64,000 nt of DNA from Pseudomonas bubulae (GTDB lineage Bacteria > Pseudomonadota > Gammaproteobacteria > Pseudomonadales > Pseudomonadaceae), in NCBI RefSeq assembly GCF_900618535.1, contig NZ_UYJA01000001.1, forward strand, positions 1,178,001 through 1,242,000, written 5' to 3'. Both the position numbers and the translations under genes were made by a program. Numbering within the stretch: the stretch's first letter is position 1; every line of letters starts with the position of its first letter. The notes beneath the pieces were generated by a model that did not search any database, had not been told where the DNA came from, and saw nothing but the letters and a program-made list of their open reading frames with translations. Shown here in pieces: positions 1 through 64,000 of the stretch.

Positions 1-529
1 ATTTCAGGCGCGGGATGCCCATGGGCCACATGGCCGAGTTGTTGGCCGGGGCCAGGCCAAGAAACACTTCACGACCACTTTTAAACGTCAGCAGCAGGCG
101 CGGTTTGCTCCCGTCCTCTTCTTCAGTCAGTTTGCCGGCCTTGATCAGCGCTTTGCGCAGATGACCGTCGAACTTTTTGCAGAAGTTGGACAGTTCCTTG
201 CCGTCATTGGTGTCGACGATTTCCAGCCACAGGCTGCCACACACCGGGAAGTCGGCCATGTGTTCGAGGATCACGCTGATCCGGTCGGTCTCCGGCAGTT
301 CGACAAAGCCGCCACGAGCCCATTGACGCGGGAAAATCAGTTCGGCAAAACGCAAGCTGTTCATCAGCCGTTCAGCGCCGCCCTCTTCAGTGCACACAAA
401 CTCGGCACAGGCAGTGCCAGGCTTGGCCTTGGCGTAGCCAGCCACATTAAGGCGGGCGGCGTGCTCGGCGATTTCCGAGCAGACTTCGCCTTCAAACCCG
501 GGCCGGCAGTGCATAAAAACGGTGTTCAT
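1..529 (-). CDS. rlmM: RlmM, 23S rRNA 2'-O-ribose methyltransferase (5' part only)
   Basis: The reverse strand opens with ATG at 529 and reads MNTVFMHCRPGFEGEVCSEI, then continues in frame to the window edge, so about 176 N-terminal residues are present and the C-terminal methyltransferase domain lies outside. The start and the following KPGTACAEFVC, IFPRQWARGG and NSAMWPMGIPR segments are those I know from RlmM (YgdE), which 2'-O-methylates C2498 of 23S rRNA using S-adenosylmethionine. It is divergent from acnA, the same arrangement as PA1563/PA1562 in P. aeruginosa (from memory). The catalytic domain cannot be checked here. Confidence 0.88.
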   Translation of the reverse strand, partial: MNTVFMHCRPGFEGEVCSEIAEHAARLNVAGYAKAKPGTACAEFVCTEEGGAERLMNSLRFAELIFPRQWARGGFVELPETDRISVILEHMADFPVCGSLWLEIVDTNDGKELSNFCKKFDGHLRKALIKAGKLTEEEDGSKPRLLLTFKSGREVFLGLAPANNSAMWPMGIPRLK

Positions 530-676
530 TGAATTACTCCTGGGCAGCAGGCAGGAATTGCCCGGCTGCGCATCCTTGATTTGGCGCAAGGACTGTCACG
601 AAAAGGTCGGCATGATAGCCGAGTTCGGAACCTTGAACCCGCATAGACAGTCCAGTTATTAGCCACAGCCCCTAAT

Positions 677-698
677 CAGAGCTAGGTTAGAAGCTCTG
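677..698 (+). other. hairpin in the acnA leader
   Basis: CAGAGCT (677-683) and AGCTCTG (692-698) form a 7-bp stem with an 8-nt loop, ending 35 nt before the acnA ATG. No T-run follows, so it is not an intrinsic terminator. Any role in acnA mRNA stability or translation is unproven. Confidence 0.35.
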
Positions 699-733
699 CT
701 TGTGCCACGTGATCCGTCTAAAGGAGTCATTTC

Positions 734-3478
734 ATGTCCTCCCTCGATAGCCTGAACACCCTAGCCACACTAAAAGTCGACGATAAGACTTATCACTATT
801 TCAGCCTTGCCCTCGCCGCCAAATCACTCGGCGATTTGAGCAGGCTACCCATGTCACTCAAAGTGCTGCTGGAAAACCTGCTGCGCTGGGAAGACGGTAA
901 AACCGTCACCGAGCCCGACCTCAAAGCTCTGGCCGCCTGGCTCAAGGCACGGCGCAGCGACCGGGAAATCCAGTACCGCCCTGCGCGGGTGCTGATGCAG
1001 GACTTCACCGGCGTACCGGCAGTGGTCGACCTGGCCGCCATGCGCGCCGCCATGGCCAAAGCCGGGGGTGATCCGCAACGTATCAACCCGCTGTCCCCCG
1101 TGGACCTGGTAATTGACCACTCGGTGATGGTCGACCGGTTTGCCAGCGCCAGCGCCTTCGAGCAAAACGTCGATATAGAGATGGAGCGCAACGGCGAACG
1201 CTATGCGTTTTTACGCTGGGGTCAAAATGCCTTCGATAATTTCAGCGTGGTCCCACCCGGTACCGGGATTTGCCATCAGGTGAACCTGGAATACCTGGGC
1301 CGCACGGTCTGGACCAAGGATGAAGACGGCCGCACCTACGCCTTCCCCGACACCCTGGTAGGCACCGACTCCCATACCACCATGATCAATGGCCTGGGTG
1401 TGCTGGGCTGGGGCGTGGGCGGCATTGAAGCCGAAGCGGCCATGCTGGGCCAGCCCGTGTCGATGCTGATCCCCGAAGTCGTGGGCTTCAAGCTCAGCGG
1501 CAAGCTCAAAGAAGGCATCACCGCCACCGACCTGGTGCTGACCGTGACGCAAATGCTGCGCAGCAAGGGTGTGGTCGGCAAGTTCGTAGAATTCTATGGC
1601 GATGGCCTGGCGGATCTGCCGCTGGCCGACCGTGCCACGCTTGCCAATATGGCCCCGGAGTACGGCGCCACCTGCGGGTTTTTCCCGGTGGATGAGATCA
1701 CCCTGGATTACCTGCGTCTTTCAGGCCGCCCAGAGGCCACAGTCAAACTGGTCGAGGCTTACTGCAAGGCCCAAGGGCTATGGCGGGTCGCAGGCCAGGA
1801 GCCGGTTTTCAGCGAAACCCTGGCTCTGGACATGGGCACCGTCGAAGCCAGCCTGGCCGGGCCAAAACGACCGCAAGACCGGGTTGCACTGCCCGATGTC
1901 GGGCAAGCTTTCGACGACTTTCTCAGCCTGCAATTCAAGCCGGCCACTAAAAAAGAAGAAGGCCGCCTTGAAAGCGAAGGTGGCGGCGGTGTTGCCGTGG
2001 GCAATGCCGACTTGATCGGTGAAGCGGACTACAGTTACGAAGGCCATACCTATCGCCTGAAAAACGGCGCTGTGGTGATTGCCGCCATTACGTCCTGCAC
2101 CAACACCTCGAACCCCAGTGTGATGATGGCTGCAGGCCTGGTGGCAAAAAAAGCCGTCGAAAAAGGCCTGACACGCCAACCGTGGGTCAAGACGTCGCTG
2201 GCACCGGGCTCCAAGGTAGTCACCGATTATTACGCGGCCGCCGGCCTGACCCCGTACCTCGACCAATTGGGCTTTGCCCTGGTGGGCTATGGCTGCACCA
2301 CCTGTATCGGCAATTCCGGGCCACTGCCCGAGCCGATCGAAAAGGCCATTACCCAGTCTGACCTGACCGTGGCTTCAGTGCTGTCTGGCAACCGCAACTT
2401 TGAGGGGCGCGTGCATCCGCTGGTGAAAACCAACTGGCTGGCCTCGCCACCCCTGGTGGTGGCCTACGCCCTGGCCGGCACAGTACGCATCGATATCAGC
2501 CGAGATCCGCTGGGCACCGGCAAAGACGGAAAACCGGTGTACCTGCGCGATATCTGGCCCAGCCAGAAAGAAATCGCCGACGCCGTGGCCCAGGTGACCA
2601 CAGGCATGTTCCACAAGGAATACGCCGAGGTGTTTGCCGGCGACGAACAGTGGCAAGCCATCGAAGTACCGCAAGCCGCAACTTATGTCTGGCAAGAGGA
2701 CTCAACCTACATCCAGCATCCGCCGTTCTTCGACGAAATCAGCGGGCCACTACCGGTGATTGCCGACGTCAAAGGCGCAAACATCCTTGCGTTGCTGGGC
2801 GACTCGGTCACCACCGACCATATTTCCCCGGCCGGCAATATCAAGGCTGACAGCCCCGCCGGGCGCTATTTGCGCGACAAGGGCGTAGAACCACGGGACT
2901 TCAACTCTTACGGCTCGCGGCGTGGCAACCATGAAGTGATGATGCGCGGTACCTTCGCCAATATTCGCATTCGCAACGAAATGCTCGGCGGCGAAGAAGG
3001 CGGCAATACGATCTACATCCCCACCGGTGAAAAACTGCCGATCTTTGACGCGGCCATGCGTTACCAGGCCTCAGGCACTCCGCTGGTGGTGATAGCCGGC
3101 CAGGAATACGGTACTGGCTCAAGCCGCGACTGGGCGGCCAAGGGCACCAACCTGTTGGGGGTCAAGGCGGTGATTGCCGAGAGTTTCGAGCGCATCCACC
3201 GCTCCAACCTGGTGGGCATGGGCGTGCTGCCCTTGCAGTTCAAGCTCGATCAGAACCGCAAAAGCCTGAACATTACAGGCAAGGAAACCCTGGATATCCT
3301 CGGGTTGACCGGTACCGAACTGCAACCGCGAATGAACCTGACCCTGGTGATCACCCGCGAGGACGGCAGCCAGGAAAAAGTCGAAGTGCTCTGCAGGATC
3401 GATACCCTTAACGAGGTGGAATACTTCAAGGCCGGAGGGATTTTGCACTATGTGCTGCGTCAGCTGATTGCTTCATAG
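734..3478 (+). CDS. acnA: aconitate hydratase A
   Basis: This 914-residue protein is a full-length AcnA/IRP-type aconitase, which interconverts citrate and isocitrate in the TCA cycle. The [4Fe-4S] ligands are visible: C455 in TSCTNTSNP, and C521 and C524 in [12 protein letters not shown]. The swivel domain follows, with [15 protein letters not shown] near 700 and the substrate-binding [11 protein letters not shown] and [15 protein letters not shown] segments. The ATG at 734 has AAAGGAG 8 nt upstream. The gene stands alone and ends at a REP pair and then a strong intrinsic terminator. Length and motifs are normal for the family. Confidence 0.98.
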
Positions 3479-3493
3479 ACGCACCTCAACCTT

Positions 3494-3578
3494 GTGGGAG
3501 CGGGCTTGCTCGCGATTCGGACTACACGGTCTGTCAGCCAGGCCGAGGTGATGCCATCGCGAGCGAGCCCGCTCCCAC
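3494..3578. repeat. REP palindrome pair (REPIN) after acnA
   Basis: GTGGGAGCGGGCTTGCTCGCGA (3494-3515) is followed by an inverted copy, TCGCGAGCGAGCCCGCTCCCAC (3557-3578), 41 nt away. This is the most common Pseudomonas REP family, arranged head to head. It lies between the acnA stop and its terminator. Confidence 0.9.
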
Positions 3579-3603
3579 AGGGCCACGAATCGTTATACTT
3601 GCG

Positions 3604-3632
3604 CACCCCGGACTGGATCCGGGGTGTTTTTT
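3604..3632 (+). terminator. intrinsic terminator of acnA
   Basis: CACCCCGGA (3604-3612) pairs fully with TCCGGGGTG (3618-3626) around a 5-nt loop, followed directly by six T. It ends only 20 nt before the next gene's ATG, so that gene depends on read-through or a promoter overlapping the hairpin. Confidence 0.85.
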
Positions 3633-3651
3633 AACGATTGCAAGGATTCAC

Positions 3652-4443
3652 ATGATTGCTTTGCCCTGGCCTTATCTGGCACTACTGACCCTGGGCTACG
3701 GCCTTGCCCTCAGCTACGGGCAATTAGGCGCTCAAACCCTCATCGCGCTAGCCTTGTTGACTGTCAGCGGATTTGCCGTTGTGCAGAACAAAAGCCATTT
3801 GCTGCGCTATGCCGGGCATGCCTTGTTTGTGCTGCTGGCGCTGGCGCTGGCCTTGCACTGGCTGCCAGGTTTCCATAACGGTCGCGCCATCACCCCCACG
3901 CGACTGACCCCTGATGCCGTGCCCTTCTCGATGTACTTCAATCTGGACAAACCGCTGATTGGCTTCTGGCTGCTGCTGGTATGCCCCTGGATAGCACCGC
4001 GCTTTGCCTGGCGGGTATCCCTGGGGGCCACTGCAATGGGTCTGGCCCTGGCCGCCATTGCGGCGCTGGGCGGAGCGATGCTGCTGGGCATGATTGCCTG
4101 GGCACCGAAATGGCCTCATCAGAGCACCCTCTGGCTGCTGAATAATCTACTGCTGGTCACCCTGGTTGAAGAAGCGCTGTTTCGCGGTTACATCCAGGGC
4201 GGACTGAGCCGCAAGTTCAAGTTGCTGCCCCATGGGCAGAGCATTGCGCTGGTGCTGGCCTCGATACTGTTTGGCCTGGCCCATGCACCCGCCGGCTGGC
4301 AATGGATGCTACTGGCCGGGCTGGCCGGTGTCGGTTACGGCCTGGCCTACCGCTTTGGCGGGCTGGGTGCGGCGATCGCCACCCACTTTGGCCTCAATGT
4401 GCTGCATTTCCTGTTTTTTACCTACCCGATGCTCGCCCCCTGA
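3652..4443 (+). CDS. CPBP-family intramembrane metalloprotease
   Basis: This 263-residue, very hydrophobic protein has about eight predicted membrane segments. It carries the three CPBP (CAAX protease and bacteriocin-processing, Abi) motifs: EEALFRGY with E173/E174, FGLAHAP with H211, and HFGLN with H245 and N249. In Rce1-type proteases these polar residues form the active site inside the membrane, so it is probably catalytic. The substrate is unknown. The ATG at 3652 is preceded by GCAAGGATTCAC, giving an AAGGA ribosome site. It lies between acnA and aer with no obvious operon partner. Confidence 0.85.
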   Translation: MIALPWPYLALLTLGYGLALSYGQLGAQTLIALALLTVSGFAVVQNKSHLLRYAGHALFVLLALALALHWLPGFHNGRAITPTRLTPDAVPFSMYFNLDKPLIGFWLLLVCPWIAPRFAWRVSLGATAMGLALAAIAALGGAMLLGMIAWAPKWPHQSTLWLLNNLLLVTLVEEALFRGYIQGGLSRKFKLLPHGQSIALVLASILFGLAHAPAGWQWMLLAGLAGVGYGLAYRFGGLGAAIATHFGLNVLHFLFFTYPMLAP

Positions 4444-4523
4444 AGGCCAGGGGCCTGAAATATAAATTAAACAATTCCTTGAGCATGCCGACAGCCTGTC
4501 AAAGTCTTGCGGATTGAAACGAC

Positions 4524-6089
4524 ATGCGTAACAACCAGCCCATCACTCAACGCGAACGCACATTCCCCGCGCAACAACGGTTGATTTCCACGACCGATGC
4601 CAAAGGCGTGATCACCTACTGCAACGATGCGTTCAGGGAAATCAGCGGGTTTTCGCGTGAGGAGCTGATACGCGCGCCGCACAATCTGGTGCGCCACCCG
4701 GACGTGCCCTCAGCAGTCTTCGAGCATATGTGGAGCACCCTGAAAAAGGGTTCGCCGTGGATGGGCATCGTCAAAAACCGCTGCAAAAACGGCGACCATT
4801 ACTGGGTTAACGCCTATGTAACGCCGGTTTTCGAGAATGAGCAGGTCGTGGGTTACGAGTCGGTGCGGGTCAAGCCAACGGCCGAACAGATCCGCCGCGC
4901 CGAAGCCCTGTACACACGCCTCAACCGCGGCAAATCCGCGGTGCCTCAGCGCGACAAGTGGCTGCCGGTGCTGCAGGACTGGCTGCCCTTTATCCTGGTC
5001 AGCCAATTGAGCTTCATGATTGGCGCCATGCTCAATTCGAGCTGGGGTTTTGCCCTGGCAGCCCTGCTGTCGATACCGTTGGGGCTGCTGGGCCTGAGCT
5101 GGCAACAGCGCGGGGTCAAACGCCTGCTGCGTCTGGCCGAGCAGACCACCTCCGACCCGTTGATTGCCCAGATGTACACCGACAGCCGTGGCCCGCAAGC
5201 GCGTCTGGAAATGTCCATCCTGAGCCAGGAAGCGCGCCTGAAGACCTGCCTGACACGCCTGCAGGATACCGCCGAACACCTCAGCGGCCAGGCCCGTCAG
5301 TCCGACATTCTGGCGCACAAAAGCTCGACCGGACTGGAGCGCCAGCGCGTCGAGACCGAGCAAGTGGCTACCGCCGTCAACCAGATGGCTGCCACCACCC
5401 AGGAAGTGGCCAGCCATGTGCAGCGCACTGCCGACGCGACCCAGGAAGCCAACCGTCTGACCAGTCGCGGTCGCGATATTGCCGGCGAAACCCGCGAAGC
5501 GATCCAGCGCCTGTCGGTTGTGGTGGGTGAAACCGGGGCCACGGTAACGCAACTGGCCAAGGACAGTGACGAGATCGGCGGCGTGGTCGATGTGATCAAG
5601 GGCATTGCCGACCAGACCAACCTGCTGGCCCTGAACGCCGCCATCGAAGCGGCACGGGCTGGAGAAATGGGCCGGGGCTTCGCCGTGGTGGCTGACGAAG
5701 TGCGCCAGCTGGCGCAACGCACCAGCGCTTCGACCGGGCAGATTCACAGCCTGATCGCCAAGCTGCAGCAGACAGCAGCCACCGCGGTGCAAACCATGGA
5801 CGCTGGCCATCGTCAGGCGGAAGAAGGCGTAGCGCGGGTACTGGAAGCAGATCAGGCACTGGTGGGCATCAGCGAAGCGGTGGCCAATATCACCGACATG
5901 ACCACCCAAATCGCGGCAGCGACCGAGGAGCAAAGCGCCGTGGCTGAAGAAATCAGCCGCAATATCAGCACCATTGCCGACCTGGCTGACCAGACCTCAG
6001 AGCAGGCGCAGCATTCGGCGCTGCTCAGCGAAGAACTGACCCAGACCGTCAACACCCAGTATTCGCTGGTGGAGCGGTTTAACCGTTAA
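4524..6089 (+). CDS. aer: aerotaxis receptor Aer (PAS domain chemoreceptor)
   Basis: The 521 residues hold an N-terminal PAS domain (about 15-120; [35 protein letters not shown]), a short membrane hairpin (about 150-195) and a long methyl-accepting signalling domain. The conserved kinase-contact tip is [20 protein letters not shown] with [17 protein letters not shown] near 360-400. There is no periplasmic sensor domain, as in Aer, which senses redox state through FAD bound in the PAS domain and signals to CheA/CheW. Its place beside two high-affinity oxidase operons matches P. aeruginosa. I see no Anr box in its 80-nt upstream gap. Confidence 0.95.
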
Positions 6090-6094
6090 GCCTT

Positions 6095-6165
6095 GTGGGA
6101 GCGAGCCTGCTCGCGATGGCATCAACACGCTGCAGCGATCCAATCGCGAGCAGGCTCGCTCCCAC
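6095..6165. repeat. REP palindrome pair after aer
   Basis: GTGGGAGCGAGCCTGCTCGCGA (6095-6116) and its inverted copy (6144-6165) are 27 nt apart, lying between the converging aer and hydrolase genes. This copy uses the GCGAGC core variant rather than GCGGGC. Confidence 0.9.
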
Positions 6166-6172
6166 AAATTGT

Positions 6173-6856
6173 TCAAGGTTGCTGCAACCACCGCGCAATC
6201 CGGTCCGCCGCCGCATCCAGATGCTGCTCATGGGTAAACCCGGAGGCCTTCAACGGCTTAAGGTCGTGATCCCCCGATAGCAGCCACGACACTTCAATGC
6301 CCGGCGCCAGCGTGTAGGCCTCTACCGCTTCGCGGTTGCCCAAGGCATCGCGCTCGCCTTGTACGATCAACGTCGGCGTTGCCAATTCAGCCAGGTGCGC
6401 CACCCGGGGTTTTTCCGGCTTGCCTGCGGCATAGAACGGATAACCCAGGCACACCAGCGCGTGCACTTGCAGCTCATCGGCCAGCAGACTGGCCATACGC
6501 CCACCCATTGACTTGCCGCCAATGGCTAATGGCCCAGCGACATGCCGTCGCACCTCGGTAAAAACTTCACGCCAGCTTTCGAGCAGTTTCGCCTGCTGAT
6601 TAGGAGGCCTTTTGCCATTATCGAGACGGCGCTGCGCCATATACGGGAACTCGAAGCGCAACACGCTCACCCCGCGTGCAGCAAGGCGTGCAGCCATGCC
6701 GTTCATCCAGCTGCTGTCCATCGGCGCACCCGCGCCGTGGGCCAGGATAAGGGTCGCGGTTGAACCCGCTGACGCGCCATTCCACAGCCAGCCCCTGTCC
6801 TGCACGCACTGCGCCCATTGATCCCCGTCAATACCGGCCTTGCCCGCTACGACCAT
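6173..6856 (-). CDS. alpha/beta hydrolase of the KANL3/Tex30 type
   Basis: The 227-residue reading starts at ATG 6856 ([14 protein letters not shown]); the open frame reaches further upstream but overlaps ccoN, so I reject the longer form. The fold is visible: [14 protein letters not shown] (oxyanion region), nucleophile elbow [10 protein letters not shown] with the catalytic serine, [13 protein letters not shown] with the acid, and SGDHDLKP with the histidine. This matches the KANL3/Tex30 alpha/beta-hydrolase-like family, whose bacterial substrate is not known to me. It diverges from ccoN across only 72 nt, so the two share a promoter region. Confidence 0.85.
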
Positions 6857-6928
6857 GCTTGCCTCGCTTTTAGTCTGCCTATAACTCCAGGCGTGCGTTT
6901 GACGCGCCTGAACCGTGGATGGGGAACC

Positions 6929-8353
6929 ATGAACACTTCTACAAGTACCGCCTATAACTACAAGGTGGTCCGCCAATTTGCCATTATGACGGTGGTTTGG
7001 GGCATCGTCGGTATGGGGCTCGGCGTTTTTCTCGCCGCGCAGTTGGTTTGGCCAGAACTTAACTTCAATTTGCCTTGGACCAGTTTCGGGCGCCTGCGCC
7101 CATTGCACACCAACGCGGTGATTTTCGCCTTCGGCGGCTGCGCGCTGTTCGCGGCTTCATTCTACTCGGTGCAACGCACCTGCCAGGCCACCCTGTTTTC
7201 GCCGAAAATCGCGGCGTTTACCTTCTGGGGCTGGCAGCTGGTCATCGTCCTGGCGGCCATCAGCCTGCCACTGGGTTACACCAGTTCCAAGGAATACGCC
7301 GAGCTGGAATGGCCGATCGACATTTTGATCACCATTGTCTGGGTGGCCTACGCCATCGTGTTCTTCGGCACGATCATGAAGCGCAAGACCAAGCATATTT
7401 ACGTGGGCAACTGGTTCTTCGGCGCGTTTATCGTGACCGTGGCGATTTTGCACATCGTCAATAACCTGGAAATCCCGGTCAGTTTCACCAAGTCCTACTC
7501 GCTCTACGGTGGCGCCACTGACGCCATGGTGCAGTGGTGGTACGGGCATAACGCTGTGGGTTTTTTCCTGACGGCTGGCTTCTTGGGGATGATGTACTAC
7601 TTCGTGCCTAAACAGGCCGAACGTCCGATCTACTCCTATCGCCTGTCCATCGTGCACTTCTGGGCATTGATCACCCTGTACATCTGGGCGGGCCCCCACC
7701 ACCTGCACTACACCGCGCTGCCGGACTGGGCGCAGTCGCTGGGCATGGTGATGTCGCTGATTCTGCTGGCACCGAGCTGGGGCGGCATGATCAACGGCAT
7801 GATGACCCTCTCGGGCGCCTGGCATAAGCTGCGCAGCGATCCGATCCTGCGCTTCCTCGTGGTGTCCCTGGCCTTCTACGGCATGTCGACCTTCGAAGGC
7901 CCGATGATGGCAATCAAGACCGTCAACGCCCTCTCCCACTACACCGACTGGACCATCGGCCACGTACACGCCGGTGCCCTGGGCTGGGTGGCGATGATTT
8001 CGATCGGCGCGCTGTACCACATGATCCCGAAAATCTTCGGCCGCCCGCAGATGTACAGCCTGGGCCTGATCAACGCGCACTTCTGGCTGGCCACCATCGG
8101 CACCGTGCTCTACATCGCCTCGATGTGGGTCAACGGCATTGCCCAGGGCCTGATGTGGCGCGCAGTCAACGAAGACGGCACGCTGACTTACTCCTTCGTC
8201 GAAACCCTGGTGGCCAGCCACCCGGGCTATGTCGTGCGACTGGTCGGTGGTGCAATCTTCTTCAGCGGCATGTTGCTGATGGCTTACAACACTTGGCGCA
8301 CCGTGCGTAACGCCGAGCCCGCTGAAGTCGTAGCCGCCGCGCAGATGGCCTGA
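6929..8353 (+). CDS. ccoN: cbb3 cytochrome c oxidase subunit I, first operon (CcoN)
   Basis: This is the 474-residue catalytic subunit of a cbb3 terminal oxidase, which reduces O2 to water in the inner membrane with high affinity. Haem and CuB ligand regions are visible: [33 protein letters not shown] and [11 protein letters not shown], within about 12 membrane segments. I take ATG 6929 ([17 protein letters not shown]) because it follows GGGG and matches the second copy, not the longer frame from 6818, which overlaps the divergent gene. A TATAAC at 6880-6885 could be its -10. I see no convincing Anr box here. Confidence 0.97.
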
Positions 8354-8363
8354 GGAGTTGGCA

Positions 8364-8972
8364 ATGAAACACGAAGTCGTTGAAAAAAATATCGGCCTGA
8401 TGCTGTTGCTGATGATCCTGTGCGTAAGCGTGGGCGGCCTGACGCAAATCGTCCCGCTGTTCTTTGAAGACGTGACCAACACCCCGGTGGAGGGCATGAA
8501 GCCTTACACCGCACTGCAACTGGAAGGTCGCGACATCTACATCCGTGAAGGCTGCGTGCAGTGCCACTCGCAGATGATCCGTCCGTTCCGTGCCGAGACC
8601 GAGCGTTATGGTCACTACTCGGTAGCCGGTGAGAGCGTGTGGGATCACCCCTTCCTGTGGGGTTCCAAGCGCACCGGGCCGGACCTGGCCCGCGTCGGTG
8701 GCCGCTATTCGGATGACTGGCACCGCGCGCACTTGTACAACCCGCGCAACGTCGTGCCCGAATCAAAAATGCCAGCTTACCCATGGCTGGTGGCCTCGCC
8801 GGTAGACAGCAGCCATACCGAGAAAAAACTCGAAGTGATGCGCACCCTGGGCGTGCCTTACACCGACGAAGACATCGCCAACGCCAAGCAGTCCGTGCAG
8901 GGCAAGACCGAGATGGACGCTCTGGTCGCCTACCTGCAAGTGCTGGGCACTGCCATCAAGAGCAAGAGGTGA
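8364..8972 (+). CDS. ccoO: cbb3 oxidase monohaem cytochrome c subunit, first operon (CcoO)
   Basis: This 202-residue membrane-anchored cytochrome c passes electrons to CcoN. One N-terminal membrane helix (about 8-30) is followed by the single haem c site [12 protein letters not shown]; the axial methionine probably lies in the SKMPAYPWL segment. The start is ATG 8364, preceded by GAGGAGTTGGCA, rather than TTG 8358. It lies 10 nt after ccoN. The protein is close to identical to the second-operon copy in the [23 protein letters not shown] region and differs in the C-terminal third ([13 protein letters not shown]). Confidence 0.97.
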
Positions 8973-8975
8973 GCC

Positions 8976-9179
8976 ATGGTCTTGGAGATGAGTAGTGGAA
9001 TGATTCGCGGCCTGGGCACCGTGGTGGTGGCCGTGGCGTTTATAGGCCTGGCGCTGTGGGTGTTCAGCCCGCGACGCAAATCGGAGTTTGAAGACGCGAC
9101 ATTACTGCCATTCAAGGACGATCCAGAGGCGATTCAACACGTCGAGAAAGAACAAGCGTCTAGGAGTAAAAAAGCATGA
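8976..9179 (+). CDS. ccoQ: cbb3 oxidase small subunit, first operon (CcoQ/FixQ)
   Basis: This 67-residue protein has one membrane helix ([16 protein letters not shown]) followed by the basic [11 protein letters not shown] stretch and LLPFKDD, typical of CcoQ, which stabilises the cbb3 complex. The start at 8976 gives [14 protein letters not shown]; an internal ATG at 8988 would match the second copy's shorter N-terminus better, so the exact start is uncertain. Its last codons overlap the ccoP start by 4 nt (ATGA). Confidence 0.93.
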
Positions 9180-10114
9180 CCACCTTCTGGAGTCTGTACA
9201 TATGCGTGCTGACTATCGGCACGCTGATCGGCCTGACCTGGCTGCTGGTCAGCACGCGCAAGGGCGAGACTAAAAGCGATACGGTCGAAACCATGGGCCA
9301 CAGCTTTGACGGCATCGAGGAGTACGACAACCCGCTGCCACAATGGTGGTTCATGTTGTTCGTCGGCACGCTGGTATTTGCCGTGGGCTACCTGATCCTG
9401 TACCCGGGCCTGGGCAACTGGAAAGGCCTGCTGCCCGGCTATGAGAATGGCTGGACCGGTGTACATGAGTGGGAAAAGGAAATGGACAAGGCGGACGCCA
9501 AATTTGGGCCCATCTACGCCAAATATGCCTCCATGCCCGTTGAGCAAGTCGCTCAGGATCCGGCAGCACTGAAAATGGGCGGGCGCCTGTTTGCTTCCAA
9601 CTGCTCGGTGTGCCACGGCTCGGATGCCAAGGGCGCTTTCGGCTTCCCTAACCTGGCCGACAACACCTGGCGCTGGGGCGGCGACGCCGACACGATCAAG
9701 GCCACCATCATGGGCGGTCGCATCGCGGCAATGCCGGCCTGGGGTGAAGTACTGGGTGAAAACGGAGTCAAAAACGTCGCCGCCTATGTACGCCACGACC
9801 TGGCGGGCCTGCCCCTCCCTGAAGGCGCCACTGTCGATCTGACGGCTGGCAAGCAAGCCTACGAAACCACTTGCGTGGCCTGCCACGGGGCAAACGGTAA
9901 AGGCATGCCGCTGATGGGCGCGCCAGACCTGACCCAACCTGCCGGTTTTATCTACGGCACCAGCCTGGCGCAATTGCAACAAACCATTCGCCATGGCCGT
10001 CAGGGCCACATGCCTGCGCAAAACGATTTGCTGGGCAACGACAAGGTGCAGCTGCTGGCGGCCTACGTGTTCAGCTTGTCACACGGTAATCAAGAGGAAA
10101 AAATAGCCGAATAA
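9176..10114 (+). CDS. ccoP: cbb3 oxidase dihaem cytochrome c subunit, first operon (CcoP)
   Basis: The 312 residues comprise two N-terminal membrane helices ([20 protein letters not shown] and [19 protein letters not shown]), separated by the [12 protein letters not shown] motif of CcoP, then two cytochrome c domains with haem sites CSVCH and CVACH. It collects electrons from soluble cytochromes c for CcoO and CcoN. The ATG overlaps the ccoQ stop by 4 nt. It lacks a 13-residue loop present in the second-operon copy just after LLPGY. A modest hairpin (10129-10153) follows. Confidence 0.96.
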
Positions 10115-10128
10115 TTACCGGACATTTC

Positions 10129-10153
10129 CTGCCGCATCATTTTGGTGCGGCAG
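10129..10153 (+). terminator. possible terminator of the first cco operon
   Basis: CTGCCGCA (10129-10136) pairs with TGCGGCAG (10146-10153) around a 9-nt, T-containing loop, 15 nt after the ccoP stop. There is no downstream T-run, so termination is probably weak or needs Rho. Confidence 0.45.
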
Positions 10154-10484
10154 TTCCCGCCTCAAAGCGCGACCAAGTGTCGCACCTCTTTCAGCCCCGC
10201 CATTGCTCTCCCGCCATTCAGGACTAAGCTCAACGCTTGTGTGAGCCGGATCTGTGCAGCGCCACGTCAAGTGAAACTAACCGGTAAGTTGAAGGGCAGC
10301 GTTACGGGCCACAATGGTGGGTTTGCACCGGCTATCGTGCATTACGATGTTTGCCGCGCCTTGCCCCCACCTCAACCCGCCCGCCTCGACCCCTCCACTT
10401 TTGCCCTGCATGCGGCGTTTTTGGTGAGGTCACTTTGACCTTACTCCGCGCATGGAAAGGCCGCAGAACAAGCCTTGGAAAGCA
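10154..10484. other. non-coding stretch between the two cco operons
   Basis: About 330 nt lie here between the hairpin after the first operon and the Anr box of the second. A 98-codon frame (10142-10438) shows no recognisable domain, signal peptide or ribosome site and is proline- and cysteine-scattered, so I do not call it a gene. I see no repeat or RNA gene in this stretch. Confidence 0.5.
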
Positions 10485-10533
10485 TTGACCGGGGTCATGG
10501 TTCGTTGCAATAGCCCTACGCTTTATACATACT
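10485..10533 (+). promoter_or_regulatory. Anr box and promoter of the second cco operon
   Basis: TTGACCGGGGTCAT (10485-10498) matches the Anr/FNR consensus TTGAT-N4-ATCAA at 7 of 10 positions with correct spacing. TTATAC (10523-10528) downstream fits a -10 hexamer. A start near 10533 would put the box centre at about -41.5, the position of a class II FNR-type activator site. The promoter is inferred from this geometry and has not been measured. Confidence 0.75.
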
Positions 10534-10582
10534 TGCGACCGATTTTTATCCTAATAAAATACCTAAACCGTGGAACCTTAGA

Positions 10583-12025
10583 ATGAGCACAGCAATCAGC
10601 CCGACTGCTTATAACTATAAGGTAGTCCGCCAGTTCGCCATCATGACGGTGGTCTGGGGGATCCTTGGCATGGGGCTCGGGGTTTTCATCGCGTCACAGC
10701 TTGTGTGGCCTGAATTGAACCTTGGCCTCGAGTGGACGACCTTCGGCCGTCTGCGTCCCCTGCATACCAACCTTGTGATCTTTGCCTTTGGTGGCTGTGC
10801 ATTGTTTGGCACCTCCTACTACGTCGTGCAGCGAACCTGCCAGACACGACTGATCTCCGATTCGCTGGCCTCGTTTACCTTCTGGGGTTGGCAAGCGGTT
10901 ATCGTCGGCGCGATCATCACCCTGCCACTGGGTTACACCACCACCAAAGAATACGCCGAGCTGGAATGGCCTTTGGCTATTTTGCTGGCCATTGTCTGGG
11001 TGACCTACGGCATTGTGTTCTTCGGCACCATCACCAAGCGTAAAACCAAGCATATCTATGTCGGTAACTGGTTCTACGGTGCATTCATTGTCGTGACGGC
11101 AATGCTGCATATCGTCAACCACGCGTCCCTGCCGGTGAGCTTCTTCAAGTCCTACTCGGCTTATGCCGGTGCGACTGACGCCATGATTCAGTGGTGGTAC
11201 GGCCATAACGCGGTAGGTTTCTTCCTGACTACCGGCTTTTTGGGGATGATGTACTACTTCGTGCCCAAGCAGGCCGAACGTCCGATCTACTCCTATCGCC
11301 TGTCCATCGTGCACTTCTGGGCGCTGATCACCCTGTATATCTGGGCCGGTCCGCACCACTTGCACTACACCGCACTGCCGGACTGGGCCCAGTCTCTGGG
11401 CATGGCGATGTCGATCATCCTGCTGGCACCCAGCTGGGGCGGCATGATCAACGGCATGATGACCCTCTCGGGCGCCTGGCATAAGCTGCGCACCGACCCG
11501 ATCCTGCGCTTCCTCGTGGTATCCCTGGCCTTCTACGGCATGTCGACCTTCGAAGGCCCGATGATGGCGATCAAGACCGTCAACGCGCTGTCGCACTACA
11601 CCGACTGGACCATCGGCCACGTACACGCCGGCGCTCTGGGCTGGGTGGCGATGATTTCGATCGGTGCCATGTACCACATGATCCCCAAAGTCTATGGCCA
11701 GAAGCAGATGTACAGCACCGGCCTGATCAACGTTCACTTCTGGCTGGCGACTATCGGTACCGTGCTCTACATCGCCTCGATGTGGGTCAACGGCATCACC
11801 CAGGGCCTGATGTGGCGTGCGATCAACGACGACGGCACTCTGACCTACTCGTTTGTCGAAGCACTGCAAGCCAGCCACCCGGGCTTTATTGTTCGCGCCC
11901 TTGGCGGTGCCATTTTCGCCAGCGGTATGCTGTTCATGGCCTACAACGTGTTCCGCACCGTGCGTGCCTCGAACCCGGTAGAAGCTGAAGCGGCGACCAA
12001 GATCGCTGTAGTTGGAGCGCACTGA
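10583..12025 (+). CDS. ccoN: cbb3 cytochrome c oxidase subunit I, second operon (CcoN)
   Basis: This 480-residue catalytic subunit parallels the first copy, with [33 protein letters not shown] and [11 protein letters not shown] ligand regions. The N-terminal third and C-terminus ([15 protein letters not shown]) differ, while the central part is nearly identical even at silent positions (61 identical bases at 11432-11492 versus 7775-7835), suggesting gene conversion. An Anr box and -10 lie upstream, so low oxygen probably induces this copy. Its stop TGA shares a base with the ccoO ATG. Numbering of the two operons as 1 and 2 differs between Pseudomonas species, so I leave it unnumbered. Confidence 0.97.
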
Positions 12026-12636
12026 TGATCAAGCACGAAACAATCGAGAAGAACATCGGCCTGATGGCCTTCTTCATGGTTATCGCCGTGAGCATCGGCG
12101 GCCTTACCCAAATCGTTCCGCTGTTCTTCCAGGACGTGACCAACACCCCGGTCGAGGGCATGAAGCCGCGTAGCGCGCTGGAACTGGAAGGCCGTGACAT
12201 TTATATCGCCAACGGCTGTGTCGGCTGCCACTCGCAGATGATCCGTCCGTTCCGTGCCGAAACCGAACGCTATGGCCACTATTCGGTTGCCGGTGAAAGC
12301 GTGTGGGACCACCCGTTCCTGTGGGGCTCCAAACGCACCGGCCCGGACCTGGCCCGAGTGGGCGGGCGTTACTCCGATGACTGGCAGCGCGCGCACTTGT
12401 ATAACCCGCGCAACGTCGTGCCCGAATCGATCATGCCGGCTTACCCGTTCCTCGTTGAGCGCAAGCTGGACGGCAAGGACACCGCGAAAAAAATGGAAGT
12501 CTTGCGCACGCTTGGCGTCCCTTACACCGACGAAGACATCGCCGGGGCCAAGGATGCAGTGAAGGGCAAAACCGAAATGGACGCACTGGTGGCTTACCTC
12601 CAGGGCTTGGGCACCATCATCAAAAGCAAACGGTGA
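12025..12636 (+). CDS. ccoO: cbb3 oxidase monohaem cytochrome c subunit, second operon (CcoO)
   Basis: The 203-residue protein has an N-terminal anchor helix and the haem c motif [12 protein letters not shown]. Compared with the first copy the second residue of the haem motif is V-G instead of V-Q, and the linker reads [15 protein letters not shown]. It is translationally coupled to ccoN (TGATG overlap). It delivers electrons from CcoP to CcoN on the periplasmic side of the inner membrane. Confidence 0.97.
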
Positions 12637-12641
12637 TCTGA

Positions 12642-12833
12642 ATGGATATCGGGATGATTCGTGGCCTGGGCACTGTCGTCGTGATGGTGGCTTTTATCGG
12701 TTTGGCATTGTGGGTATTCAGCCCGCGACGCAAGTCAGAATTTGACGACGCGACCCTGTTGCCGTTCAAGGATGATCCCGAAGCCATCAAGCACGTCGAG
12801 CAAGAGCAAGCTTCTAGGAGTAACAAAGAATGA
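12642..12833 (+). CDS. ccoQ: cbb3 oxidase small subunit, second operon (CcoQ/FixQ)
   Basis: This 63-residue protein begins [20 protein letters not shown], has a single membrane helix and the [11 protein letters not shown] tail. It starts 5 nt after ccoO, and its stop overlaps the ccoP ATG by 4 nt, the same layout as in the first operon. It helps assemble or stabilise the oxidase. Confidence 0.94.
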
Positions 12834-13807
12834 CTACGTTCTGGAGTCTGTACGTTACAGTCCTCACTCTGGGTACCATCTTCGCCCTGACCTGGTTGTT
12901 GCTGGCCACCCGCAAGGGCCAGCGCAGCGAGCAGACCGACGAGAAAGTCGGCCACGCGTTCGACGGCATCGAAGAGTACGACAACCCAATGCCGAAATGG
13001 TGGTTCATGCTGTTTGTGGGCACCGTCATTTTCGCCCTCGGCTACCTTGTGCTGTACCCGGGCCTGGGTAACTGGAAAGGCCTGCTGCCGGGCTACCAGT
13101 ACCTGGACACCAAAGAGCAGACGCCGTTTGCCAATGGTCAGACCGGCTGGACCGGTGTACACGAGTGGGAAAAGGAAATGGCCAAATCGGACGCCAAGTT
13201 TGGGCCGATCTTCGCCAAATTCGCAGCCATGCCCATCGAAGAAGTGGCCAAGGACCCGCAAGCACTGAAAATGGGTGGCCGCCTGTTCGCCTCCAACTGT
13301 TCGGTGTGCCACGGCTCCGACGCCAAAGGCGCCTACGGCTTCCCCAACCTGACCGACGCCGACTGGCGCTGGGGCGGGACGCCTGCCGACATCAAGACCA
13401 CCATCATGGCCGGCCGTCACGCGGTCATGCCGGGCTGGTCCGAAGTGATCGGTGAGCAAGGCGTCAGCGACGTGGCCGCCTATGTGCTGACCAGTCTCGA
13501 CGGGCGCAAGCTGCCAGAAGGCGCGAAAGCCGACCCTGCCAAAGGCAAGGAAATCTACGCGACCAACTGTGCGGTTTGCCACGGGCCGGAGGGCAAGGGC
13601 AACCCGCTGATGGGCGCACCCAACCTGACTCACCCGGGGGCGTTTATCTACGGTTCGAGCTTTGCTCAACTGCAGCAGACCATCCGCTACGGCCGTCAGG
13701 GCCAGATGCCTGCCCAGGCTGACCTGCAGGGGAACGACAAGGTTCACTTGCTGGCTGCCTACGTGTACAGCCTGTCCCATGGTGATGAAGCCAAGACAGA
13801 CGAGTAA
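12830..13807 (+). CDS. ccoP: cbb3 oxidase dihaem cytochrome c subunit, second operon (CcoP)
   Basis: The 325 residues have two N-terminal membrane helices, the [12 protein letters not shown] linker and two haem sites, CSVCH and CAVCH. It is 13 residues longer than the first copy because of a loop reading [15 protein letters not shown] after LLPGY, at the membrane/periplasm boundary. The loop may alter the choice of electron donor; that is inference. The operon ends at a perfect 17-bp terminator hairpin. Confidence 0.96.
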
Positions 13808-13829
13808 CGCGTTAGTTTGAACGCTGCAA

Positions 13830-13867
13830 AAAATGGCCCCGCCAACGACAGTTGGCGGGGCCATTTT
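13830..13867 (+). terminator. strong terminator of the second cco operon
   Basis: A perfect 17-bp inverted repeat, AAAATGGCCCCGCCAAC (13830-13846) and its complement (13851-13867), closes on a GACA tetraloop and ends in TTTTGTTT. The A-rich left arm makes it usable on both strands. Confidence 0.9.
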
Positions 13868-13909
13868 GTTTCAGGGCTGCAGCAGCTATTGCCGTACGCA
13901 CCCACAAGG

Positions 13910-13930
13910 TAGTAACGTTTCTACATTGTA
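13910..13930 (+). promoter_or_regulatory. candidate operator/promoter of the toxin-antitoxin pair
   Basis: TAGTAACGTTTCTA (13910-13923) is a palindrome with one symmetric mismatch, and TACATTGTA (13922-13930) is a second, perfect one overlapping it. They lie 20-40 nt before the antitoxin ATG. Phd/YefM antitoxins bind such palindromes to repress their own operons; binding here is inference. Confidence 0.4.
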
Positions 13931-13950
13931 TTTTTGGGGAGGATCAGCCC

Positions 13951-14196
13951 ATGACCACCATTTCAAGCCGCGAATTCAACCAGGACACAAGCGGTGCCAA
14001 AAAAGCATCGCAACAAGGGCCTGTTTACATCACGGACCGTGGCCGCCCCGCCCATGTACTGCTATGCATGGAGGAGTACCAACGGCTAACCGGCCTGGAC
14101 ACCAGCATTGTCGACCTGCTGGTGATGCCCGAAACAACGCCGGTTGAATTCGAACCCGAACGCGCAGTCATCACGCCGCGCCCAGTGGATTTCTAA
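13951..14196 (+). CDS. Phd/YefM-family antitoxin
   Basis: The 81-residue protein starts at ATG 13951, preceded by GGGGAGGATCAGCCC, a strong ribosome site; the longer open frame upstream lacks one. The N-terminal ISSREFNQDTSGAKKASQQGPVYITDRGRPAHVLL pattern is that of Phd/YefM antitoxins, a DNA-binding dimer whose C-terminal tail (residues about 55-81) covers the toxin. The TAATG overlap with the next gene gives translational coupling, usual in type II pairs. It should repress its own promoter through the palindromes just upstream. Confidence 0.85.
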   Translation: MTTISSREFNQDTSGAKKASQQGPVYITDRGRPAHVLLCMEEYQRLTGLDTSIVDLLVMPETTPVEFEPERAVITPRPVDF

Positions 14197-14606
14197 TGTT
14201 CCTGCTCGATACCAACGTAGTTTCTGAACTGCGCAAAACCCAGGCCGACCCTGCAGTGGTGGCCTGGGCCCGCAGCGTCCCGGCTTACAAACTGTATATC
14301 TCGGCCATTACCCTGCTGGAAATCGAAACTGGCATCTTGCGCCTGGAGCGCCGCGACCCGGAGCAGGCAGCCCCCTTGCGCAACTGGCTTGAAGTACATG
14401 TTATGTCTGCTTTTGCCGGGCGCGTGCTGTCAGTCGATGGCGCCGTTGCCAGACGCTGCGCCCGCCTGCATGTGCCTGACCGCAGCAATGAATGCGACGC
14501 CCTGATCGCGGCCACCGCACTGGTGCATGACATGACCGTGGTTACCCGCAATACCCGGGACTTTGCCTTTAGCGGCGCCCCTGTACTCAACCCTTGGGAG
14601 CTTTGA
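14196..14606 (+). CDS. VapC/FitB-type PIN-domain toxin ribonuclease
   Basis: The 136 residues form one PIN domain. The acidic metal-binding residues are visible: MFLLDTNVVSELR (first Asp), LLEIETGI (Glu), SNECDALIAATAL (Asp) and VTRNTRDFAFSG (last Asp and the TRNxxDF motif). PIN toxins cleave tRNA or rRNA; the target here is unknown. It overlaps the antitoxin by 1 nt. All catalytic acids are present, so the toxin looks intact. The closest architecture is VapC/FitB paired with a Phd-like rather than an AbrB-like antitoxin. Confidence 0.88.
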   Translation: MFLLDTNVVSELRKTQADPAVVAWARSVPAYKLYISAITLLEIETGILRLERRDPEQAAPLRNWLEVHVMSAFAGRVLSVDGAVARRCARLHVPDRSNECDALIAATALVHDMTVVTRNTRDFAFSGAPVLNPWEL

Positions 14607-14644
14607 CTCGGCCAGAACGCAACTCACCTGCAGGTGTAAGTCAA

Positions 14645-14658
14645 TTGATCCATGTCAT
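14645..14658 (+). promoter_or_regulatory. candidate Anr box upstream of ccoG
   Basis: TTGATCCATGTCAT has a perfect left half and a 3/5 right half relative to TTGAT-N4-ATCAA. It is 164 nt before the ccoG start. No -10 sits at the ideal class II distance; TATACC at 14675-14680 would place the box nearer -35, so this is weaker than the other two boxes. Confidence 0.45.
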
Positions 14659-14821
14659 GAGTTGTTACAACTCCTATACCAACTTGCCATTTTCCGGAAC
14701 GCGACCAAAGGTCGCACCCTTGAGCTAGAGTCACAGGGGTATCATTACGCTATCGCAACACCTTCTGACCGCGGTCGGCACGTACTGACCGAGGCATTTT
14801 CCACTGCCGTGGGACGCACTA

Positions 14822-16237
14822 ATGAGCAATCAGATTCCTGTACACAACGTCACTCCACCTGCCAAAAAACCCGCTGAAAGCACTGATCTGTACGCGGCCA
14901 GGGAGAAAATCTACACCCGCGCCTTTACCGGGCTTTTCCGCAATCTGCGCATTGGTGGCGGAGCGCTGTTGTTCCTGCTGTATTTCGGTACGGTATGGCT
15001 CAACTGGGGCGGTCACCAGGCGGTGTGGTGGAACCTGCCCGAACGCAAATTCTTTATTTTTGGCGCCACTTTCTGGCCACAGGATTTTATCCTGCTCTCG
15101 GGGCTGCTGATCGTCGCGGCCTTTGGCCTGTTCTTTATTACGGTTTACGCCGGGCGCGTGTGGTGCGGCTACACCTGCCCGCAAAGCGTTTGGACGTGGG
15201 TGTTCATGTGGTGCGAGAAGGTCACTGAAGGCGACCGCAACCAGCGCATCAAGCTCGACAAGGCACCGATGAGCGCCAACAAGTTTGTGCGCAAGTTCAG
15301 CAAGCACACACTCTGGCTATTGATCGGCTTTGTCACCGGCATGACCTTTGTCGGCTACTTCTCACCCATCCGCGAACTGGTGATCGACTTCTTCACTGGT
15401 CAGGCTGATGGCTGGGCGTATTTCTGGGTCGGCTTCTTCACCCTCGCCACCTATGGCAACGCCGGCTGGCTGCGCGAGCAGGTGTGCATCTATATGTGCC
15501 CGTATGCGCGCTTCCAGAGCGTGATGTTTGATAAAGACACCCTGATCGTTTCCTACGACCCGCGCCGTGGTGAAGTCCGTGGCCCGCGCAAAAAGGACGC
15601 CGACTACAAGGCCATGGGCCTGGGCGACTGCATCGACTGCACCATGTGCGTGCAGGTATGCCCAACCGGGATTGATATCCGCGATGGCCTGCAGATCGAG
15701 TGCATCGGCTGCGCGGCCTGTATCGATGCCTGCGACAGCATCATGGACAAGATGAACTACCCCCGCGGCTTGATCAGCTACACCACCGAGCACAACCTCT
15801 CCGGCCAGAAAACCCATAAGCTGCGTCCGCGCCTGATCGGCTATGCCCTGGTATTGCTGACCATGATGGGTCTGCTGGCCGCTGCGTTCTTTACCCGCAC
15901 GCTGGTAGGCTTCGACGTGAGCAAAGACCGCGTGCTGTATCGCGAGAACGCCGAAGGGCGGATCGAAAACGTCTACAGCCTGAAGATCATGAACAAGGAC
16001 CAGCACGACCACACCTACGTGCTGGAGGCCACCGGCCTGCCGGATCTCAAGCTGCAGGGCAAACGCGAAATCAAGGTCGCGGCCGGCGATATCGTCAGCC
16101 TGCCGGTCGAGCTGTCAATTGCCCCCGAGAAGCTGCCGTCGAGTACCAACGAGGTGTTCTTTATCCTCAAGGACGCCGACAACAACGACGTCAACGTTAA
16201 AGCCAAGAGCCGATTCATCGGCCCACAAATCAGATAA
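14822..16237 (+). CDS. ccoG: cbb3 oxidase assembly protein CcoG (FixG), cupric reductase type
   Basis: The 471-residue inner-membrane protein has about five membrane helices and two [4Fe-4S] sites, CIDCTMCVQVCPTG and CIGCAACIDACD, followed by a C-terminal Ig-like domain (about 350-471). The conserved GYTCPQSVWTW motif follows the second helix. In other proteobacteria CcoG reduces Cu(II) to Cu(I) for cbb3 assembly. It starts the ccoGHIS set; ccoH follows 11 nt later. A possible Anr box lies in the 215-nt gap behind the toxin gene. Confidence 0.96.
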   Translation: MSNQIPVHNVTPPAKKPAESTDLYAAREKIYTRAFTGLFRNLRIGGGALLFLLYFGTVWLNWGGHQAVWWNLPERKFFIFGATFWPQDFILLSGLLIVAAFGLFFITVYAGRVWCGYTCPQSVWTWVFMWCEKVTEGDRNQRIKLDKAPMSANKFVRKFSKHTLWLLIGFVTGMTFVGYFSPIRELVIDFFTGQADGWAYFWVGFFTLATYGNAGWLREQVCIYMCPYARFQSVMFDKDTLIVSYDPRRGEVRGPRKKDADYKAMGLGDCIDCTMCVQVCPTGIDIRDGLQIECIGCAACIDACDSIMDKMNYPRGLISYTTEHNLSGQKTHKLRPRLIGYALVLLTMMGLLAAAFFTRTLVGFDVSKDRVLYRENAEGRIENVYSLKIMNKDQHDHTYVLEATGLPDLKLQGKREIKVAAGDIVSLPVELSIAPEKLPSSTNEVFFILKDADNNDVNVKAKSRFIGPQIR

Positions 16238-16248
16238 GAGAACTCGAC

Positions 16249-16791
16249 ATGCCCGCAGCAAATGCTTCCAGCCCCTGGTACAAGCACATCTGGCCATGGA
16301 TCATCATTGCCATCCTGGCCTGCTCGGTAACCCTGACCCTGTCGATGGTCACCATTGCCGTGAACAACCCGGACAACCTGGTCAACGATAATTACTACGA
16401 GGCGGGCAAAGGCATCAATCGGGCACTGGACCGTGAGCTGCTGGGCCAGACCCTGCAACTCAAAGCCAAGTTGCGCCTGGATGAAATGACCGGCGAAGTC
16501 GTGCTGCTGCTTGAGGGCAACAGCAAGCCGCAAGTGCTGGAACTGAACCTGATTTCACCGACCCAGCCGGAAAAAGACCGCAAGGTCAGCCTGAGCCAGA
16601 GCGCAACGGAACCGGGTCGCTATATCGGCCAACTGGATGACAAGATTGAAGGTCGCCGCTTTGTTGAGCTGCTGGGTGTTGAAGATGGCAAGACCTGGCG
16701 CCTGTTCGAAGAAGAACTGGTCGGCCACGACAAGGACCTGCTGCTGGGCGACGAGCCCATTCAAGGCGCCGAAGACCACAAGTCGAAATAA
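16249..16791 (+). CDS. ccoH: cbb3 oxidase assembly protein CcoH (FixH)
   Basis: This 180-residue protein has one N-terminal membrane anchor (WIIIAILACSVTLTLSMVTIAV, split over about 14-36) and a periplasmic FixH domain beginning NPDNLVNDNYYEAGKGINR, the family signature. It is needed for late assembly of the cbb3 complex. It is 11 nt after ccoG, clearly in the same transcript, and is separated from ccoI by a REP pair. Confidence 0.95.
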   Translation: MPAANASSPWYKHIWPWIIIAILACSVTLTLSMVTIAVNNPDNLVNDNYYEAGKGINRALDRELLGQTLQLKAKLRLDEMTGEVVLLLEGNSKPQVLELNLISPTQPEKDRKVSLSQSATEPGRYIGQLDDKIEGRRFVELLGVEDGKTWRLFEEELVGHDKDLLLGDEPIQGAEDHKSK

Positions 16792-16796
16792 CCCCA

Positions 16797-16857
16797 TCGC
16801 GGGCAAGCCCGCTCCCACAGGGATGCGCGAACCCTGTGGGAGCGGTCTTGTCCGCGA
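16797..16857. repeat. REP pair between ccoH and ccoI, reversed orientation
   Basis: TCGCGGGCAAGCCCGCTCCCAC (16797-16818) precedes GTGGGAGCGGTCTTGTCCGCGA (16836-16857), 17 nt apart. The tail-to-tail order is opposite to the other pairs, and it lies inside an operon, 41 nt before the ccoI ATG. Confidence 0.85.
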
Positions 16858-16897
16858 TGACGTATTTTCTGGTGACACAATATCGCGATAGAGCACC

Positions 16898-19348
16898 ATG
16901 ACCACTCCCGTTCCCTGCTATCACTGCGCCCTGCCCGTCCCGCCCGGCAGCCGGTTTACCGCCGTTGTTCTGGGCGAAGTTCGCGAGTTCTGCTGCCCCG
17001 GCTGCCAGGCAGTGGCCGAGGCTATCGTCGCTGGCGGTCTCGAAAGCTATTACCAGCACCGCAGTGAAGCATCCGCCAACCCTCAAGCCCTGCCCGTGCA
17101 ACTGGTTGAAGAGTTGGCGCTGTATGACCGCCCCGATGTGCAAAAACCCTTTGTCCGACATGAGGGCGAGCAAGCCGAAACCACCCTGCTGATCGAAGGC
17201 ATCAGCTGCGCCGCCTGTGGCTGGCTGATCGAAAAGCACCTGCGCCATCTGCCAGCCGTCAGTGAAGCGCGACTCAACTTGTCCAACCATCGCCTGCAGG
17301 TACGCTGGGACGATAGCCAATTGCCATTGAGTGAAGTCCTCAGCGAACTGCGCCATATCGGCTATGCCGCGCACCCGTACCAGGCCGACCGTGCCACCGA
17401 ACAATTGGCCAGCGAAAACCGCCTGGCCTTGCGCCAGCTCGGTGTCGCCGGGCTGCTGTGGTTTCAGGCCATGATGGCTACCATGGCCACCTGGCCAGAG
17501 TTCAATATCGACCTCAGCCCCGAGATGCACACCATCCTGCGCTGGGTAGCGTTGTTTCTGACAACACCTATCGTGTTCTACAGTTGCGCCCCCTTTTTCA
17601 AAGGCGCCATGCGCGACCTGCGCACCCGCCACCTGACCATGGATGTGTCAGTCTCCCTGGCCATCGGCGGTGCTTATATCGCCGGGATCTGGACGGCCAT
17701 CACCGGCGTCGGCGAGCTGTATTTCGATGCTGTGGGCATGTTTGCCCTGTTTTTGCTGGCCGGCCGCTATCTGGAGCGCCGCGCCCGCGAGCGCACCGCC
17801 GCCGCCACTGCGCAATTGGTCAACCTGCTGCCAGCCTCATGCCTGCGCCTGAGCGCTGACGGGCAAAGCGAACGCATTCTGCTGACTGAACTCAAGGTCG
17901 GCGACCGGGTGCTGGTGCACCCCGGCTCAATCATGCCGGCTGACGGCAAGATCCTGGATGGTCAGTCCAGCATCGACGAATCCCTGCTGACTGGCGAATA
18001 CCTGCCACAACCACGGCAGATTGGCGACGCCGTCACGGCCGGCACCCTCAATGTGGAAGGCGCGCTGACCGTTGAAGTCATGGCGCTGGGCCAGGACACG
18101 CGCCTGTCCGCCATCGTGCGCCTGCTTGATCGCGCTCAAAGCGAAAAACCTCGCCTTGCGGAGATTGCCGACAAGGCCGCGCAGTGGTTCCTGCTGTTCT
18201 CATTGATCGCTGCTGCGGGTATCGGCCTGTGGTGGTGGCAACTTGATGCATCACGGGCCTTCTGGATTGTCCTGGCGATGCTGGTCGCCACCTGCCCTTG
18301 CGCTTTGTCGCTGGCGACGCCGACCGCACTCACCGCCGCTACCGGCACCCTGCACAAGCTGGGCCTGCTACTGACCCGTGGCCATGTGATCGAAGGCCTG
18401 AACCAGATCGACACAGTGATTTTCGACAAGACCGGCACCCTGACTGAAGGACGCCTGGCGCTGCGGGCCATTCGCCCTTTGCGCGAGCTGGACAGCGACC
18501 ACTGCCTGGCCCTTGCGGCCGCTCTGGAAAACCGCTCCGAGCACCCGATTGCCCGTGCGTTTGGCCGCGCTGCGCAAGCCGCTGAAGAAGTACGCAGCGT
18601 GCCTGGACTGGGCCTTGAAGGGCTGGTCGGCGAGCAGCGCTTGCGCATAGGCCAGCCAGGATTTGCCTGTGGGCTGAGCCAGTGCCCGATCCCGGACATG
18701 CCGGACGAACCCGGCCAATGGCTGCTGCTGGGCGACACCCAAGGCGTGCTGGCCTGGTTTGTTCTGGACGACCGCCTGCGGGACGATGCCCCGGCATTGC
18801 TGGCAGCGTGCAAGGCCCGCGGCTGGCACACGCTGCTGCTGTCGGGGGACAGTTCGCCGATGGTCGCCAGCGTGGCCGCCGAACTGGGGATCGATGAAGC
18901 TCAGGGCGGCTTGCGCCCGGATGACAAATTGCAGGTCTTGCAAAAACTGCACGCCCAAGGCCGCAAGGTGCTGATGCTGGGGGATGGTGTCAACGATGTA
19001 CCTGTGCTCGCCGCTGCTGATATCAGCGTGGCCATGGGCTCGGCGACCGACCTGGCGAAAACCAGCGCCGATGCGGTGCTGCTGTCCAACCGCCTGGACG
19101 CGCTGGTGCAAGCGTTCAGCCTGGCGCGAAGGACCCGACGGGTGATCATCGAAAACCTGTTGTGGGCCGGACTCTATAATGGCCTGATGCTGCCATTCGC
19201 CGCACTGGGCTGGATTACTCCGATCTGGGCCGCCATCGGCATGTCGATCAGCTCACTGACCGTGGTGCTCAACGCCTTGCGCCTGACGCGCATGCCCGCC
19301 CAGGCGCATACTCCAGCCATGCCACACTCTCGCCCGCTACCGGCTTGA
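16898..19348 (+). CDS. ccoI: copper-translocating P-type ATPase CcoI (FixI)
   Basis: The 816 residues comprise an N-terminal cysteine-rich segment (CYHCALPVPPG, CCPGCQAV), a heavy-metal-associated domain with ISCAACGWLI, membrane helices with the ion-binding ATCPCALSLATP, the phosphorylation motif DKTGTLTEG and the hinge GDGVNDVPVLAAADISVAMG. The N-terminal metal-binding zinc-ribbon-like piece is typical of FixI/CcoI. It exports Cu(I) across the inner membrane for CuB insertion into CcoN. It lies within ccoGHIS, 106 nt after ccoH across a REP pair. Confidence 0.97.
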   Translation: MTTPVPCYHCALPVPPGSRFTAVVLGEVREFCCPGCQAVAEAIVAGGLESYYQHRSEASANPQALPVQLVEELALYDRPDVQKPFVRHEGEQAETTLLIEGISCAACGWLIEKHLRHLPAVSEARLNLSNHRLQVRWDDSQLPLSEVLSELRHIGYAAHPYQADRATEQLASENRLALRQLGVAGLLWFQAMMATMATWPEFNIDLSPEMHTILRWVALFLTTPIVFYSCAPFFKGAMRDLRTRHLTMDVSVSLAIGGAYIAGIWTAITGVGELYFDAVGMFALFLLAGRYLERRARERTAAATAQLVNLLPASCLRLSADGQSERILLTELKVGDRVLVHPGSIMPADGKILDGQSSIDESLLTGEYLPQPRQIGDAVTAGTLNVEGALTVEVMALGQDTRLSAIVRLLDRAQSEKPRLAEIADKAAQWFLLFSLIAAAGIGLWWWQLDASRAFWIVLAMLVATCPCALSLATPTALTAATGTLHKLGLLLTRGHVIEGLNQIDTVIFDKTGTLTEGRLALRAIRPLRELDSDHCLALAAALENRSEHPIARAFGRAAQAAEEVRSVPGLGLEGLVGEQRLRIGQPGFACGLSQCPIPDMPDEPGQWLLLGDTQGVLAWFVLDDRLRDDAPALLAACKARGWHTLLLSGDSSPMVASVAAELGIDEAQGGLRPDDKLQVLQKLHAQGRKVLMLGDGVNDVPVLAAADISVAMGSATDLAKTSADAVLLSNRLDALVQAFSLARRTRRVIIENLLWAGLYNGLMLPFAALGWITPIWAAIGMSISSLTVVLNALRLTRMPAQAHTPAMPHSRPLPA

Positions 19349-19368
19349 CCCGGTCACCTGGAGCCCTT

Positions 19369-19599
19369 ATGCCAGCGCTTTACATCATGATTCCGGCGGC
19401 CCTGCTGATTGTCGCCATCTGCATCTTTATCTTCTTCTGGGCAGTCGACAGCGGCCAGTATGATGACCTGGACAGCCCGGCCCACAGCATCCTGTTCGAT
19501 GACCAGGATCCGCAGCATACCGCTGCCGTCGAAGAAGCCAAGAACCTGCACCCGGAGTCGGCCAGCGACACCGACAAAAAAGCCCCGCCCCATGCTTGA
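19369..19599 (+). CDS. ccoS: cbb3 oxidase maturation protein CcoS
   Basis: The 76-residue protein begins MPALYIMIPAALLIVAICIF at ATG 19369, with GGAG upstream; an in-frame ATG at 19345 overlaps ccoI and is less likely. One membrane helix and the FFWAVDSGQYDDLDSPAHSI motif identify CcoS, required for cofactor insertion in cbb3 oxidases. It overlaps the next gene by 8 nt. Confidence 0.95.
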   Translation: MPALYIMIPAALLIVAICIFIFFWAVDSGQYDDLDSPAHSILFDDQDPQHTAAVEEAKNLHPESASDTDKKAPPHA

Positions 19600-20275
19600 G
19601 CTGGCCCCGCTGCTGGTATCGGCCGTTATCCTGGGCCTGCTCGGGGGCGGACACTGCCTGGGCATGTGCGGCGGTCTGATGGGCGCACTGACGCTGGCCA
19701 TCCCCAAAGAGCAACGCAGCAGACGCTTCAGGCTGCTGCTGGCCTACAACCTTGGCCGAATTCTCAGCTATGCCACAGCAGGACTACTGCTGGGGCTGGC
19801 AGGCTGGGCTGTGGCCAACAGCCCGGCGGCCATGTTTATGCGCATCCTCGCCGGTTTGCTGCTGATTTGCATGGGCCTGTACCTCGCCGGCTGGTGGAGC
19901 GGCCTGACCCGCATTGAAAGCCTGGGCCGCGGCCTGTGGCGCCATATCCAGCCGGTGGCCAGCCGCTTGTTGCCGGTCACCAGCCTGCCGCGCGCCTTGC
20001 TGCTGGGGGCACTGTGGGGCTGGCTGCCCTGCGGGCTGGTGTACAGCACGCTGATCTGGTCCGCCAGCCAGGGCAGCGCAGTCGACAGTGCATTACTGAT
20101 GCTGGGGTTCGGGCTGGGCACCTGGCCCGTACTGCTGGCCACCGGCCTTGCCGCAGAACGTGTTACCGCAGTGCTGCGCAAACGCAGCGTGCGCATGGCT
20201 GGAGGATTACTGGTGATCCTGTTCGGTATCTGGACCCTGCCCGGCCCGCATCAGCACTGGTTGATGGGGCATTAG
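19592..20275 (+). CDS. TauE/SafE (DsbD_2-like) membrane protein of the cco cluster
   Basis: The 227 residues from ATG 19592 (MLELAPLLVSAVILGLLGGG) form about six membrane helices. The first helix carries GGGHCLGMCGGLMG, the His-Cys-x3-Cys signature of the UreH/DsbD_2-like branch. A second pair of motifs, GALWGWLPCGLVYS, lies near residue 145. The conserved Cys and His and the 8-nt overlap with ccoS suggest a part in copper or thiol handling during oxidase assembly; that role is inferred from context. It is followed by a REP pair. Confidence 0.82.
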   Translation: MLELAPLLVSAVILGLLGGGHCLGMCGGLMGALTLAIPKEQRSRRFRLLLAYNLGRILSYATAGLLLGLAGWAVANSPAAMFMRILAGLLLICMGLYLAGWWSGLTRIESLGRGLWRHIQPVASRLLPVTSLPRALLLGALWGWLPCGLVYSTLIWSASQGSAVDSALLMLGFGLGTWPVLLATGLAAERVTAVLRKRSVRMAGGLLVILFGIWTLPGPHQHWLMGH

Positions 20276-20284
20276 ACAGAACCC

Positions 20285-20369
20285 GTGGGAGCGAGCTTGC
20301 TCGCGATGGCATCACCGCGATTTGCCTGACAGATTGCGTCGCCGGTATCGCGAGCAAGCTCGCTCCCAC
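20285..20369. repeat. REP pair before hemN
   Basis: GTGGGAGCGAGCTTGCTCGCGA (20285-20306) and its exact inverted copy (20348-20369) are 41 nt apart, ending 24 nt before the Anr box of hemN. Confidence 0.9.
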
Positions 20370-20393
20370 AGGTGCACTTGCCAATCACAGCTG

Positions 20394-20442
20394 TTGATGC
20401 AAATCAAGATGCTACAACGACCCACCCCCTAGAATCCGGAGC
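20394..20442 (+). promoter_or_regulatory. perfect Anr box and promoter of hemN
   Basis: TTGATGCAAATCAA (20394-20407) matches TTGAT-N4-ATCAA at all ten positions. TAGAAT (20430-20435) is a good -10; a start near 20442 places the box centre at -41.5, the class II activator position. Anr control of hemN is known in P. aeruginosa. Confidence 0.88.
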
Positions 20443-20471
20443 ATTGCCAGCCATCCCAGGGGAATGCCCGC

Positions 20472-21854
20472 ATGCTCGACGCCATTCGTTGGGACCCAGA
20501 ATTGATCCGCCGCTACGATCTTGCCGGACCGCGCTACACCTCATACCCGACAGCCATGCAGTTCAACAGCCAGGTCAGCCCGTTCGACCTGCTGCACGCC
20601 CTGCGCGAAAGCCGCAAGGCTCTGCGCCCGCTGTCGTTGTATGTGCACGTGCCGTTTTGCGCCAATATTTGCTATTACTGCGCCTGCAACAAGGTCATTA
20701 CCAAAGACCGTGGCCGGGCCCAGCCCTACCTGCAGAAACTCGAGCAGGAAATCCAGATGATCGCCTGCCACCTCGACCCCAGGCAGAAGGTCGAGCAACT
20801 GCACTTTGGCGGCGGCACCCCGACTTTTCTTAGCCACGACGAATTGCGCCAACTGATGGCCAAGCTGCGTCAGCAATTCAATCTGCTGGACGACGACTCC
20901 GGCGACTACGGCATCGAAATCGACCCCCGCGAAGCCGACTGGTCGACCATGGGCCTGTTGCGTGAACTGGGCTTCAACCGTGTCAGCATCGGCCTGCAAG
21001 ACCTCGACCCGGACGTGCAAAGGGCGGTCAATCGCCTGCAAAGCCTGGAAGAGACCCGGGCAGTGATCGACGCTGCACGCACGCTGCAATTTCGCTCGAT
21101 CAATATCGACCTGATCTACGGCCTGCCCAAGCAGACCCCGGAAGCCTTTGCCCGCACCGTTGAAGAAGTGATCAGCCTGCAGCCCGATCGCCTGTCGGTG
21201 TTCAACTACGCGCACTTGCCTGAACGCTTCATGCCCCAACGACGCATCAACACCAGCGACCTGCCCTCGCCTGCCGCCAAGCTGCAGATGCTGGAGCGCA
21301 CCATCGAGCAACTGACCGGCGCCGGCTACCGCTATATCGGCATGGATCATTTCGCCCTGCCAGACGATGAACTGGCCATCGCCCAGGAAGAATCAACCCT
21401 GCAACGCAACTTCCAGGGTTATACCACCCACGGCCATTGCGACCTGATCGGGCTTGGTGTCTCCGCCATCAGCCAGATCGGCGACCTGTACTGCCAAAAT
21501 GACAGCGACCTGGCCAAATACCAGCACACCCTGGCCAGCGGCCAGCTCGCCACCAGCCGTGGCCTGGTATGCAATCAGGATGACCGTATCCGTCGCGAGG
21601 TCATCCAGCAGATCATCTGCAATTTGCACCTACCGTTCGCGACCGTGGAGCAGGCGTTCAATATCGACTTTCGCGGCTATTTTGCCCCTCAGTGGCCGAC
21701 GCTCAAGACCATGGCCGCCGACGGCCTGATCGCCCTGGACGACCAGCAACTGACTGTGCTGCCTGCTGGCAGGCTGCTGGTGCGCTCGGTGTGCATGGTG
21801 TTCGACGCTTACCTTGAGCAACAAACCCGTCAGCGCTATTCGCGGGTGATCTAA
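20472..21854 (+). CDS. hemN: oxygen-independent coproporphyrinogen III dehydrogenase
   Basis: This 460-residue radical-SAM enzyme converts coproporphyrinogen III to protoporphyrinogen IX without O2. The cluster motif is VPFCANICYYCACNK (CxxxCxxC plus the extra Cys of HemN). The conserved FGGGTPTFL, GIEIDPREADW and RVSIGLQDLDP segments follow, and a HemN C-terminal domain with FQGYTTHGHCDLIGLGVSAIS. A perfect Anr box upstream implies induction at low oxygen, when the oxidases it supplies with haem are also needed. Confidence 0.97.
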   Translation: MLDAIRWDPELIRRYDLAGPRYTSYPTAMQFNSQVSPFDLLHALRESRKALRPLSLYVHVPFCANICYYCACNKVITKDRGRAQPYLQKLEQEIQMIACHLDPRQKVEQLHFGGGTPTFLSHDELRQLMAKLRQQFNLLDDDSGDYGIEIDPREADWSTMGLLRELGFNRVSIGLQDLDPDVQRAVNRLQSLEETRAVIDAARTLQFRSINIDLIYGLPKQTPEAFARTVEEVISLQPDRLSVFNYAHLPERFMPQRRINTSDLPSPAAKLQMLERTIEQLTGAGYRYIGMDHFALPDDELAIAQEESTLQRNFQGYTTHGHCDLIGLGVSAISQIGDLYCQNDSDLAKYQHTLASGQLATSRGLVCNQDDRIRREVIQQIICNLHLPFATVEQAFNIDFRGYFAPQWPTLKTMAADGLIALDDQQLTVLPAGRLLVRSVCMVFDAYLEQQTRQRYSRVI

Positions 21855-21974
21855 GGTCGCAAACACGACCTCTACAGCATGAGATGAGTGCCCTGGCATG
21901 GTGCGGCTGGTCTAGCCCCCCCACGCTGGGTTACCCTTGCATCTTATGTGTGTTTTCCTACAAGGATTTAAGAA

Positions 21975-22709
21975 ATGTCCGAGCCAGTAAAAGTGCGCGC
22001 TCACACTCAGGCACAGTGCAAGGATTGCAGCCTGGCCCCACTCTGTTTGCCACTTTCGTTGAACCTGGAAGACATGGATGCGCTGGAAGAAATCGTCAAG
22101 CGCGGCCGCCCACTGAAAAAAGGCGAGTTCCTGTTCCGCCAGGGCGACACGTTTGGCTCGGTTTACGCGGTACGTTCCGGCGCACTGAAAACCTTTAGCC
22201 TGAGCGACAACGGTGAAGAGCAAATTACCGGCTTCCACCTGCCCAGCGAACTGGTCGGCCTGTCGGGTATGGACACTGAAACCTACCCGGTATCGGCCCA
22301 GGCGCTAGAGACTACACCGGTATGCGAAATCCCTTTCGAACGTCTCGACGAACTCTCCGTGCAACTGCCGCAACTGCGTCGCCAGCTGATGCGTGTGATG
22401 AGCCGCGAAATCCGCGACGATCAGCAAATGATGTTGCTGCTGTCGAAAAAAACCGCCGACGAACGTATCGCCACGTTCCTGGTCAACCTGTCTGCGCGTT
22501 TTCGTGCTCGCGGCTTTTCGGCCAATCAGTTCCGCCTGAGCATGTCGCGCAACGAAATCGGCAACTATCTGGGCCTGGCCGTTGAAACCGTGTCCCGCGT
22601 GTTTACCCGCCTGCAGGAAAACCAGTTGATCACTGCCGAAGGCAAGGAAGTGCATATTCTTGACCCGATCAAGCTGTGTGCCCTGGCCGGTGGTTCGCTG
22701 GAGGTTTGA
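21975..22709 (+). CDS. anr: Anr, FNR-type oxygen-sensing transcription regulator
   Basis: The 244 residues hold the four cluster cysteines of FNR: C15, C18 and C24 in the N-terminus and C117 in TPVCEIPF, all offset by five from E. coli FNR. A cyclic-nucleotide-type beta roll and dimer helix follow. The recognition helix reads [21 protein letters not shown], with the E-x2-S-R pattern that reads TTGAT half-sites. The [4Fe-4S] dimer is active without O2. Three candidate target boxes lie within 12 kb upstream. ATG 21975 follows ACAAGGATTTAAGAA. Confidence 0.97.
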
Positions 22710-22762
22710 CACGGCCTGACGGGTTATACTGGCGCGCTTAACGCTCCCCAGGACAGCCCGAT

Positions 22763-23308
22763 ATGGTCTCCGACGATTTTTGCCTCAAAACCCTGATTCG
22801 CCCGGTTATTGATTTCCCCAAGCCGGGCGTCATCTTTCGCGACATCACCCCCCTCTACCAGTCGCCCCGCGCCATGCGCGTGATCGCCGACAGCTTTATC
22901 GAGCGCTACGTCGAGGCTGACTTCAGCCATATCGGCGCCATGGATGCCCGCGGCTTCCTGATCGGCTCGGTACTGGCCCACCAGCTCAATAAACCGCTGA
23001 TCCTGTTTCGCAAACAGGGCAAATTGCCCGCAGACGTTTTGGCCGAAGGCTATCAGACGGAATATGGCGAAGCGTTTCTGGAGGTTCACGCCGACAGCCT
23101 GTGCGAGGGTGACTCGCTGCTGATCGTCGATGACCTGATTGCTACGGGCGGCACGCTGATTGCGGCAGCCAACCTGGTGCGACGCATGGGTGCGCAGGTG
23201 TTTGAAGCAGCGGCCATTATCGACCTGCCCGAACTGGGCGGTTCGCAGCGCTTGCAGGATTTGGGTGTGCCTACTTTCTGTCTGACGGAATTTTCGTTGA
23301 CCGAGTAA
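22763..23308 (+). CDS. apt: adenine phosphoribosyltransferase
   Basis: The 181 residues carry the type I PRTase PRPP motif [18 protein letters not shown] and the Apt-specific RDITPLYQ and [12 protein letters not shown] loops. It joins adenine and PRPP to AMP and pyrophosphate in purine salvage. It starts 53 nt after anr in the same direction, so it may be co-transcribed. A REP pair ends the unit. Confidence 0.96.
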
Positions 23309-23317
23309 TACCGACAC

Positions 23318-23401
23318 GTGGGAGCGGGCTTGCTCGCGATGGCATCAGCGCGGTTCAACTGAATACCGCGGTGCCTGCATCGCGAGCAAGCCCGCTCCCA
23401 C
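23318..23401. repeat. REP pair between apt and recR
   Basis: GTGGGAGCGGGCTTGCTCGCGA (23318-23339) and its exact inverse (23380-23401) are 40 nt apart, between converging apt and recR. Confidence 0.92.
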
Positions 23402-23429
23402 AGGAGTCCCCTCTCCCCTGCAATCGCAG

Positions 23430-24032
23430 TCAGAGCGTAATCGGCCGACGCCCCGAGAACGAGTGCGCCAAAGTACCGCCATCCACCAGCTCCAGCTCGC
23501 CACCCAGCGGCACACCGTGGGCAATACGCGACGCTATCAGGCCTTTGTTGCTCAGCAACTGGGCGATGTAATGCGCAGTGGCCTCGCCCTCAACCGTTGG
23601 ATTGGTGGCCAGGATCACCTCCGCAAACGTACCCTGCTCTGCAATACGCGCCATCAATTGCGGAATGCCTATCGCCTCAGGGCCTAAACCATCGAGCGGC
23701 GACAAATGCCCCTTGAGCACAAAGTAACGGCCGCGATAACCGGTCTGTTCCACGGCATACACGTCCATCGGACCCTCGACCACGCACAGCAAGGTGTCAT
23801 CCCGGCGCACATCGGCACACTGCGGGCACAGATCATCTTCGGTCAGGGTTCTGCACAAACGGCAATGCCCCACGCCTTCCATCGCCTGAGTCAGCGCCAG
23901 GGCCAGGCGCGAGCCACCACTGCGATCACGCTCAAGCAATTGCAACGCCATGCGCTGGGCGGTCTTTTGACCCACGCCCGGCAAGGTACGCAAGGCATCG
24001 ATCAGTTGGCGAATCAGAGGGCTAAAGCTCAT
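23430..24032 (-). CDS. recR: recombination protein RecR
   Basis: The 200 residues have the N-terminal helix-hairpin-helix ([19 protein letters not shown]), the zinc finger [16 protein letters not shown] and a Toprim domain ([15 protein letters not shown]). RecR works with RecO and RecF to load RecA at gaps. It follows dnaX and ybaB on the same strand, the usual order, but a good terminator hairpin stands between ybaB and recR. Confidence 0.97.
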
Positions 24033-24110
24033 AAGGAAAGGTCCGACAAAACAACGAGACGCGGTTTATACCCTCGGTGTGAGCTAGCGTCAAATACCCG
24101 TAAAACAGGC

Positions 24111-24140
24111 AAAAAAATGCCAGGCTCATGGCCTGGCATT
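24111..24140 (-). terminator. terminator after ybaB, before recR
   Basis: On the minus strand a 10-bp stem AATGCCAGGC/GCCTGGCATT with a 5-nt loop is followed by a run of seven T (24117-24111). It should stop many transcripts before recR. Confidence 0.8.
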
Positions 24141-24149
24141 TCAGATGCC

Positions 24150-24488
24150 TTAGAACGGCATCTTCATGCCCGGCGGCAGTTGCATGCCGGCGGTCACGCC
24201 AGACATTTTGTCCTGGCTGTTGGCTTCGATCTTGCGCACGGCGTCGTTGACCGCTGCGGCGAACAGGTCTTCCAGCACTTCGCGGTCGTCTTCGCTCACA
24301 CCTTCCAGCAAAGTCGGGTCAATGCTCACCCGCTTGACGTCATGACGGCCGGTCATGACCACAGTGACCATATCGCCACCCGCCTTGCCGGTGACTTCAG
24401 CATTGGCCAGCTCTTCCTGCATCTTGGCCATTTTTTCCTGCATCTGCTGCGCCTGCTTCATCAGGCCGGCCATGCCACCTTTCATCAT
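24150..24488 (-). CDS. ybaB: YbaB/EbfC family nucleoid-associated protein
   Basis: The 112-residue protein starts [20 protein letters not shown] at ATG 24488, preceded by GAGGTGATTCCC; an in-frame GTG three codons earlier overlaps that ribosome site and is rejected. The coiled N-terminal helix, [18 protein letters not shown] and the C-terminal [15 protein letters not shown] are typical. It binds DNA as a dimer and is usually found between dnaX and recR, as here. It lies 77 nt after dnaX. Confidence 0.95.
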
Positions 24489-24565
24489 GGGAATCACCTC
24501 AAACGTTATTTGGACAATGCACCCGCAATCAAAACGACTGCGGGCTGTAAGTTTCTGCTCTGGCG

Positions 24566-26617
24566 TTACGACACTTGAGCCTGAGCCACCTCTAAAGGTT
24601 GAATCGTATCTTCGCGTACGGCCGCACCGAACTGCTCGACCATCTGCCGGACCACCGGGTCAGCATGGATCGACTCTTCGGCCAGACGCTGGCGCTCTGC
24701 GCGAAAACGCGAAGCCGCCTGGGCCGGGGTTTCCTGCTCCGGCTTGACCAGCTCAATCGTGACTTTGAGTGTACGCTGAGTGAACTGGTTCAGTGCATCG
24801 TTGAGTCGACGCTGCTGGGTCAGGTTGAACAACGCGCTGTGGGCCGGGTCCAGATGCAACAGCCAGTCATCACCGTCAACCGCAATCAGCGTGCAGTTGG
24901 CACCAATGCTGGCGGTCATGCCCGACACCGGTAATTTGGGGAACATCTCCAGCCATTCAAGGGCCAGACCGGTCGCCGGCATCGCCGCAGGCAGCGGTTC
25001 GGGCGCAGGCGCTGGCTCGCTGGCATGCTCACTGGCCAGCTCGTCGAGGTAGCTGTAGGCCGCCGAATCCATGTCCGGCTCAATGTAGTCTTCGTCCAGG
25101 GGCGGCTCGTCGTCACGATCCATGCCCGACACCGCTGCGTCCACCTGCTCGACGGTCGGCTCTGGAAGCGGCGCCGCGATCCACTCCGGCGCATCCGGCA
25201 CCACACTGTCCGGCGTCGGCAGCGGCATCGGCGGCAACTCAGGAGGCTCGCCAACGGTGTCCAGTACCGACTCGGGCGCAACCTTGACCTCGATCACCGG
25301 GGCAGCCGGCTCGTTCCAGGGCAAGTCCTTTTCCGCCACTGACGGAGCCTTGGGCGCCTGCACAGGCTCGGCAACCGCTTCGACCACAGGCGGTACCGGT
25401 TGCACTGCAACCGGTGCCGGCGCGGCCAGCACTGGCTCGACAGGGGACGTGGCCGCCACGGTTGGGGCGGAATCAACTGTGGCCTGGCTGATCCCCACTG
25501 GCTTTAGCGGCTGAACCGGCGCATTGCCAGTGTCTGCCGGGCGGAAGGCCAGCATTCGCAGCAGGACCATTTCAAAGCCACCACGGGGGTCTGGCGCCAG
25601 CGGCAAATCGCGCCGGCCAATCAGGCCCATCTGGTAATAAAATTGCACATCTTCGGCAGGCAACGCCTTGGCCAGGGCCAAGACGCGATCGCGGTCGCCG
25701 TGACCATTATCGACGCCTTCGGGCAGCGCCTGGGCAATGGCCACGCGATGGAAGACGTTGAGGATCTCGGACAGCACGCCATTCCAGTCCGGGCCCTGCT
25801 CGGCCAGATGGCGAACGGCCTCGAGCATGGCCCTGGCATCACCTTCGATCAAGGCGTGCAACAGGTCGAACACCTGACCGTGATCCAGCGTACCAAGCAT
25901 CGCCCGCACATCACCCGCCAGTACCTTGCCCTCACCGAAGGCAATGGCCTGATCGGTGAGGCTCATGGCATCACGCATCGAGCCATCGGCGGCGCGACCG
26001 AGCAGCCACAGCGCATCATCTTCAAACGGCACATTTTCGACACTGAGAACGTGGGTCAAATGCTCGACCACGCGCTCGGGTGTCATGTTCTTCAGCGAAA
26101 ACTGCAGGCAGCGCGACAGGATCGTGGCCGGCAATTTCTGCGGGTCGGTGGTCGCGAGGATGAACTTGACGTAAGGCGGCGGCTCTTCAAGGGTCTTGAG
26201 CAGCGCATTGAACGAATGGCTGGAGAGCATGTGCACTTCGTCGATCAGGTAGACCTTGAAGCGCCCGCGGCTCGGCGCGTACTGCACGTTGTCGAGCAGT
26301 TCGCGGGTGTCCTCGACCTTGGTGCGGCTGGCGGCGTCGATTTCGATCAGGTCGACAAAGCGCCCTTCATCGATTTCACGGCACACGGAGCACTCGCCAC
26401 AGGGAGTCGAGGTGATACCTGTTTCACAGTTCAGGCATTTGGCGATGATCCGCGCAATGGTGGTCTTGCCGACGCCACGGGTACCGGTGAAAAGGTAAGC
26501 GTGGTGCAGGCGCTGACTGTCCAGGGCATTGATCAGAGCCTTGAGCACATGGGTCTGGCCGACCATTTCGCGGAACGAGCGCGGACGCCATTTACGTGCA
26601 AGAACCTGATAACTCAT
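24566..26617 (-). CDS. dnaX: DNA polymerase III subunit tau/gamma
   Basis: The 683 residues start [20 protein letters not shown] at ATG 26617. The clamp-loader AAA+ module shows Walker [10 protein letters not shown], a four-Cys zinc site (CLNCETG, CGECSVC), Walker B LIDEVHML and the SRC sensor. A proline- and alanine-rich linker (about 380-540) leads to the tau-specific C-terminal domain that binds polymerase alpha. I see no A-AAA-AAG slippery site in the coding strand, so the short gamma form, if made, is not produced by the E. coli mechanism. Confidence 0.97.
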
Positions 26618-26834
26618 TGATAACCGTCGCGTCAGAAAAGCGGAGGGGGCTAATGCTAGCGGAGCAAGGGCAAAATTGCATCCGATGCGCACGTTTAACT
26701 GCGCGCAGCCTTGGCATAGACCTTTTTACCCACGCACAGAAAATCATCGCCCGGTCTTTTGACCGTCGAACAAGGCTTGACTGCAAGATTTGGAGTTTGG
26801 TTCGAACCCGACAGAACTGCGGGTTTAAAATGGA

Positions 26835-26944
26835 GGCAACCCCACCAGCCACACCCCGGCACACAATGTTCCCGCTGTGGCTGCTTCCTTCCGGATCTGA
26901 CCAGGTTCACGGGTAATCGTTGCGGGGGGACCGATAGGGTCACC
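26835..26944 (-). ncRNA. ffs: 4.5S RNA, bacterial signal recognition particle RNA
   Basis: The minus strand carries the invariant SRP hairpin: CAGGTCAGATCCGGAAGGAA with its GGAA tetraloop, then GCAGCCA. The terminal helix closes with GGTGACCC (26944-26937) against GGGTTGCC (26842-26835), including two G-U pairs. It scaffolds Ffh for co-translational membrane targeting. The exact transcript ends are estimated from the helix. It lies between dnaX and ligA, as in other pseudomonads. Confidence 0.96.
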
Positions 26945-27091
26945 ATAACAACATCCGCTTAGCAGCGAACGGCGCCATTGTACCTGTCTGAGAAAAACTT
27001 ACAACCGCTGCGGCAAGAATAAAAAAATGAATGGGCTCAAGCACTTGGATTCGGGTTGAAACACCGCCTCGCAACCCGGCACAGGTCATTT

Positions 27092-27176
27092 GTGGGAGCG
27101 GGCTTGCTCGCGATGGCTTCTGCGCGGCTCAACTGAGACACCGCGTCGCCTGCATCGCGAGCAAGCCCGCTGCCAC
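27092..27176. repeat. REP pair after ligA
   Basis: GTGGGAGCGGGCTTGCTCGCGA (27092-27113) and an inverted copy with one substitution (TGCCAC for TCCCAC, 27155-27176), five nt past the ligA stop. Confidence 0.9.
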
Positions 27177-27181
27177 AGCCA

Positions 27182-29590
<2,409 letters not shown>

Positions 29591-29637
29591 TTATTCATGC
29601 TGCATGTGGGTGGAGCAGGCAAGCCGCCCCCACATGT

Positions 29638-30519
29638 TCAGCGTTTTTGAGTCAGGGCACGGCGCTCGAATTCAACGATGCGCTGGCGGTAATGCTCGAT
29701 AGTCTGGGCCGTCAACACACTGCGCTGGTCATCTTTAAGCTCACCATTGAGCTCCTGGGACAGCTTGCGTGCAGCGGCAACCATCACATCAAAAGCCTGC
29801 TTGGGATGGCGCGGGCCGGGCAAACCAAGGAAAAAGCTGACAGCTGGCGTACTGAACAGGTCAATATCATCCAGGTCGAATACACCCGGTTTCACCGCAT
29901 TGGCCATGGAGAACAGCACTTCGCCATTACCGGCCATGCTTTCGTGGCGATGGAAAATATCCATCTCGCCAAAACGCAAACCGCTTTCGAGGATGTTCTG
30001 CAACAGTGCCGGACCTTTGAAGCCTGCCGGGTCACGGCTGATCACGCTGATCACCAGCACTTCTTCGGCGGCCTGCTGCGGTGCAGGCTCCTTGACTTCA
30101 ACGTCCGCTACGCTCGGCTTGGCACGACCACGCGCCGGCTTGACTGGCGCTACATGATCATCATCACGGGCGCTGATGCTCGGGCCTTCATCCAGTTCAA
30201 GATCAAGGTTCAGGTCACCCTGGCTCGGCTCACCGCCACGCTTGCCGCGCTTGGCACCTTTGTCCCGTGCAGGCATGCTGACCGATGGCAAGTCGTGCTC
30301 ATCAAGTTGCGGCTCTTTATGGGTTGGCGTATCCAGCACCCGTGACGGGCCCAACAACTCAGGGCTGTGCTCGTCGTCAGGGGCATTGGAAAAACTGCGA
30401 TCAAGTCGAAACTTGAGCTTGCCTTTGCCACCACGCATGCGGCGCCAGCCATCAAAAAGAATACCGGCGATTACCACTATGCCGATGACTATCAGCCATT
30501 CGCGCAGACCGATTTCCAT
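29638..30519 (-). CDS. zipA: cell division protein ZipA
   Basis: The 293 residues begin with a membrane anchor ([20 protein letters not shown]), then a charged, variable linker (about 30-150) and the C-terminal FtsZ-binding ZipA domain (about 155-290; [37 protein letters not shown]). ZipA tethers FtsZ to the membrane early in septation. Order smc-zipA-ligA on one strand is conserved in Pseudomonas. The 258-nt gap to smc is AT-rich and probably holds its promoter. Confidence 0.95.
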
Positions 30520-30777
30520 GTAATCCCTTGCCCCTAAAAAATGATTCTATGAAGAAGAGCCTAAAGCCCTTTAAAACGTGGCGCCAACTCTATGTTCTGA
30601 ATGGCGTTTTACCCACGTACAAAAAAATTAGACATTAAATTAACACGACCAAAGATAACTTTACACCGTCTGTCGCATTGAGCTAGGCCCATGCTGCCTT
30701 CGACCTACACGTCATATCGGTCAAATGCTTGAAATTTTTCTTACAAGAAGAAAAAAATCGTCCTACATGCTTATAGC

Positions 30778-33700
30778 TCAAGCATCGACCATTGCCATTG
30801 CCTCCTCAACATCAACCGCTACAAGACGTGAACAGCCCGGCTCATGCATCGTCACCCCCATCAACTGATCCGCCATCTCCATGGCGATCTTGTTGTGAGT
30901 GATATAGATAAATTGCACGGTCTGCGACATCTCCTTTACCAAGCGTGCATAGCGGCCTACGTTAGCGTCATCAAGCGGTGCATCGACTTCGTCGAGCATG
31001 CAAAACGGCGCCGGGTTGAGCTTGAAAATGGCAAAAACCAGCGCCAGGGCCGTCAAGGCTTTCTCGCCACCGGACAGCAAATGGATCGTGCTGTTCTTCT
31101 TGCCCGGCGGACGCGCCATGATGGTCACCCCTGTATCGAGTAGATCTTCGCCCGTCAGTTCCAAATAAGCGCTGCCGCCACCGAAAACTTTTGGGAAAAG
31201 TGCCTGTAATCCACCATTTATCTGATCAAAGGTGTCCTTGAAGCGGCTGCGGGTCTCTTTGTCGATCTTGCGGATGACGTTTTCCAGGGTATCGAGTGCC
31301 TCGACCAGATCGGCATCCTGAGCATCCAGATAGCGCTTGCGCTCCGACTGCTGCTGATACTCATCAATGGCTGCAAGGTTGATCGCGCCCAGGCGCTGAA
31401 TTCGCGCAGCGATACGCTCCAGTTCTTCTTCGGCCTGCTGCTCGTTGACCTCGGCATCGAGGGTGGCCAGCACCCCGTGCAGGTCATAGCCATCGGCCAG
31501 CAACTGATCCTGCAACGCAGTACGACGCACGCTCAAGGCCTGCCACTCCATGCGCTGCTGTTCGAGCTGGCCACGAATCAATTGCGATTGTTGCTCAGCC
31601 TGATTGCGGCGTTTTTCGGCATCGCGCAATTCGCGATCGGCATCTTCGAGCGCGGTCTGGGCAATCTTGAGTTCTTCATCCACGCTCAGGCGCTTGTCGA
31701 GCAACTCTTCAAGCTTGAGGCGCAACTCTTCCAGCGGCGCTTCGCCCTCCTCCAGATTGAGGGTCAGCTGTTCGCGCTTTTCAGCCAGGCGCTCGGCCTG
31801 CATTTCCAGGCGCTCAAGAGCCTGGCGGGTGGAATCATGCTGCGCCTTGAGCGACCCCAGGCGGACAGCCAACTGGTGGGCGTGGTCTTTATGTTGTCGA
31901 GCATCCTGACGCACCCGGTCCAACTGCTCGCGCAGACTGTCGCGACGGGCCAGCAACAGCTCGCGCTGCCCGGTATCGGTGGCCATGGCATCCAGGGCTT
32001 CCTGCAACAGCAGGCGCGCCTCCCCTACCTGCTCATGCTCCAGGGCGCGCTGCTCACCCAACTCGCCCAGTTCTTCGTCCAGACGGCGGCGGCGCAAGGT
32101 CAATTGCTCGACCTTGGCCTTGCTGGCGGAGAGCTTGGCCTTGATCTCACCCTGGTGACGAGCTTCATCCTGCAAGCGACGGCGAAGCTGCTCACGAGAG
32201 TCTTCATGCATACGCTGTTGCTCACGCATGCTTTGTAGTTGTTCCTCCAGGGCCGCCAGGGTGGCTTCACGTTCTTCGCACTCAAGCCCCAGGCGCTGGA
32301 TTTCCTGGCCCCGGGCCAGCACCCCGCTTTCGGCTTCACTGGCGCGGCGCACCCGCAGGAAGTTGCGCCCGACCCAATAGCCATCACGGCTGATCAGGCT
32401 CTGGCCCTCGGCCAGTTGTGCACGCAAGGCCAGTGCCTGCTCCAGTGTTTCGACCGGTTTGACCTGGCCCAGCCACGGCGCCAGATCAAAATCGGCCGTG
32501 ACCTTGTCAAGCAGGCTGCCCGCCAAGCGAGGGGCCTGCCCTGCATCACTGAACAGGCGCAAATCACCCTGGGCAAACCCTGCCAGATCCAGCCGGGCAA
32601 AATCCTCGACCAGTACGGCCTGCAAATCAGCCCCCAACACGGTCTCTACCGCCAGCTCCCAGCCAGCCTCTACGCGCAGGCCTTCTGCCAGTCGTGGCTG
32701 CTCGGCAAGCTGCTGATCGCGCAACCATTCGCCAGTACCGGTACCCGGATCAAGCGCAGCCTGCTGCAAGGCCTCCAGCGATGCCAGACGACCGTTGAGG
32801 CGCTGCAGCTCGCCCTGGGCCTGCTGCTGGTTCTGCGTGGCCTGTTGCAAGTCGTGACGCACTTGCTCGAGCTGCTCGACCAGTTGCTGCTCACTGGCCT
32901 GCAGCTCTTCGTGGGCCATTTCGCTGCTGGCCAGTTGCTCACTGAGCTCCAGAATGGCCGCATCTTCAGGGTCTGCGGCCAGCAAGGCACGCTCTTCAGC
33001 CAGGCGGCGCTGACGTTCCGCCACGCGCTCCATACTGGTTTCCAGCTGCTGGATACGGGCTTGCAGCACTTCAGACTGGCGCTGCGGCTCGGCCGAGCGA
33101 AGGTTGAAAATGTCCCACTGTTCCTGCCAGCCATGCATGGTCTGCTCGGCCACTTCCAGAGTAGCGGCAGCCTCTTCGGCGGCCGCGCTGGTCAGTTCCT
33201 GCTCGGGCTCAAGCATGTGCAGCTCTTCAGCCAGAGTCGCCAGCAAGGTGCGGTCATGCCCCAGATGGGATTCGGTTTCCAGGCGCGAGCGCTCGGCTTC
33301 GCGCAGGTCATCCTGCAACTGGCGCAAACGTTGCTGGCCATGCTGAATGCTCTGCTCGACCCGGGCAATATCGCCCCCTACCGAATAGAAGCGCCCCTGC
33401 ACCAGATTGAAGCGCTCTGACAGATCATGGTGCCCGTCACGCAGGCGTTCGATGCTGGCATCGGCATTGCGCTGCTCGGCCACCAGGGCTTCGAAACTGA
33501 CTTCCTGATTACCGATGACCGCTTCGCGCTGCCCCACCTGCTCATTCAGGGCCTGCCAGCGCAGAGCCGACAGCCGGGCCTTGAGCTGACGCTCCTCGGC
33601 CTTGTATTCCTGATATTTCTCGGCGGCCTGGGCCTGGCGGTGCAAACGCTCCAGCTGACGCCCCAGCTCATCGCGCAGGTCAGTCAGACGGGCAAGGTTT

Positions 33701-34266
33701 TCGTGGGTACGGCGGATACGGTTTTCAGTCTCGCGGCGGCGCTCCTTGTACTTGGAAATGCCCGCCGCCTCTTCGATAAAGTTGCGCAGATCTTCAGGCT
33801 TGGACTCGATCAGCTTGGAGATCATGCCCTGCTCGATGATCGAGTAGCTGCGCGGCCCCAGCCCCGTACCGAGGAAGATATCGGTAATGTCACGACGACG
33901 GCACTTGGTGCCATTGAGGTAATAGGTGGTCTGGCTGTCGCGGGTGACTTTGCGGCGGATGGATATCTCGACATAGGCCGCATACTCGCCCAGCAGCGTG
34001 CCGTCGGAGTTGTCGAAGACCAGTTCGATACTGGCCTGGCTCACCGGTTTGCGCGTGGTGGAGCCGTTGAAGATAACGTCGGTCATCGACTCGCCGCGCA
34101 GGTTCTTGGCCGAGCTTTCGCCCATGACCCAGCGCACGGCATCGATGATATTGGACTTGCCACAGCCGTTGGGGCCTACCACCGCCGCCATATTGCTTGG
34201 AAAGGTAACGGTTGTCGGGTCAACGAAGGACTTGAAGCCGGCCAGCTTGATACAGGTCAGGCGCAC
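30778..34266 (-). CDS. smc: chromosome segregation ATPase SMC
   Basis: The 1162 residues start at GTG 34266, read MRLTCIKLAGFKSFVDPTTV, two nt after the upstream regulator's stop; ATG alternatives are absent at the family's start. The head has Walker A GPNGCGKSN. Two long coiled coils flank a hinge near 510-640. The C-terminal head shows the ABC signature LLSGGEKALTALAL and Walker B PFCMLDEVDAPLDD. SMC compacts and aligns chromosome arms after loading by ParB. Length is normal. Confidence 0.97.
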   Translation of the reverse strand: MRLTCIKLAGFKSFVDPTTVTFPSNMAAVVGPNGCGKSNIIDAVRWVMGESSAKNLRGESMTDVIFNGSTTRKPVSQASIELVFDNSDGTLLGEYAAYVEISIRRKVTRDSQTTYYLNGTKCRRRDITDIFLGTGLGPRSYSIIEQGMISKLIESKPEDLRNFIEEAAGISKYKERRRETENRIRRTHENLARLTDLRDELGRQLERLHRQAQAAEKYQEYKAEERQLKARLSALRWQALNEQVGQREAVIGNQEVSFEALVAEQRNADASIERLRDGHHDLSERFNLVQGRFYSVGGDIARVEQSIQHGQQRLRQLQDDLREAERSRLETESHLGHDRTLLATLAEELHMLEPEQELTSAAAEEAAATLEVAEQTMHGWQEQWDIFNLRSAEPQRQSEVLQARIQQLETSMERVAERQRRLAEERALLAADPEDAAILELSEQLASSEMAHEELQASEQQLVEQLEQVRHDLQQATQNQQQAQGELQRLNGRLASLEALQQAALDPGTGTGEWLRDQQLAEQPRLAEGLRVEAGWELAVETVLGADLQAVLVEDFARLDLAGFAQGDLRLFSDAGQAPRLAGSLLDKVTADFDLAPWLGQVKPVETLEQALALRAQLAEGQSLISRDGYWVGRNFLRVRRASEAESGVLARGQEIQRLGLECEEREATLAALEEQLQSMREQQRMHEDSREQLRRRLQDEARHQGEIKAKLSASKAKVEQLTLRRRRLDEELGELGEQRALEHEQVGEARLLLQEALDAMATDTGQRELLLARRDSLREQLDRVRQDARQHKDHAHQLAVRLGSLKAQHDSTRQALERLEMQAERLAEKREQLTLNLEEGEAPLEELRLKLEELLDKRLSVDEELKIAQTALEDADRELRDAEKRRNQAEQQSQLIRGQLEQQRMEWQALSVRRTALQDQLLADGYDLHGVLATLDAEVNEQQAEEELERIAARIQRLGAINLAAIDEYQQQSERKRYLDAQDADLVEALDTLENVIRKIDKETRSRFKDTFDQINGGLQALFPKVFGGGSAYLELTGEDLLDTGVTIMARPPGKKNSTIHLLSGGEKALTALALVFAIFKLNPAPFCMLDEVDAPLDDANVGRYARLVKEMSQTVQFIYITHNKIAMEMADQLMGVTMHEPGCSRLVAVDVEEAMAMVDA

Positions 34267-34268
34267 GC

Positions 34269-34928
34269 TCAGGCAACCGTCAAGGCAGACAGCACCAGGG
34301 CACAACTGCGCTGGGCATAGCTGCTCAGCACCACGCGAATCTGCGCCAGGTCACGCGCCAGCACGGCGTCGAGCAACTGCGCAAACAACGCCAGGAACTC
34401 GCTCATCTCCGCCTTGCGCTGGTCCAGTGCCAGGTAATAGGCACGGCTCATGGCCGGGTGCAGGTTCTCGACGGTTTCCTGCAAATAGGGGTTGTCGGCG
34501 AACGGGTACGCCGCACGCATCACATTGAAGCTGTCTTCAACGAAGGTGCTGATGTCCTGGCGTTCGTAGCTGGCGGCCAGGCGCTGCTGGATCTGCAAGA
34601 ACGGCCCCAGGTCGGCCGGAACTGCCCAGCGCTGGGCTACGGCATTGCCGAGCAGGATGTACATTTCGCTCATCAGCGTGCACAGGCTCTGCACCTTGTG
34701 CGCCGTAAGCTCGGTCACATGGGCGCCACGACGCGGCAGGATGGCGATCAGATGTCGACGCTCAAGGATCAATAATGCTTCGCGCACAGAGCCGCGACTG
34801 ACATTCAGCGCCAGCGTCACTTTCTGTTCCTGAATGCGTTCCCCAGGCTTTAACTCGCCGCGAATGATGCGTTCGGCGAGGTGGTGAGCGATTTGCTCGG
34901 CGAGGCTGTCCGGCGCCTTGAACGTCAT
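34269..34928 (-). CDS. GntR-family (FCD domain) regulator next to xdhABC
   Basis: The 219 residues have an N-terminal winged helix (QIAHHLAERIIRGELKPGERIQE, VSRGSVREALLILERR) and an all-helical FCD ligand domain with the metal-binding pattern of the FadR subfamily. It is divergent from xdhA across 224 nt, so regulation of purine catabolism is likely but inferred. Its stop is two nt before the smc GTG, so smc is translated behind it from at least some transcripts. Confidence 0.85.
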   Translation of the reverse strand: MTFKAPDSLAEQIAHHLAERIIRGELKPGERIQEQKVTLALNVSRGSVREALLILERRHLIAILPRRGAHVTELTAHKVQSLCTLMSEMYILLGNAVAQRWAVPADLGPFLQIQQRLAASYERQDISTFVEDSFNVMRAAYPFADNPYLQETVENLHPAMSRAYYLALDQRKAEMSEFLALFAQLLDAVLARDLAQIRVVLSSYAQRSCALVLSALTVA

Positions 34929-35152
34929 GTTTTACCTTCAAAATCTTTGATCAGTGCAGGCGGTGCAGTGTAACGCACTTGATATGCCCTCGCGCAGAGC
35001 CTCAGGGGCTGAATATGGCACGAAACCCGCAAATAAATCCCCCGGTTATCAATCACAGGGATTACCGATCGCTATTTCTTGACCCGCAGGTCAGCTTTAG
35101 CTAAATTCAGTGCATCCCGCGTTACAACAATAATGATTATGCGAGGCCTTCC

Positions 35153-36610
35153 GTGATCCAGTTCCTACTCAACCAGACGCTGCGCACCGAGCACACGCTC
35201 GACCCGAATTTGACCGTGCTCAATTACCTGCGTGAACACCTGCACAAGCCTGGTACCAAAGAAGGATGCGCCAGCGGCGACTGCGGGGCCTGTACCGTGG
35301 TTGTCGGCGAACTTCACACCGACGCTGAAGGCCTTGAACGGCTGCGCTATCGCAGCCTCAATTCGTGCCTGACCTTTGTCTCGGCTTTGCACGGCAAGCA
35401 ACTGATCAGCATCGAAGACCTCAAGCACCAGGGGCAGTTGCACAGCGTGCAGCGGGCGATGGTCGACTGCCACGGCTCACAGTGCGGGTTTTGCACGCCG
35501 GGATTTGTGATGTCACTGTTCGCCCTGCAAAAAAACAGCACGGGCCAGCCTGATGGCCATCAGGCTCATGAAGCCCTGGCGGGCAACCTCTGTCGCTGCA
35601 CCGGCTACCGCCCTATTCTGGCGGCTGCCGAACAGGCTTGCAGCGGGCAACAACAGGATCAGTTCGATACATACCAGAGCGCGACCATTGCCTTGCTCAA
35701 GACCATCACCCCGACTCAAACCGGCGAACTGAACAGCGGCGACAAGCGCTGCCTGCTGCCCATGACCATCAGCGACCTGGCCCAGCTGTACGAATCCCAA
35801 CCCCAGGCCCGCCTGCTGGCCGGCGGTACCGACCTGGCGCTTGAGGTGACCCAGTTTCATCGCCCGCTGCCGGTCATGATCTACGTCGGCAACGTGGCCG
35901 AAATGAAGCACATCGAGCGCTTTGATGACCGTATTGAAATCGGCGCGGCGGTGTCGCTGACAGACGCCTACGGCACGCTCAAGGCCGAGTACCCGGACTT
36001 CGGCGAATTGCTGCAACGCTTCGCCTCCCTGCAAATCCGCAATCAGGGCACCCTGGGCGGCAACATCGGCAATGCCTCGCCCATTGGCGACTCGCCACCG
36101 CTGCTGATTGCCCTCGGCGCACAACTGGTACTGCGCAAAGGGCAAACCCTGCGCACCCTGGCGATCGAGGATTACTTTATCGACTACCGGGTGACGGCAC
36201 GCCAGGAAGGCGAATTTATCGAAAAAATCATCATCCCTCGCGCCGACCCCAGCCATGCATTTCGCGCCTATAAAATCTCCAAGCGCCTGGATGACGACAT
36301 CAGCGCCGTGTGCGCAGCGTTCAACCTGCACATCGACAACGGCGTGGTGACCGGTGCCCGCGTGGCATTCGGCGGCATGGCGGCCATCGCCAAACGCGCC
36401 GCCGCCTGCGAAGCCGCACTGCTCGGCGCTGACTGGAACAGCGCCAGCATCGAACGGGCCTGCGCTGCACTGGCAAACGACTTCACCCCGCTCTCGGACT
36501 TTCGCGCCAGCAAGGAATACCGTCTGCTGAGTGCACAAAACCTGCTACGCAAATACTTTATCGAACTGCAAACGCCACATCTCGAGACGCGGGTAACAGC
36601 TTATGTCTAA
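35153..36610 (+). CDS. xdhA: xanthine dehydrogenase small subunit
   Basis: This 485-residue protein starts with GTG 35153 (MIQFLLNQTLRTEH), preceded by GAGG. It has a ferredoxin-type [2Fe-2S] domain (EGCASGDCGACT), a second [2Fe-2S] helical domain (GSQCGFCTPGF, NLCRCTGYRPI) and an FAD domain (LLAGGTDLAL, RNQGTLGGNIGNASPIGD). It transfers electrons from the molybdenum site in XdhB to NAD+. It overlaps xdhB by 8 nt. Confidence 0.96.
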   Translation: MIQFLLNQTLRTEHTLDPNLTVLNYLREHLHKPGTKEGCASGDCGACTVVVGELHTDAEGLERLRYRSLNSCLTFVSALHGKQLISIEDLKHQGQLHSVQRAMVDCHGSQCGFCTPGFVMSLFALQKNSTGQPDGHQAHEALAGNLCRCTGYRPILAAAEQACSGQQQDQFDTYQSATIALLKTITPTQTGELNSGDKRCLLPMTISDLAQLYESQPQARLLAGGTDLALEVTQFHRPLPVMIYVGNVAEMKHIERFDDRIEIGAAVSLTDAYGTLKAEYPDFGELLQRFASLQIRNQGTLGGNIGNASPIGDSPPLLIALGAQLVLRKGQTLRTLAIEDYFIDYRVTARQEGEFIEKIIIPRADPSHAFRAYKISKRLDDDISAVCAAFNLHIDNGVVTGARVAFGGMAAIAKRAAACEAALLGADWNSASIERACAALANDFTPLSDFRASKEYRLLSAQNLLRKYFIELQTPHLETRVTAYV

Positions 36611-38978
36611 CCATCACAAGGTTGCCCCAACCCAGGCCGAGCTGGCCGCCCTCTTCCAGCAGGACTTGAAAACCGGTGTGGGTCGCAGCGTCAAGCATGA
36701 CAGTGCCGAAAAACATGTCAGCGGCGAAGCGCAGTACATCGATGACCGCCTGGAATTCCCCAACCAGTTGCACCTTTTCGCACGCCTGTCCGACCGCGCC
36801 CACGCCAGAATCCTGCGTGTCGACACCACGCCCTGCTACGCCTTCGCAGGCGTGCGCCTGGTGATCACCCACGAAGATATCCCCGGTCTGAAGGACATTG
36901 GCCCGCTACTGCCCGGCGATCCGCTGCTGGCCATCGACAAGGTGGAGTTTGTCGGCCAGCCCGTACTGGCAGTGGCCGCTTGCGACCTGGACACCGCGCG
37001 CAAGGCGGCAATGGCTGCCATTATCGAATACGAAGACCTGGAGCCGGTGCTGGACGTGGTTCAGGCCCTGCGCCAGAAGCACTTTGTGCTCGATACCCAC
37101 ACCCATCAACGCGGCGACTCTGCCGGCGCACTGGCCGGGGCCGAACATCGCCTGCAGGGCAGCCTGCATATTGGCGGGCAGGAGCACTTTTACCTCGAGA
37201 CCCAGATCTCATCGGTCATGCCTACCGAAGACGGCGGGATGATCGTTTACTGCTCCACGCAGAACCCTACTGAAGTGCAGAAGCTGGTGGCAGAAGTCCT
37301 TGATGTTTCAATGAACAAGATCGTTGTCGATATGCGCCGCATGGGCGGCGGCTTTGGCGGCAAGGAGACCCAGGCCGCCAGCCCCGCCTGCCTGTGCGCC
37401 GTGGTGGCACGCCTCACCGGGCAACCGGCCAAGATGCGCCTGCCGCGGGTCGAAGACATGCTGATGACCGGCAAGCGCCACCCGTTTTATATCGAATATG
37501 ACGTCGGTTTCGACGCCAGCGGCCGCTTGCAGGGCATCCAGCTGGACCTGGCGGGCAACTGTGGCTGTTCGCCGGACTTGTCCAACTCCATTGTCGACCG
37601 CGCCATGTTCCACGCCGACAACGCCTATTATCTGGGCGACGCGACGATCAATGGTTATCGCTGTAAAACCAACACGGCTTCCAACACGGCCTATCGCGGC
37701 TTTGGTGGCCCGCAAGGCATGGTCGCCATCGAAGAGGTCATGGACCGTATCGCCCGCCATCTGGGCCTCGACCCGCTGGCCGTACGCAAGGCCAATTACT
37801 ACGGCAAAACCGAACGCAACGTGACCCACTACTACCAGACCGTGGAACACAACCTGCTGCAAGAAATGACCGCCGACCTTGAGGCCAGCAGCCAGTACAC
37901 CGAGCGCCGGGAAGCGATCAAGGCGTTCAACGCCAGCAGTCCGATCCTGAAAAAAGGCCTGGCGCTGACCCCGGTCAAATTCGGCATCTCCTTTACCGCC
38001 AGCTTCCTCAACCAGGCCGGCGCCCTGATTCATATTTATACCGATGGCAGCATCCACCTCAACCACGGCGGCACCGAGATGGGCCAGGGCCTGAATATCA
38101 AGGTCGCGCAGGTGGTCGCCGAAGTGTTCCAGGTGGATATCAGCCGCATCCAGATCACCGCAACCAACACTGACAAAGTGCCAAACACCTCGCCTACTGC
38201 AGCGTCCAGCGGTGCCGACCTCAATGGCAAGGCCGCGCAAAACGCAGCCGAAACCATCAAGCAGCGACTTGTTGAATTTGCTGCCGACAAATATCAGGTC
38301 GAGCAACGGGCGGTGATCTTCCATAACGGCCAGGTGCAGGCTGGCGAGCAGATCATCAGTTTTGAAAGCCTGATCCAGCAGGCCTATTTCGGCCAGGTGT
38401 CGTTATCGAGCACCGGGTACTACAAAACCCCGAAGATTTTTTATGACCGCACTCAGGCACGTGGTCGGCCGTTTTATTACTTTGCCTTTGGCGCCGCCTG
38501 CGCCGAGGTGATCGTCGACACCCTGACCGGCGAATACAAAATGTTGCGTACCGATATCCTCCATGATGTCGGTGCCTCGCTGAACCCGGCCATCGACATC
38601 GGCCAGGTCGAAGGCGGGTATATACAGGGGGCGGGCTGGCTGACCATGGAGGAACTGGTGTGGAATGCCAAGGGCAAGCTGATGACCAACGGCCCGGCCA
38701 GCTACAAGATCCCCGCGGTGGCAGACATGCCGCTGGACCTGCGCGTAACCCTGGTGGAAAACCGCAAGAACCCCGAAGACACCGTGTTCCACTCCAAGGC
38801 CGTGGGCGAACCGCCATTTATGCTCGGCATCGCCGCATGGTGTGCACTCAAGGACGCTGTGGCGAGCCTGGCCGACTACCGCGTGCAACCTGCGATTGAC
38901 GCCCCGGCCACCCCGGAGCGGGTGCTGTGGGGTTGTGAGCAAATGCGCAAAAGCCTGTCGGGAGATCAGCATGAATAA
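36603..38978 (+). CDS. xdhB: xanthine dehydrogenase large (molybdopterin) subunit
   Basis: The 791 residues form the molybdenum-binding subunit that hydroxylates hypoxanthine to xanthine and xanthine to urate. Visible motifs are MGGGFGGKETQ, NTAYRGFGGPQGM, HGGTEMGQGL and the C-terminal KAVGEPPFMLG, whose glutamate is the catalytic base of the family. It overlaps xdhA by 8 nt upstream and xdhC by 8 nt downstream, giving strong coupling. Confidence 0.97.
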   Translation: MSNHHKVAPTQAELAALFQQDLKTGVGRSVKHDSAEKHVSGEAQYIDDRLEFPNQLHLFARLSDRAHARILRVDTTPCYAFAGVRLVITHEDIPGLKDIGPLLPGDPLLAIDKVEFVGQPVLAVAACDLDTARKAAMAAIIEYEDLEPVLDVVQALRQKHFVLDTHTHQRGDSAGALAGAEHRLQGSLHIGGQEHFYLETQISSVMPTEDGGMIVYCSTQNPTEVQKLVAEVLDVSMNKIVVDMRRMGGGFGGKETQAASPACLCAVVARLTGQPAKMRLPRVEDMLMTGKRHPFYIEYDVGFDASGRLQGIQLDLAGNCGCSPDLSNSIVDRAMFHADNAYYLGDATINGYRCKTNTASNTAYRGFGGPQGMVAIEEVMDRIARHLGLDPLAVRKANYYGKTERNVTHYYQTVEHNLLQEMTADLEASSQYTERREAIKAFNASSPILKKGLALTPVKFGISFTASFLNQAGALIHIYTDGSIHLNHGGTEMGQGLNIKVAQVVAEVFQVDISRIQITATNTDKVPNTSPTAASSGADLNGKAAQNAAETIKQRLVEFAADKYQVEQRAVIFHNGQVQAGEQIISFESLIQQAYFGQVSLSSTGYYKTPKIFYDRTQARGRPFYYFAFGAACAEVIVDTLTGEYKMLRTDILHDVGASLNPAIDIGQVEGGYIQGAGWLTMEELVWNAKGKLMTNGPASYKIPAVADMPLDLRVTLVENRKNPEDTVFHSKAVGEPPFMLGIAAWCALKDAVASLADYRVQPAIDAPATPERVLWGCEQMRKSLSGDQHE

Positions 38979-39828
38979 CTGGATCAGTGCCCTGGCCGAG
39001 TTGCAGCAGCAAGGCGAACCCTGCGTGCTGGTGACCATCATCGAAGAGCAAGGCTCTACCCCGCGCAATGCCGGTTCGAAGATGGTCATTTGTGCAGATA
39101 AAATCTTCGACACCATTGGTGGCGGTCATCTGGAGTACAAGGCAATGGAAATTGCCCGCCAGATGCTCAGCAGCGGCAAGCACGATACCCTTCTACAGCG
39201 CTTCAGCCTCGGCGCCAGCCTGGGCCAGTGTTGCGGCGGGGTGGCCGTGCTGCTGTTCGAACCGATGGGCAAGGTGCAGGCTCAGATTGCGGTGTTTGGC
39301 GCAGGGCACGTGGCCCGGGCCTTGGTACCCCTGCTCGCCAGCCTGCCGTGCCGGGTGCGCTGGATCGACTCGCGGGAGCAGGAATTCCCGACACTTATCC
39401 CCCAAGGCGTGGAAAAAATCGTTACCGACGAACCGGTAGATGAAGTCGATGCCCTGCCTGCGGGTTGCTACTGCATCGTCATGACGCATAATCACGCCCT
39501 GGACCTGGAGCTCAGCGCCGCCCTGCTTAAACGCAACGACTTTACTTACTTCGGCTTGATTGGTTCGAAAACCAAACGCGTGAAGTTCGAACATCGCCTG
39601 CGTGAGCGCGGTATCGACGCCTCACCTTTGCAGCGCATGCGTTGCCCGATGGGTTTGAGCGAAGTCAAAGGCAAATTGCCTGTTGAAATCGCGATCTCCA
39701 TCGCCGGCGAAATCATCGCCACCTACAACACTCATTTCGGCCAGCACACTGCGAGCGCCGACAGCGCGTCATCTGAATCCATTAAACAATTGTTGCCGTC
39801 TTCACGACGCAGCCATGCCACACACTGA
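38971..39828 (+). CDS. xdhC: xanthine dehydrogenase accessory protein XdhC
   Basis: The 285 residues start at ATG 38971 (MNNWISALAELQQQGEPCVL), preceded by GGGAGATCAGC; the longer open frame lies within xdhB. The N-terminal XdhC/CoxI domain (EEQGSTPRNAGSKM, GGGHLEYKAM) is followed by a Rossmann-type domain (IAVFGAGHVARALVPLL). XdhC binds and sulfurates the molybdenum cofactor and inserts it into XdhB. guaD follows 8 nt later. Confidence 0.95.
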   Translation: MNNWISALAELQQQGEPCVLVTIIEEQGSTPRNAGSKMVICADKIFDTIGGGHLEYKAMEIARQMLSSGKHDTLLQRFSLGASLGQCCGGVAVLLFEPMGKVQAQIAVFGAGHVARALVPLLASLPCRVRWIDSREQEFPTLIPQGVEKIVTDEPVDEVDALPAGCYCIVMTHNHALDLELSAALLKRNDFTYFGLIGSKTKRVKFEHRLRERGIDASPLQRMRCPMGLSEVKGKLPVEIAISIAGEIIATYNTHFGQHTASADSASSESIKQLLPSSRRSHATH

Positions 39829-39836
39829 GAATTGCC

Positions 39837-41135
39837 ATGACTTGTAAAGCCTATCGCGCCGCCATTTTGCACAGCATCGCCGACCCCGCCGAAGTCGGGA
39901 TCGAGGCCTCCTATGAATATTTTGCAGACGGCTTGCTGGTGGTCGACAACGGCCAGATCAAGGCTGTTGGCCCGGCCAGCGAACTGCTTGGCACACTGGC
40001 CGCCGACGTTGCTGTGACCGAGTACAAAGACGCACTGATCACCCCCGGCTTTATCGATACCCATATCCATTTCCCGCAAACCGGGATGATTGGCGCTTAC
40101 GGAGAGCAACTGCTCGACTGGCTCAACACCTACACCTTCCCGTGCGAAAACCAGTTCGCCGATAAGGCCCATGCTGACGAAGTTGCTGACGTATTCCTGA
40201 AGGAACTGCTACGCAACGGCACTACCACCGCCCTGGTCTTCGGCAGCGTACACCCGCAATCGGTGGATGCCCTGTTTGAGGCCGCACAGCACCTGGACCT
40301 GCGTCTGATCGCCGGCAAGGTGATGATGGACCGCAACGCCCCAGACTATCTGACCGATACCGCCGAAACCGGCTACAGCGAAAGCAAGGCACTGATCGAG
40401 CGCTGGCACGGTAAGGGCCGCCTGCATTACGCCGTCACCCCGCGCTTCGCGCCGACCAGCACCCCGGAGCAATTGACCCTGGCCGGCAAGCTGCTGGGCG
40501 AATACCCGGATGTGTATCTACACACCCATATCAGCGAGAACCTTCAGGAAATCGAGTGGGTGAAGTCACTGTTCCCTGAGCGAAAAGGCTATCTGGATGT
40601 GTACGACCACTACCAGTTGCTCGGCGAACGCTCGGTGTTTGCCCACGGTGTGCATCTGTGTGACGAGGAATGTGCGCGACTCGCCGAGACCGGTTCGGCA
40701 GTGGCGTTCTGCCCGACTTCCAACCTGTTTTTGGGCAGCGGCCTGTTCAACCTGCCGATGGCCGAAAAGCACAAGCTCAATGTGGGGCTGGGCACAGACG
40801 TGGGTGCAGGTACCAGCTTCTCGCTGCTCAACACCCTGAACGAAGCCTACAAGATCATGCAACTGCAGGGCGCACGCCTCGATCCGTTCAAGTCGTTGTA
40901 CCTGGCTACGTTGGGCGGGGCGCGAGCACTGCGCCTGGAAGACAAGATCGGCAATCTGCAACCGGGCAGCGACGCTGACTTCCTGGTACTGGACTACAAC
41001 GCTACGCCACTGATGAGCTATCGCCTCAAGCAGTCAAAAAACATCGCCGAGACGCTGTTTGTATTGATGACCCTTGGGGATGACCGTACCGTGCAGCAAA
41101 CCTATGCGGCAGGCAATCTGGTGCATCAGCGCTGA
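39837..41135 (+). CDS. guaD: guanine deaminase
   Basis: The 432-residue amidohydrolase turns guanine into xanthine and ammonia. Metal-site motifs are PGFIDTHIHFPQTG, VYLHTHISEN, HGVHL and LGTDVGAGTSFSLL, in the order of the GuaD family. It completes a purine catabolic operon with xdhABC: guanine to xanthine to urate. Genes for urate breakdown are not in the window. A REP pair follows the stop. Confidence 0.96.
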   Translation: MTCKAYRAAILHSIADPAEVGIEASYEYFADGLLVVDNGQIKAVGPASELLGTLAADVAVTEYKDALITPGFIDTHIHFPQTGMIGAYGEQLLDWLNTYTFPCENQFADKAHADEVADVFLKELLRNGTTTALVFGSVHPQSVDALFEAAQHLDLRLIAGKVMMDRNAPDYLTDTAETGYSESKALIERWHGKGRLHYAVTPRFAPTSTPEQLTLAGKLLGEYPDVYLHTHISENLQEIEWVKSLFPERKGYLDVYDHYQLLGERSVFAHGVHLCDEECARLAETGSAVAFCPTSNLFLGSGLFNLPMAEKHKLNVGLGTDVGAGTSFSLLNTLNEAYKIMQLQGARLDPFKSLYLATLGGARALRLEDKIGNLQPGSDADFLVLDYNATPLMSYRLKQSKNIAETLFVLMTLGDDRTVQQTYAAGNLVHQR

Positions 41136-41146
41136 TAATTTCCCTT

Positions 41147-41231
41147 GTGGGAGCGGGCTTGCTCGAGAGGTTATCGATGCGGTTCTACTGAAGCACCGCG
41201 TCGCCTGCATCGCGGGCAAGCCCGCTCCCAC
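41147..41231. repeat. REP pair after guaD
   Basis: GTGGGAGCGGGCTTGCTCGAGA (41147-41168, one substitution from the core) and TCGCGGGCAAGCCCGCTCCCAC (41210-41231), 41 nt apart, between converging genes. Confidence 0.88.
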
Positions 41232-41246
41232 AAGAGCAGCCGAGGC

Positions 41247-42014
41247 TTAAAGCTTGGCAGCAGGCCGAGGGCTTTTGCCCTTGGTTTGCAGCAAGTGCGA
41301 AAACACCGCGTGCAAGTCGTCAGAGGCGCTTTCTTCGTCAAGGTTGAGCTTGCTGTCAATGTGATCCATGTGATGCATCATCAGGTGCACGGCCTGGCCG
41401 GCATCACGGGCTTCGATGGCATCGATCAATTGCATGTGCTCGTCATAAGAGCAGTGCGAACGGTTGCCGCTCTCGTACTGGGCAATAATCAACGACGTTT
41501 GCGACACCAGACTGCGCTGAAAGCTGATCAGCGGCGCATTCTTCGCCGCTTCGGCCAACTTCAGGTGGAACTCGCCCGACAGGCGAATACCCGCACCCCG
41601 ATCGCCCCGCGAAAAACTGTCGCGCTCGTCCTGGACCATCTTGCGCAGTTGCGCCAGATCATCAGCCGTAGCATGCACCACCGCCAGCTCGGTAATGGCC
41701 TTTTCAACCAGTCGCCGGGCCAGAAACACCTGGCGCGCTTCTTCTACGCTAGGGCTCGCCACCACTGCACCACGATTAGGGCGCAGCAGCACAACCCCTT
41801 CATGGGCCAGACGCGACAGGGCGCGACGAATAATGGTGCGGCTCACGCCAAAGATTTCGCCCAGAGCCTCTTCACTCAACTTGGTGCCAGGCGCCAGACG
41901 CTGTTCAAGGATCGCCTCGAAAATATGCGCATAGACAATATCGTCCTGGGTTCCACTGCGGCCGGCCTTGCCAGCGCGGGGTTGTTTCTTGAGAGGCTGC
42001 AACTGTTCGTTCAT
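41247..42014 (-). CDS. GntR-family (FCD domain) regulator, divergent from benE-like transporter
   Basis: The 255 residues have a winged-helix domain (IFEAILEQRLAPGTKLSEEA, FGVSRTIIRRALSRLAHEG) and an FCD ligand domain. I start it at ATG 42014; a GTG two codons earlier is possible. The shared 227-nt intergenic region contains a 16-nt near palindrome at 42133-42148 and TTGTACACAA at 42109-42118, both possible operators. Position next to guaD suggests a purine signal, while the transporter family suggests benzoate-like ligands; the ligand is unknown. Confidence 0.85.
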   Translation of the reverse strand: MNEQLQPLKKQPRAGKAGRSGTQDDIVYAHIFEAILEQRLAPGTKLSEEALGEIFGVSRTIIRRALSRLAHEGVVLLRPNRGAVVASPSVEEARQVFLARRLVEKAITELAVVHATADDLAQLRKMVQDERDSFSRGDRGAGIRLSGEFHLKLAEAAKNAPLISFQRSLVSQTSLIIAQYESGNRSHCSYDEHMQLIDAIEARDAGQAVHLMMHHMDHIDSKLNLDEESASDDLHAVFSHLLQTKGKSPRPAAKL

Positions 42015-42108
42015 GGGCACTCGTGTGGGAAGCGGCGGCGAATAAGGGATTACGCTAGTACGTAAACGGGTGTCACCGACCAGAAATTAATGCAAAAAAC
42101 AGGGCGCA

Positions 42109-42148
42109 TTGTACACAAAGCAGAGTGCCAGTACGACTGTACGGTCGT
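42109..42148. promoter_or_regulatory. candidate operators between gntR and the transporter gene
   Basis: TTGTACACAA (42109-42118) has complementary TTGT and ACAA arms, and ACGACTGTACGGTCGT (42133-42148) is a palindrome with 7 of 8 pairs. Both lie in the divergent gap. They fit dimeric winged-helix repressor sites in general form only. Confidence 0.4.
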
Positions 42149-42241
42149 TTACGAACCCTGCTGTATCGCAACTAGATGCAACCTTTACGTTTAGGCTTGT
42201 CGCCTGCCCGAACTCCTATAGCACACAAGGAAGACCGTTCC

Positions 42242-43432
42242 ATGACCGACACCCCGCAGCCGCGCTTGCATCCACTGGCAGACACCTCGCCCTCGGCGGT
42301 GGTCGCAGGCTTTATCGCCATGATGACCGGCTACACCAGCTCCCTGGTCCTGATGTTCCAGGCGGGTCAGGCAGCGGGACTTACCAGCGGGCAGATTTCA
42401 TCATGGATCTGGGCACTGTCGATCGGCATGGCTGTTTGCAGCATAGGCTTGTCTTTGCGTTATCGCACACCGATCACCATCGCCTGGTCCACACCGGGCG
42501 CGGCACTGCTGATCACCAGCCTTGGCGGCGTCAGTTACGGCGAGGCCATCGGCGCCTATATCACCTGCGCGGTACTGGTGATCATCTGTGGCATCACCGG
42601 CAGTTTTGAGCGCCTGGTCAAGCGCATCCCCTCATCCCTGGCCGCCGCGTTGCTGGCGGGCATCCTGTTTAAAATCGGCAGCGAAATCTTCGTCGCGGCG
42701 CAACATCGCACCGGCCTGGTGATCGGCATGTTTTTCACCTACCTGATCGTCAAGCGCCTGTCACCCCGCTACGCCGTACTGGCGGCGCTGCTGATCGGCA
42801 CCCTGCTGTCGGGCATGCTCGGGCTGCTGGACTTCAGCGGTTTTTCCCTTGAAGTGGCCGTGCCGGTGTGGACCACGCCGTCCTTTTCGCTGGCGGCAAC
42901 CATCAGCATCGGCATCCCGCTGTTTGTGGTGGCCATGACCTCGCAAAACATGCCGGGCATCGCCGTACTGCGGGCCGATGGCTATGACGTGCCCGCCTCG
43001 CCGCTGATCACCACCACCGGGGTAGCCTCCTTGCTGCTCGCCCCCTTCGGTTCCCACGGCATCAACCTGGCAGCCATCAGTGCCGCCATCTGCACCGGCC
43101 CCCATGCCCACGAAGACCCGAAAAAACGCTACACCGCAGCCGTGTGGTGCGGAATTTTCTATGGCATCGCCGGCATATTCGGCGCCACCCTGGCCGCCCT
43201 GTTCGCCTCATTGCCCAAGGAGCTGGTGCTGTCAATTGCCGCACTGGCACTGTTCGGCTCGATCATGAACGGGCTGAGTATTGCCATGGGCGAAGCCAGG
43301 GAGCGTGAAGCTGCCCTGGTGACCTTTATGGTCACCGCATCGGGCATGACCCTGTTTTCAATTGGCTCGGCTTTCTGGGGCATTGTTGCGGGCGTACTGA
43401 CCCTGATGATCCTGAACGTCAAATCACGCTGA
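42242..43432 (+). CDS. BenE-family benzoate/H+ symporter-like transporter
   Basis: The 396 residues start at ATG 42242, with AAGGAAG nearby, and show about 11-12 membrane helices. Family patterns include SVVVAGF-like PSAVVAGFIAMMTGYTS, STPGAALLITS, SQNMPGIAVLRADGY and FGSHGINLAAISAAICTG. BenE proteins take up benzoate with protons. No benzoate catabolic genes are nearby and the gene borders purine catabolism, so the natural substrate could differ. It is probably controlled by the divergent GntR regulator. Confidence 0.87.
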   Translation: MTDTPQPRLHPLADTSPSAVVAGFIAMMTGYTSSLVLMFQAGQAAGLTSGQISSWIWALSIGMAVCSIGLSLRYRTPITIAWSTPGAALLITSLGGVSYGEAIGAYITCAVLVIICGITGSFERLVKRIPSSLAAALLAGILFKIGSEIFVAAQHRTGLVIGMFFTYLIVKRLSPRYAVLAALLIGTLLSGMLGLLDFSGFSLEVAVPVWTTPSFSLAATISIGIPLFVVAMTSQNMPGIAVLRADGYDVPASPLITTTGVASLLLAPFGSHGINLAAISAAICTGPHAHEDPKKRYTAAVWCGIFYGIAGIFGATLAALFASLPKELVLSIAALALFGSIMNGLSIAMGEAREREAALVTFMVTASGMTLFSIGSAFWGIVAGVLTLMILNVKSR

Positions 43433-43436
43433 GCTA

Positions 43437-44198
43437 TCAGATCGCCAGTGCCCCGCCATCGACCGCCAGCGCATGGCCTGTGGTAAATGCTGCGCCATCC
43501 GAGCACAGGTACAGCACGGCGCTGGCAACTTCTTCGACCGTGCCGATACGCCCCACCGGGTGCATCGCGGCGGCAAATTCAGCCTTGCGCGGGTCGACCT
43601 CATAAGCGCGGCGGAACATATCGGTATCGATGACCGCCGGGCACACCGCGTTCACCCGAATATGCTTTTTCGCATACTCAATGGCTGCCGATTTGGTCAG
43701 CCCGATCACCGCATGTTTGGACGCCGAGTAAATGCTCATCTTTGGCGCGGCGCCCAGTCCGGCCACCGAGGCAGTATTGACGATCGCCCCGCCACCTTGG
43801 GCCAGCATCAATGGCAGCTGATATTTCATGCACAGCCAAACGCCCTTGACGTTTACCCCCATGATCGCATCGAACTCATCCAGGGTACCGTCGGCCAGGC
43901 GACCATGCTCGATCTCGATCCCGGCATTGTTGAAGGCATAGTCCAGACGCCCGTAGGTGCTGATTGTCTGCTCCATCAGTTGCCTGACCTGCGCCTCTAC
44001 AGTGACATCGCAGCCTGCGAAAACAGCACTGCCGCCCGCAGCCCTTATCTGCTCGACAGTGTCTTCACCCGCTGCCACATCCCGATCAGCCACCACCACC
44101 TTCAAACCCTCGCCGGCAAATGCCAGCGCCGCGGCCCTCCCGATACCGGCCCCGCCCCCTGTCACTACAGCCACTTGCCCCGTAAACGTCATGCCCAT
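43437..44198 (-). CDS. SDR-family NAD(P)-dependent dehydrogenase
   Basis: The 253 residues form a classical short-chain dehydrogenase: TGGGAGIGRAAALAF nucleotide motif, NNAGIE, NTASVAGLG, catalytic YSASKHAVIG (Tyr-x3-Lys) and VNAVCPAVIDTDM. The tail ends in the AFTTGHALAVDGG signature. The start ATG 44198 lies 9 nt from GAGGG; a second ATG two codons on is possible. The substrate is unknown. It converges on the BenE-like gene with only 4 nt between stops and diverges from the next oxidoreductase. Confidence 0.9.
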   Translation of the reverse strand: MGMTFTGQVAVVTGGGAGIGRAAALAFAGEGLKVVVADRDVAAGEDTVEQIRAAGGSAVFAGCDVTVEAQVRQLMEQTISTYGRLDYAFNNAGIEIEHGRLADGTLDEFDAIMGVNVKGVWLCMKYQLPLMLAQGGGAIVNTASVAGLGAAPKMSIYSASKHAVIGLTKSAAIEYAKKHIRVNAVCPAVIDTDMFRRAYEVDPRKAEFAAAMHPVGRIGTVEEVASAVLYLCSDGAAFTTGHALAVDGGALAI

Positions 44199-44394
44199 CG
44201 TCTTAACCCTCAGCAGAGTGCATCTGTACCCCCGAAACGTTCGGGCACGGCCATCCGCCTATTTATCCGAGTGATAAAAGACTGCCTACAACCATCACCA
44301 TCACTGATAAAAACCTATTCGTAAGCGCGTATTCACTTGCCCTGTAGCGTGAGAAGGTCTATCAACAGCCATCAATCTCTAAAGAGTTATAGCA

Positions 44395-45399
44395 ATGACT
44401 GACCAGACAAACCGCCAATTCCTGCTCGCCAAACGTCCAGTCGGTGCAGCAACCCGCGATACCTTTACCTTCCAGCAAGTGCCCGTAGTACAGCCCAAGG
44501 ACGGCCAGATCCTGGTCAAAAATGAATACTTGTCCCTCGACCCGGCCATGCGTGGCTGGATGAACGAAGGCAAGTCCTATATTCCGCCGGTAGCGCTGGG
44601 TGATGTGATGCGCGCCCTGGGAGTGGGCAAGGTGATTGCCAGCGCCCACCCGGGCTTTGCTGTGGGGGATTACGTCAACGGTGCCCTGGGAATGCAGGAT
44701 TACTTCACCGGTGAGCCACGGGGTTTCTACAAGGTCGACCCGAAACTGGTACCGCTGCCCGTGTATCTGTCCGCACTGGGCATGACGGGCATGACGGCCT
44801 ACTTCGCCCTGCTGGACGTCGGCGCACCGAAAACAGGAGACACCGTGGTGATTTCCGGCGCAGCGGGTGCTGTTGGCAGCATTGCCGGGCAAATCGCCAA
44901 GTTGAAGGGCTGCCGCGTGGTAGGCATTGCCGGCGGCCAAGAGAAATGTAAGCGGCTGGTCGAGGAGTTCGGCTTTGACGGTGTAATCGACTACAAGAAC
45001 GAAGATATGCTCGCAGGCCTCAAACGCGAATGCCCCAAGGGTGTAGATGTGTTTTTCGACAACGTGGGCGGCGATATTCTCGACGCCGTATTGAGCCGTT
45101 TGAATTTCAAGGCGCGGGTCATCATCTGCGGAGCCATCAGCCAATACAACAACAAGGAAGCCGTTAAAGGTCCGGCCAACTACTTGTCACTGCTGGTCAA
45201 TCGCGCCCGCATGGAAGGCTTTGTGGTAATGGACTATGCCGATCGCTATGCAGCAGCCGGACAAGAGATGGCGGGCTGGCTGCTCAAGGGCCAGTTGAAA
45301 AGCAAAGAGCATATTGTTGAAGGCCTGGAAAGCTTCCCGGAAAGCCTGGCGAAGCTGTTCAGCGGGGAAAATCACGGCAAGCTGGTGTTGAAGGTCTGA
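44395..45399 (+). CDS. zinc-independent NADP-dependent oxidoreductase (MDR, curcumin/alkenal reductase type)
   Basis: The 334 residues belong to the medium-chain dehydrogenase/reductase family without zinc ligands. An N-terminal segment LAKRPVGAATRDTFTFQQVP is followed by LSLDPAMRGWM, MTGMTAYFALLDVG and the cofactor loop GAAGAVGSIAGQIAKLKGC. It should reduce double bonds of alpha,beta-unsaturated carbonyls using NADPH, as in leukotriene B4 dehydrogenase relatives. The true substrate is not evident from the neighbours. ATG 44395 is preceded by AAAGAG. Confidence 0.9.
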   Translation: MTDQTNRQFLLAKRPVGAATRDTFTFQQVPVVQPKDGQILVKNEYLSLDPAMRGWMNEGKSYIPPVALGDVMRALGVGKVIASAHPGFAVGDYVNGALGMQDYFTGEPRGFYKVDPKLVPLPVYLSALGMTGMTAYFALLDVGAPKTGDTVVISGAAGAVGSIAGQIAKLKGCRVVGIAGGQEKCKRLVEEFGFDGVIDYKNEDMLAGLKRECPKGVDVFFDNVGGDILDAVLSRLNFKARVIICGAISQYNNKEAVKGPANYLSLLVNRARMEGFVVMDYADRYAAAGQEMAGWLLKGQLKSKEHIVEGLESFPESLAKLFSGENHGKLVLKV

Positions 45400-45413
45400 C
45401 ACACCACATACAG

Positions 45414-45500
45414 GTGGCAGCGGACTTGCTCGCAATACAGGCACCGCGGCCTGTCAAGGCAGACCGCGGCGCGGCAATCGCGGGCTTGCCCGCGATTGCC
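45414..45500. repeat. degenerate REP pair with a 13-bp hairpin between converging genes
   Basis: GTGGCAGCGGACTTGCTCGCAA (45414-45435) is a decayed REP. GGCAATCGCGGGC-TT-GCCCGCGATTGCC (45473-45500) is a perfect 13-bp stem and keeps the REP core. It may terminate both the oxidoreductase and pyrF transcripts. This is the last REP in the window. Confidence 0.7.
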
Positions 45501-45524
45501 GAATCAAAACGGTGGCAAACAACC

Positions 45525-46223
45525 TTAAGCCAGCTCAGCTACCACGGCAGCGAGTGCCTTGGCCGGATCCACTGCCTGGCTGATCGGGCGCCCGATTACC
45601 AGATAATCAGAACCTGCATCCAGTGCCTGGCGAGGCGTCAGGATACGACGCTGATCGTCCTGCGCACTGCCCGCAGGACGAATCCCCGGGGTTACCAGTT
45701 GCAGACCCGGGTGCGCGGCCTTCAGCGCTTGCGCCTCCAGGGCCGAACACACCAGGCCATCCATACCGGCCTTGTCGGCCAGGGCTGCCAGGCGTAACAC
45801 TTGCTCCTGAGGCTCAATATCCAGGCCAATACCGGCCAGGTCTTCACGCTCCATGCTGGTCAACACGGTCACGCCAATCAGCAACGGCTGCGGGCCGGTG
45901 CGCTTGTCGAGTACTTCGCGGCAAGCGGCCATCATGCGCAAGCCGCCCGAACAGTGAACGTTAACCATCCATACGCCCATTTCAGCTGCGGCCTTGACCG
46001 CCATTGCCGTGGTATTGGGGATATCGTGGAACTTCAGGTCCAGAAATACTTCAAAACCCTTGTCGCGCAAAGTACCGACGATTTCCGAAGCGCAACTGGT
46101 GAACAGCTCTTTGCCCACCTTGACACGGCACTGCTTGGGGTCCAACTGATCAGCCAGTTTCAATGCGGCGTCACGGGTCGGGAAATCCAGGGCGACGATA
46201 ATAGGAGTCTGGCAGTCGGACAT
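45525..46223 (-). CDS. pyrF: orotidine 5'-phosphate decarboxylase
   Basis: The 232 residues start at ATG 46223 ([20 protein letters not shown]); the frame reaches 12 codons further up without a better site. The catalytic Lys-x-x-Asp set is in [12 protein letters not shown], and the phosphate loop is [17 protein letters not shown] followed by LVIGRPIS. It makes UMP, the last step of pyrimidine synthesis. Confidence 0.97.
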
Positions 46224-46453
46224 TAGCGGGTTCTCAGGCTGGTCGAAATCGGCGCGCATTGTAGCGGAACCAGCCGCTTACCGGCACCCGATGATCGCAA
46301 ATACACGATTTTAGTCTTTACCAAGCTTATACCGCACATGACTGAATAACCGGCCTACACTGAAAGCAATCAACACTTACTCACTTAACAGGATAAACAG
46401 CAGCACACAGCGCAACCCCTGCCCTGTGCTGCACTCAACACGGAGAACACTCT

Positions 46454-46621
46454 ATGCCTTGGTATGCCTGGTTAATTCTCGTCGTCGCTATCGGTGTCAT
46501 TGTAGGCGCCCTGATGACACTACGTGACACAGCCAATAAAGTTGAACTGACCGATGAGCAACGCAAACGTGTTGCCGAACGCAATGCCGAAATGGACGCC
46601 AAGGAATCAAAAGACAGGTAG
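46454..46621 (+). CDS. small membrane protein, DUF2897-like
   Basis: A 55-residue reading frame, too short for most ORF filters, begins MPWYAWLILVVAIGVIVGAL (one membrane helix) and ends in a charged helix, LTDEQRKRVAERNAEMDAKE. I recognise it as the DUF2897-type peptide that often follows pyrF in Pseudomonas. CGGAGAACACTCT gives a GGAG ribosome site 8-11 nt before ATG 46454. It is divergent from pyrF. Function unknown. Confidence 0.8.
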   Translation: MPWYAWLILVVAIGVIVGALMTLRDTANKVELTDEQRKRVAERNAEMDAKESKDR

Positions 46622-46758
46622 TCAGACAAGCGCTCAGGGCCTGCATGCCAAGGAATGAGCATCGGTGAGGAAAAACCTACAAACAGTTGCATGATTAACC
46701 ACTGCATCTGTTTGAAGGTCGACGCTATGATGGTCCATTGCATAAAGAGACACCTGTC

Positions 46759-47322
46759 ATGCGCTATTCACAAGATCATAAAGCCCAAACCCATCAGCGC
46801 ATCGTTAAAGAAGCATCCGGGCTCTTTCGACGACACGGTATTGGCGCCACAGGCCTGCAACCCCTGATGAAATCACTGGGCCTTACTCACGGTGGTTTCT
46901 ATGCTCATTTTTCATCCAAAAACGACCTGGTAGAAAAAGCCTTGCAGCACGCAGCCAACCAGGTTGACGGTATCTGCGCCGAACTGTTCAGCCAGCCCCA
47001 CCCCCTGCACGCATTTATCGATGCTTACTTGTCTGAGTGGCATCTGACCTCCCCCCATGAGGGTTGCCCGTTGCCGACCATGTCCGCTGAAATGGCCCAA
47101 CAGGGCCAGGCAAGTGTCACCACCGACCATGTCATCGATGCCAGGCTCAAACAGATCCAGGCGACCCTGCAAGGGTCAGACACTGAAGACAAAAGCATCG
47201 TGATTTTCGCTACCCTGGTAGGCGCACTGGTTCTGGCTCGCGGCGCAGAGAGTGATGCACTGAAACAGAAGATTTTCGAAGTCACGCGCAGTACATTGAA
47301 GTCGTCAGCGCCTTATGCCTGA
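46759..47322 (+). CDS. TetR-family transcriptional regulator
   Basis: The 187 residues from ATG 46759 (MRYSQDHKAQTHQRIVKEAS) begin with a TetR helix-turn-helix (LFRRHGIGATGLQPLMKSLG, LTHGGFYAHFSSKNDLVEKA). The C-terminal ligand domain contains HEGCPLPTMSAEMAQQ, shared with a TetR group that includes NemR/AcuR-like sensors with a cysteine near this position; that parallel is from memory. No divergent target gene is close, so the regulon is unknown. A bidirectional terminator follows. Confidence 0.88.
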   Translation: MRYSQDHKAQTHQRIVKEASGLFRRHGIGATGLQPLMKSLGLTHGGFYAHFSSKNDLVEKALQHAANQVDGICAELFSQPHPLHAFIDAYLSEWHLTSPHEGCPLPTMSAEMAQQGQASVTTDHVIDARLKQIQATLQGSDTEDKSIVIFATLVGALVLARGAESDALKQKIFEVTRSTLKSSAPYA

Positions 47323-47340
47323 ACGCTTGCTGACAGCCAC

Positions 47341-47369
47341 AAAAAAGCCAGTCTATGACTGGCTTTTTT
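47341..47369. terminator. bidirectional terminator between tetR and comEA
   Basis: AAAAAAGCCAGTC (47341-47353) and GACTGGCTTTTTT (47357-47369) form a 13-bp stem with a TAT loop, with T-runs on both strands. It serves both converging genes. Confidence 0.92.
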
Positions 47370-47385
47370 CGTTCTGTTACCTGGC

Positions 47386-47715
47386 TTAGCTGATTACGAT
47401 CTTGTCGCGGTTTCTCTCCAGAATAACCTTGCCTATGCCTTTGACCTCAAGCAACTCATCGACTGAAGTAAAATCACCATTGGCCTCGCGATAAGCCACG
47501 ATCGCCTTGGCTTTAACAGCCCCTACACCAGAGAGTTCACGCTGCAGGGTAGCCTCATCTGCGGTATTGATATTAATCGTCACCACTTTGGCATCCAGCA
47601 CTACTGGCGCAGCAACCACCGGTTCAACTGCTCCGGCCGCAGGTGCGGCATGGGCCACACTGGAAACACCTACCATCAAGGCAAAGAAAATCGAAGAGAG
47701 AAAAGCAGTACGCAT
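47386..47715 (-). CDS. ComEA-family helix-hairpin-helix DNA-binding protein
   Basis: The 109 residues start at ATG 47715 (MRTAFLSSIFFALMVGVSSV), giving a signal peptide cut near AHA-AP. GGAG lies 8 nt upstream, which favours it over a GTG three codons earlier. After an Ala/Val/Pro linker, the mature part is a ComEA helix-hairpin-helix domain: INTADEATLQRELSGVGAVK and LLEVKGIGKVILERNRD. ComEA binds incoming DNA in the periplasm; many pseudomonads encode it beside wbpM, as in P. aeruginosa PA3140/PA3141, without proven competence. Confidence 0.92.
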   Translation of the reverse strand: MRTAFLSSIFFALMVGVSSVAHAAPAAGAVEPVVAAPVVLDAKVVTININTADEATLQRELSGVGAVKAKAIVAYREANGDFTSVDELLEVKGIGKVILERNRDKIVIS

Positions 47716-47717
47716 AA

Positions 47718-47799
47718 TTGACACTCCATAACATCGTTAATTTAAAAACAGCTTTCCTGAGCTGTATTTCAAACTTAGGCGATGGTTATGGAGTGTCAA
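47718..47799. repeat. 15-bp exact inverted repeat in the comEA leader
   Basis: TTGACACTCCATAAC (47718-47732) recurs inverted as GTTATGGAGTGTCAA (47785-47799), with CGAT extending the match after a one-base bulge. The arms are 52 nt apart. One arm contains the comEA ribosome site, so folding of the comEA mRNA would hide it. Confidence 0.7.
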
Positions 47800-48112
47800 A
47801 AACCAGAGCGTTGCAGGGTGTGTATATCTTTGATTCGCAGAAAAACCGCTCCACCAAACAAGAAAAAAACCACAAACTTGCAAAGGTTTGGCTATCGCTT
47901 TTAGGTGAATTTTACTCAAAAATGATAAATTTTCTAAACCTTCCCTAGCAGATTCCCCCTTAGGTCGATATGATCCAAAACCATGTCCGGTCTAGATGCC
48001 GAGCCCCCCCCGAGCAATCATCGACCTTACAGATGGCGAAATCTGTCACAATGCAACTCATAATGGACTGCCATATGAAATTTAAAAAAATCGCATGGAT
48101 TCTAACTAAAAA
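47800..48112. other. AT-rich non-coding stretch before the acyltransferase gene
   Basis: About 310 nt mark the change to lower GC. A 76-codon frame (47718-47948) runs through the inverted repeat and a lysine-rich, low-complexity tail and is not convincing. CAGATGGCGAAATCTG (48030-48045) is a small hairpin. Promoter elements for the acyltransferase are likely but not definable by eye. Confidence 0.4.
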
Positions 48113-49279
48113 ATGAATACTGAATTCACACTTGAATCACTCATAATCTCCATATCCATTATCTTGCTGTTTCTGCTCTCATCAACCTTGATCAAAAATA
48201 AAATAGAGCAAAATGAAATAAAGCACGAATACAAATTCATCAACGGCTTGCGTGGTCTAGCAGCAGTATTCGTCGTTATCAATCATGCCCCTTTCATGCT
48301 GACTAACATGGGCCTTAAGAACGACAACTTCTCCTCATGGGCGTGGATATATGCAAATCTTGGCTCCTTCGGCGTACAAATATTTTTTTGCATAACAGGC
48401 TTTTTGTTCTTCGATAAAATAATCAAATCCCCAAATATTCAGTGGGAAAAATTCTTTGAAGGCCGAGTAAGACGTGTAGCACCCTTATACTATTTCTCGT
48501 CATTTGTAGTTTTTTTAATTGCGACGTTATATTCCAACTTTGATATCTTCAACAAAGAAACACTTATGACAGTGGCCAGTATGTTAACATTCAATTTTTT
48601 GGATGGCCCCTCCAAAATCGGCGGCATTGCACTAACGCCTCTCAATTCAGTGACCTGGACACTGGTTCATGAGTGGCGATTTTATGCAGTACTGCCTCTT
48701 ATCGCACTTACCTACAGATCCAGATATAACAAATTAATACTAAGCACTGCATTATTATTAGCCGCCGTCGATCTAAGCATGAGTACAGTTGTGTGCTGGC
48801 CGTACTTTCTGACTGGTATCATTGCAGCAGTTCTTCACCAAAAACTCACTTACATAAAACCGGCAAGCTGGCCTTTATCCATCATTGCACTATGCATCTT
48901 TATATACACTTGCGGGACTAAAGCACCTGAAGGATACGGCGCACTGCGATTCGCGCTCACGTCCTGTTTCTTCTTATGTATTACACTGGCAAATCCAAGA
49001 GCCCTGCATGCACAATGCCTAAACCGATTGAGTGACATCAGCTACAGCATATACCTGATGCATCTACCAATCCTGTATTTAACATTCAAAGCAGCGTCAC
49101 ACATGGTCGATTTATCCACCATGTCAAAGACAGCTTTCTGGTCAATCAATATGATTGCAGTACCGTTGATCACAATAGTCTCTACACTGACCTTCATTCA
49201 TATTGAAAAGAGGTTCATGAGCAAAAAAGCCAACACGATTACTGTCGCTGCTGGCACCGCAGCTGCTGCCGAAAGTTAA
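48113..49279 (+). CDS. acyltransferase family 3 (OafA-type) membrane protein
   Basis: The 388 residues have about ten membrane helices. The N-terminal INGLRGLAAVFVVINHAPF carries the Arg...His pair of acyltransferase-3 enzymes, and GVQIFFCITGFLFFDKII and WTLVHEWRFYAVLPLIAL are further family blocks. Such enzymes O-acetylate O-antigen or other glycans at the periplasmic side. Its codon use is clearly AT-richer than the comEA side, a sign of transfer. It converges on wbpM, so it probably modifies the O-antigen made next door. Ribosome site is weak. Confidence 0.87.
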   Translation: MNTEFTLESLIISISIILLFLLSSTLIKNKIEQNEIKHEYKFINGLRGLAAVFVVINHAPFMLTNMGLKNDNFSSWAWIYANLGSFGVQIFFCITGFLFFDKIIKSPNIQWEKFFEGRVRRVAPLYYFSSFVVFLIATLYSNFDIFNKETLMTVASMLTFNFLDGPSKIGGIALTPLNSVTWTLVHEWRFYAVLPLIALTYRSRYNKLILSTALLLAAVDLSMSTVVCWPYFLTGIIAAVLHQKLTYIKPASWPLSIIALCIFIYTCGTKAPEGYGALRFALTSCFFLCITLANPRALHAQCLNRLSDISYSIYLMHLPILYLTFKAASHMVDLSTMSKTAFWSINMIAVPLITIVSTLTFIHIEKRFMSKKANTITVAAGTAAAAES

Positions 49280-49320
49280 AGCCTAACTTTATATGCCGCA
49301 CCTGTGATGCCATCAAAACA

Positions 49321-49365
49321 TTGCCAATGAAGCGTTCACCATTTTAGTGAACTCTGCATTGGCAA
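49321..49365. terminator. two-step hairpin between the acyltransferase gene and wbpM
   Basis: TTGCCAATG (49321-49329) pairs with CATTGGCAA (49357-49365), and inside it GTTCAC (49334-49339) with GTGAAC (49347-49352). No long T-run follows on either strand. It probably separates the converging transcripts. Confidence 0.5.
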
Positions 49366-49408
49366 GATCTTGATACGCGCCGGCTCCATTGACCTAAAAC
49401 AGCACCTT

Positions 49409-51406
49409 TCAAGATGGCTCAACACGACGCTGCTGATGTATCCAATCTACAATCTCACCTTCGGGTGCATAACCACTGACCGTCTCGCGCAGCAGCTGGC
49501 GAACACGCAAATAGTCATCCTGATCTACCGCTTCAAGCAGTTGCGTCAATCGCTGCTTCAGCTCATCCCAAGGTAACATGTCTTCGTTGGCAGACATGAT
49601 CATGGGGTGTCGGGTCGCGACTACGTTATCGCCAATCAGTAACTCTTCGTAAAGCTTTTCGCCAGGACGCAACCCAGTGAACTCGATCTCAATATCGCCA
49701 TGTAGATTTTTATCCGAACGAACGCTAAAACCAGAGAGATGGATCATTTTCTCGGCGAGCTCGACAATGCGTACCGGCTCACCCATATCAAGGACGAATA
49801 CATCGCCACCCTGCCCCATTGAGCCGGCCTGAATCACCAACTGAGCGGCCTCGGGAATCGTCATGAAGTAGCGGGTAATCTTGGGGTGAGTCACGGTTAG
49901 CGGGCCACCGGTCTTGATCTGCTTGTGAAACAGCGGAATCACCGACCCTGAAGAGCCCAATACATTGCCAAAACGCACCATGGTGAAACGGGTTTTATTT
50001 ACCCGCGACACATTGGCCGAGTCGCCAAACATTACAGGCGCGACTTCCCGACTGAGTGCTTGAAGCGTCATCTCAGCCAGACGCTTGGTGCTGCCCATGA
50101 CATTAGTCGGCCGTACGGCCTTGTCGGTAGAAATAAGAACGAAGTTCGATACTCCCGACTGCAGGGCCGCCTGAGCAGTGTTGAGCGTGCCTATAACGTT
50201 GTTTAACACACCTTCGGCAATATTGTGCTCAACCATTGGCACATGTTTATAAGCCGCAGCGTGATAGACCGTATCGACATGCCAGGTCTTCATCACATCC
50301 AGCAACTTGTGCGGATTGCGCACAGAACCCAGGATCGGCAGCACCTTCACCGAAAGAGACTCCAGATTGACCCGCTGCTCCAACTCGCCAAATATGCTGT
50401 ACAGATTGAATTCGCCGTGTTCGTACAGCAGCAGCGTGGTTGGCTTCAAAGCCAAGATCTGCCGGCACAGTTCCGAACCAATCGAACCGCCAGCGCCTGT
50501 AACCATGACACATTGCCCCTTGATACAACGCTCCTGCAACTCACCTTGCGCGGGAACCGGGTCGCGACCCAGCAAGTCGGCAATATCCACTTCCTGGATA
50601 TCATCAACCTTGACCCGGCCACTGGCCAGATCCATAAACCCGGGCACACTGCGAACGTGGAGAGGAAATCCCTCAAGCAAACCCAAAATCTCGCGGCGCC
50701 GGGCCCGAGACGAAGATGGCACTGCCAACAGCAACTCCTGGGCGCCGGTACGTTCGATCATCTGCTGAATACGTTCGGGTTTGTAAACCTGCAAGCCAGA
50801 GATGATACGATCTGCAATACTTTCGTCATCGTCGATAAACGCTACAGGCCTCATAGCACGGCCCATGCGCAAGGCGGCAACCAGTTGGTTGCCAGCGGCA
50901 CCGGCACCGTAGATGGCCACCCGCGGCAAACCGTCATCGCGATTGGTAAACGGCACGTGTTGAACTGCCGCAAACCAGTCGCCCAGAAAGTATTGACGCA
51001 TGGCAAGGCGCAAACCACCGAGCAGGATTAGGCTTAGCCACCAGTAGTTGAAGATTATCGAGCGCGGCACAGTATTTTCAGGGGTGCTATACCAATACAT
51101 CACCACTGCCAAGATCAATGAAGAAAGACTGACAGCCTTGATAATGGCGATCAGAGCATCATTGCCGAAATAGCGCATTACGGCACGGTACATGCCGAAA
51201 CGGATAAACAGCGGGATGGCAATCAAAGGGGCGCAGATAAACAGCCACAGATGTAGCTTGACCGGATTGATCATATCGTCAATCCCTAGGCGCACGACAA
51301 ATGCAAGCCATAGGGCGAACCAGACGAGAACCACGTCTGTCACCACTTGAATAACTCGTTTATCCCGTCTCGACAGGTTGAGTAAGTACGCTCGAATTTT
51401 ATCCAT
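49409..51406 (-). CDS. wbpM: WbpM-type membrane UDP-sugar 4,6-dehydratase
   Basis: Starting at ATG 51406 (MDKIRAYLLNLSRRDKRVIQ) the protein has 665 residues, the length I recall for WbpM; a GTG five codons earlier with GGAG at good spacing is an alternative. Four N-terminal membrane helices lead to a first Rossmann-like domain (AIYGAGAAGNQLVAALRMG) and the catalytic SDR domain (VMVTGAGGSIGSELCRQIL, ISTDKAVRPTNVMGSTKRLAE). The usual Tyr-x3-Lys is replaced by Met-x3-Lys (MGSTK), as known in WbpM/PglF/FlaA1. It makes UDP-4-keto-6-deoxy-GlcNAc. Last gene of the operon. Confidence 0.96.
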   Translation of the reverse strand: MDKIRAYLLNLSRRDKRVIQVVTDVVLVWFALWLAFVVRLGIDDMINPVKLHLWLFICAPLIAIPLFIRFGMYRAVMRYFGNDALIAIIKAVSLSSLILAVVMYWYSTPENTVPRSIIFNYWWLSLILLGGLRLAMRQYFLGDWFAAVQHVPFTNRDDGLPRVAIYGAGAAGNQLVAALRMGRAMRPVAFIDDDESIADRIISGLQVYKPERIQQMIERTGAQELLLAVPSSSRARRREILGLLEGFPLHVRSVPGFMDLASGRVKVDDIQEVDIADLLGRDPVPAQGELQERCIKGQCVMVTGAGGSIGSELCRQILALKPTTLLLYEHGEFNLYSIFGELEQRVNLESLSVKVLPILGSVRNPHKLLDVMKTWHVDTVYHAAAYKHVPMVEHNIAEGVLNNVIGTLNTAQAALQSGVSNFVLISTDKAVRPTNVMGSTKRLAEMTLQALSREVAPVMFGDSANVSRVNKTRFTMVRFGNVLGSSGSVIPLFHKQIKTGGPLTVTHPKITRYFMTIPEAAQLVIQAGSMGQGGDVFVLDMGEPVRIVELAEKMIHLSGFSVRSDKNLHGDIEIEFTGLRPGEKLYEELLIGDNVVATRHPMIMSANEDMLPWDELKQRLTQLLEAVDQDDYLRVRQLLRETVSGYAPEGEIVDWIHQQRRVEPS

Positions 51407-51492
51407 ATATCCTTTGAACACCTACGCTACTCCAAAAAACCATCAACAAGCTGACACTCTATACACCACTCTATATATCCCTAAGTTGAGCG

Positions 51493-52671
51493 TCAGACCA
51501 GTGAAGCTTCCTGCACGACATCACTCAATACCTTGCAGGTCAATTCTATTTCTTGCTGTGTCAGTGTGGGATGAACCAGAAACATCATGCTCGTCTCGCC
51601 CAACTCTTTCGCATGCGCTAATCGTAACGAAGGACGCCAGCCAGTACCTTCAAATGCCTTTTCTAGATACACCTCAGAACATGAACCGGAAAAAGCAGGT
51701 ACACCGCGCGCGACCATCTCGTTGAGAATGCGATCACGGGACCAACTAGCCTTAAGGGCTTGCGGGCGTACAAATACATAGCACTTGTAGGCCGCGTGCA
51801 CATCAGCGACCGGCAACACGGGTACACGAAGTGCAGGCAACTGCCGGGCCTGGGCCCAAATACGTGAAGCATTTTTCAGCCGAGCGGCATGCCACTCTTG
51901 CATCCGGCGCAACTGGATGCGTCCGATAACAGCCTGAACCTCAAGCATCCGCCAGTTCGTGCCGAAGCTTTCGTGCAGCCAGCGGAAACCTGGTGCATGC
52001 TCACGCTCGTAAACCGCTTCCCAGCTCTTGCCATGATCCTTGTAAGCCCACATGTCGGCCCACAGCTGACGATCATTGGTGGTGACCATGCCGCCTTCGC
52101 CGCCCGTGGTCATGATCTTGTCCTGGCAGAACGACCAGGCGGCGATATGACCGATGGAGCCGACAGGACGGCCTTTGTAATGAGCTCCATGAGCTTGGGC
52201 GCAATCTTCGATCACCTTCAGGTCATGCTCAGCCGCCAAATCCATGATCGGATCCATGTCACATGGCCATCCAGCCAGATGAACACAAATGAGGGCTTTG
52301 GTACGGGGCGTCAACACTGCACTAATGGTTTCAGCAGTGAAGTTCTGCGAGTCAAGGTCGACATCTGCAAATACCGGCACAGCCCCAGCATTAACAATGC
52401 TTGAAACCGAAGCCAGGAAGGTACGAGAAGTAACAACAACTTCATCACCCGGACCGATATCAAGTGCCTTCAACGCCACATCCAGTGCTACCGTACCATT
52501 GGCTAGGGCCACGGCATATTCCGTGCCTGACCAGGCGGCAAATTCTTTTTCAAAAGAGCGGGTTTCTTGCCCAGTCCAATAGTTGACCTTGTTCGACAAA
52601 ATTACCGCACGGACAGCGTCGGCTTCTTCTTCCGTGAAGGAGGGCCAAGGAGAAAATGGTGTATTCAGCAC
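51493..52671 (-). CDS. DegT/DnrJ/EryC1/StrS-family sugar aminotransferase (PglE/PglC-like)
   Basis: The 392 residues form a PLP sugar aminotransferase. Visible features are YWTGQETRSFEKEFA, the PLP-contact ANGTVALDVAL, the VIEDCAQAHGA aspartate (D156) and the Schiff-base lysine K185 in AAWSFCQDKIMTTGGEGG. These enzymes aminate 4-keto sugars with glutamate. Placed between wbpM and a phosphoglycosyltransferase-acetyltransferase fusion, it most likely converts UDP-4-keto-6-deoxy-GlcNAc to the 4-amino sugar. Perosamine- or Fuc4N-type activity cannot be excluded from sequence alone. wbpM follows 86 nt later. Confidence 0.9.
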   Translation of the reverse strand: MLNTPFSPWPSFTEEEADAVRAVILSNKVNYWTGQETRSFEKEFAAWSGTEYAVALANGTVALDVALKALDIGPGDEVVVTSRTFLASVSSIVNAGAVPVFADVDLDSQNFTAETISAVLTPRTKALICVHLAGWPCDMDPIMDLAAEHDLKVIEDCAQAHGAHYKGRPVGSIGHIAAWSFCQDKIMTTGGEGGMVTTNDRQLWADMWAYKDHGKSWEAVYEREHAPGFRWLHESFGTNWRMLEVQAVIGRIQLRRMQEWHAARLKNASRIWAQARQLPALRVPVLPVADVHAAYKCYVFVRPQALKASWSRDRILNEMVARGVPAFSGSCSEVYLEKAFEGTGWRPSLRLAHAKELGETSMMFLVHPTLTQQEIELTCKVLSDVVQEASLV

Positions 52672-52762
52672 GATTCAGTACCCATGATTTGAATGATAGA
52701 AATTTGGTCCGTGCACGTCCGACTGTACAAAACTCATGCAAATGAGTTACCACTATAAACCA

Positions 52763-53983
52763 TTAATGCTGTAAAGCTTTCGCTGGAACACCCACAACAG
52801 TCATATTGTCGACAACATCATTGACCACGGCCGCACCTGCCCCAACCTTGACCCGGGATCCAATGCTGACCGACTGCTTAACGGATGCACCTATTCCAAT
52901 CCAGCTCAATTGACCAACATGGACTGTACCCGCCAACCTTGCGCCTGGGCTGATGTGGACACATTCTTGCAAAATACAATCGTGGTCAATACTGCACCCG
53001 GTATTAAGAATGCTTCCATCACCTACGTTTGCGCCTGGATTTACCACTACCCCTGCAAATGCCACGACGCCTTTACCCATAGTGGCGTGTCGACTGATTG
53101 TCGCTGCCGGGTGAATAAGTGTGATTAGCATTGCTCCGGCATTATCGAGCTCTTTCATTTTCATGCAGCGAATATCATTATTGCCAATCGCAACTATGAC
53201 ACCGTCGAACTCCTGAAGGCGCTCCAATAATGCATGTGTATCACCCACCACAGGCCAATGGCCCACAAACTGGATAGATGGCCAGTTATCATCAAATACT
53301 TCAACAATGTCCCAGTCACAGCATTCAGCGGTATCTGCTACAACTTTGGCATGCCCACCTGCCCCCACAATGGCGAGTTTTTTTTCAGCTGGTGCAGTCC
53401 CTGTAAACTTTGATATCGTGACCTCGCCGGCAGCGGAGATACCCTCGCGGACAAGCACTTTCTTAAGAGTAAGCGCGATAATTTTGAGGTCGAGCCAAAA
53501 TGATTGGTTTTCGACATACCAAATATCGTATTGGAATTTCTGCTCCCAGCTGATTGCATTACGGCCATTAACTTGTGCCCAACCTGTAATCCCGGGTTTT
53601 ACATCATGTCGGCGCGCCTGTTCAACGCTATACAGTGGCAAATACTCCATTAACAACGGCCTGGGGCCAACCAGACTCATATCGCCCTTCAAGACACTCC
53701 AAAGTCCAGGCAACTCATCCAAGCTGCTTGAGCGTAAAAAAGCTCCGAAAGAGGTCATGCGTTCCGAATCAGGCAAAGGATTACCATGTGCATCAACCGC
53801 ATCTTTCATGGTTCTAAATTTCAGCATTTCAAAAGGCACGCCGTGCAAACCGGGCCTTATCTGCCTGAACAATATTGGACTTCCCAATTTAAGTCGCACA
53901 GCTAAACCTAAACAAGCGATGACTGGTGAAAGAACAAGCAGACCAAAAAAAGATGCTGTTATATCGAATAGACGCTTAATCAA
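52763..53983 (-). CDS. fused phosphoglycosyltransferase-acetyltransferase (Neisseria PglB-like)
   Basis: I place the start at TTG 53983, reading MIKRLFDITASFFGLLVLSP, because GGAG lies 7 nt upstream and it overlaps the previous stop by 8 nt; the open frame further up is glycosyltransferase sequence in another frame. The 406 residues join a PglC-type phosphoglycosyltransferase (1-200; re-entrant helix, LKFRTM, catalytic SSLDELPGLW, SLVGPRP, PGITGWAQVNGRN) to a PglD-type N-acetyltransferase (about 217-406; AIVGAGGHAKVV, left-handed beta helix, CSIDHDCILQECVHISPGAR). It should acetylate a UDP-4-amino sugar and transfer it to undecaprenyl phosphate. Confidence 0.9.
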   Translation of the reverse strand: MIKRLFDITASFFGLLVLSPVIACLGLAVRLKLGSPILFRQIRPGLHGVPFEMLKFRTMKDAVDAHGNPLPDSERMTSFGAFLRSSSLDELPGLWSVLKGDMSLVGPRPLLMEYLPLYSVEQARRHDVKPGITGWAQVNGRNAISWEQKFQYDIWYVENQSFWLDLKIIALTLKKVLVREGISAAGEVTISKFTGTAPAEKKLAIVGAGGHAKVVADTAECCDWDIVEVFDDNWPSIQFVGHWPVVGDTHALLERLQEFDGVIVAIGNNDIRCMKMKELDNAGAMLITLIHPAATISRHATMGKGVVAFAGVVVNPGANVGDGSILNTGCSIDHDCILQECVHISPGARLAGTVHVGQLSWIGIGASVKQSVSIGSRVKVGAGAAVVNDVVDNMTVVGVPAKALQH

Positions 53984-55127
53984 TGTCAAGCTCCTGCAAG
54001 TAAAAATTCTGCATCCGTTCCCAATGAGCAGTACGATCAAAACGCTCAACAATTCTAGCGCGGGCGGAAGTTCCCATTTCAGTCATACGGTCATGGGGTG
54101 TTTCAACCGCCTGCATCATTGCACTCGTCAAGGACGTGACATCACGGGGCTGGGCCAACCAACCATTCATACCTGACTCAATAATTTCGTTACAACCACT
54201 GATATCTGTTACAACAGCAGGTATGCCCATGGCACATGCCTGCAACACGACATTGGGAAAGCCCTCCCGATAGCTTGACAAGACAAGGGCGTCGGACGCT
54301 GCCAGGGCATCACGTATATCTTCCTGAAACCCCAACGTATGAATCCTTGGATGCTGCTTCAACAATGCGAATGTTTCTGCATCTATCGGCGCTTCAGAGT
54401 CCAAGCCTCCGACCACAATCAAATGGGTGTGATCAGGAAGTCTCAAAAAAGCCTGCCCCAACTCCTTCAGACCCTTGTCTCTGTTCAAGCGTCCGATAAA
54501 GCAAAAAACGAACTCATCGTCCATTATTCCCAGGCTTTCTTTAAGCGCTTTAGAGTTAGTTATAACGAACTGGTTATCAGGTCGAAAAAAATCAAGATCC
54601 ACACCCGCAATATTCCCATGCCCAATGACAGACATCTGCTTTTTAGTCACGCGATAAGCCAGCAAATCTTTTTTCACACCCAATCCTTCAGGGACGACTG
54701 TGGTGGCACAGACACAAATCAATCGATCTACGTTGATAAGAAGTGTTTTCTTGAAACCGGTCTGGGTGGGGAATATAAGTCCGGTAAACGTATGAATCCT
54801 GACAGGAACCCGGCACAAAAAAGCCGCAATCATCGTCACCAGGCCCGCCTTGGGTGTATACGATTGAACCACCGAAGGTTTTAATTTACGAAGCAACCTG
54901 CACATCGAGAGAATTGAAATAACGTCAGCGAATGGACTGATGCCCCGCTTCATTGCTACAGGATGAACGGGGACGGCTTCCCGAACAGCAATTCTATCTA
55001 CCGGTCCATCAGCAGAACAAGCCAGATGTACCTTGAACGAATGGTTCAGAAACTTTGGCTGATGAGCCAATATGGTCATCAGTGTTTCCGGAACGGTTGT
55101 GACAATTAATAAAGTTGCTTCTTTCAT
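53976..55127 (-). CDS. glycosyltransferase family 4 protein (PglA-like position)
   Basis: The 383 residues have a GT-B fold. N-terminal blocks include VHPVAMKRGISPFADVISI and SYTPKAGLVTMIAAFLCRVP; the donor domain has FIGRLNRDKGLKEL and SSYREGFPNVVLQACAMGIP with the E-x7-E of GT4 retaining enzymes. Encoded directly before the initiating fusion enzyme, it probably adds the second sugar; donor and linkage cannot be told. The C-terminal codons contain the ribosome site and start of the next gene. Confidence 0.88.
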   Translation of the reverse strand: MKEATLLIVTTVPETLMTILAHQPKFLNHSFKVHLACSADGPVDRIAVREAVPVHPVAMKRGISPFADVISILSMCRLLRKLKPSVVQSYTPKAGLVTMIAAFLCRVPVRIHTFTGLIFPTQTGFKKTLLINVDRLICVCATTVVPEGLGVKKDLLAYRVTKKQMSVIGHGNIAGVDLDFFRPDNQFVITNSKALKESLGIMDDEFVFCFIGRLNRDKGLKELGQAFLRLPDHTHLIVVGGLDSEAPIDAETFALLKQHPRIHTLGFQEDIRDALAASDALVLSSYREGFPNVVLQACAMGIPAVVTDISGCNEIIESGMNGWLAQPRDVTSLTSAMMQAVETPHDRMTEMGTSARARIVERFDRTAHWERMQNFYLQELDID

Positions 55128-55162
55128 GACTCAACCTTTAAACGGATCAAAACAGACAAAGC

Positions 55163-56251
55163 TCAAGCTGTATAAAGACGAGTCCAGATGCTGACGATCT
55201 CATCAATAGAGTAGTTTTCAACGATCCGCAATCTTGCGGCGCGCGACATGTTATTTTTTTCACTGGCCGTCTTAGCCAGAGCAATGCTCATGGCCTGAGC
55301 AAGCCCCTTAGGATCCTTGGCTGGAACTAAGTATCCGCAACCACCCACGACTTCTTTAACGCCGCCGCAATCGGTTGCTACCACGACTTTCTCGGACGCC
55401 ATGGCTTCAGCTACCACCAAACCAAAGCCCTCCCAGGCCGAGGAAAGCACGTATAAATCCGCTGCATTATATATATCATTGACGTCTGATCTGACGCCTA
55501 AAAATCTCACCAGCGGGGTAAGTTTCAAGGTAGCTACGAGATCTTTCAGCTCCTGTCTCAGCGGACCATCACCTACAATCCATAGCTTCACCGTTTGTTT
55601 GTTATCGGACAGTACTTTAAATGCATGTATTAGATTTTTATAGTCTTTGGCATCAACCAGTCGACCCACCGCTACAAGCAATTCGTCCTGATCAACAAGA
55701 CCTTCCGAACTCCTGATGGCTGCCCGCGTAACCGGGTCAGGCTTGAAGCGTTGGGTATCAATACCATTCGGAATGGCCAGCATGGTACCTGGCGGACAGG
55801 CTTTTTTTTGTTCGAATATATGCACAGCTTCAACCGTTACATTGGTTGTCACATCAGCTAAAGAATGCGTGAGCCGATAAGCGAGCATTCTTGCCTTACC
55901 GCCTTCATTGGTATTGTGTGCTGTATTGATCAGTCTTTTGATGGTACAAATCGGCCTGATCATTCGAGAGAAGAGGTTCGCATGCACCATGTGCGCATGA
56001 ACGACATCAGGATCAAAATCCTTGATAATACTCCTCAACTTAATAAAGCCTTTGAGAAATCCAGGTACTGTTTTCTCTAGATTCAACCCCAAAAGCTCAA
56101 CACATGGACTTTTGGGTCGCAACAGAGCAGGCCCGGTTAGATAGCAGATTTTCACCTCATGCCCGATCTCGTGAAAACGATCGGCAAGGTCCAGAACCTG
56201 TCTTTCCGCACCACCCACACCAAGACCTGTGATGATATATAAAATTTTCAT
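55163..56251 (-). CDS. glycosyltransferase family 4 protein
   Basis: The 362 residues start at ATG 56251 (MKILYIITGLGVGGAERQVL), the usual GT4 N-terminus with its GGAER loop. HAHMVHANLFSRM, AVGRLVDAKDYKNLIHAF and SSAWEGFGLVVAEAMASEK (E-x7-E) complete the fold. It begins one base after the stop of the upstream GT2 gene. It should add one sugar of the O-unit; specificity unknown. Confidence 0.9.
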   Translation of the reverse strand: MKILYIITGLGVGGAERQVLDLADRFHEIGHEVKICYLTGPALLRPKSPCVELLGLNLEKTVPGFLKGFIKLRSIIKDFDPDVVHAHMVHANLFSRMIRPICTIKRLINTAHNTNEGGKARMLAYRLTHSLADVTTNVTVEAVHIFEQKKACPPGTMLAIPNGIDTQRFKPDPVTRAAIRSSEGLVDQDELLVAVGRLVDAKDYKNLIHAFKVLSDNKQTVKLWIVGDGPLRQELKDLVATLKLTPLVRFLGVRSDVNDIYNAADLYVLSSAWEGFGLVVAEAMASEKVVVATDCGGVKEVVGGCGYLVPAKDPKGLAQAMSIALAKTASEKNNMSRAARLRIVENYSIDEIVSIWTRLYTA

Positions 56252-56252
56252 A

Positions 56253-57047
56253 CTAAATTTTTCGCCTGTTGCACACACGAAACACGACACACTGAAAATA
56301 TCGCACTATGCACTTTAACTTCCTGACAGCACCTGCCTCGCGCAACACCTGTTCTTTATAAAACAAACCAAAACCCTGGGGATTTCGTTTCAGATTATTG
56401 AAAAAATTAGCTGAATACCCATCCGGTAAATATTCGCACAAATAGATATATTTGCTGTAAAAGTACAGGATCTCACCTTCGTCGGATATTCTGTTCCAGA
56501 TCAACAATTCAGGGACAAATATCTCGTCTTTAAAACGAGGAAAAGGATGTTTAAGCAATGCACTTTTCTTGAATACATAAGCCAGATCCCCTAGAAAGTG
56601 ATTGGCTGCTTCAGTAGGTGTCATCTTCGAAGCGACAGTATCGTCGTCTGAGAATACGGCCCCGATAATATTACCGGCCAGATCGGCCCTCCTATAACAA
56701 AGCCCGGCAATACCATGGGTGTCCAGGTTCTGCAAGTCTTCGTTAATGACTTCAATAGCATTCGATGTAAGCGCATCGTCACTATCGACCAACAACACCC
56801 AATCCCCTGTTCCGGCTGGAACCCCGGCGTTAATCGCTATATGTTTTCCGGCGTTTTCTTGCTGCAAAATCTTGATAGAGAAACTGGAATTCTGCTGAAA
56901 CTCCTCCAGCAATGAAAGCGTTTCGTCTTGGCTTCCATCATCAACTACGACCCACTCGAAGGACTTATTAGTCTGCTTCTCCAGGCTTTCATACAAGCGG
57001 CCCAAGGTGTAAGCACGGTTATAAGTTGCTGTCAGTACAGTAATCAT
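56253..57047 (-). CDS. glycosyltransferase family 2 protein
   Basis: The 264 residues have the GT-A fold: ITVLTATYNRAYTLGRLYES, WVVVDDGSQDET, AINAGVPAGTGDWVLLVDSDDAL with the metal-binding D-x-D. The C-terminal part (FVPELLIWNRISDEGEILYF) is of a type common in O-antigen clusters. It lies 13 nt after the flippase gene and one base before the next glycosyltransferase. Confidence 0.9.
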   Translation of the reverse strand: MITVLTATYNRAYTLGRLYESLEKQTNKSFEWVVVDDGSQDETLSLLEEFQQNSSFSIKILQQENAGKHIAINAGVPAGTGDWVLLVDSDDALTSNAIEVINEDLQNLDTHGIAGLCYRRADLAGNIIGAVFSDDDTVASKMTPTEAANHFLGDLAYVFKKSALLKHPFPRFKDEIFVPELLIWNRISDEGEILYFYSKYIYLCEYLPDGYSANFFNNLKRNPQGFGLFYKEQVLREAGAVRKLKCIVRYFQCVVFRVCNRRKI

Positions 57048-57060
57048 AAATACCGCTCAT

Positions 57061-58278
57061 CTATTTTATTTTGTACGCTAACAAAATCAGCGAGATGGAG
57101 AATAATACCTCAGCCAAAACCAGGCCATACACGATACCAGCCAAGTCATACCAGAGAGAAAACAGAGCTGCCAAACACAAGGAAAGCAACGAAAAAAACA
57201 TCAAACACATACTGAGGATTTTATCTTTCCCTAAAGGCATGAATATCGTCAGACCTATGGCCTGATTCATCATGCGAAAGGGTATGATCATGACAAATAC
57301 TTGCAGGATAGATTTAGCTTCATCAAAGCCAGGACCTAACATCAGATTAATTAAAAAATCGCCCAACGCATAAATTATTGTAGCCCCAGCAACGCCGGCA
57401 GCAAACAGGAATGCTACGATAAGACTCGACAGCTTCAAGTTGATACTGGTTGTTTTCAAAAGCCGCCTGCTTAAGTAGGGATACAACCCGATCAACACTG
57501 GCCCTACCAGACCAACAGAAGCTTTTATAATTTTTTCAGCAGGCACAAACTTTGCAACCGATGCCTGCCCACACATAACCCCGACAAGCGCGGGCCCTGC
57601 ACTCAACATAATATTATTGGAGCTTTTGTAGATAAAACCATGAAAGCCCGACTTTATTTGCTCGACCCCACTTTTGAAATCAATATTGAAACCACCCACT
57701 ATTTTGTACGCAAGATAGAGTCCAACCAAAGTATTAAACAGAGAAAAAGAGGACATGATCATTAAAGCAAAACTGGCATTGGCAGAGACATTCAGCAGCA
57801 GGTATAAAACTAACAAACCGGCAAATCTCAACACCAATTCGAAGGTCACAACAAACGTAAGCTTCTCCAGCCCCTGAAATAGCCAAATATTACTGAAGCT
57901 AAATGCCAGAAAATAAAGATACCCCCACAGGATTAATTGCAAATCGAGATCAAAATCCAGAATTGACAGCACGCCCATGGACACCACAATCATGCCGCTC
58001 GAGAGTAATAACTTGGCTGAGTTGACACCATTATAAATCGCAGAAAGCAGCGACTTATTCTCTGGCCCGCACACTGCCACCTGCCTCGCCCCACTCAAGG
58101 AAAAACCATACTCGACGATGAGGGAGCACAACAAAGCAGTTGTTTGAATGATCAGCACCTGACCATATTGATCGACACCCAGTGCTTTGGCCAGAATCGG
58201 AATTTCTAGAATGGGTATTAAATAGCTAACCAGCTGAGCTACCAACAACAAGCTGACATTTTTAAATTGCAACCTCAT
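57061..58278 (-). CDS. wzx: O-antigen flippase, Wzx-like (polysaccharide transporter family)
   Basis: The 405 residues from ATG 58278 (MRLQFKNVSLLLVAQLVSYL) have about 12 membrane helices in the MOP/PST pattern, with YLIPILEIPILAKALGVDQYG at the N-terminus. GGGGGT lies about 9 nt upstream; an earlier ATG at 58287 sits too close to it. It overlaps the polymerase gene by 17 nt. It should move lipid-linked O-units across the inner membrane. Confidence 0.88.
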   Translation of the reverse strand: MRLQFKNVSLLLVAQLVSYLIPILEIPILAKALGVDQYGQVLIIQTTALLCSLIVEYGFSLSGARQVAVCGPENKSLLSAIYNGVNSAKLLLSSGMIVVSMGVLSILDFDLDLQLILWGYLYFLAFSFSNIWLFQGLEKLTFVVTFELVLRFAGLLVLYLLLNVSANASFALMIMSSFSLFNTLVGLYLAYKIVGGFNIDFKSGVEQIKSGFHGFIYKSSNNIMLSAGPALVGVMCGQASVAKFVPAEKIIKASVGLVGPVLIGLYPYLSRRLLKTTSINLKLSSLIVAFLFAAGVAGATIIYALGDFLINLMLGPGFDEAKSILQVFVMIIPFRMMNQAIGLTIFMPLGKDKILSMCLMFFSLLSLCLAALFSLWYDLAGIVYGLVLAEVLFSISLILLAYKIK

Positions 58279-59524
58279 TTTCGTCATCACCCCCTGTGAC
58301 CTGGACATGTTCGCTCATGATGAACTGACGCGACAATACCGATAGGGCGGATGTCATCAAGATCCATATTCCCCACTCAGATAGTTCTGTACTGAAAGGA
58401 TGGAGCATCAACAATAGGGCAAAACCTAACGAACCGCCTAATGCAGCAATGGCATAAATAAAAATATATTTTGCTTTGTGTTCATGCATTGCGTAGCGAC
58501 ACAATCGTATTGCAAATATCAGCAAGGGTGAGAATATGAGAATCAGAAGGCCGATAAAACCCAAAATACCCAGATCGCCACCGGATGAAATAAAAGCGTT
58601 GTGCACAACCATCGGACTACCATCCACTTCAGACGTCGTACTGCCGAAACCGCAACCAAATGGCATGCACGTTTCAAAAGACCTCAGACCATCAGCTAGC
58701 ATTCGAGCCCTTACAGGATCCCCTGCTGCCAATCTGTCCACGACTAGAGGATTCTGATTGAAATTAAGAATATCGTAGCCGGTGCTGTACAGCATCAACA
58801 CGGCAGTGAATGAAATGATTGAAATAAAAAACAGGAGTAATGTCAGCTTTGGTCTGACATGCATGCTGAGCAGCAGTATCAAGAGTATCACAAGCAAAAA
58901 TACAATAAATCCTGTACGACTGGAATCCATAACAAGTATGTACGCGCCGGCGATCATGACCAGTAGGCTAGTTACTTTACTTCTGCCATCAAAGAGCGTA
59001 CCCACAATTACAAAACCTGCGAAGAATGCACACGTTTTCCACAACACGCCCGGATAGGCAAATAAACTTCCTTGCCGACCATCGCCCAACTCAATATATA
59101 AACCTGTCAGGTAATATTTCGCCATGCAAAAAACCAGGAAACCTGTCAATATCGATCGCGAGGCGATCGAATGATAGTCACCTTGTTCCAAAAACTGAGA
59201 GTGCGCATAAACACAAACAAAGACAACACCAATACACATCATCTTCAACCCTTGGTAAAAGGTTTGAATTTCAGCATTGGCCAATGCTGACAGTACAAAG
59301 GCGCTAAACAACACGAAAAACCCGAGAATATATACAGCCAACTCGGGACTTACCTTGAAAGACAATCGTTCAGGGGCTGAGATTAACCCGACCACTACGA
59401 TCAAGCCCCATAAAGCCCAATATCCTGCGGGACTGATCAAACTTCTAACATCACCCAATACGACCAATAGGCAAGCACTCAACACGATACCGTAAGACGC
59501 TGCATTTTTTTTCACGTTTTCCAC
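58262..59524 (-). CDS. wzy: O-antigen polymerase, Wzy-like (O-ligase/polymerase superfamily)
   Basis: The 420-residue protein has about 11 membrane helices and one large periplasmic loop (about 250-320). It starts with GTG 59524 (MENVKKNAASYGIVLSACLL) after GGCAGG. Near the loop's end VVHNAFISSGGDLGILGFIG fits the HN...E/D-G-LG motif of the Wzy_C domain. WaaL ligases share the domain; position inside the O-unit cluster beside the flippase favours the polymerase. Confidence 0.82.
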   Translation of the reverse strand: MENVKKNAASYGIVLSACLLVVLGDVRSLISPAGYWALWGLIVVVGLISAPERLSFKVSPELAVYILGFFVLFSAFVLSALANAEIQTFYQGLKMMCIGVVFVCVYAHSQFLEQGDYHSIASRSILTGFLVFCMAKYYLTGLYIELGDGRQGSLFAYPGVLWKTCAFFAGFVIVGTLFDGRSKVTSLLVMIAGAYILVMDSSRTGFIVFLLVILLILLLSMHVRPKLTLLLFFISIISFTAVLMLYSTGYDILNFNQNPLVVDRLAAGDPVRARMLADGLRSFETCMPFGCGFGSTTSEVDGSPMVVHNAFISSGGDLGILGFIGLLILIFSPLLIFAIRLCRYAMHEHKAKYIFIYAIAALGGSLGFALLLMLHPFSTELSEWGIWILMTSALSVLSRQFIMSEHVQVTGGDDENEVAI

Positions 59525-59648
59525 TTACACCTGCCTACTTACACGTGATTTAACAAACTTTAGCCTCAGAGTCACACAGTAAGCGTTTAGCCACTTGCAA
59601 TAACCTCCTAAAACTCTGCATCTGTTCCAGCGTTTTAGCTAATGCACA

Positions 59649-60197
59649 TCACATCACGAACAATGCAGCAGCCTGATCTTTATCGTTGATAAGATACCCT
59701 CCAACGTCGGGCCAATGAATATTCAACGCTTCGTCATTCCAGCGAATGCTGCGCTCAGATTCCTTATTATAGAAATTGGTCGTTTTATAACTAAATATCG
59801 TGTTTTCTTCCAGCGCAAGGAAGCCATGGGCAAATCCAGCAGGAATCCACAGCATTTTTTTATTCTCTGTATTCAATTCCAGTCCAAACCATTCGCCATA
59901 CGACGGAGACCCCTGACGAATATCCACAGCGACATCGAAAGCTGCGCCATGGTTCACACAGACCAGTTTGCCTTGCGCGAAAGGCTCTAGTTGATAATGC
60001 AACCCTCGCAGAACACCCTTTTTGGAACAGGATTGATTATCCTGAACGAAAGGATCAGGAACGGGCAGCCCCAAGTGACGCAATCCTTCCTCGAATTTTT
60101 GAAGATTGAAACTTTCCATGAACCAGCCGCGTTCATCTTCGTAAACGTCCGGCTCGATGATCACCACGCCAGGCAGTGTTGATGGCATAAATTTCAT
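59649..60197 (-). CDS. rmlC: dTDP-4-dehydrorhamnose 3,5-epimerase
   Basis: This 182-residue cupin has [10 protein letters not shown], the catalytic histidine in [18 protein letters not shown] and [11 protein letters not shown], all standard for RmlC. It epimerises dTDP-4-keto-6-deoxyglucose at C3 and C5. It overlaps rmlA by 4 nt (ATGA). A 124-nt gap follows before the polymerase gene. rmlB and rmlD are not in the window. Confidence 0.96.
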
Positions 60198-61087
60198 GCA
60201 CCGTTCCCCTCAGATAACAGCTTGCCCAGGTATTGCCCGTAACCGGTTTTTTTAAATCTTTCGGCCTGCTCAGCCAACACCTGAGAGGTTATCCAGCCAT
60301 TGTTGAATGCAATCTCTTCCAGGCAAGCAACCTTCAATCCCTGGCGCTTCTCAATGGTATGGACAAAATGACTCGCCTCCAGCAGTGATTCATGGGTCCC
60401 AGTGTCAAGCCAGGCAAACCCGCGCCCCAATATTTCAACGCTCAGTTCTTTCTGTTCTAGATATGCCTGGTTGACATCGGTAATCTCAAGCTCGCCCCTT
60501 GCCGAAGGTTTGATCTTCTTCGCTATCTCAACAATTTGGTTGTCGTAGAAATACAGCCCGGTCACAGCATAGTTCGATTTGGGTTTAGGCGGTTTTTCCT
60601 CGATGCTAAGCGCCTGGCCAGAGCTGTCAAACTCCACGACGCCAAAACGCTCGGGGTCACTGACGTGATAACCAAAAACTGTAGCACCTACCGTCTTTGA
60701 CATTGCTGAGCGCAAGTTGTCCGAGAAGTGCTGTCCATAGAAAATATTGTCACCCAGAATCAGGCAGACCGGATCTTGACCAATAAAGGCCTCACCAATA
60801 ATAAAGGCTTGTGCCAGTCCGTCGGGACTAGGTTGTTCGGCATAACTGAGCTCAACACCATAATGACTGCCATTACCTAGCAATTTTTCAAAATTTGGCA
60901 GATCTTCCGGAGTAGAAATAATCAGAATTTCCTGTATCCCCGCCAGCATCAAAACAGACAGCGGGTAAAAGATCATCGGCTTGTCGTAGATCGGCAGCAT
61001 CTGTTTAGAGACTCCCAGCGTGAGCGGATGCAGGCGCGTACCTGAGCCACCAGCAAGAATGATGCCTTTACGCTTGATCGAGATCAT
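60194..61087 (-). CDS. rmlA: glucose-1-phosphate thymidylyltransferase
   Basis: The 297 residues show the nucleotidyltransferase signature [46 protein letters not shown] and the allosteric C-terminal part. It makes dTDP-glucose from glucose 1-phosphate and dTTP. It is the first structural gene after the ops element, whose last base is 82 nt before the ATG, with AAGGAAG upstream of the start. Confidence 0.97.
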
Positions 61088-61169
61088 GTTTCAAGCACTT
61101 CCTTAATTATTCGAATGCACCACTCGCAGCGCTGGCCGGTGATGAGATAAATTTGAGTTTTAAAAAAGT

Positions 61170-61180
61170 ACGCTACCGCC
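61170..61180 (-). promoter_or_regulatory. ops element (JUMPstart core) before rmlA
   Basis: The minus strand reads CCTGGGGCGGTAGCGTACTT, containing the exact 11-base ops core GGCGGTAGCGT (61180-61170), followed by a T-run. RNA polymerase paused on ops exposes this DNA to RfaH, which then travels with it and prevents Rho-dependent stops. The rfaH gene ends 73 nt upstream. Confidence 0.9.
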
Positions 61181-61252
61181 CCAGGATTCTTCGTCGATTT
61201 CCTGAGAACGGTTGTAAGACTATTGATAGCCCCGGCTTCAGTCTGCGTTTAT

Positions 61253-61780
61253 TCAACGATTGGCGATACTCGCCAAAGGCAAGCTGATCTGTTGCTGACG
61301 ATTCATCAAGTTAATAAGCAGGATGACCCGCTCTTCGCCGTCCATTGTCATGAAAATGGACTCAATACCTGCGAAACCTTGATCAAGGATGGTGACTTTA
61401 TCGCCAGGGTTAAATTTGGCGATAATATGAGTACTCGCGCGACTCTGCAGCTGCATAATCAGCTCGTGACCGACTGCCAGCGGCCGACCACCAAAGGCCA
61501 CCACGCGAGCTACGCCACGGGTGGAACGTAGAGGAGCCCAGTTGGCACCTTCAGGCATATGTATAAACAAGTAGCCAGGAAACAGCGATTCCTCAGCGTA
61601 GTGCATCTGGCCACGCAGGGTTCGCTCACGCCTGCATGTGGGCCGTGAACACCCATAACCCTGGCGTATAAGGTTTTCTTCTGCACGCTCGTCCTGTCTG
61701 GGCTTGCATTGCACCAGATACCACTCGCCGGTTGTGGCCACTGTCGATTCCTGAGCTGCTGCGGTGCTGATCATGGGCAT
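61253..61780 (-). CDS. rfaH: RfaH, operon-specific transcription antiterminator
   Basis: The 175-residue reading from ATG 61780 (MPMISTAAAQESTVATTGEW) has an NGN domain (WYLVQCKPRQDERAEENLIR, ESLFPGYLFIHM, RSTRGVARVVAFGG) and a C-terminal KOW part (FNPGDKVTILDQGFAGIESI). Other starts (ATG 61774, TTG 61837) are possible; none has a strong ribosome site. The LVQCKPRQDERA block is RfaH-specific rather than NusG. Its target ops lies directly downstream, so it probably controls the O-antigen operon. Confidence 0.93.
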   Translation of the reverse strand: MPMISTAAAQESTVATTGEWYLVQCKPRQDERAEENLIRQGYGCSRPTCRRERTLRGQMHYAEESLFPGYLFIHMPEGANWAPLRSTRGVARVVAFGGRPLAVGHELIMQLQSRASTHIIAKFNPGDKVTILDQGFAGIESIFMTMDGEERVILLINLMNRQQQISLPLASIANR

Positions 61781-61851
61781 GGATAATTCATTTAGTAAGT
61801 TCTTCCGTGTTTTACCATCGTACAGTGCATGTGCCAATAACAGGGTGGCCT

Positions 61852-62559
61852 TCAGCTCGCCGGGATGAATGCCTCAACGAATCTGTTTTGAGTTTGATAC
61901 AGGTTTGACAATTTCACTGCCACCACCCGTTCCGCCACTATTTCGCCATACCCCAAGCATATTTCTCGGCCCAATGCTTCATACCTGAAACAAAGCCGAG
62001 CAAACCATGCTGATCGGCATGGGAAAATTGCCACCCAACGTGCTGATGCCTGCGCGAATGATACAGCGCTTGCCCTCCAATTCAACATAACCGCTTGGGT
62101 GGCCGTACTTTTGTATCTGGTCTGCGTCTGCAGAGTTTCATTCTTGACTTATGCAGAACCACTGATGAGCAGGCATCTCGGTGATGTGCTGCTTCAGCCG
62201 TCTCAGACAAGGATCAATGTGTGCCGACTCTCTGCTCAATTCCAGGCGCAATTAGCCTTAAAGCACCAACGCCAATAATTTCGGCGAGGGAGCATCACTG
62301 CACACAATCGGATCCTTGAGACCTGCCGCCAAAAAATTATGGAATGCATCCGACATGATCAGCTTGGACATGGGTAAGCATCAGCACTTTGATACCGGCA
62401 AGTACAAAGTTTTCGCGGATGCAATGCACCGATGACACCGCTGACAGTGCGCTCACTGCCCTGAAACAGACCGCCGTCGATTAACAGATTACTCAGGGTG
62501 CCCATCTGCAACTGATGGTGCGAACCCATGACGCCGTTGCCGGCGCCATGTTGAAACAT
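61852..62559 (-). pseudogene. decayed MBL-fold/beta-CASP RNA exonuclease gene
   Basis: Fragments of one family appear in order in shifting frames. At the start is MFQHGAGNGVMGSHHQLQMG with LLIDGGLFQGSER (ATG 62559). Then comes THVQADHVGCIP, a damaged THxHxDH metal motif ending in a stop, then KDPIVCSDAPSPKLLALVL and a stop. At the end come GHPSGYVELEGKRCIIRAGI, then FSHADQHGLLGFVSGMKHW in another frame, then EICLGYGEIVAERVVAVKL in a third. The order fits a metallo-beta-lactamase RNA-processing exonuclease (about 450 residues) that lost much of its beta-CASP middle. It lies between wzz and rfaH. Confidence 0.82.
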
Positions 62560-62654
62560 GAGCTGATAAGGTACAGGTTGCTCTCAGTACAGCTCCATGA
62601 AGAAGCAATTAATCCATCAACTAGTGGCTAGTAATGTGTCAGCCCAGCCCCCTA

Positions 62655-64000
62655 TCAGCGCAGATCCTTTTGTAAAAGGTTACCAGCACCCGTCGTTTCA
62701 GTCGGATCTCTTCGGCTTTGCACCGAGAGAGGCTGGTGAAGCCCGTCACGACGCTGAGCTACAAAGTACTTGGCGATAACGATCAAGATGCCAAACAGAG
62801 CGCCCAGCACCAACCCCAACAAGGTAATCAAGGCTTTTTTTGGCTTGATTGGAGCCACGGGTTCCAGAGCCTTGCGGTCAATGGATACCAGCTTCAAATT
62901 AGTAAAATCGAGATTGCTAACCCCACCCAAACGGACAATTTCTGCACGCAGTGGCTCGACACCACTTAAAAAGAGGTCTTCATTTTGACGCAGCTTAAGA
63001 ACTTCGACTTCACGGTTGCTTTGCAACAACAACAGTTCACGAGCGATCTGGGCGATACGGTTTTCGGTAAAATCGTCGTTACTACGATTCTTCAAAGCAG
63101 CACGCTCTGCCTCTAGCGCCTCTACACCAAGAAAGTACAAGGGGATCTGTTGATTGTTTATTTCGGTGCGCATAAGACTGGAATCAGCCGGTCGCGCAGA
63201 ATCGCCCAAAGCGGAGGGGGTTGTAGGCTTTTGTATACCCAGCGCCTTGGCAATGCCAATGGCCTCACTCAACTGGGCCATACGATCCATGCGTCCAGTC
63301 TTGAGCTGTTGACGCAAAGCCTTGAGTTCGTCCTGCAATTGCGCGCGCTTGAGATTATCCGTCTCGAGCAAGGTAGCAATCCGCGCCTGCTTTTCGGTCT
63401 CATAGTTGGAGCGAGCAGCGTCGATCTTACCCTTGAGCTCGGTTAAACGATTATTGACGATAACCTTCAGATCGGCGGAAATTTGATCACGCTCAGCTGT
63501 AATGGCGTGATCCACAAATCCGTTAAGAATTTGCACACCGTCCACACCCTTGGGGTAGTTCAGCTCCAAGCCTATGGAAACATTAAGCGAATCAGCTTTT
63601 GTTGGATCAGGCAGAATCAGCTTCAGCGAGTCACGATTGAAATCTTCAAAACTCTGCTCCAAGGTCCGGCCCGGACGCTTGAATTGGCTGAACAGAGCCT
63701 GATTAGCTTTGAAAAAGCTCAGGCGCGTCTCATAGGACTCAAGTGATGAACCGACTTTTAACAAAGCTTCTTTAGGCGGCAAGGTGTAAACACCCGAACG
63801 ATTGAGGGCATCCAGTTCGTTGATCGCGGCAGGCCGCAAGATGCTGCTCACCTGGTACTCAGGCGTCACGAAATAGGCATAACCCAATGCTGCAATGCCA
63901 CAAAGCGCGCTCGTTGCAATGATGATGGATTTTTTGTTCCAGACCGCCTGAAATAAAGTGAACAGGTCCACTTCAAACGACGGATTTCCAGCGGGGATAC
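62655..64000 (-). CDS. wzz: O-antigen chain length determinant Wzz (5' end outside window)
   Basis: The frame is open to the window edge, giving at least 448 residues; a GTG at 63971 is only an internal codon, since the upstream IPAGNPSFEVDLFTLFQAVW is coding. A first membrane helix (IIIATSALCGIAALGYAYF), a long periplasmic coiled region and a second helix (ALITLLGLVLGALFGILIVI) preceded by the proline-rich APIKPKKA form the Wzz polysaccharide co-polymerase topology. It sets O-chain length together with Wzy. Confidence 0.93.
   Translation of the reverse strand, partial: IPAGNPSFEVDLFTLFQAVWNKKSIIIATSALCGIAALGYAYFVTPEYQVSSILRPAAINELDALNRSGVYTLPPKEALLKVGSSLESYETRLSFFKANQALFSQFKRPGRTLEQSFEDFNRDSLKLILPDPTKADSLNVSIGLELNYPKGVDGVQILNGFVDHAITAERDQISADLKVIVNNRLTELKGKIDAARSNYETEKQARIATLLETDNLKRAQLQDELKALRQQLKTGRMDRMAQLSEAIGIAKALGIQKPTTPSALGDSARPADSSLMRTEINNQQIPLYFLGVEALEAERAALKNRSNDDFTENRIAQIARELLLLQSNREVEVLKLRQNEDLFLSGVEPLRAEIVRLGGVSNLDFTNLKLVSIDRKALEPVAPIKPKKALITLLGLVLGALFGILIVIAKYFVAQRRDGLHQPLSVQSRRDPTETTGAGNLLQKDLR

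Follow-up and report, generated by a model that had tools for sequence, protein, structure and literature searches.

An rfaH gene and an ops element at the head of an O-antigen operon

Does an rfaH gene that lies next to an ops-like site at the head of an O-antigen operon act with that site, or are the two neighbors by coincidence? We addressed this question in the window, a 64,000-nucleotide stretch of the Pseudomonas bubulae genome, whose relevant features are the following.

61253-61774, minus strand: rfaH, encoding an RfaH-type NusG paralog (TIGR01955, 158.7 bits; cut-off 144.5)
61088-61252, minus strand: rfaH-rmlA intergenic leader, 165 nt
61168-61208, minus strand: composite ops/JUMPstart-like element, 41 nt (covariance model R1, 57.1 bits)
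61200-61204, minus strand: hairpin 5' arm, CAGGA
61182-61186, minus strand: hairpin 3' arm, TCCTG
61170-61180, minus strand: ops core GGCGGTAGCGT, exact 11-nt match
60194-61087, minus strand: rmlA, first gene after ops (TIGR01207, 509.8 bits)
59649-60197, minus strand: rmlC (TIGR01221, 224.9 bits)
58262-59524, minus strand: open reading frame (PF04932, 28.9 bits, slightly under the cut-off of 31.7)
57061-58308, minus strand: Wzx-like flippase (PF01943, 66.6 bits)
56253-57047, 55163-56290 and 53976-55127, minus strand: three glycosyltransferase genes
52763-54052, minus strand: initiating sugar transferase fused to a PglD-like acetyltransferase (PF02397, PF17836)
51493-52671, minus strand: DegT-family aminotransferase (PF01041)
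49409-51421, minus strand: wbpM-like dehydratase, last of the run (PF02719, 413.5 bits)

The O-antigen genes are closely spaced on the minus strand, from rmlA and rmlC to the wbpM-like gene at 49409, and form a run of ~12 kb. The open reading frame that precedes them (61253-61837, minus) is RfaH by TIGR01955, with 158.7 bits against a curated cut-off of 144.5, and GGCGGTAGCGT is exact at 61180-61170 (minus) within the flanks given for it in the initial annotation, whose placing of an RfaH gene and then ops at the head of the operon is confirmed by these two results. The rfaH product matches E. coli RfaH in the PDB with E = 5e-27, and the NusG model gives it 38.3 bits, under a cut-off of 135.7. 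It also stays below the cut-offs of the UpxY model NF033644 (54.9 bits; cut-off 100) and the LoaP model (31.4 bits; cut-off 125). A separate NusG-like gene lies at C2:3975-4388 (53 bits), the housekeeping NusG being distinct from RfaH, and each of the two is encoded once in the P. bubulae genome.

The likely start of rfaH is ATG 61774 or ATG 61780. The upstream part of the listed frame (61775-61837) is probably out of register because small insertions here set the window and a second genome of the species (G344) apart from three relatives; the DNA of relatives suggests an N-terminal extension in the rfaH frame over this same stretch. Further upstream, a broken coding sequence (61840-62620, minus) separates rfaH from a Wzz-like gene, and parts of it are present in relatives; we take it to resemble a decayed metallo-beta-lactamase-type gene.

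The residues expected of an ops-reading RfaH are largely in place. In the E. coli protein Lys-10 and Arg-73 contact ops, and Glu-48, Ile-93, and Phe-130 serve autoinhibition (PMC7593976; papers given by PMC number are cited here and below from parts of their text). All five residues (K10, R73, E48, I93, F130) are conserved in the RfaH encoded in the window when it is aligned to the E. coli protein, as are R16, T72, and R138. The same alignment shows E. coli T66, T68, N70, and H20 replaced by W, P, R, and N, so that the DNA contacts may differ from those of E. coli RfaH.

From the rfaH stop there are 72 nt to the first ops base and only 48 nt to the hairpin. The 5-bp hairpin CAGGA...TCCTG adjoins the core, its 3' arm ending directly 5' of GGGCGGTAGCGT, and the JUMPstart stem directly 5' of GGGCGGUAGCGU is thereby present with five pairs. 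The leader before this polysaccharide operon matches 11 of the 12 bases of the core GGCGGTAGCGTG; base 12 is A here, whereas both E. coli K-12 sites examined have G. The 57.1 bits that R1 gives to the element have to be seen against the presence of this site and related sites in the training set of that model. The Rfam JUMPstart model RF01707 gives the element 17.8 bits (E = 0.64), short of the gathering threshold of 35, which was also reached in none of 11 other Pseudomonas loci with the 14-mer described below; the E. coli K-12 control sites score 60.0 and 55.2 bits. Scans of the leader (61088-61252) returned no terminator-like and no sigma70-like site, with hits overall at chance level.

Recurrence of the motif beyond chance

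A chance 11-mer beside a coincidental gene pair would also produce the arrangement in the window. This reading draws on the bare core, which has four copies in the 5.03-Mb genome against seven for its reversed control, and which we dropped as evidence since its count is not above that control. In this genome-wide count of ops sites, which had been proposed as a check, CCTGG precedes the core in two of the four copies, at this locus and at C1:873897. What exceeds chance is the composite element in its position, since hairpin, core, and place shortly after rfaH recur together, in P. psychrophila, P. paraversuta, and Pseudomonas sp. NKUCC02_KPG as well as genus-wide.

We searched 398 Pseudomonas genomes for the 14-mer TGGGGCGGTAGCGT and found 91 sites in 81 genomes, against 20 for the reversed control. 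An RfaH over the cut-off is encoded in 133 of the 398. Both are present in 65 genomes, RfaH only in 68, the 14-mer only in 16, and neither in 249 (odds ratio 14.9, P = 1.3e-22, a value that is overstated because it ignores kinship and related genomes are not independent). When set against 150 rfaH matches (145 of them over the cut-off), 67 of the 91 sites lie within 20 kb of rfaH, 48 downstream on the same strand and 19 upstream in divergent orientation, with none in the other two orientations within that distance. Of the remaining 24 sites, 11 lie far from rfaH in genomes that carry it, and 13 belong to genomes with no rfaH match. Twenty of these were inspected: three have the TCCTG arm and five pairs (G000, G208, G256), one has five pairs with a different arm, and 16 have fewer pairs. 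That these 16 14-mers, far from or without rfaH, lack the 5-bp stem is a second point for the chance reading. Of the 17 unlinked sites without the TCCTG arm, 14 sit inside open frames of at least 150 codons. Against the chance reading, position, orientation, hairpin, and spacing are conserved across species and genera, by which the chance reading is refuted in practice; we give it virtually no credence.

Conservation of the probable hairpin before ops

To the hairpin we applied 72 contexts (55 of them distinct) from rfaH loci plus three distant sites, in which the core ends in GT, or carries an A in one of the two final positions, and is preceded by TGG or TGT. A stem with a loop of 11-14 nt forms five pairs in 64 of the 72 contexts, four in six, and two in two (L081, L121). 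When the contexts are aligned without gaps, 89.1% of the stem cells are paired, a level reached by 0 of 500 shuffles, and slid versions of the stem pair 20-67%. Two-sided changes occur in 13 stem cells, a number matched by 1 of 500 shuffles. The two measures based on the number of pairs or of pair types do not rise above shuffled data, in which 489 and 472 of 500 attain the observed values. Such a stem is present in 48 of the 55 distinct contexts, compared with 9% of shuffled flanks. Stems ending 1 to 3 nt further, inside the G run, are equally common (45-48 of 55), and the exact end of the stem is therefore not fixed. RNAalifold predicts a similar stem with one pair omitted. Five loci (L077, L082, L084, L085, L183) have the 5' arm GAGGA, which leaves one G-G mismatch in the stem.

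Folding energy was dropped as hairpin evidence because one of five folded leaders beats its shuffles: the leader of the window does so (z -2.2), and two other Pseudomonas and two E. coli leaders are not better than shuffles (z 0.1 to 1.1). Overall the comparisons among contexts support, without proving, a canonical hairpin before ops.

Linkage of the element to rfaH in the genus and family

The initial annotation had treated rfaH beside its target as exceptional. It is instead a common layout, as seen from the 67 of 91 14-mer sites within 20 kb of rfaH and from other genera. R1, the covariance model, was built from the 55 distinct elements, and linkage among its matches is partly built in because these training sites lie mostly beside rfaH; the scarcity of strong matches in genomes without rfaH is less built in by training. 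At E<=0.01 R1 finds matches in 74 of the 398 Pseudomonas genomes. The best match is at least 35 bits in 66 of these, all 66 have an rfaH match, and in 62 that match is over the cut-off, whereas the eight genomes with weaker R1 matches include five with rfaH and three with none. Numerous ops copies unlinked to rfaH, the outcome that would have refuted the initial annotation, are thus not found when the complete element is considered (rfaH in 66 of 66 genomes), and are seen in part for the bare 14-mer, 16 of whose 81 genomes are without an RfaH over the cut-off.

In the downstream layout, 38 of 50 sites lie 50-143 nt past the rfaH stop, and terminator-like sites between rfaH and the element were found in none of these 38 close loci. 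Within the sequence examined, an open reading frame follows 49 of the 50 downstream sites; among the 48 scanned, the first encodes an NTP_transferase in 11, a UDP-glucose/GDP-mannose dehydrogenase in seven, a UDP-GlcNAc 2-epimerase in five, and a sugar transferase in five. For the 19 divergent sites (13 with an open reading frame in the sequence examined, 12 scanned) the families are Polysacc_synt in five, epimerase in two, and others. Several loci carry more than one copy: three ops 14-mers lie within ~8.3 kb after one rfaH on G222:C12 (L087), two lie within ~1.5 kb after one rfaH on G187:C27 (L089), and in one genome (G381; L080, L083) two rfaH genes are separated by 37 kb, and a canonical ops lies 98 nt downstream of either one.

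Across 198 genomes of the family, the genus Pseudomonas included, R1 matches occur in 82 genomes and 13 of 19 genera. From 63 listed genomes whose element reaches 35 bits, we took 40 and compared them with 40 genomes without a match: RfaH is over the cut-off in 40 of 40 of the former and 22 of 40 of the latter, and in 30 of the 40 element-bearing genomes the element lies <1 kb downstream of rfaH. In these 40 genomes, 61 elements reach 35 bits: 31 lie <1 kb downstream of rfaH, 12 in other layouts within 35 kb, and 18 farther away or on another contig. Six of the 12 are upstream on the same strand, three downstream on the opposite strand, two divergent, and one farther downstream. With nine of the 12 near, non-adjacent elements in other orientations, the orientation rule is looser outside the genus. 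The pairing of rfaH with ops is common both within Pseudomonas and elsewhere in the family.

Distant elements and probable action in cis and in trans

A second element with a hairpin is present in the same genome at C1:873872-873912, between wzc and ugd and 365 kb from rfaH. The genes that follow it (ugd, a hexapeptide-transferase, a glycosyltransferase, wzy, wza, and yjbF) belong to a capsule/EPS cluster. The other genome of the species, G344, has a weaker relative (31.8 bits) ~359 kb from rfaH. Rfam matches (at L187 3308-3372 and 3979-4140 and at L092 374-437) comprise a C4 antisense RNA with its target and a TwoAYGGAY RNA near the distant capsule/EPS cluster, and TwoAYGGAY RNA in one related locus as well.

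Ten sites away from rfaH were examined. Nine are R1 matches, including one at a distance of 29 kb, and the tenth is a leader-variant site of the kind described below. The first open reading frame of at least 140 codons belongs to a polysaccharide family in nine of the ten, one of them (L274) with a match below the Pfam cut-off; at the remaining site (L278) it belongs to a beta-barrel porin family. The existence of the second element and of distant polysaccharide-linked sites means that the module is not closed. In the idea of a self-contained cassette, the linkage of rfaH to its own operon stands and the self-containment does not, given the second element 365 kb away before ugd. Judged from the placing of these sites, RfaH probably acts both in cis and in trans.

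A probable module for the linked operon, and its alternatives

The protein family, its key residues, the element, its linkage to rfaH, and the second site can be read directly from the DNA. We consider it likely, with a probability of roughly 85%, that together they represent an antitermination module in which RfaH loads at ops and serves the linked O-antigen/polysaccharide operon. Pausing, loading, the fold switch, and antitermination would then proceed by analogy with E. coli RfaH, and we adopt that mechanism in view of the shared family, core, and key residues. In E. coli, ops makes polymerase pause, a small hairpin arises in the non-template strand, and autoinhibited RfaH binds, after which the KOW domain is released, NusG is excluded, and a ribosome is recruited (PMC7593976, PMC7819879, PMC11001881). 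In the window, rfaH would be transcribed, probably on the operon's own transcript, and a short hairpin would form in the leader RNA immediately ahead of the pause at ops. RfaH, restrained by its KOW domain, would read the ops bases on the displaced DNA strand and remain on polymerase, where it would exclude NusG, hence Rho, and recruit ribosomes, so that transcription and translation would continue through the whole ~12-kb rmlA-wbpM run. This RfaH would also load at the second element in the capsule/EPS cluster. The RNA hairpin lies ~12 nt before ops base 11, and the his pause hairpin stands at a similar distance from its pause. A composite pause of hairpin and ops would be a guess made by analogy, and the ops pause is reported to differ from the his pause (PMC11001881).

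A different mechanism has been described for RfaHs adjacent to operons. In a 2026 preprint (PMC13015549) such proteins are reported in a non-switching (monomorphic) form, and applied to the window this would mean an RfaH that loads in cis as it is made, independently of ops, with ops a relic or mainly a pause site. The AlphaFold model of RfaH did not show an alpha-helical KOW domain, as such a form would have it, but at a confidence (pLDDT <50 over most of residues 119-173) too low to decide for or against a fold switch, so that the model does not demonstrate autoinhibition either. This explanation appears unlikely to us in view of the ops core and hairpin kept beside rfaH genus-wide, the conserved ops-contact and autoinhibition residues, and the distant elements in the same genome and in others.

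A further question is whether rfaH and the operon share a transcript, as the initial annotation suggested with a perhaps. With no terminator-like site found between rfaH and ops, co-transcription of rfaH and rmlA is plausible on the basis of spacing, and the suggestion stands at that strength. Alternatively, rfaH and the operon could be separate units, with the operon promoter in the 3' end of rfaH and the adjacency due to co-inheritance only. The divergent layout (19 loci), which cannot share a transcript from rfaH into the element, speaks for separate units, whereas the 48 nt from the rfaH stop to the hairpin, the 0 of 38 close loci with terminator-like sites, and a scan that gave no promoter-like match between rfaH and ops (a weak scan, with hits at chance level) speak against them. 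We regard separate units as possible but somewhat doubtful.

Other RfaH clades and variant ops sites

In a tree of 148 Pseudomonas RfaHs, from which two short rows were omitted, the layouts cluster, with 7 changes as opposed to 56.6 with shuffled labels. In 81 tree rows there is no canonical element in the flanks examined (1.5 kb only for 29 rows); these are a leader-variant clade of 35, a clade B of 43, and three others. An earlier variant search at loci without the canonical element, allowing mismatches and demanding a perfect stem, had returned scattered matches only.

In the leader-variant clade, CGGTAGCTTTG lies <400 nt upstream of rfaH in 35 of 35. In the 398 genomes ACCNTGCGGTAGCTTTG has 31 sites, compared with 11 for its reversed control, and 30 of the 31 are 229-354 nt upstream of an rfaH match on the same strand; as ACCNTGCGGTAGCTTTG was drawn from those same sites, the informative part is its near absence elsewhere. 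The lone site of this class that is not upstream of rfaH (G269:C80:26483-26499, L280) is followed by a glycosyltransferase as first open reading frame. The leader variant is the top 10-mer in noncoding sequence for its clade (26 of 31 loci). No hairpin is claimed at the leader variant, where a perfect stem is no commoner than in shuffled sequence (2 of 32 versus 8.6%) and RNAalifold gave none. The genes after rfaH at the locus L146 encode a porin, Wza-like and Wzc-like proteins, and a sugar transferase. Leader-variant and canonical RfaHs show no clean difference at the listed ops-contact positions, with only R23 showing a tendency (25 of 35 have Q), and we claim no residue specificity code between the clades for that reason; several differences occur elsewhere, including positions 80-86 and 92-100.

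Clade B was read with longer flanks at 19 loci. Ops-like sites are present in 17 of the 18 with >6 kb upstream, 6.4-8.2 kb upstream of rfaH on the same strand, and 13 of the 17 loci have two, ~100 nt apart; the remaining locus (L256) has no ops-like site in >6 kb upstream. Thirteen loci were read at 6 kb, with a site at -2.5 kb in L107 and none in sense in the other 12. The rest of the clade consists of L101, a near copy unread for the motif, and 10 loci with 1.5-kb flanks. At L258 rfaH lies inside the operon that the ops-like sites head. The candidate ops-like 10-mers of clade B occur in 13 of 32 loci, compared with 17 for the top word, and were chosen through prior knowledge of the motif. 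For the first clade B site type, a stem of at least 5 bp precedes the core in 11 of 14, as against 18% of shuffles.

Two RfaHs are encoded in 12 genomes, and in eight the pair is one canonical and one leader-variant protein. Three RfaHs outside the two large clades (L125 and L115 in G204; L102 in G299) were assigned no ops class, and G299 holds a weak element 29 kb from rfaH.

Three ops classes can be proposed: canonical sites just downstream of or divergent from rfaH, ACCNTGCGGTAGCTTTG in the leader of rfaH itself, and ops-like sites heading an operon in which rfaH is one of the genes. Tentatively, and a little short of even odds, we suggest that several Pseudomonadaceae RfaH clades may each be tied in cis to an ops class of their own, that co-resident paralogs may be insulated by matching loading sites, and that the leader variant may provide positive feedback on rfaH. 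If this is true, linkage in cis goes together with sequence-specific loading, contrary to the idea that RfaH came to read ops in order to act in trans.

Comparison with known systems

RfaH, ops, the JUMPstart stem-loop, NusG paralogs encoded at their targets, rfaH near polysaccharide genes, and the P. stutzeri EPS rfaH were already known. Among titles and abstract openings, a coverage largely outside subscription journals, we found none on ops beside rfaH in Pseudomonas; nor were the two variant ops classes found in the same scope. The JUMPstart stem-loop, Rfam RF01707, goes back to a report by Weinberg et al. 2010 (PMC2864571).

The closest relative is E. coli RfaH with the ops/JUMPstart leaders of rfb and waaQ, which agrees with the window in protein family, exact 11-nt core, and polysaccharide target. 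The E. coli JUMPstart hairpin likewise ends directly before GGGCGGTAGCGT, with the same geometry and other bases (arms CTGG/CCAG before rfb and CAGG/CCTG before waaQ in K-12). Unlike in E. coli, the Pseudomonas rfaH adjoins its target, the stem is CAGGA with a loop of 12-13 nt in most, base 12 is A, and RF01707 scores the site at 17.8 bits rather than the 60.0 and 55.2 of K-12.

UpxY of Bacteroides, TaA of Myxococcus, and LoaP of Bacillus are likewise encoded in or beside their target operons (PMC7593976; PMC7819879), but the Pseudomonas protein is RfaH by model and comes with ops. The recruitment of operon-encoded NusG paralogs has been called unknown (PMC7593976). In the RfaH clusters CL2-CL8 of Wang et al. 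2020 (PMC7593976), rfaH is similarly near envelope or polysaccharide genes; the account, in the main text parts drawn on here, gives no ops beside it. The exopolysaccharide locus for EPS273-M of P. stutzeri 273 (PMC5532660) includes an RfaH-domain gene, as here, and the part of that paper cited mentions no ops. The cis-linked monomorphic RfaH homologs of the preprint PMC13015549 are also beside LPS or secretion operons; they are ops-independent, whereas ops and the reading residues are conserved here.

Published accounts contrast standalone, ops-reading RfaH acting in trans with operon-encoded NusG paralogs (PMC7593976, PMC6391919, PMC7819879). The linked Pseudomonas RfaHs cut across this contrast, as they keep ops and the reading residues and have distant targets. 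The repetition of the rfaH-ops pairing in several layouts makes it testable how such regulators come to recognize their targets: natural pairs of factor and loading site, some of them in one cell, offer a way to study the evolution of loading specificity, and the contexts form a large natural alignment for probing the role of the hairpin before ops.
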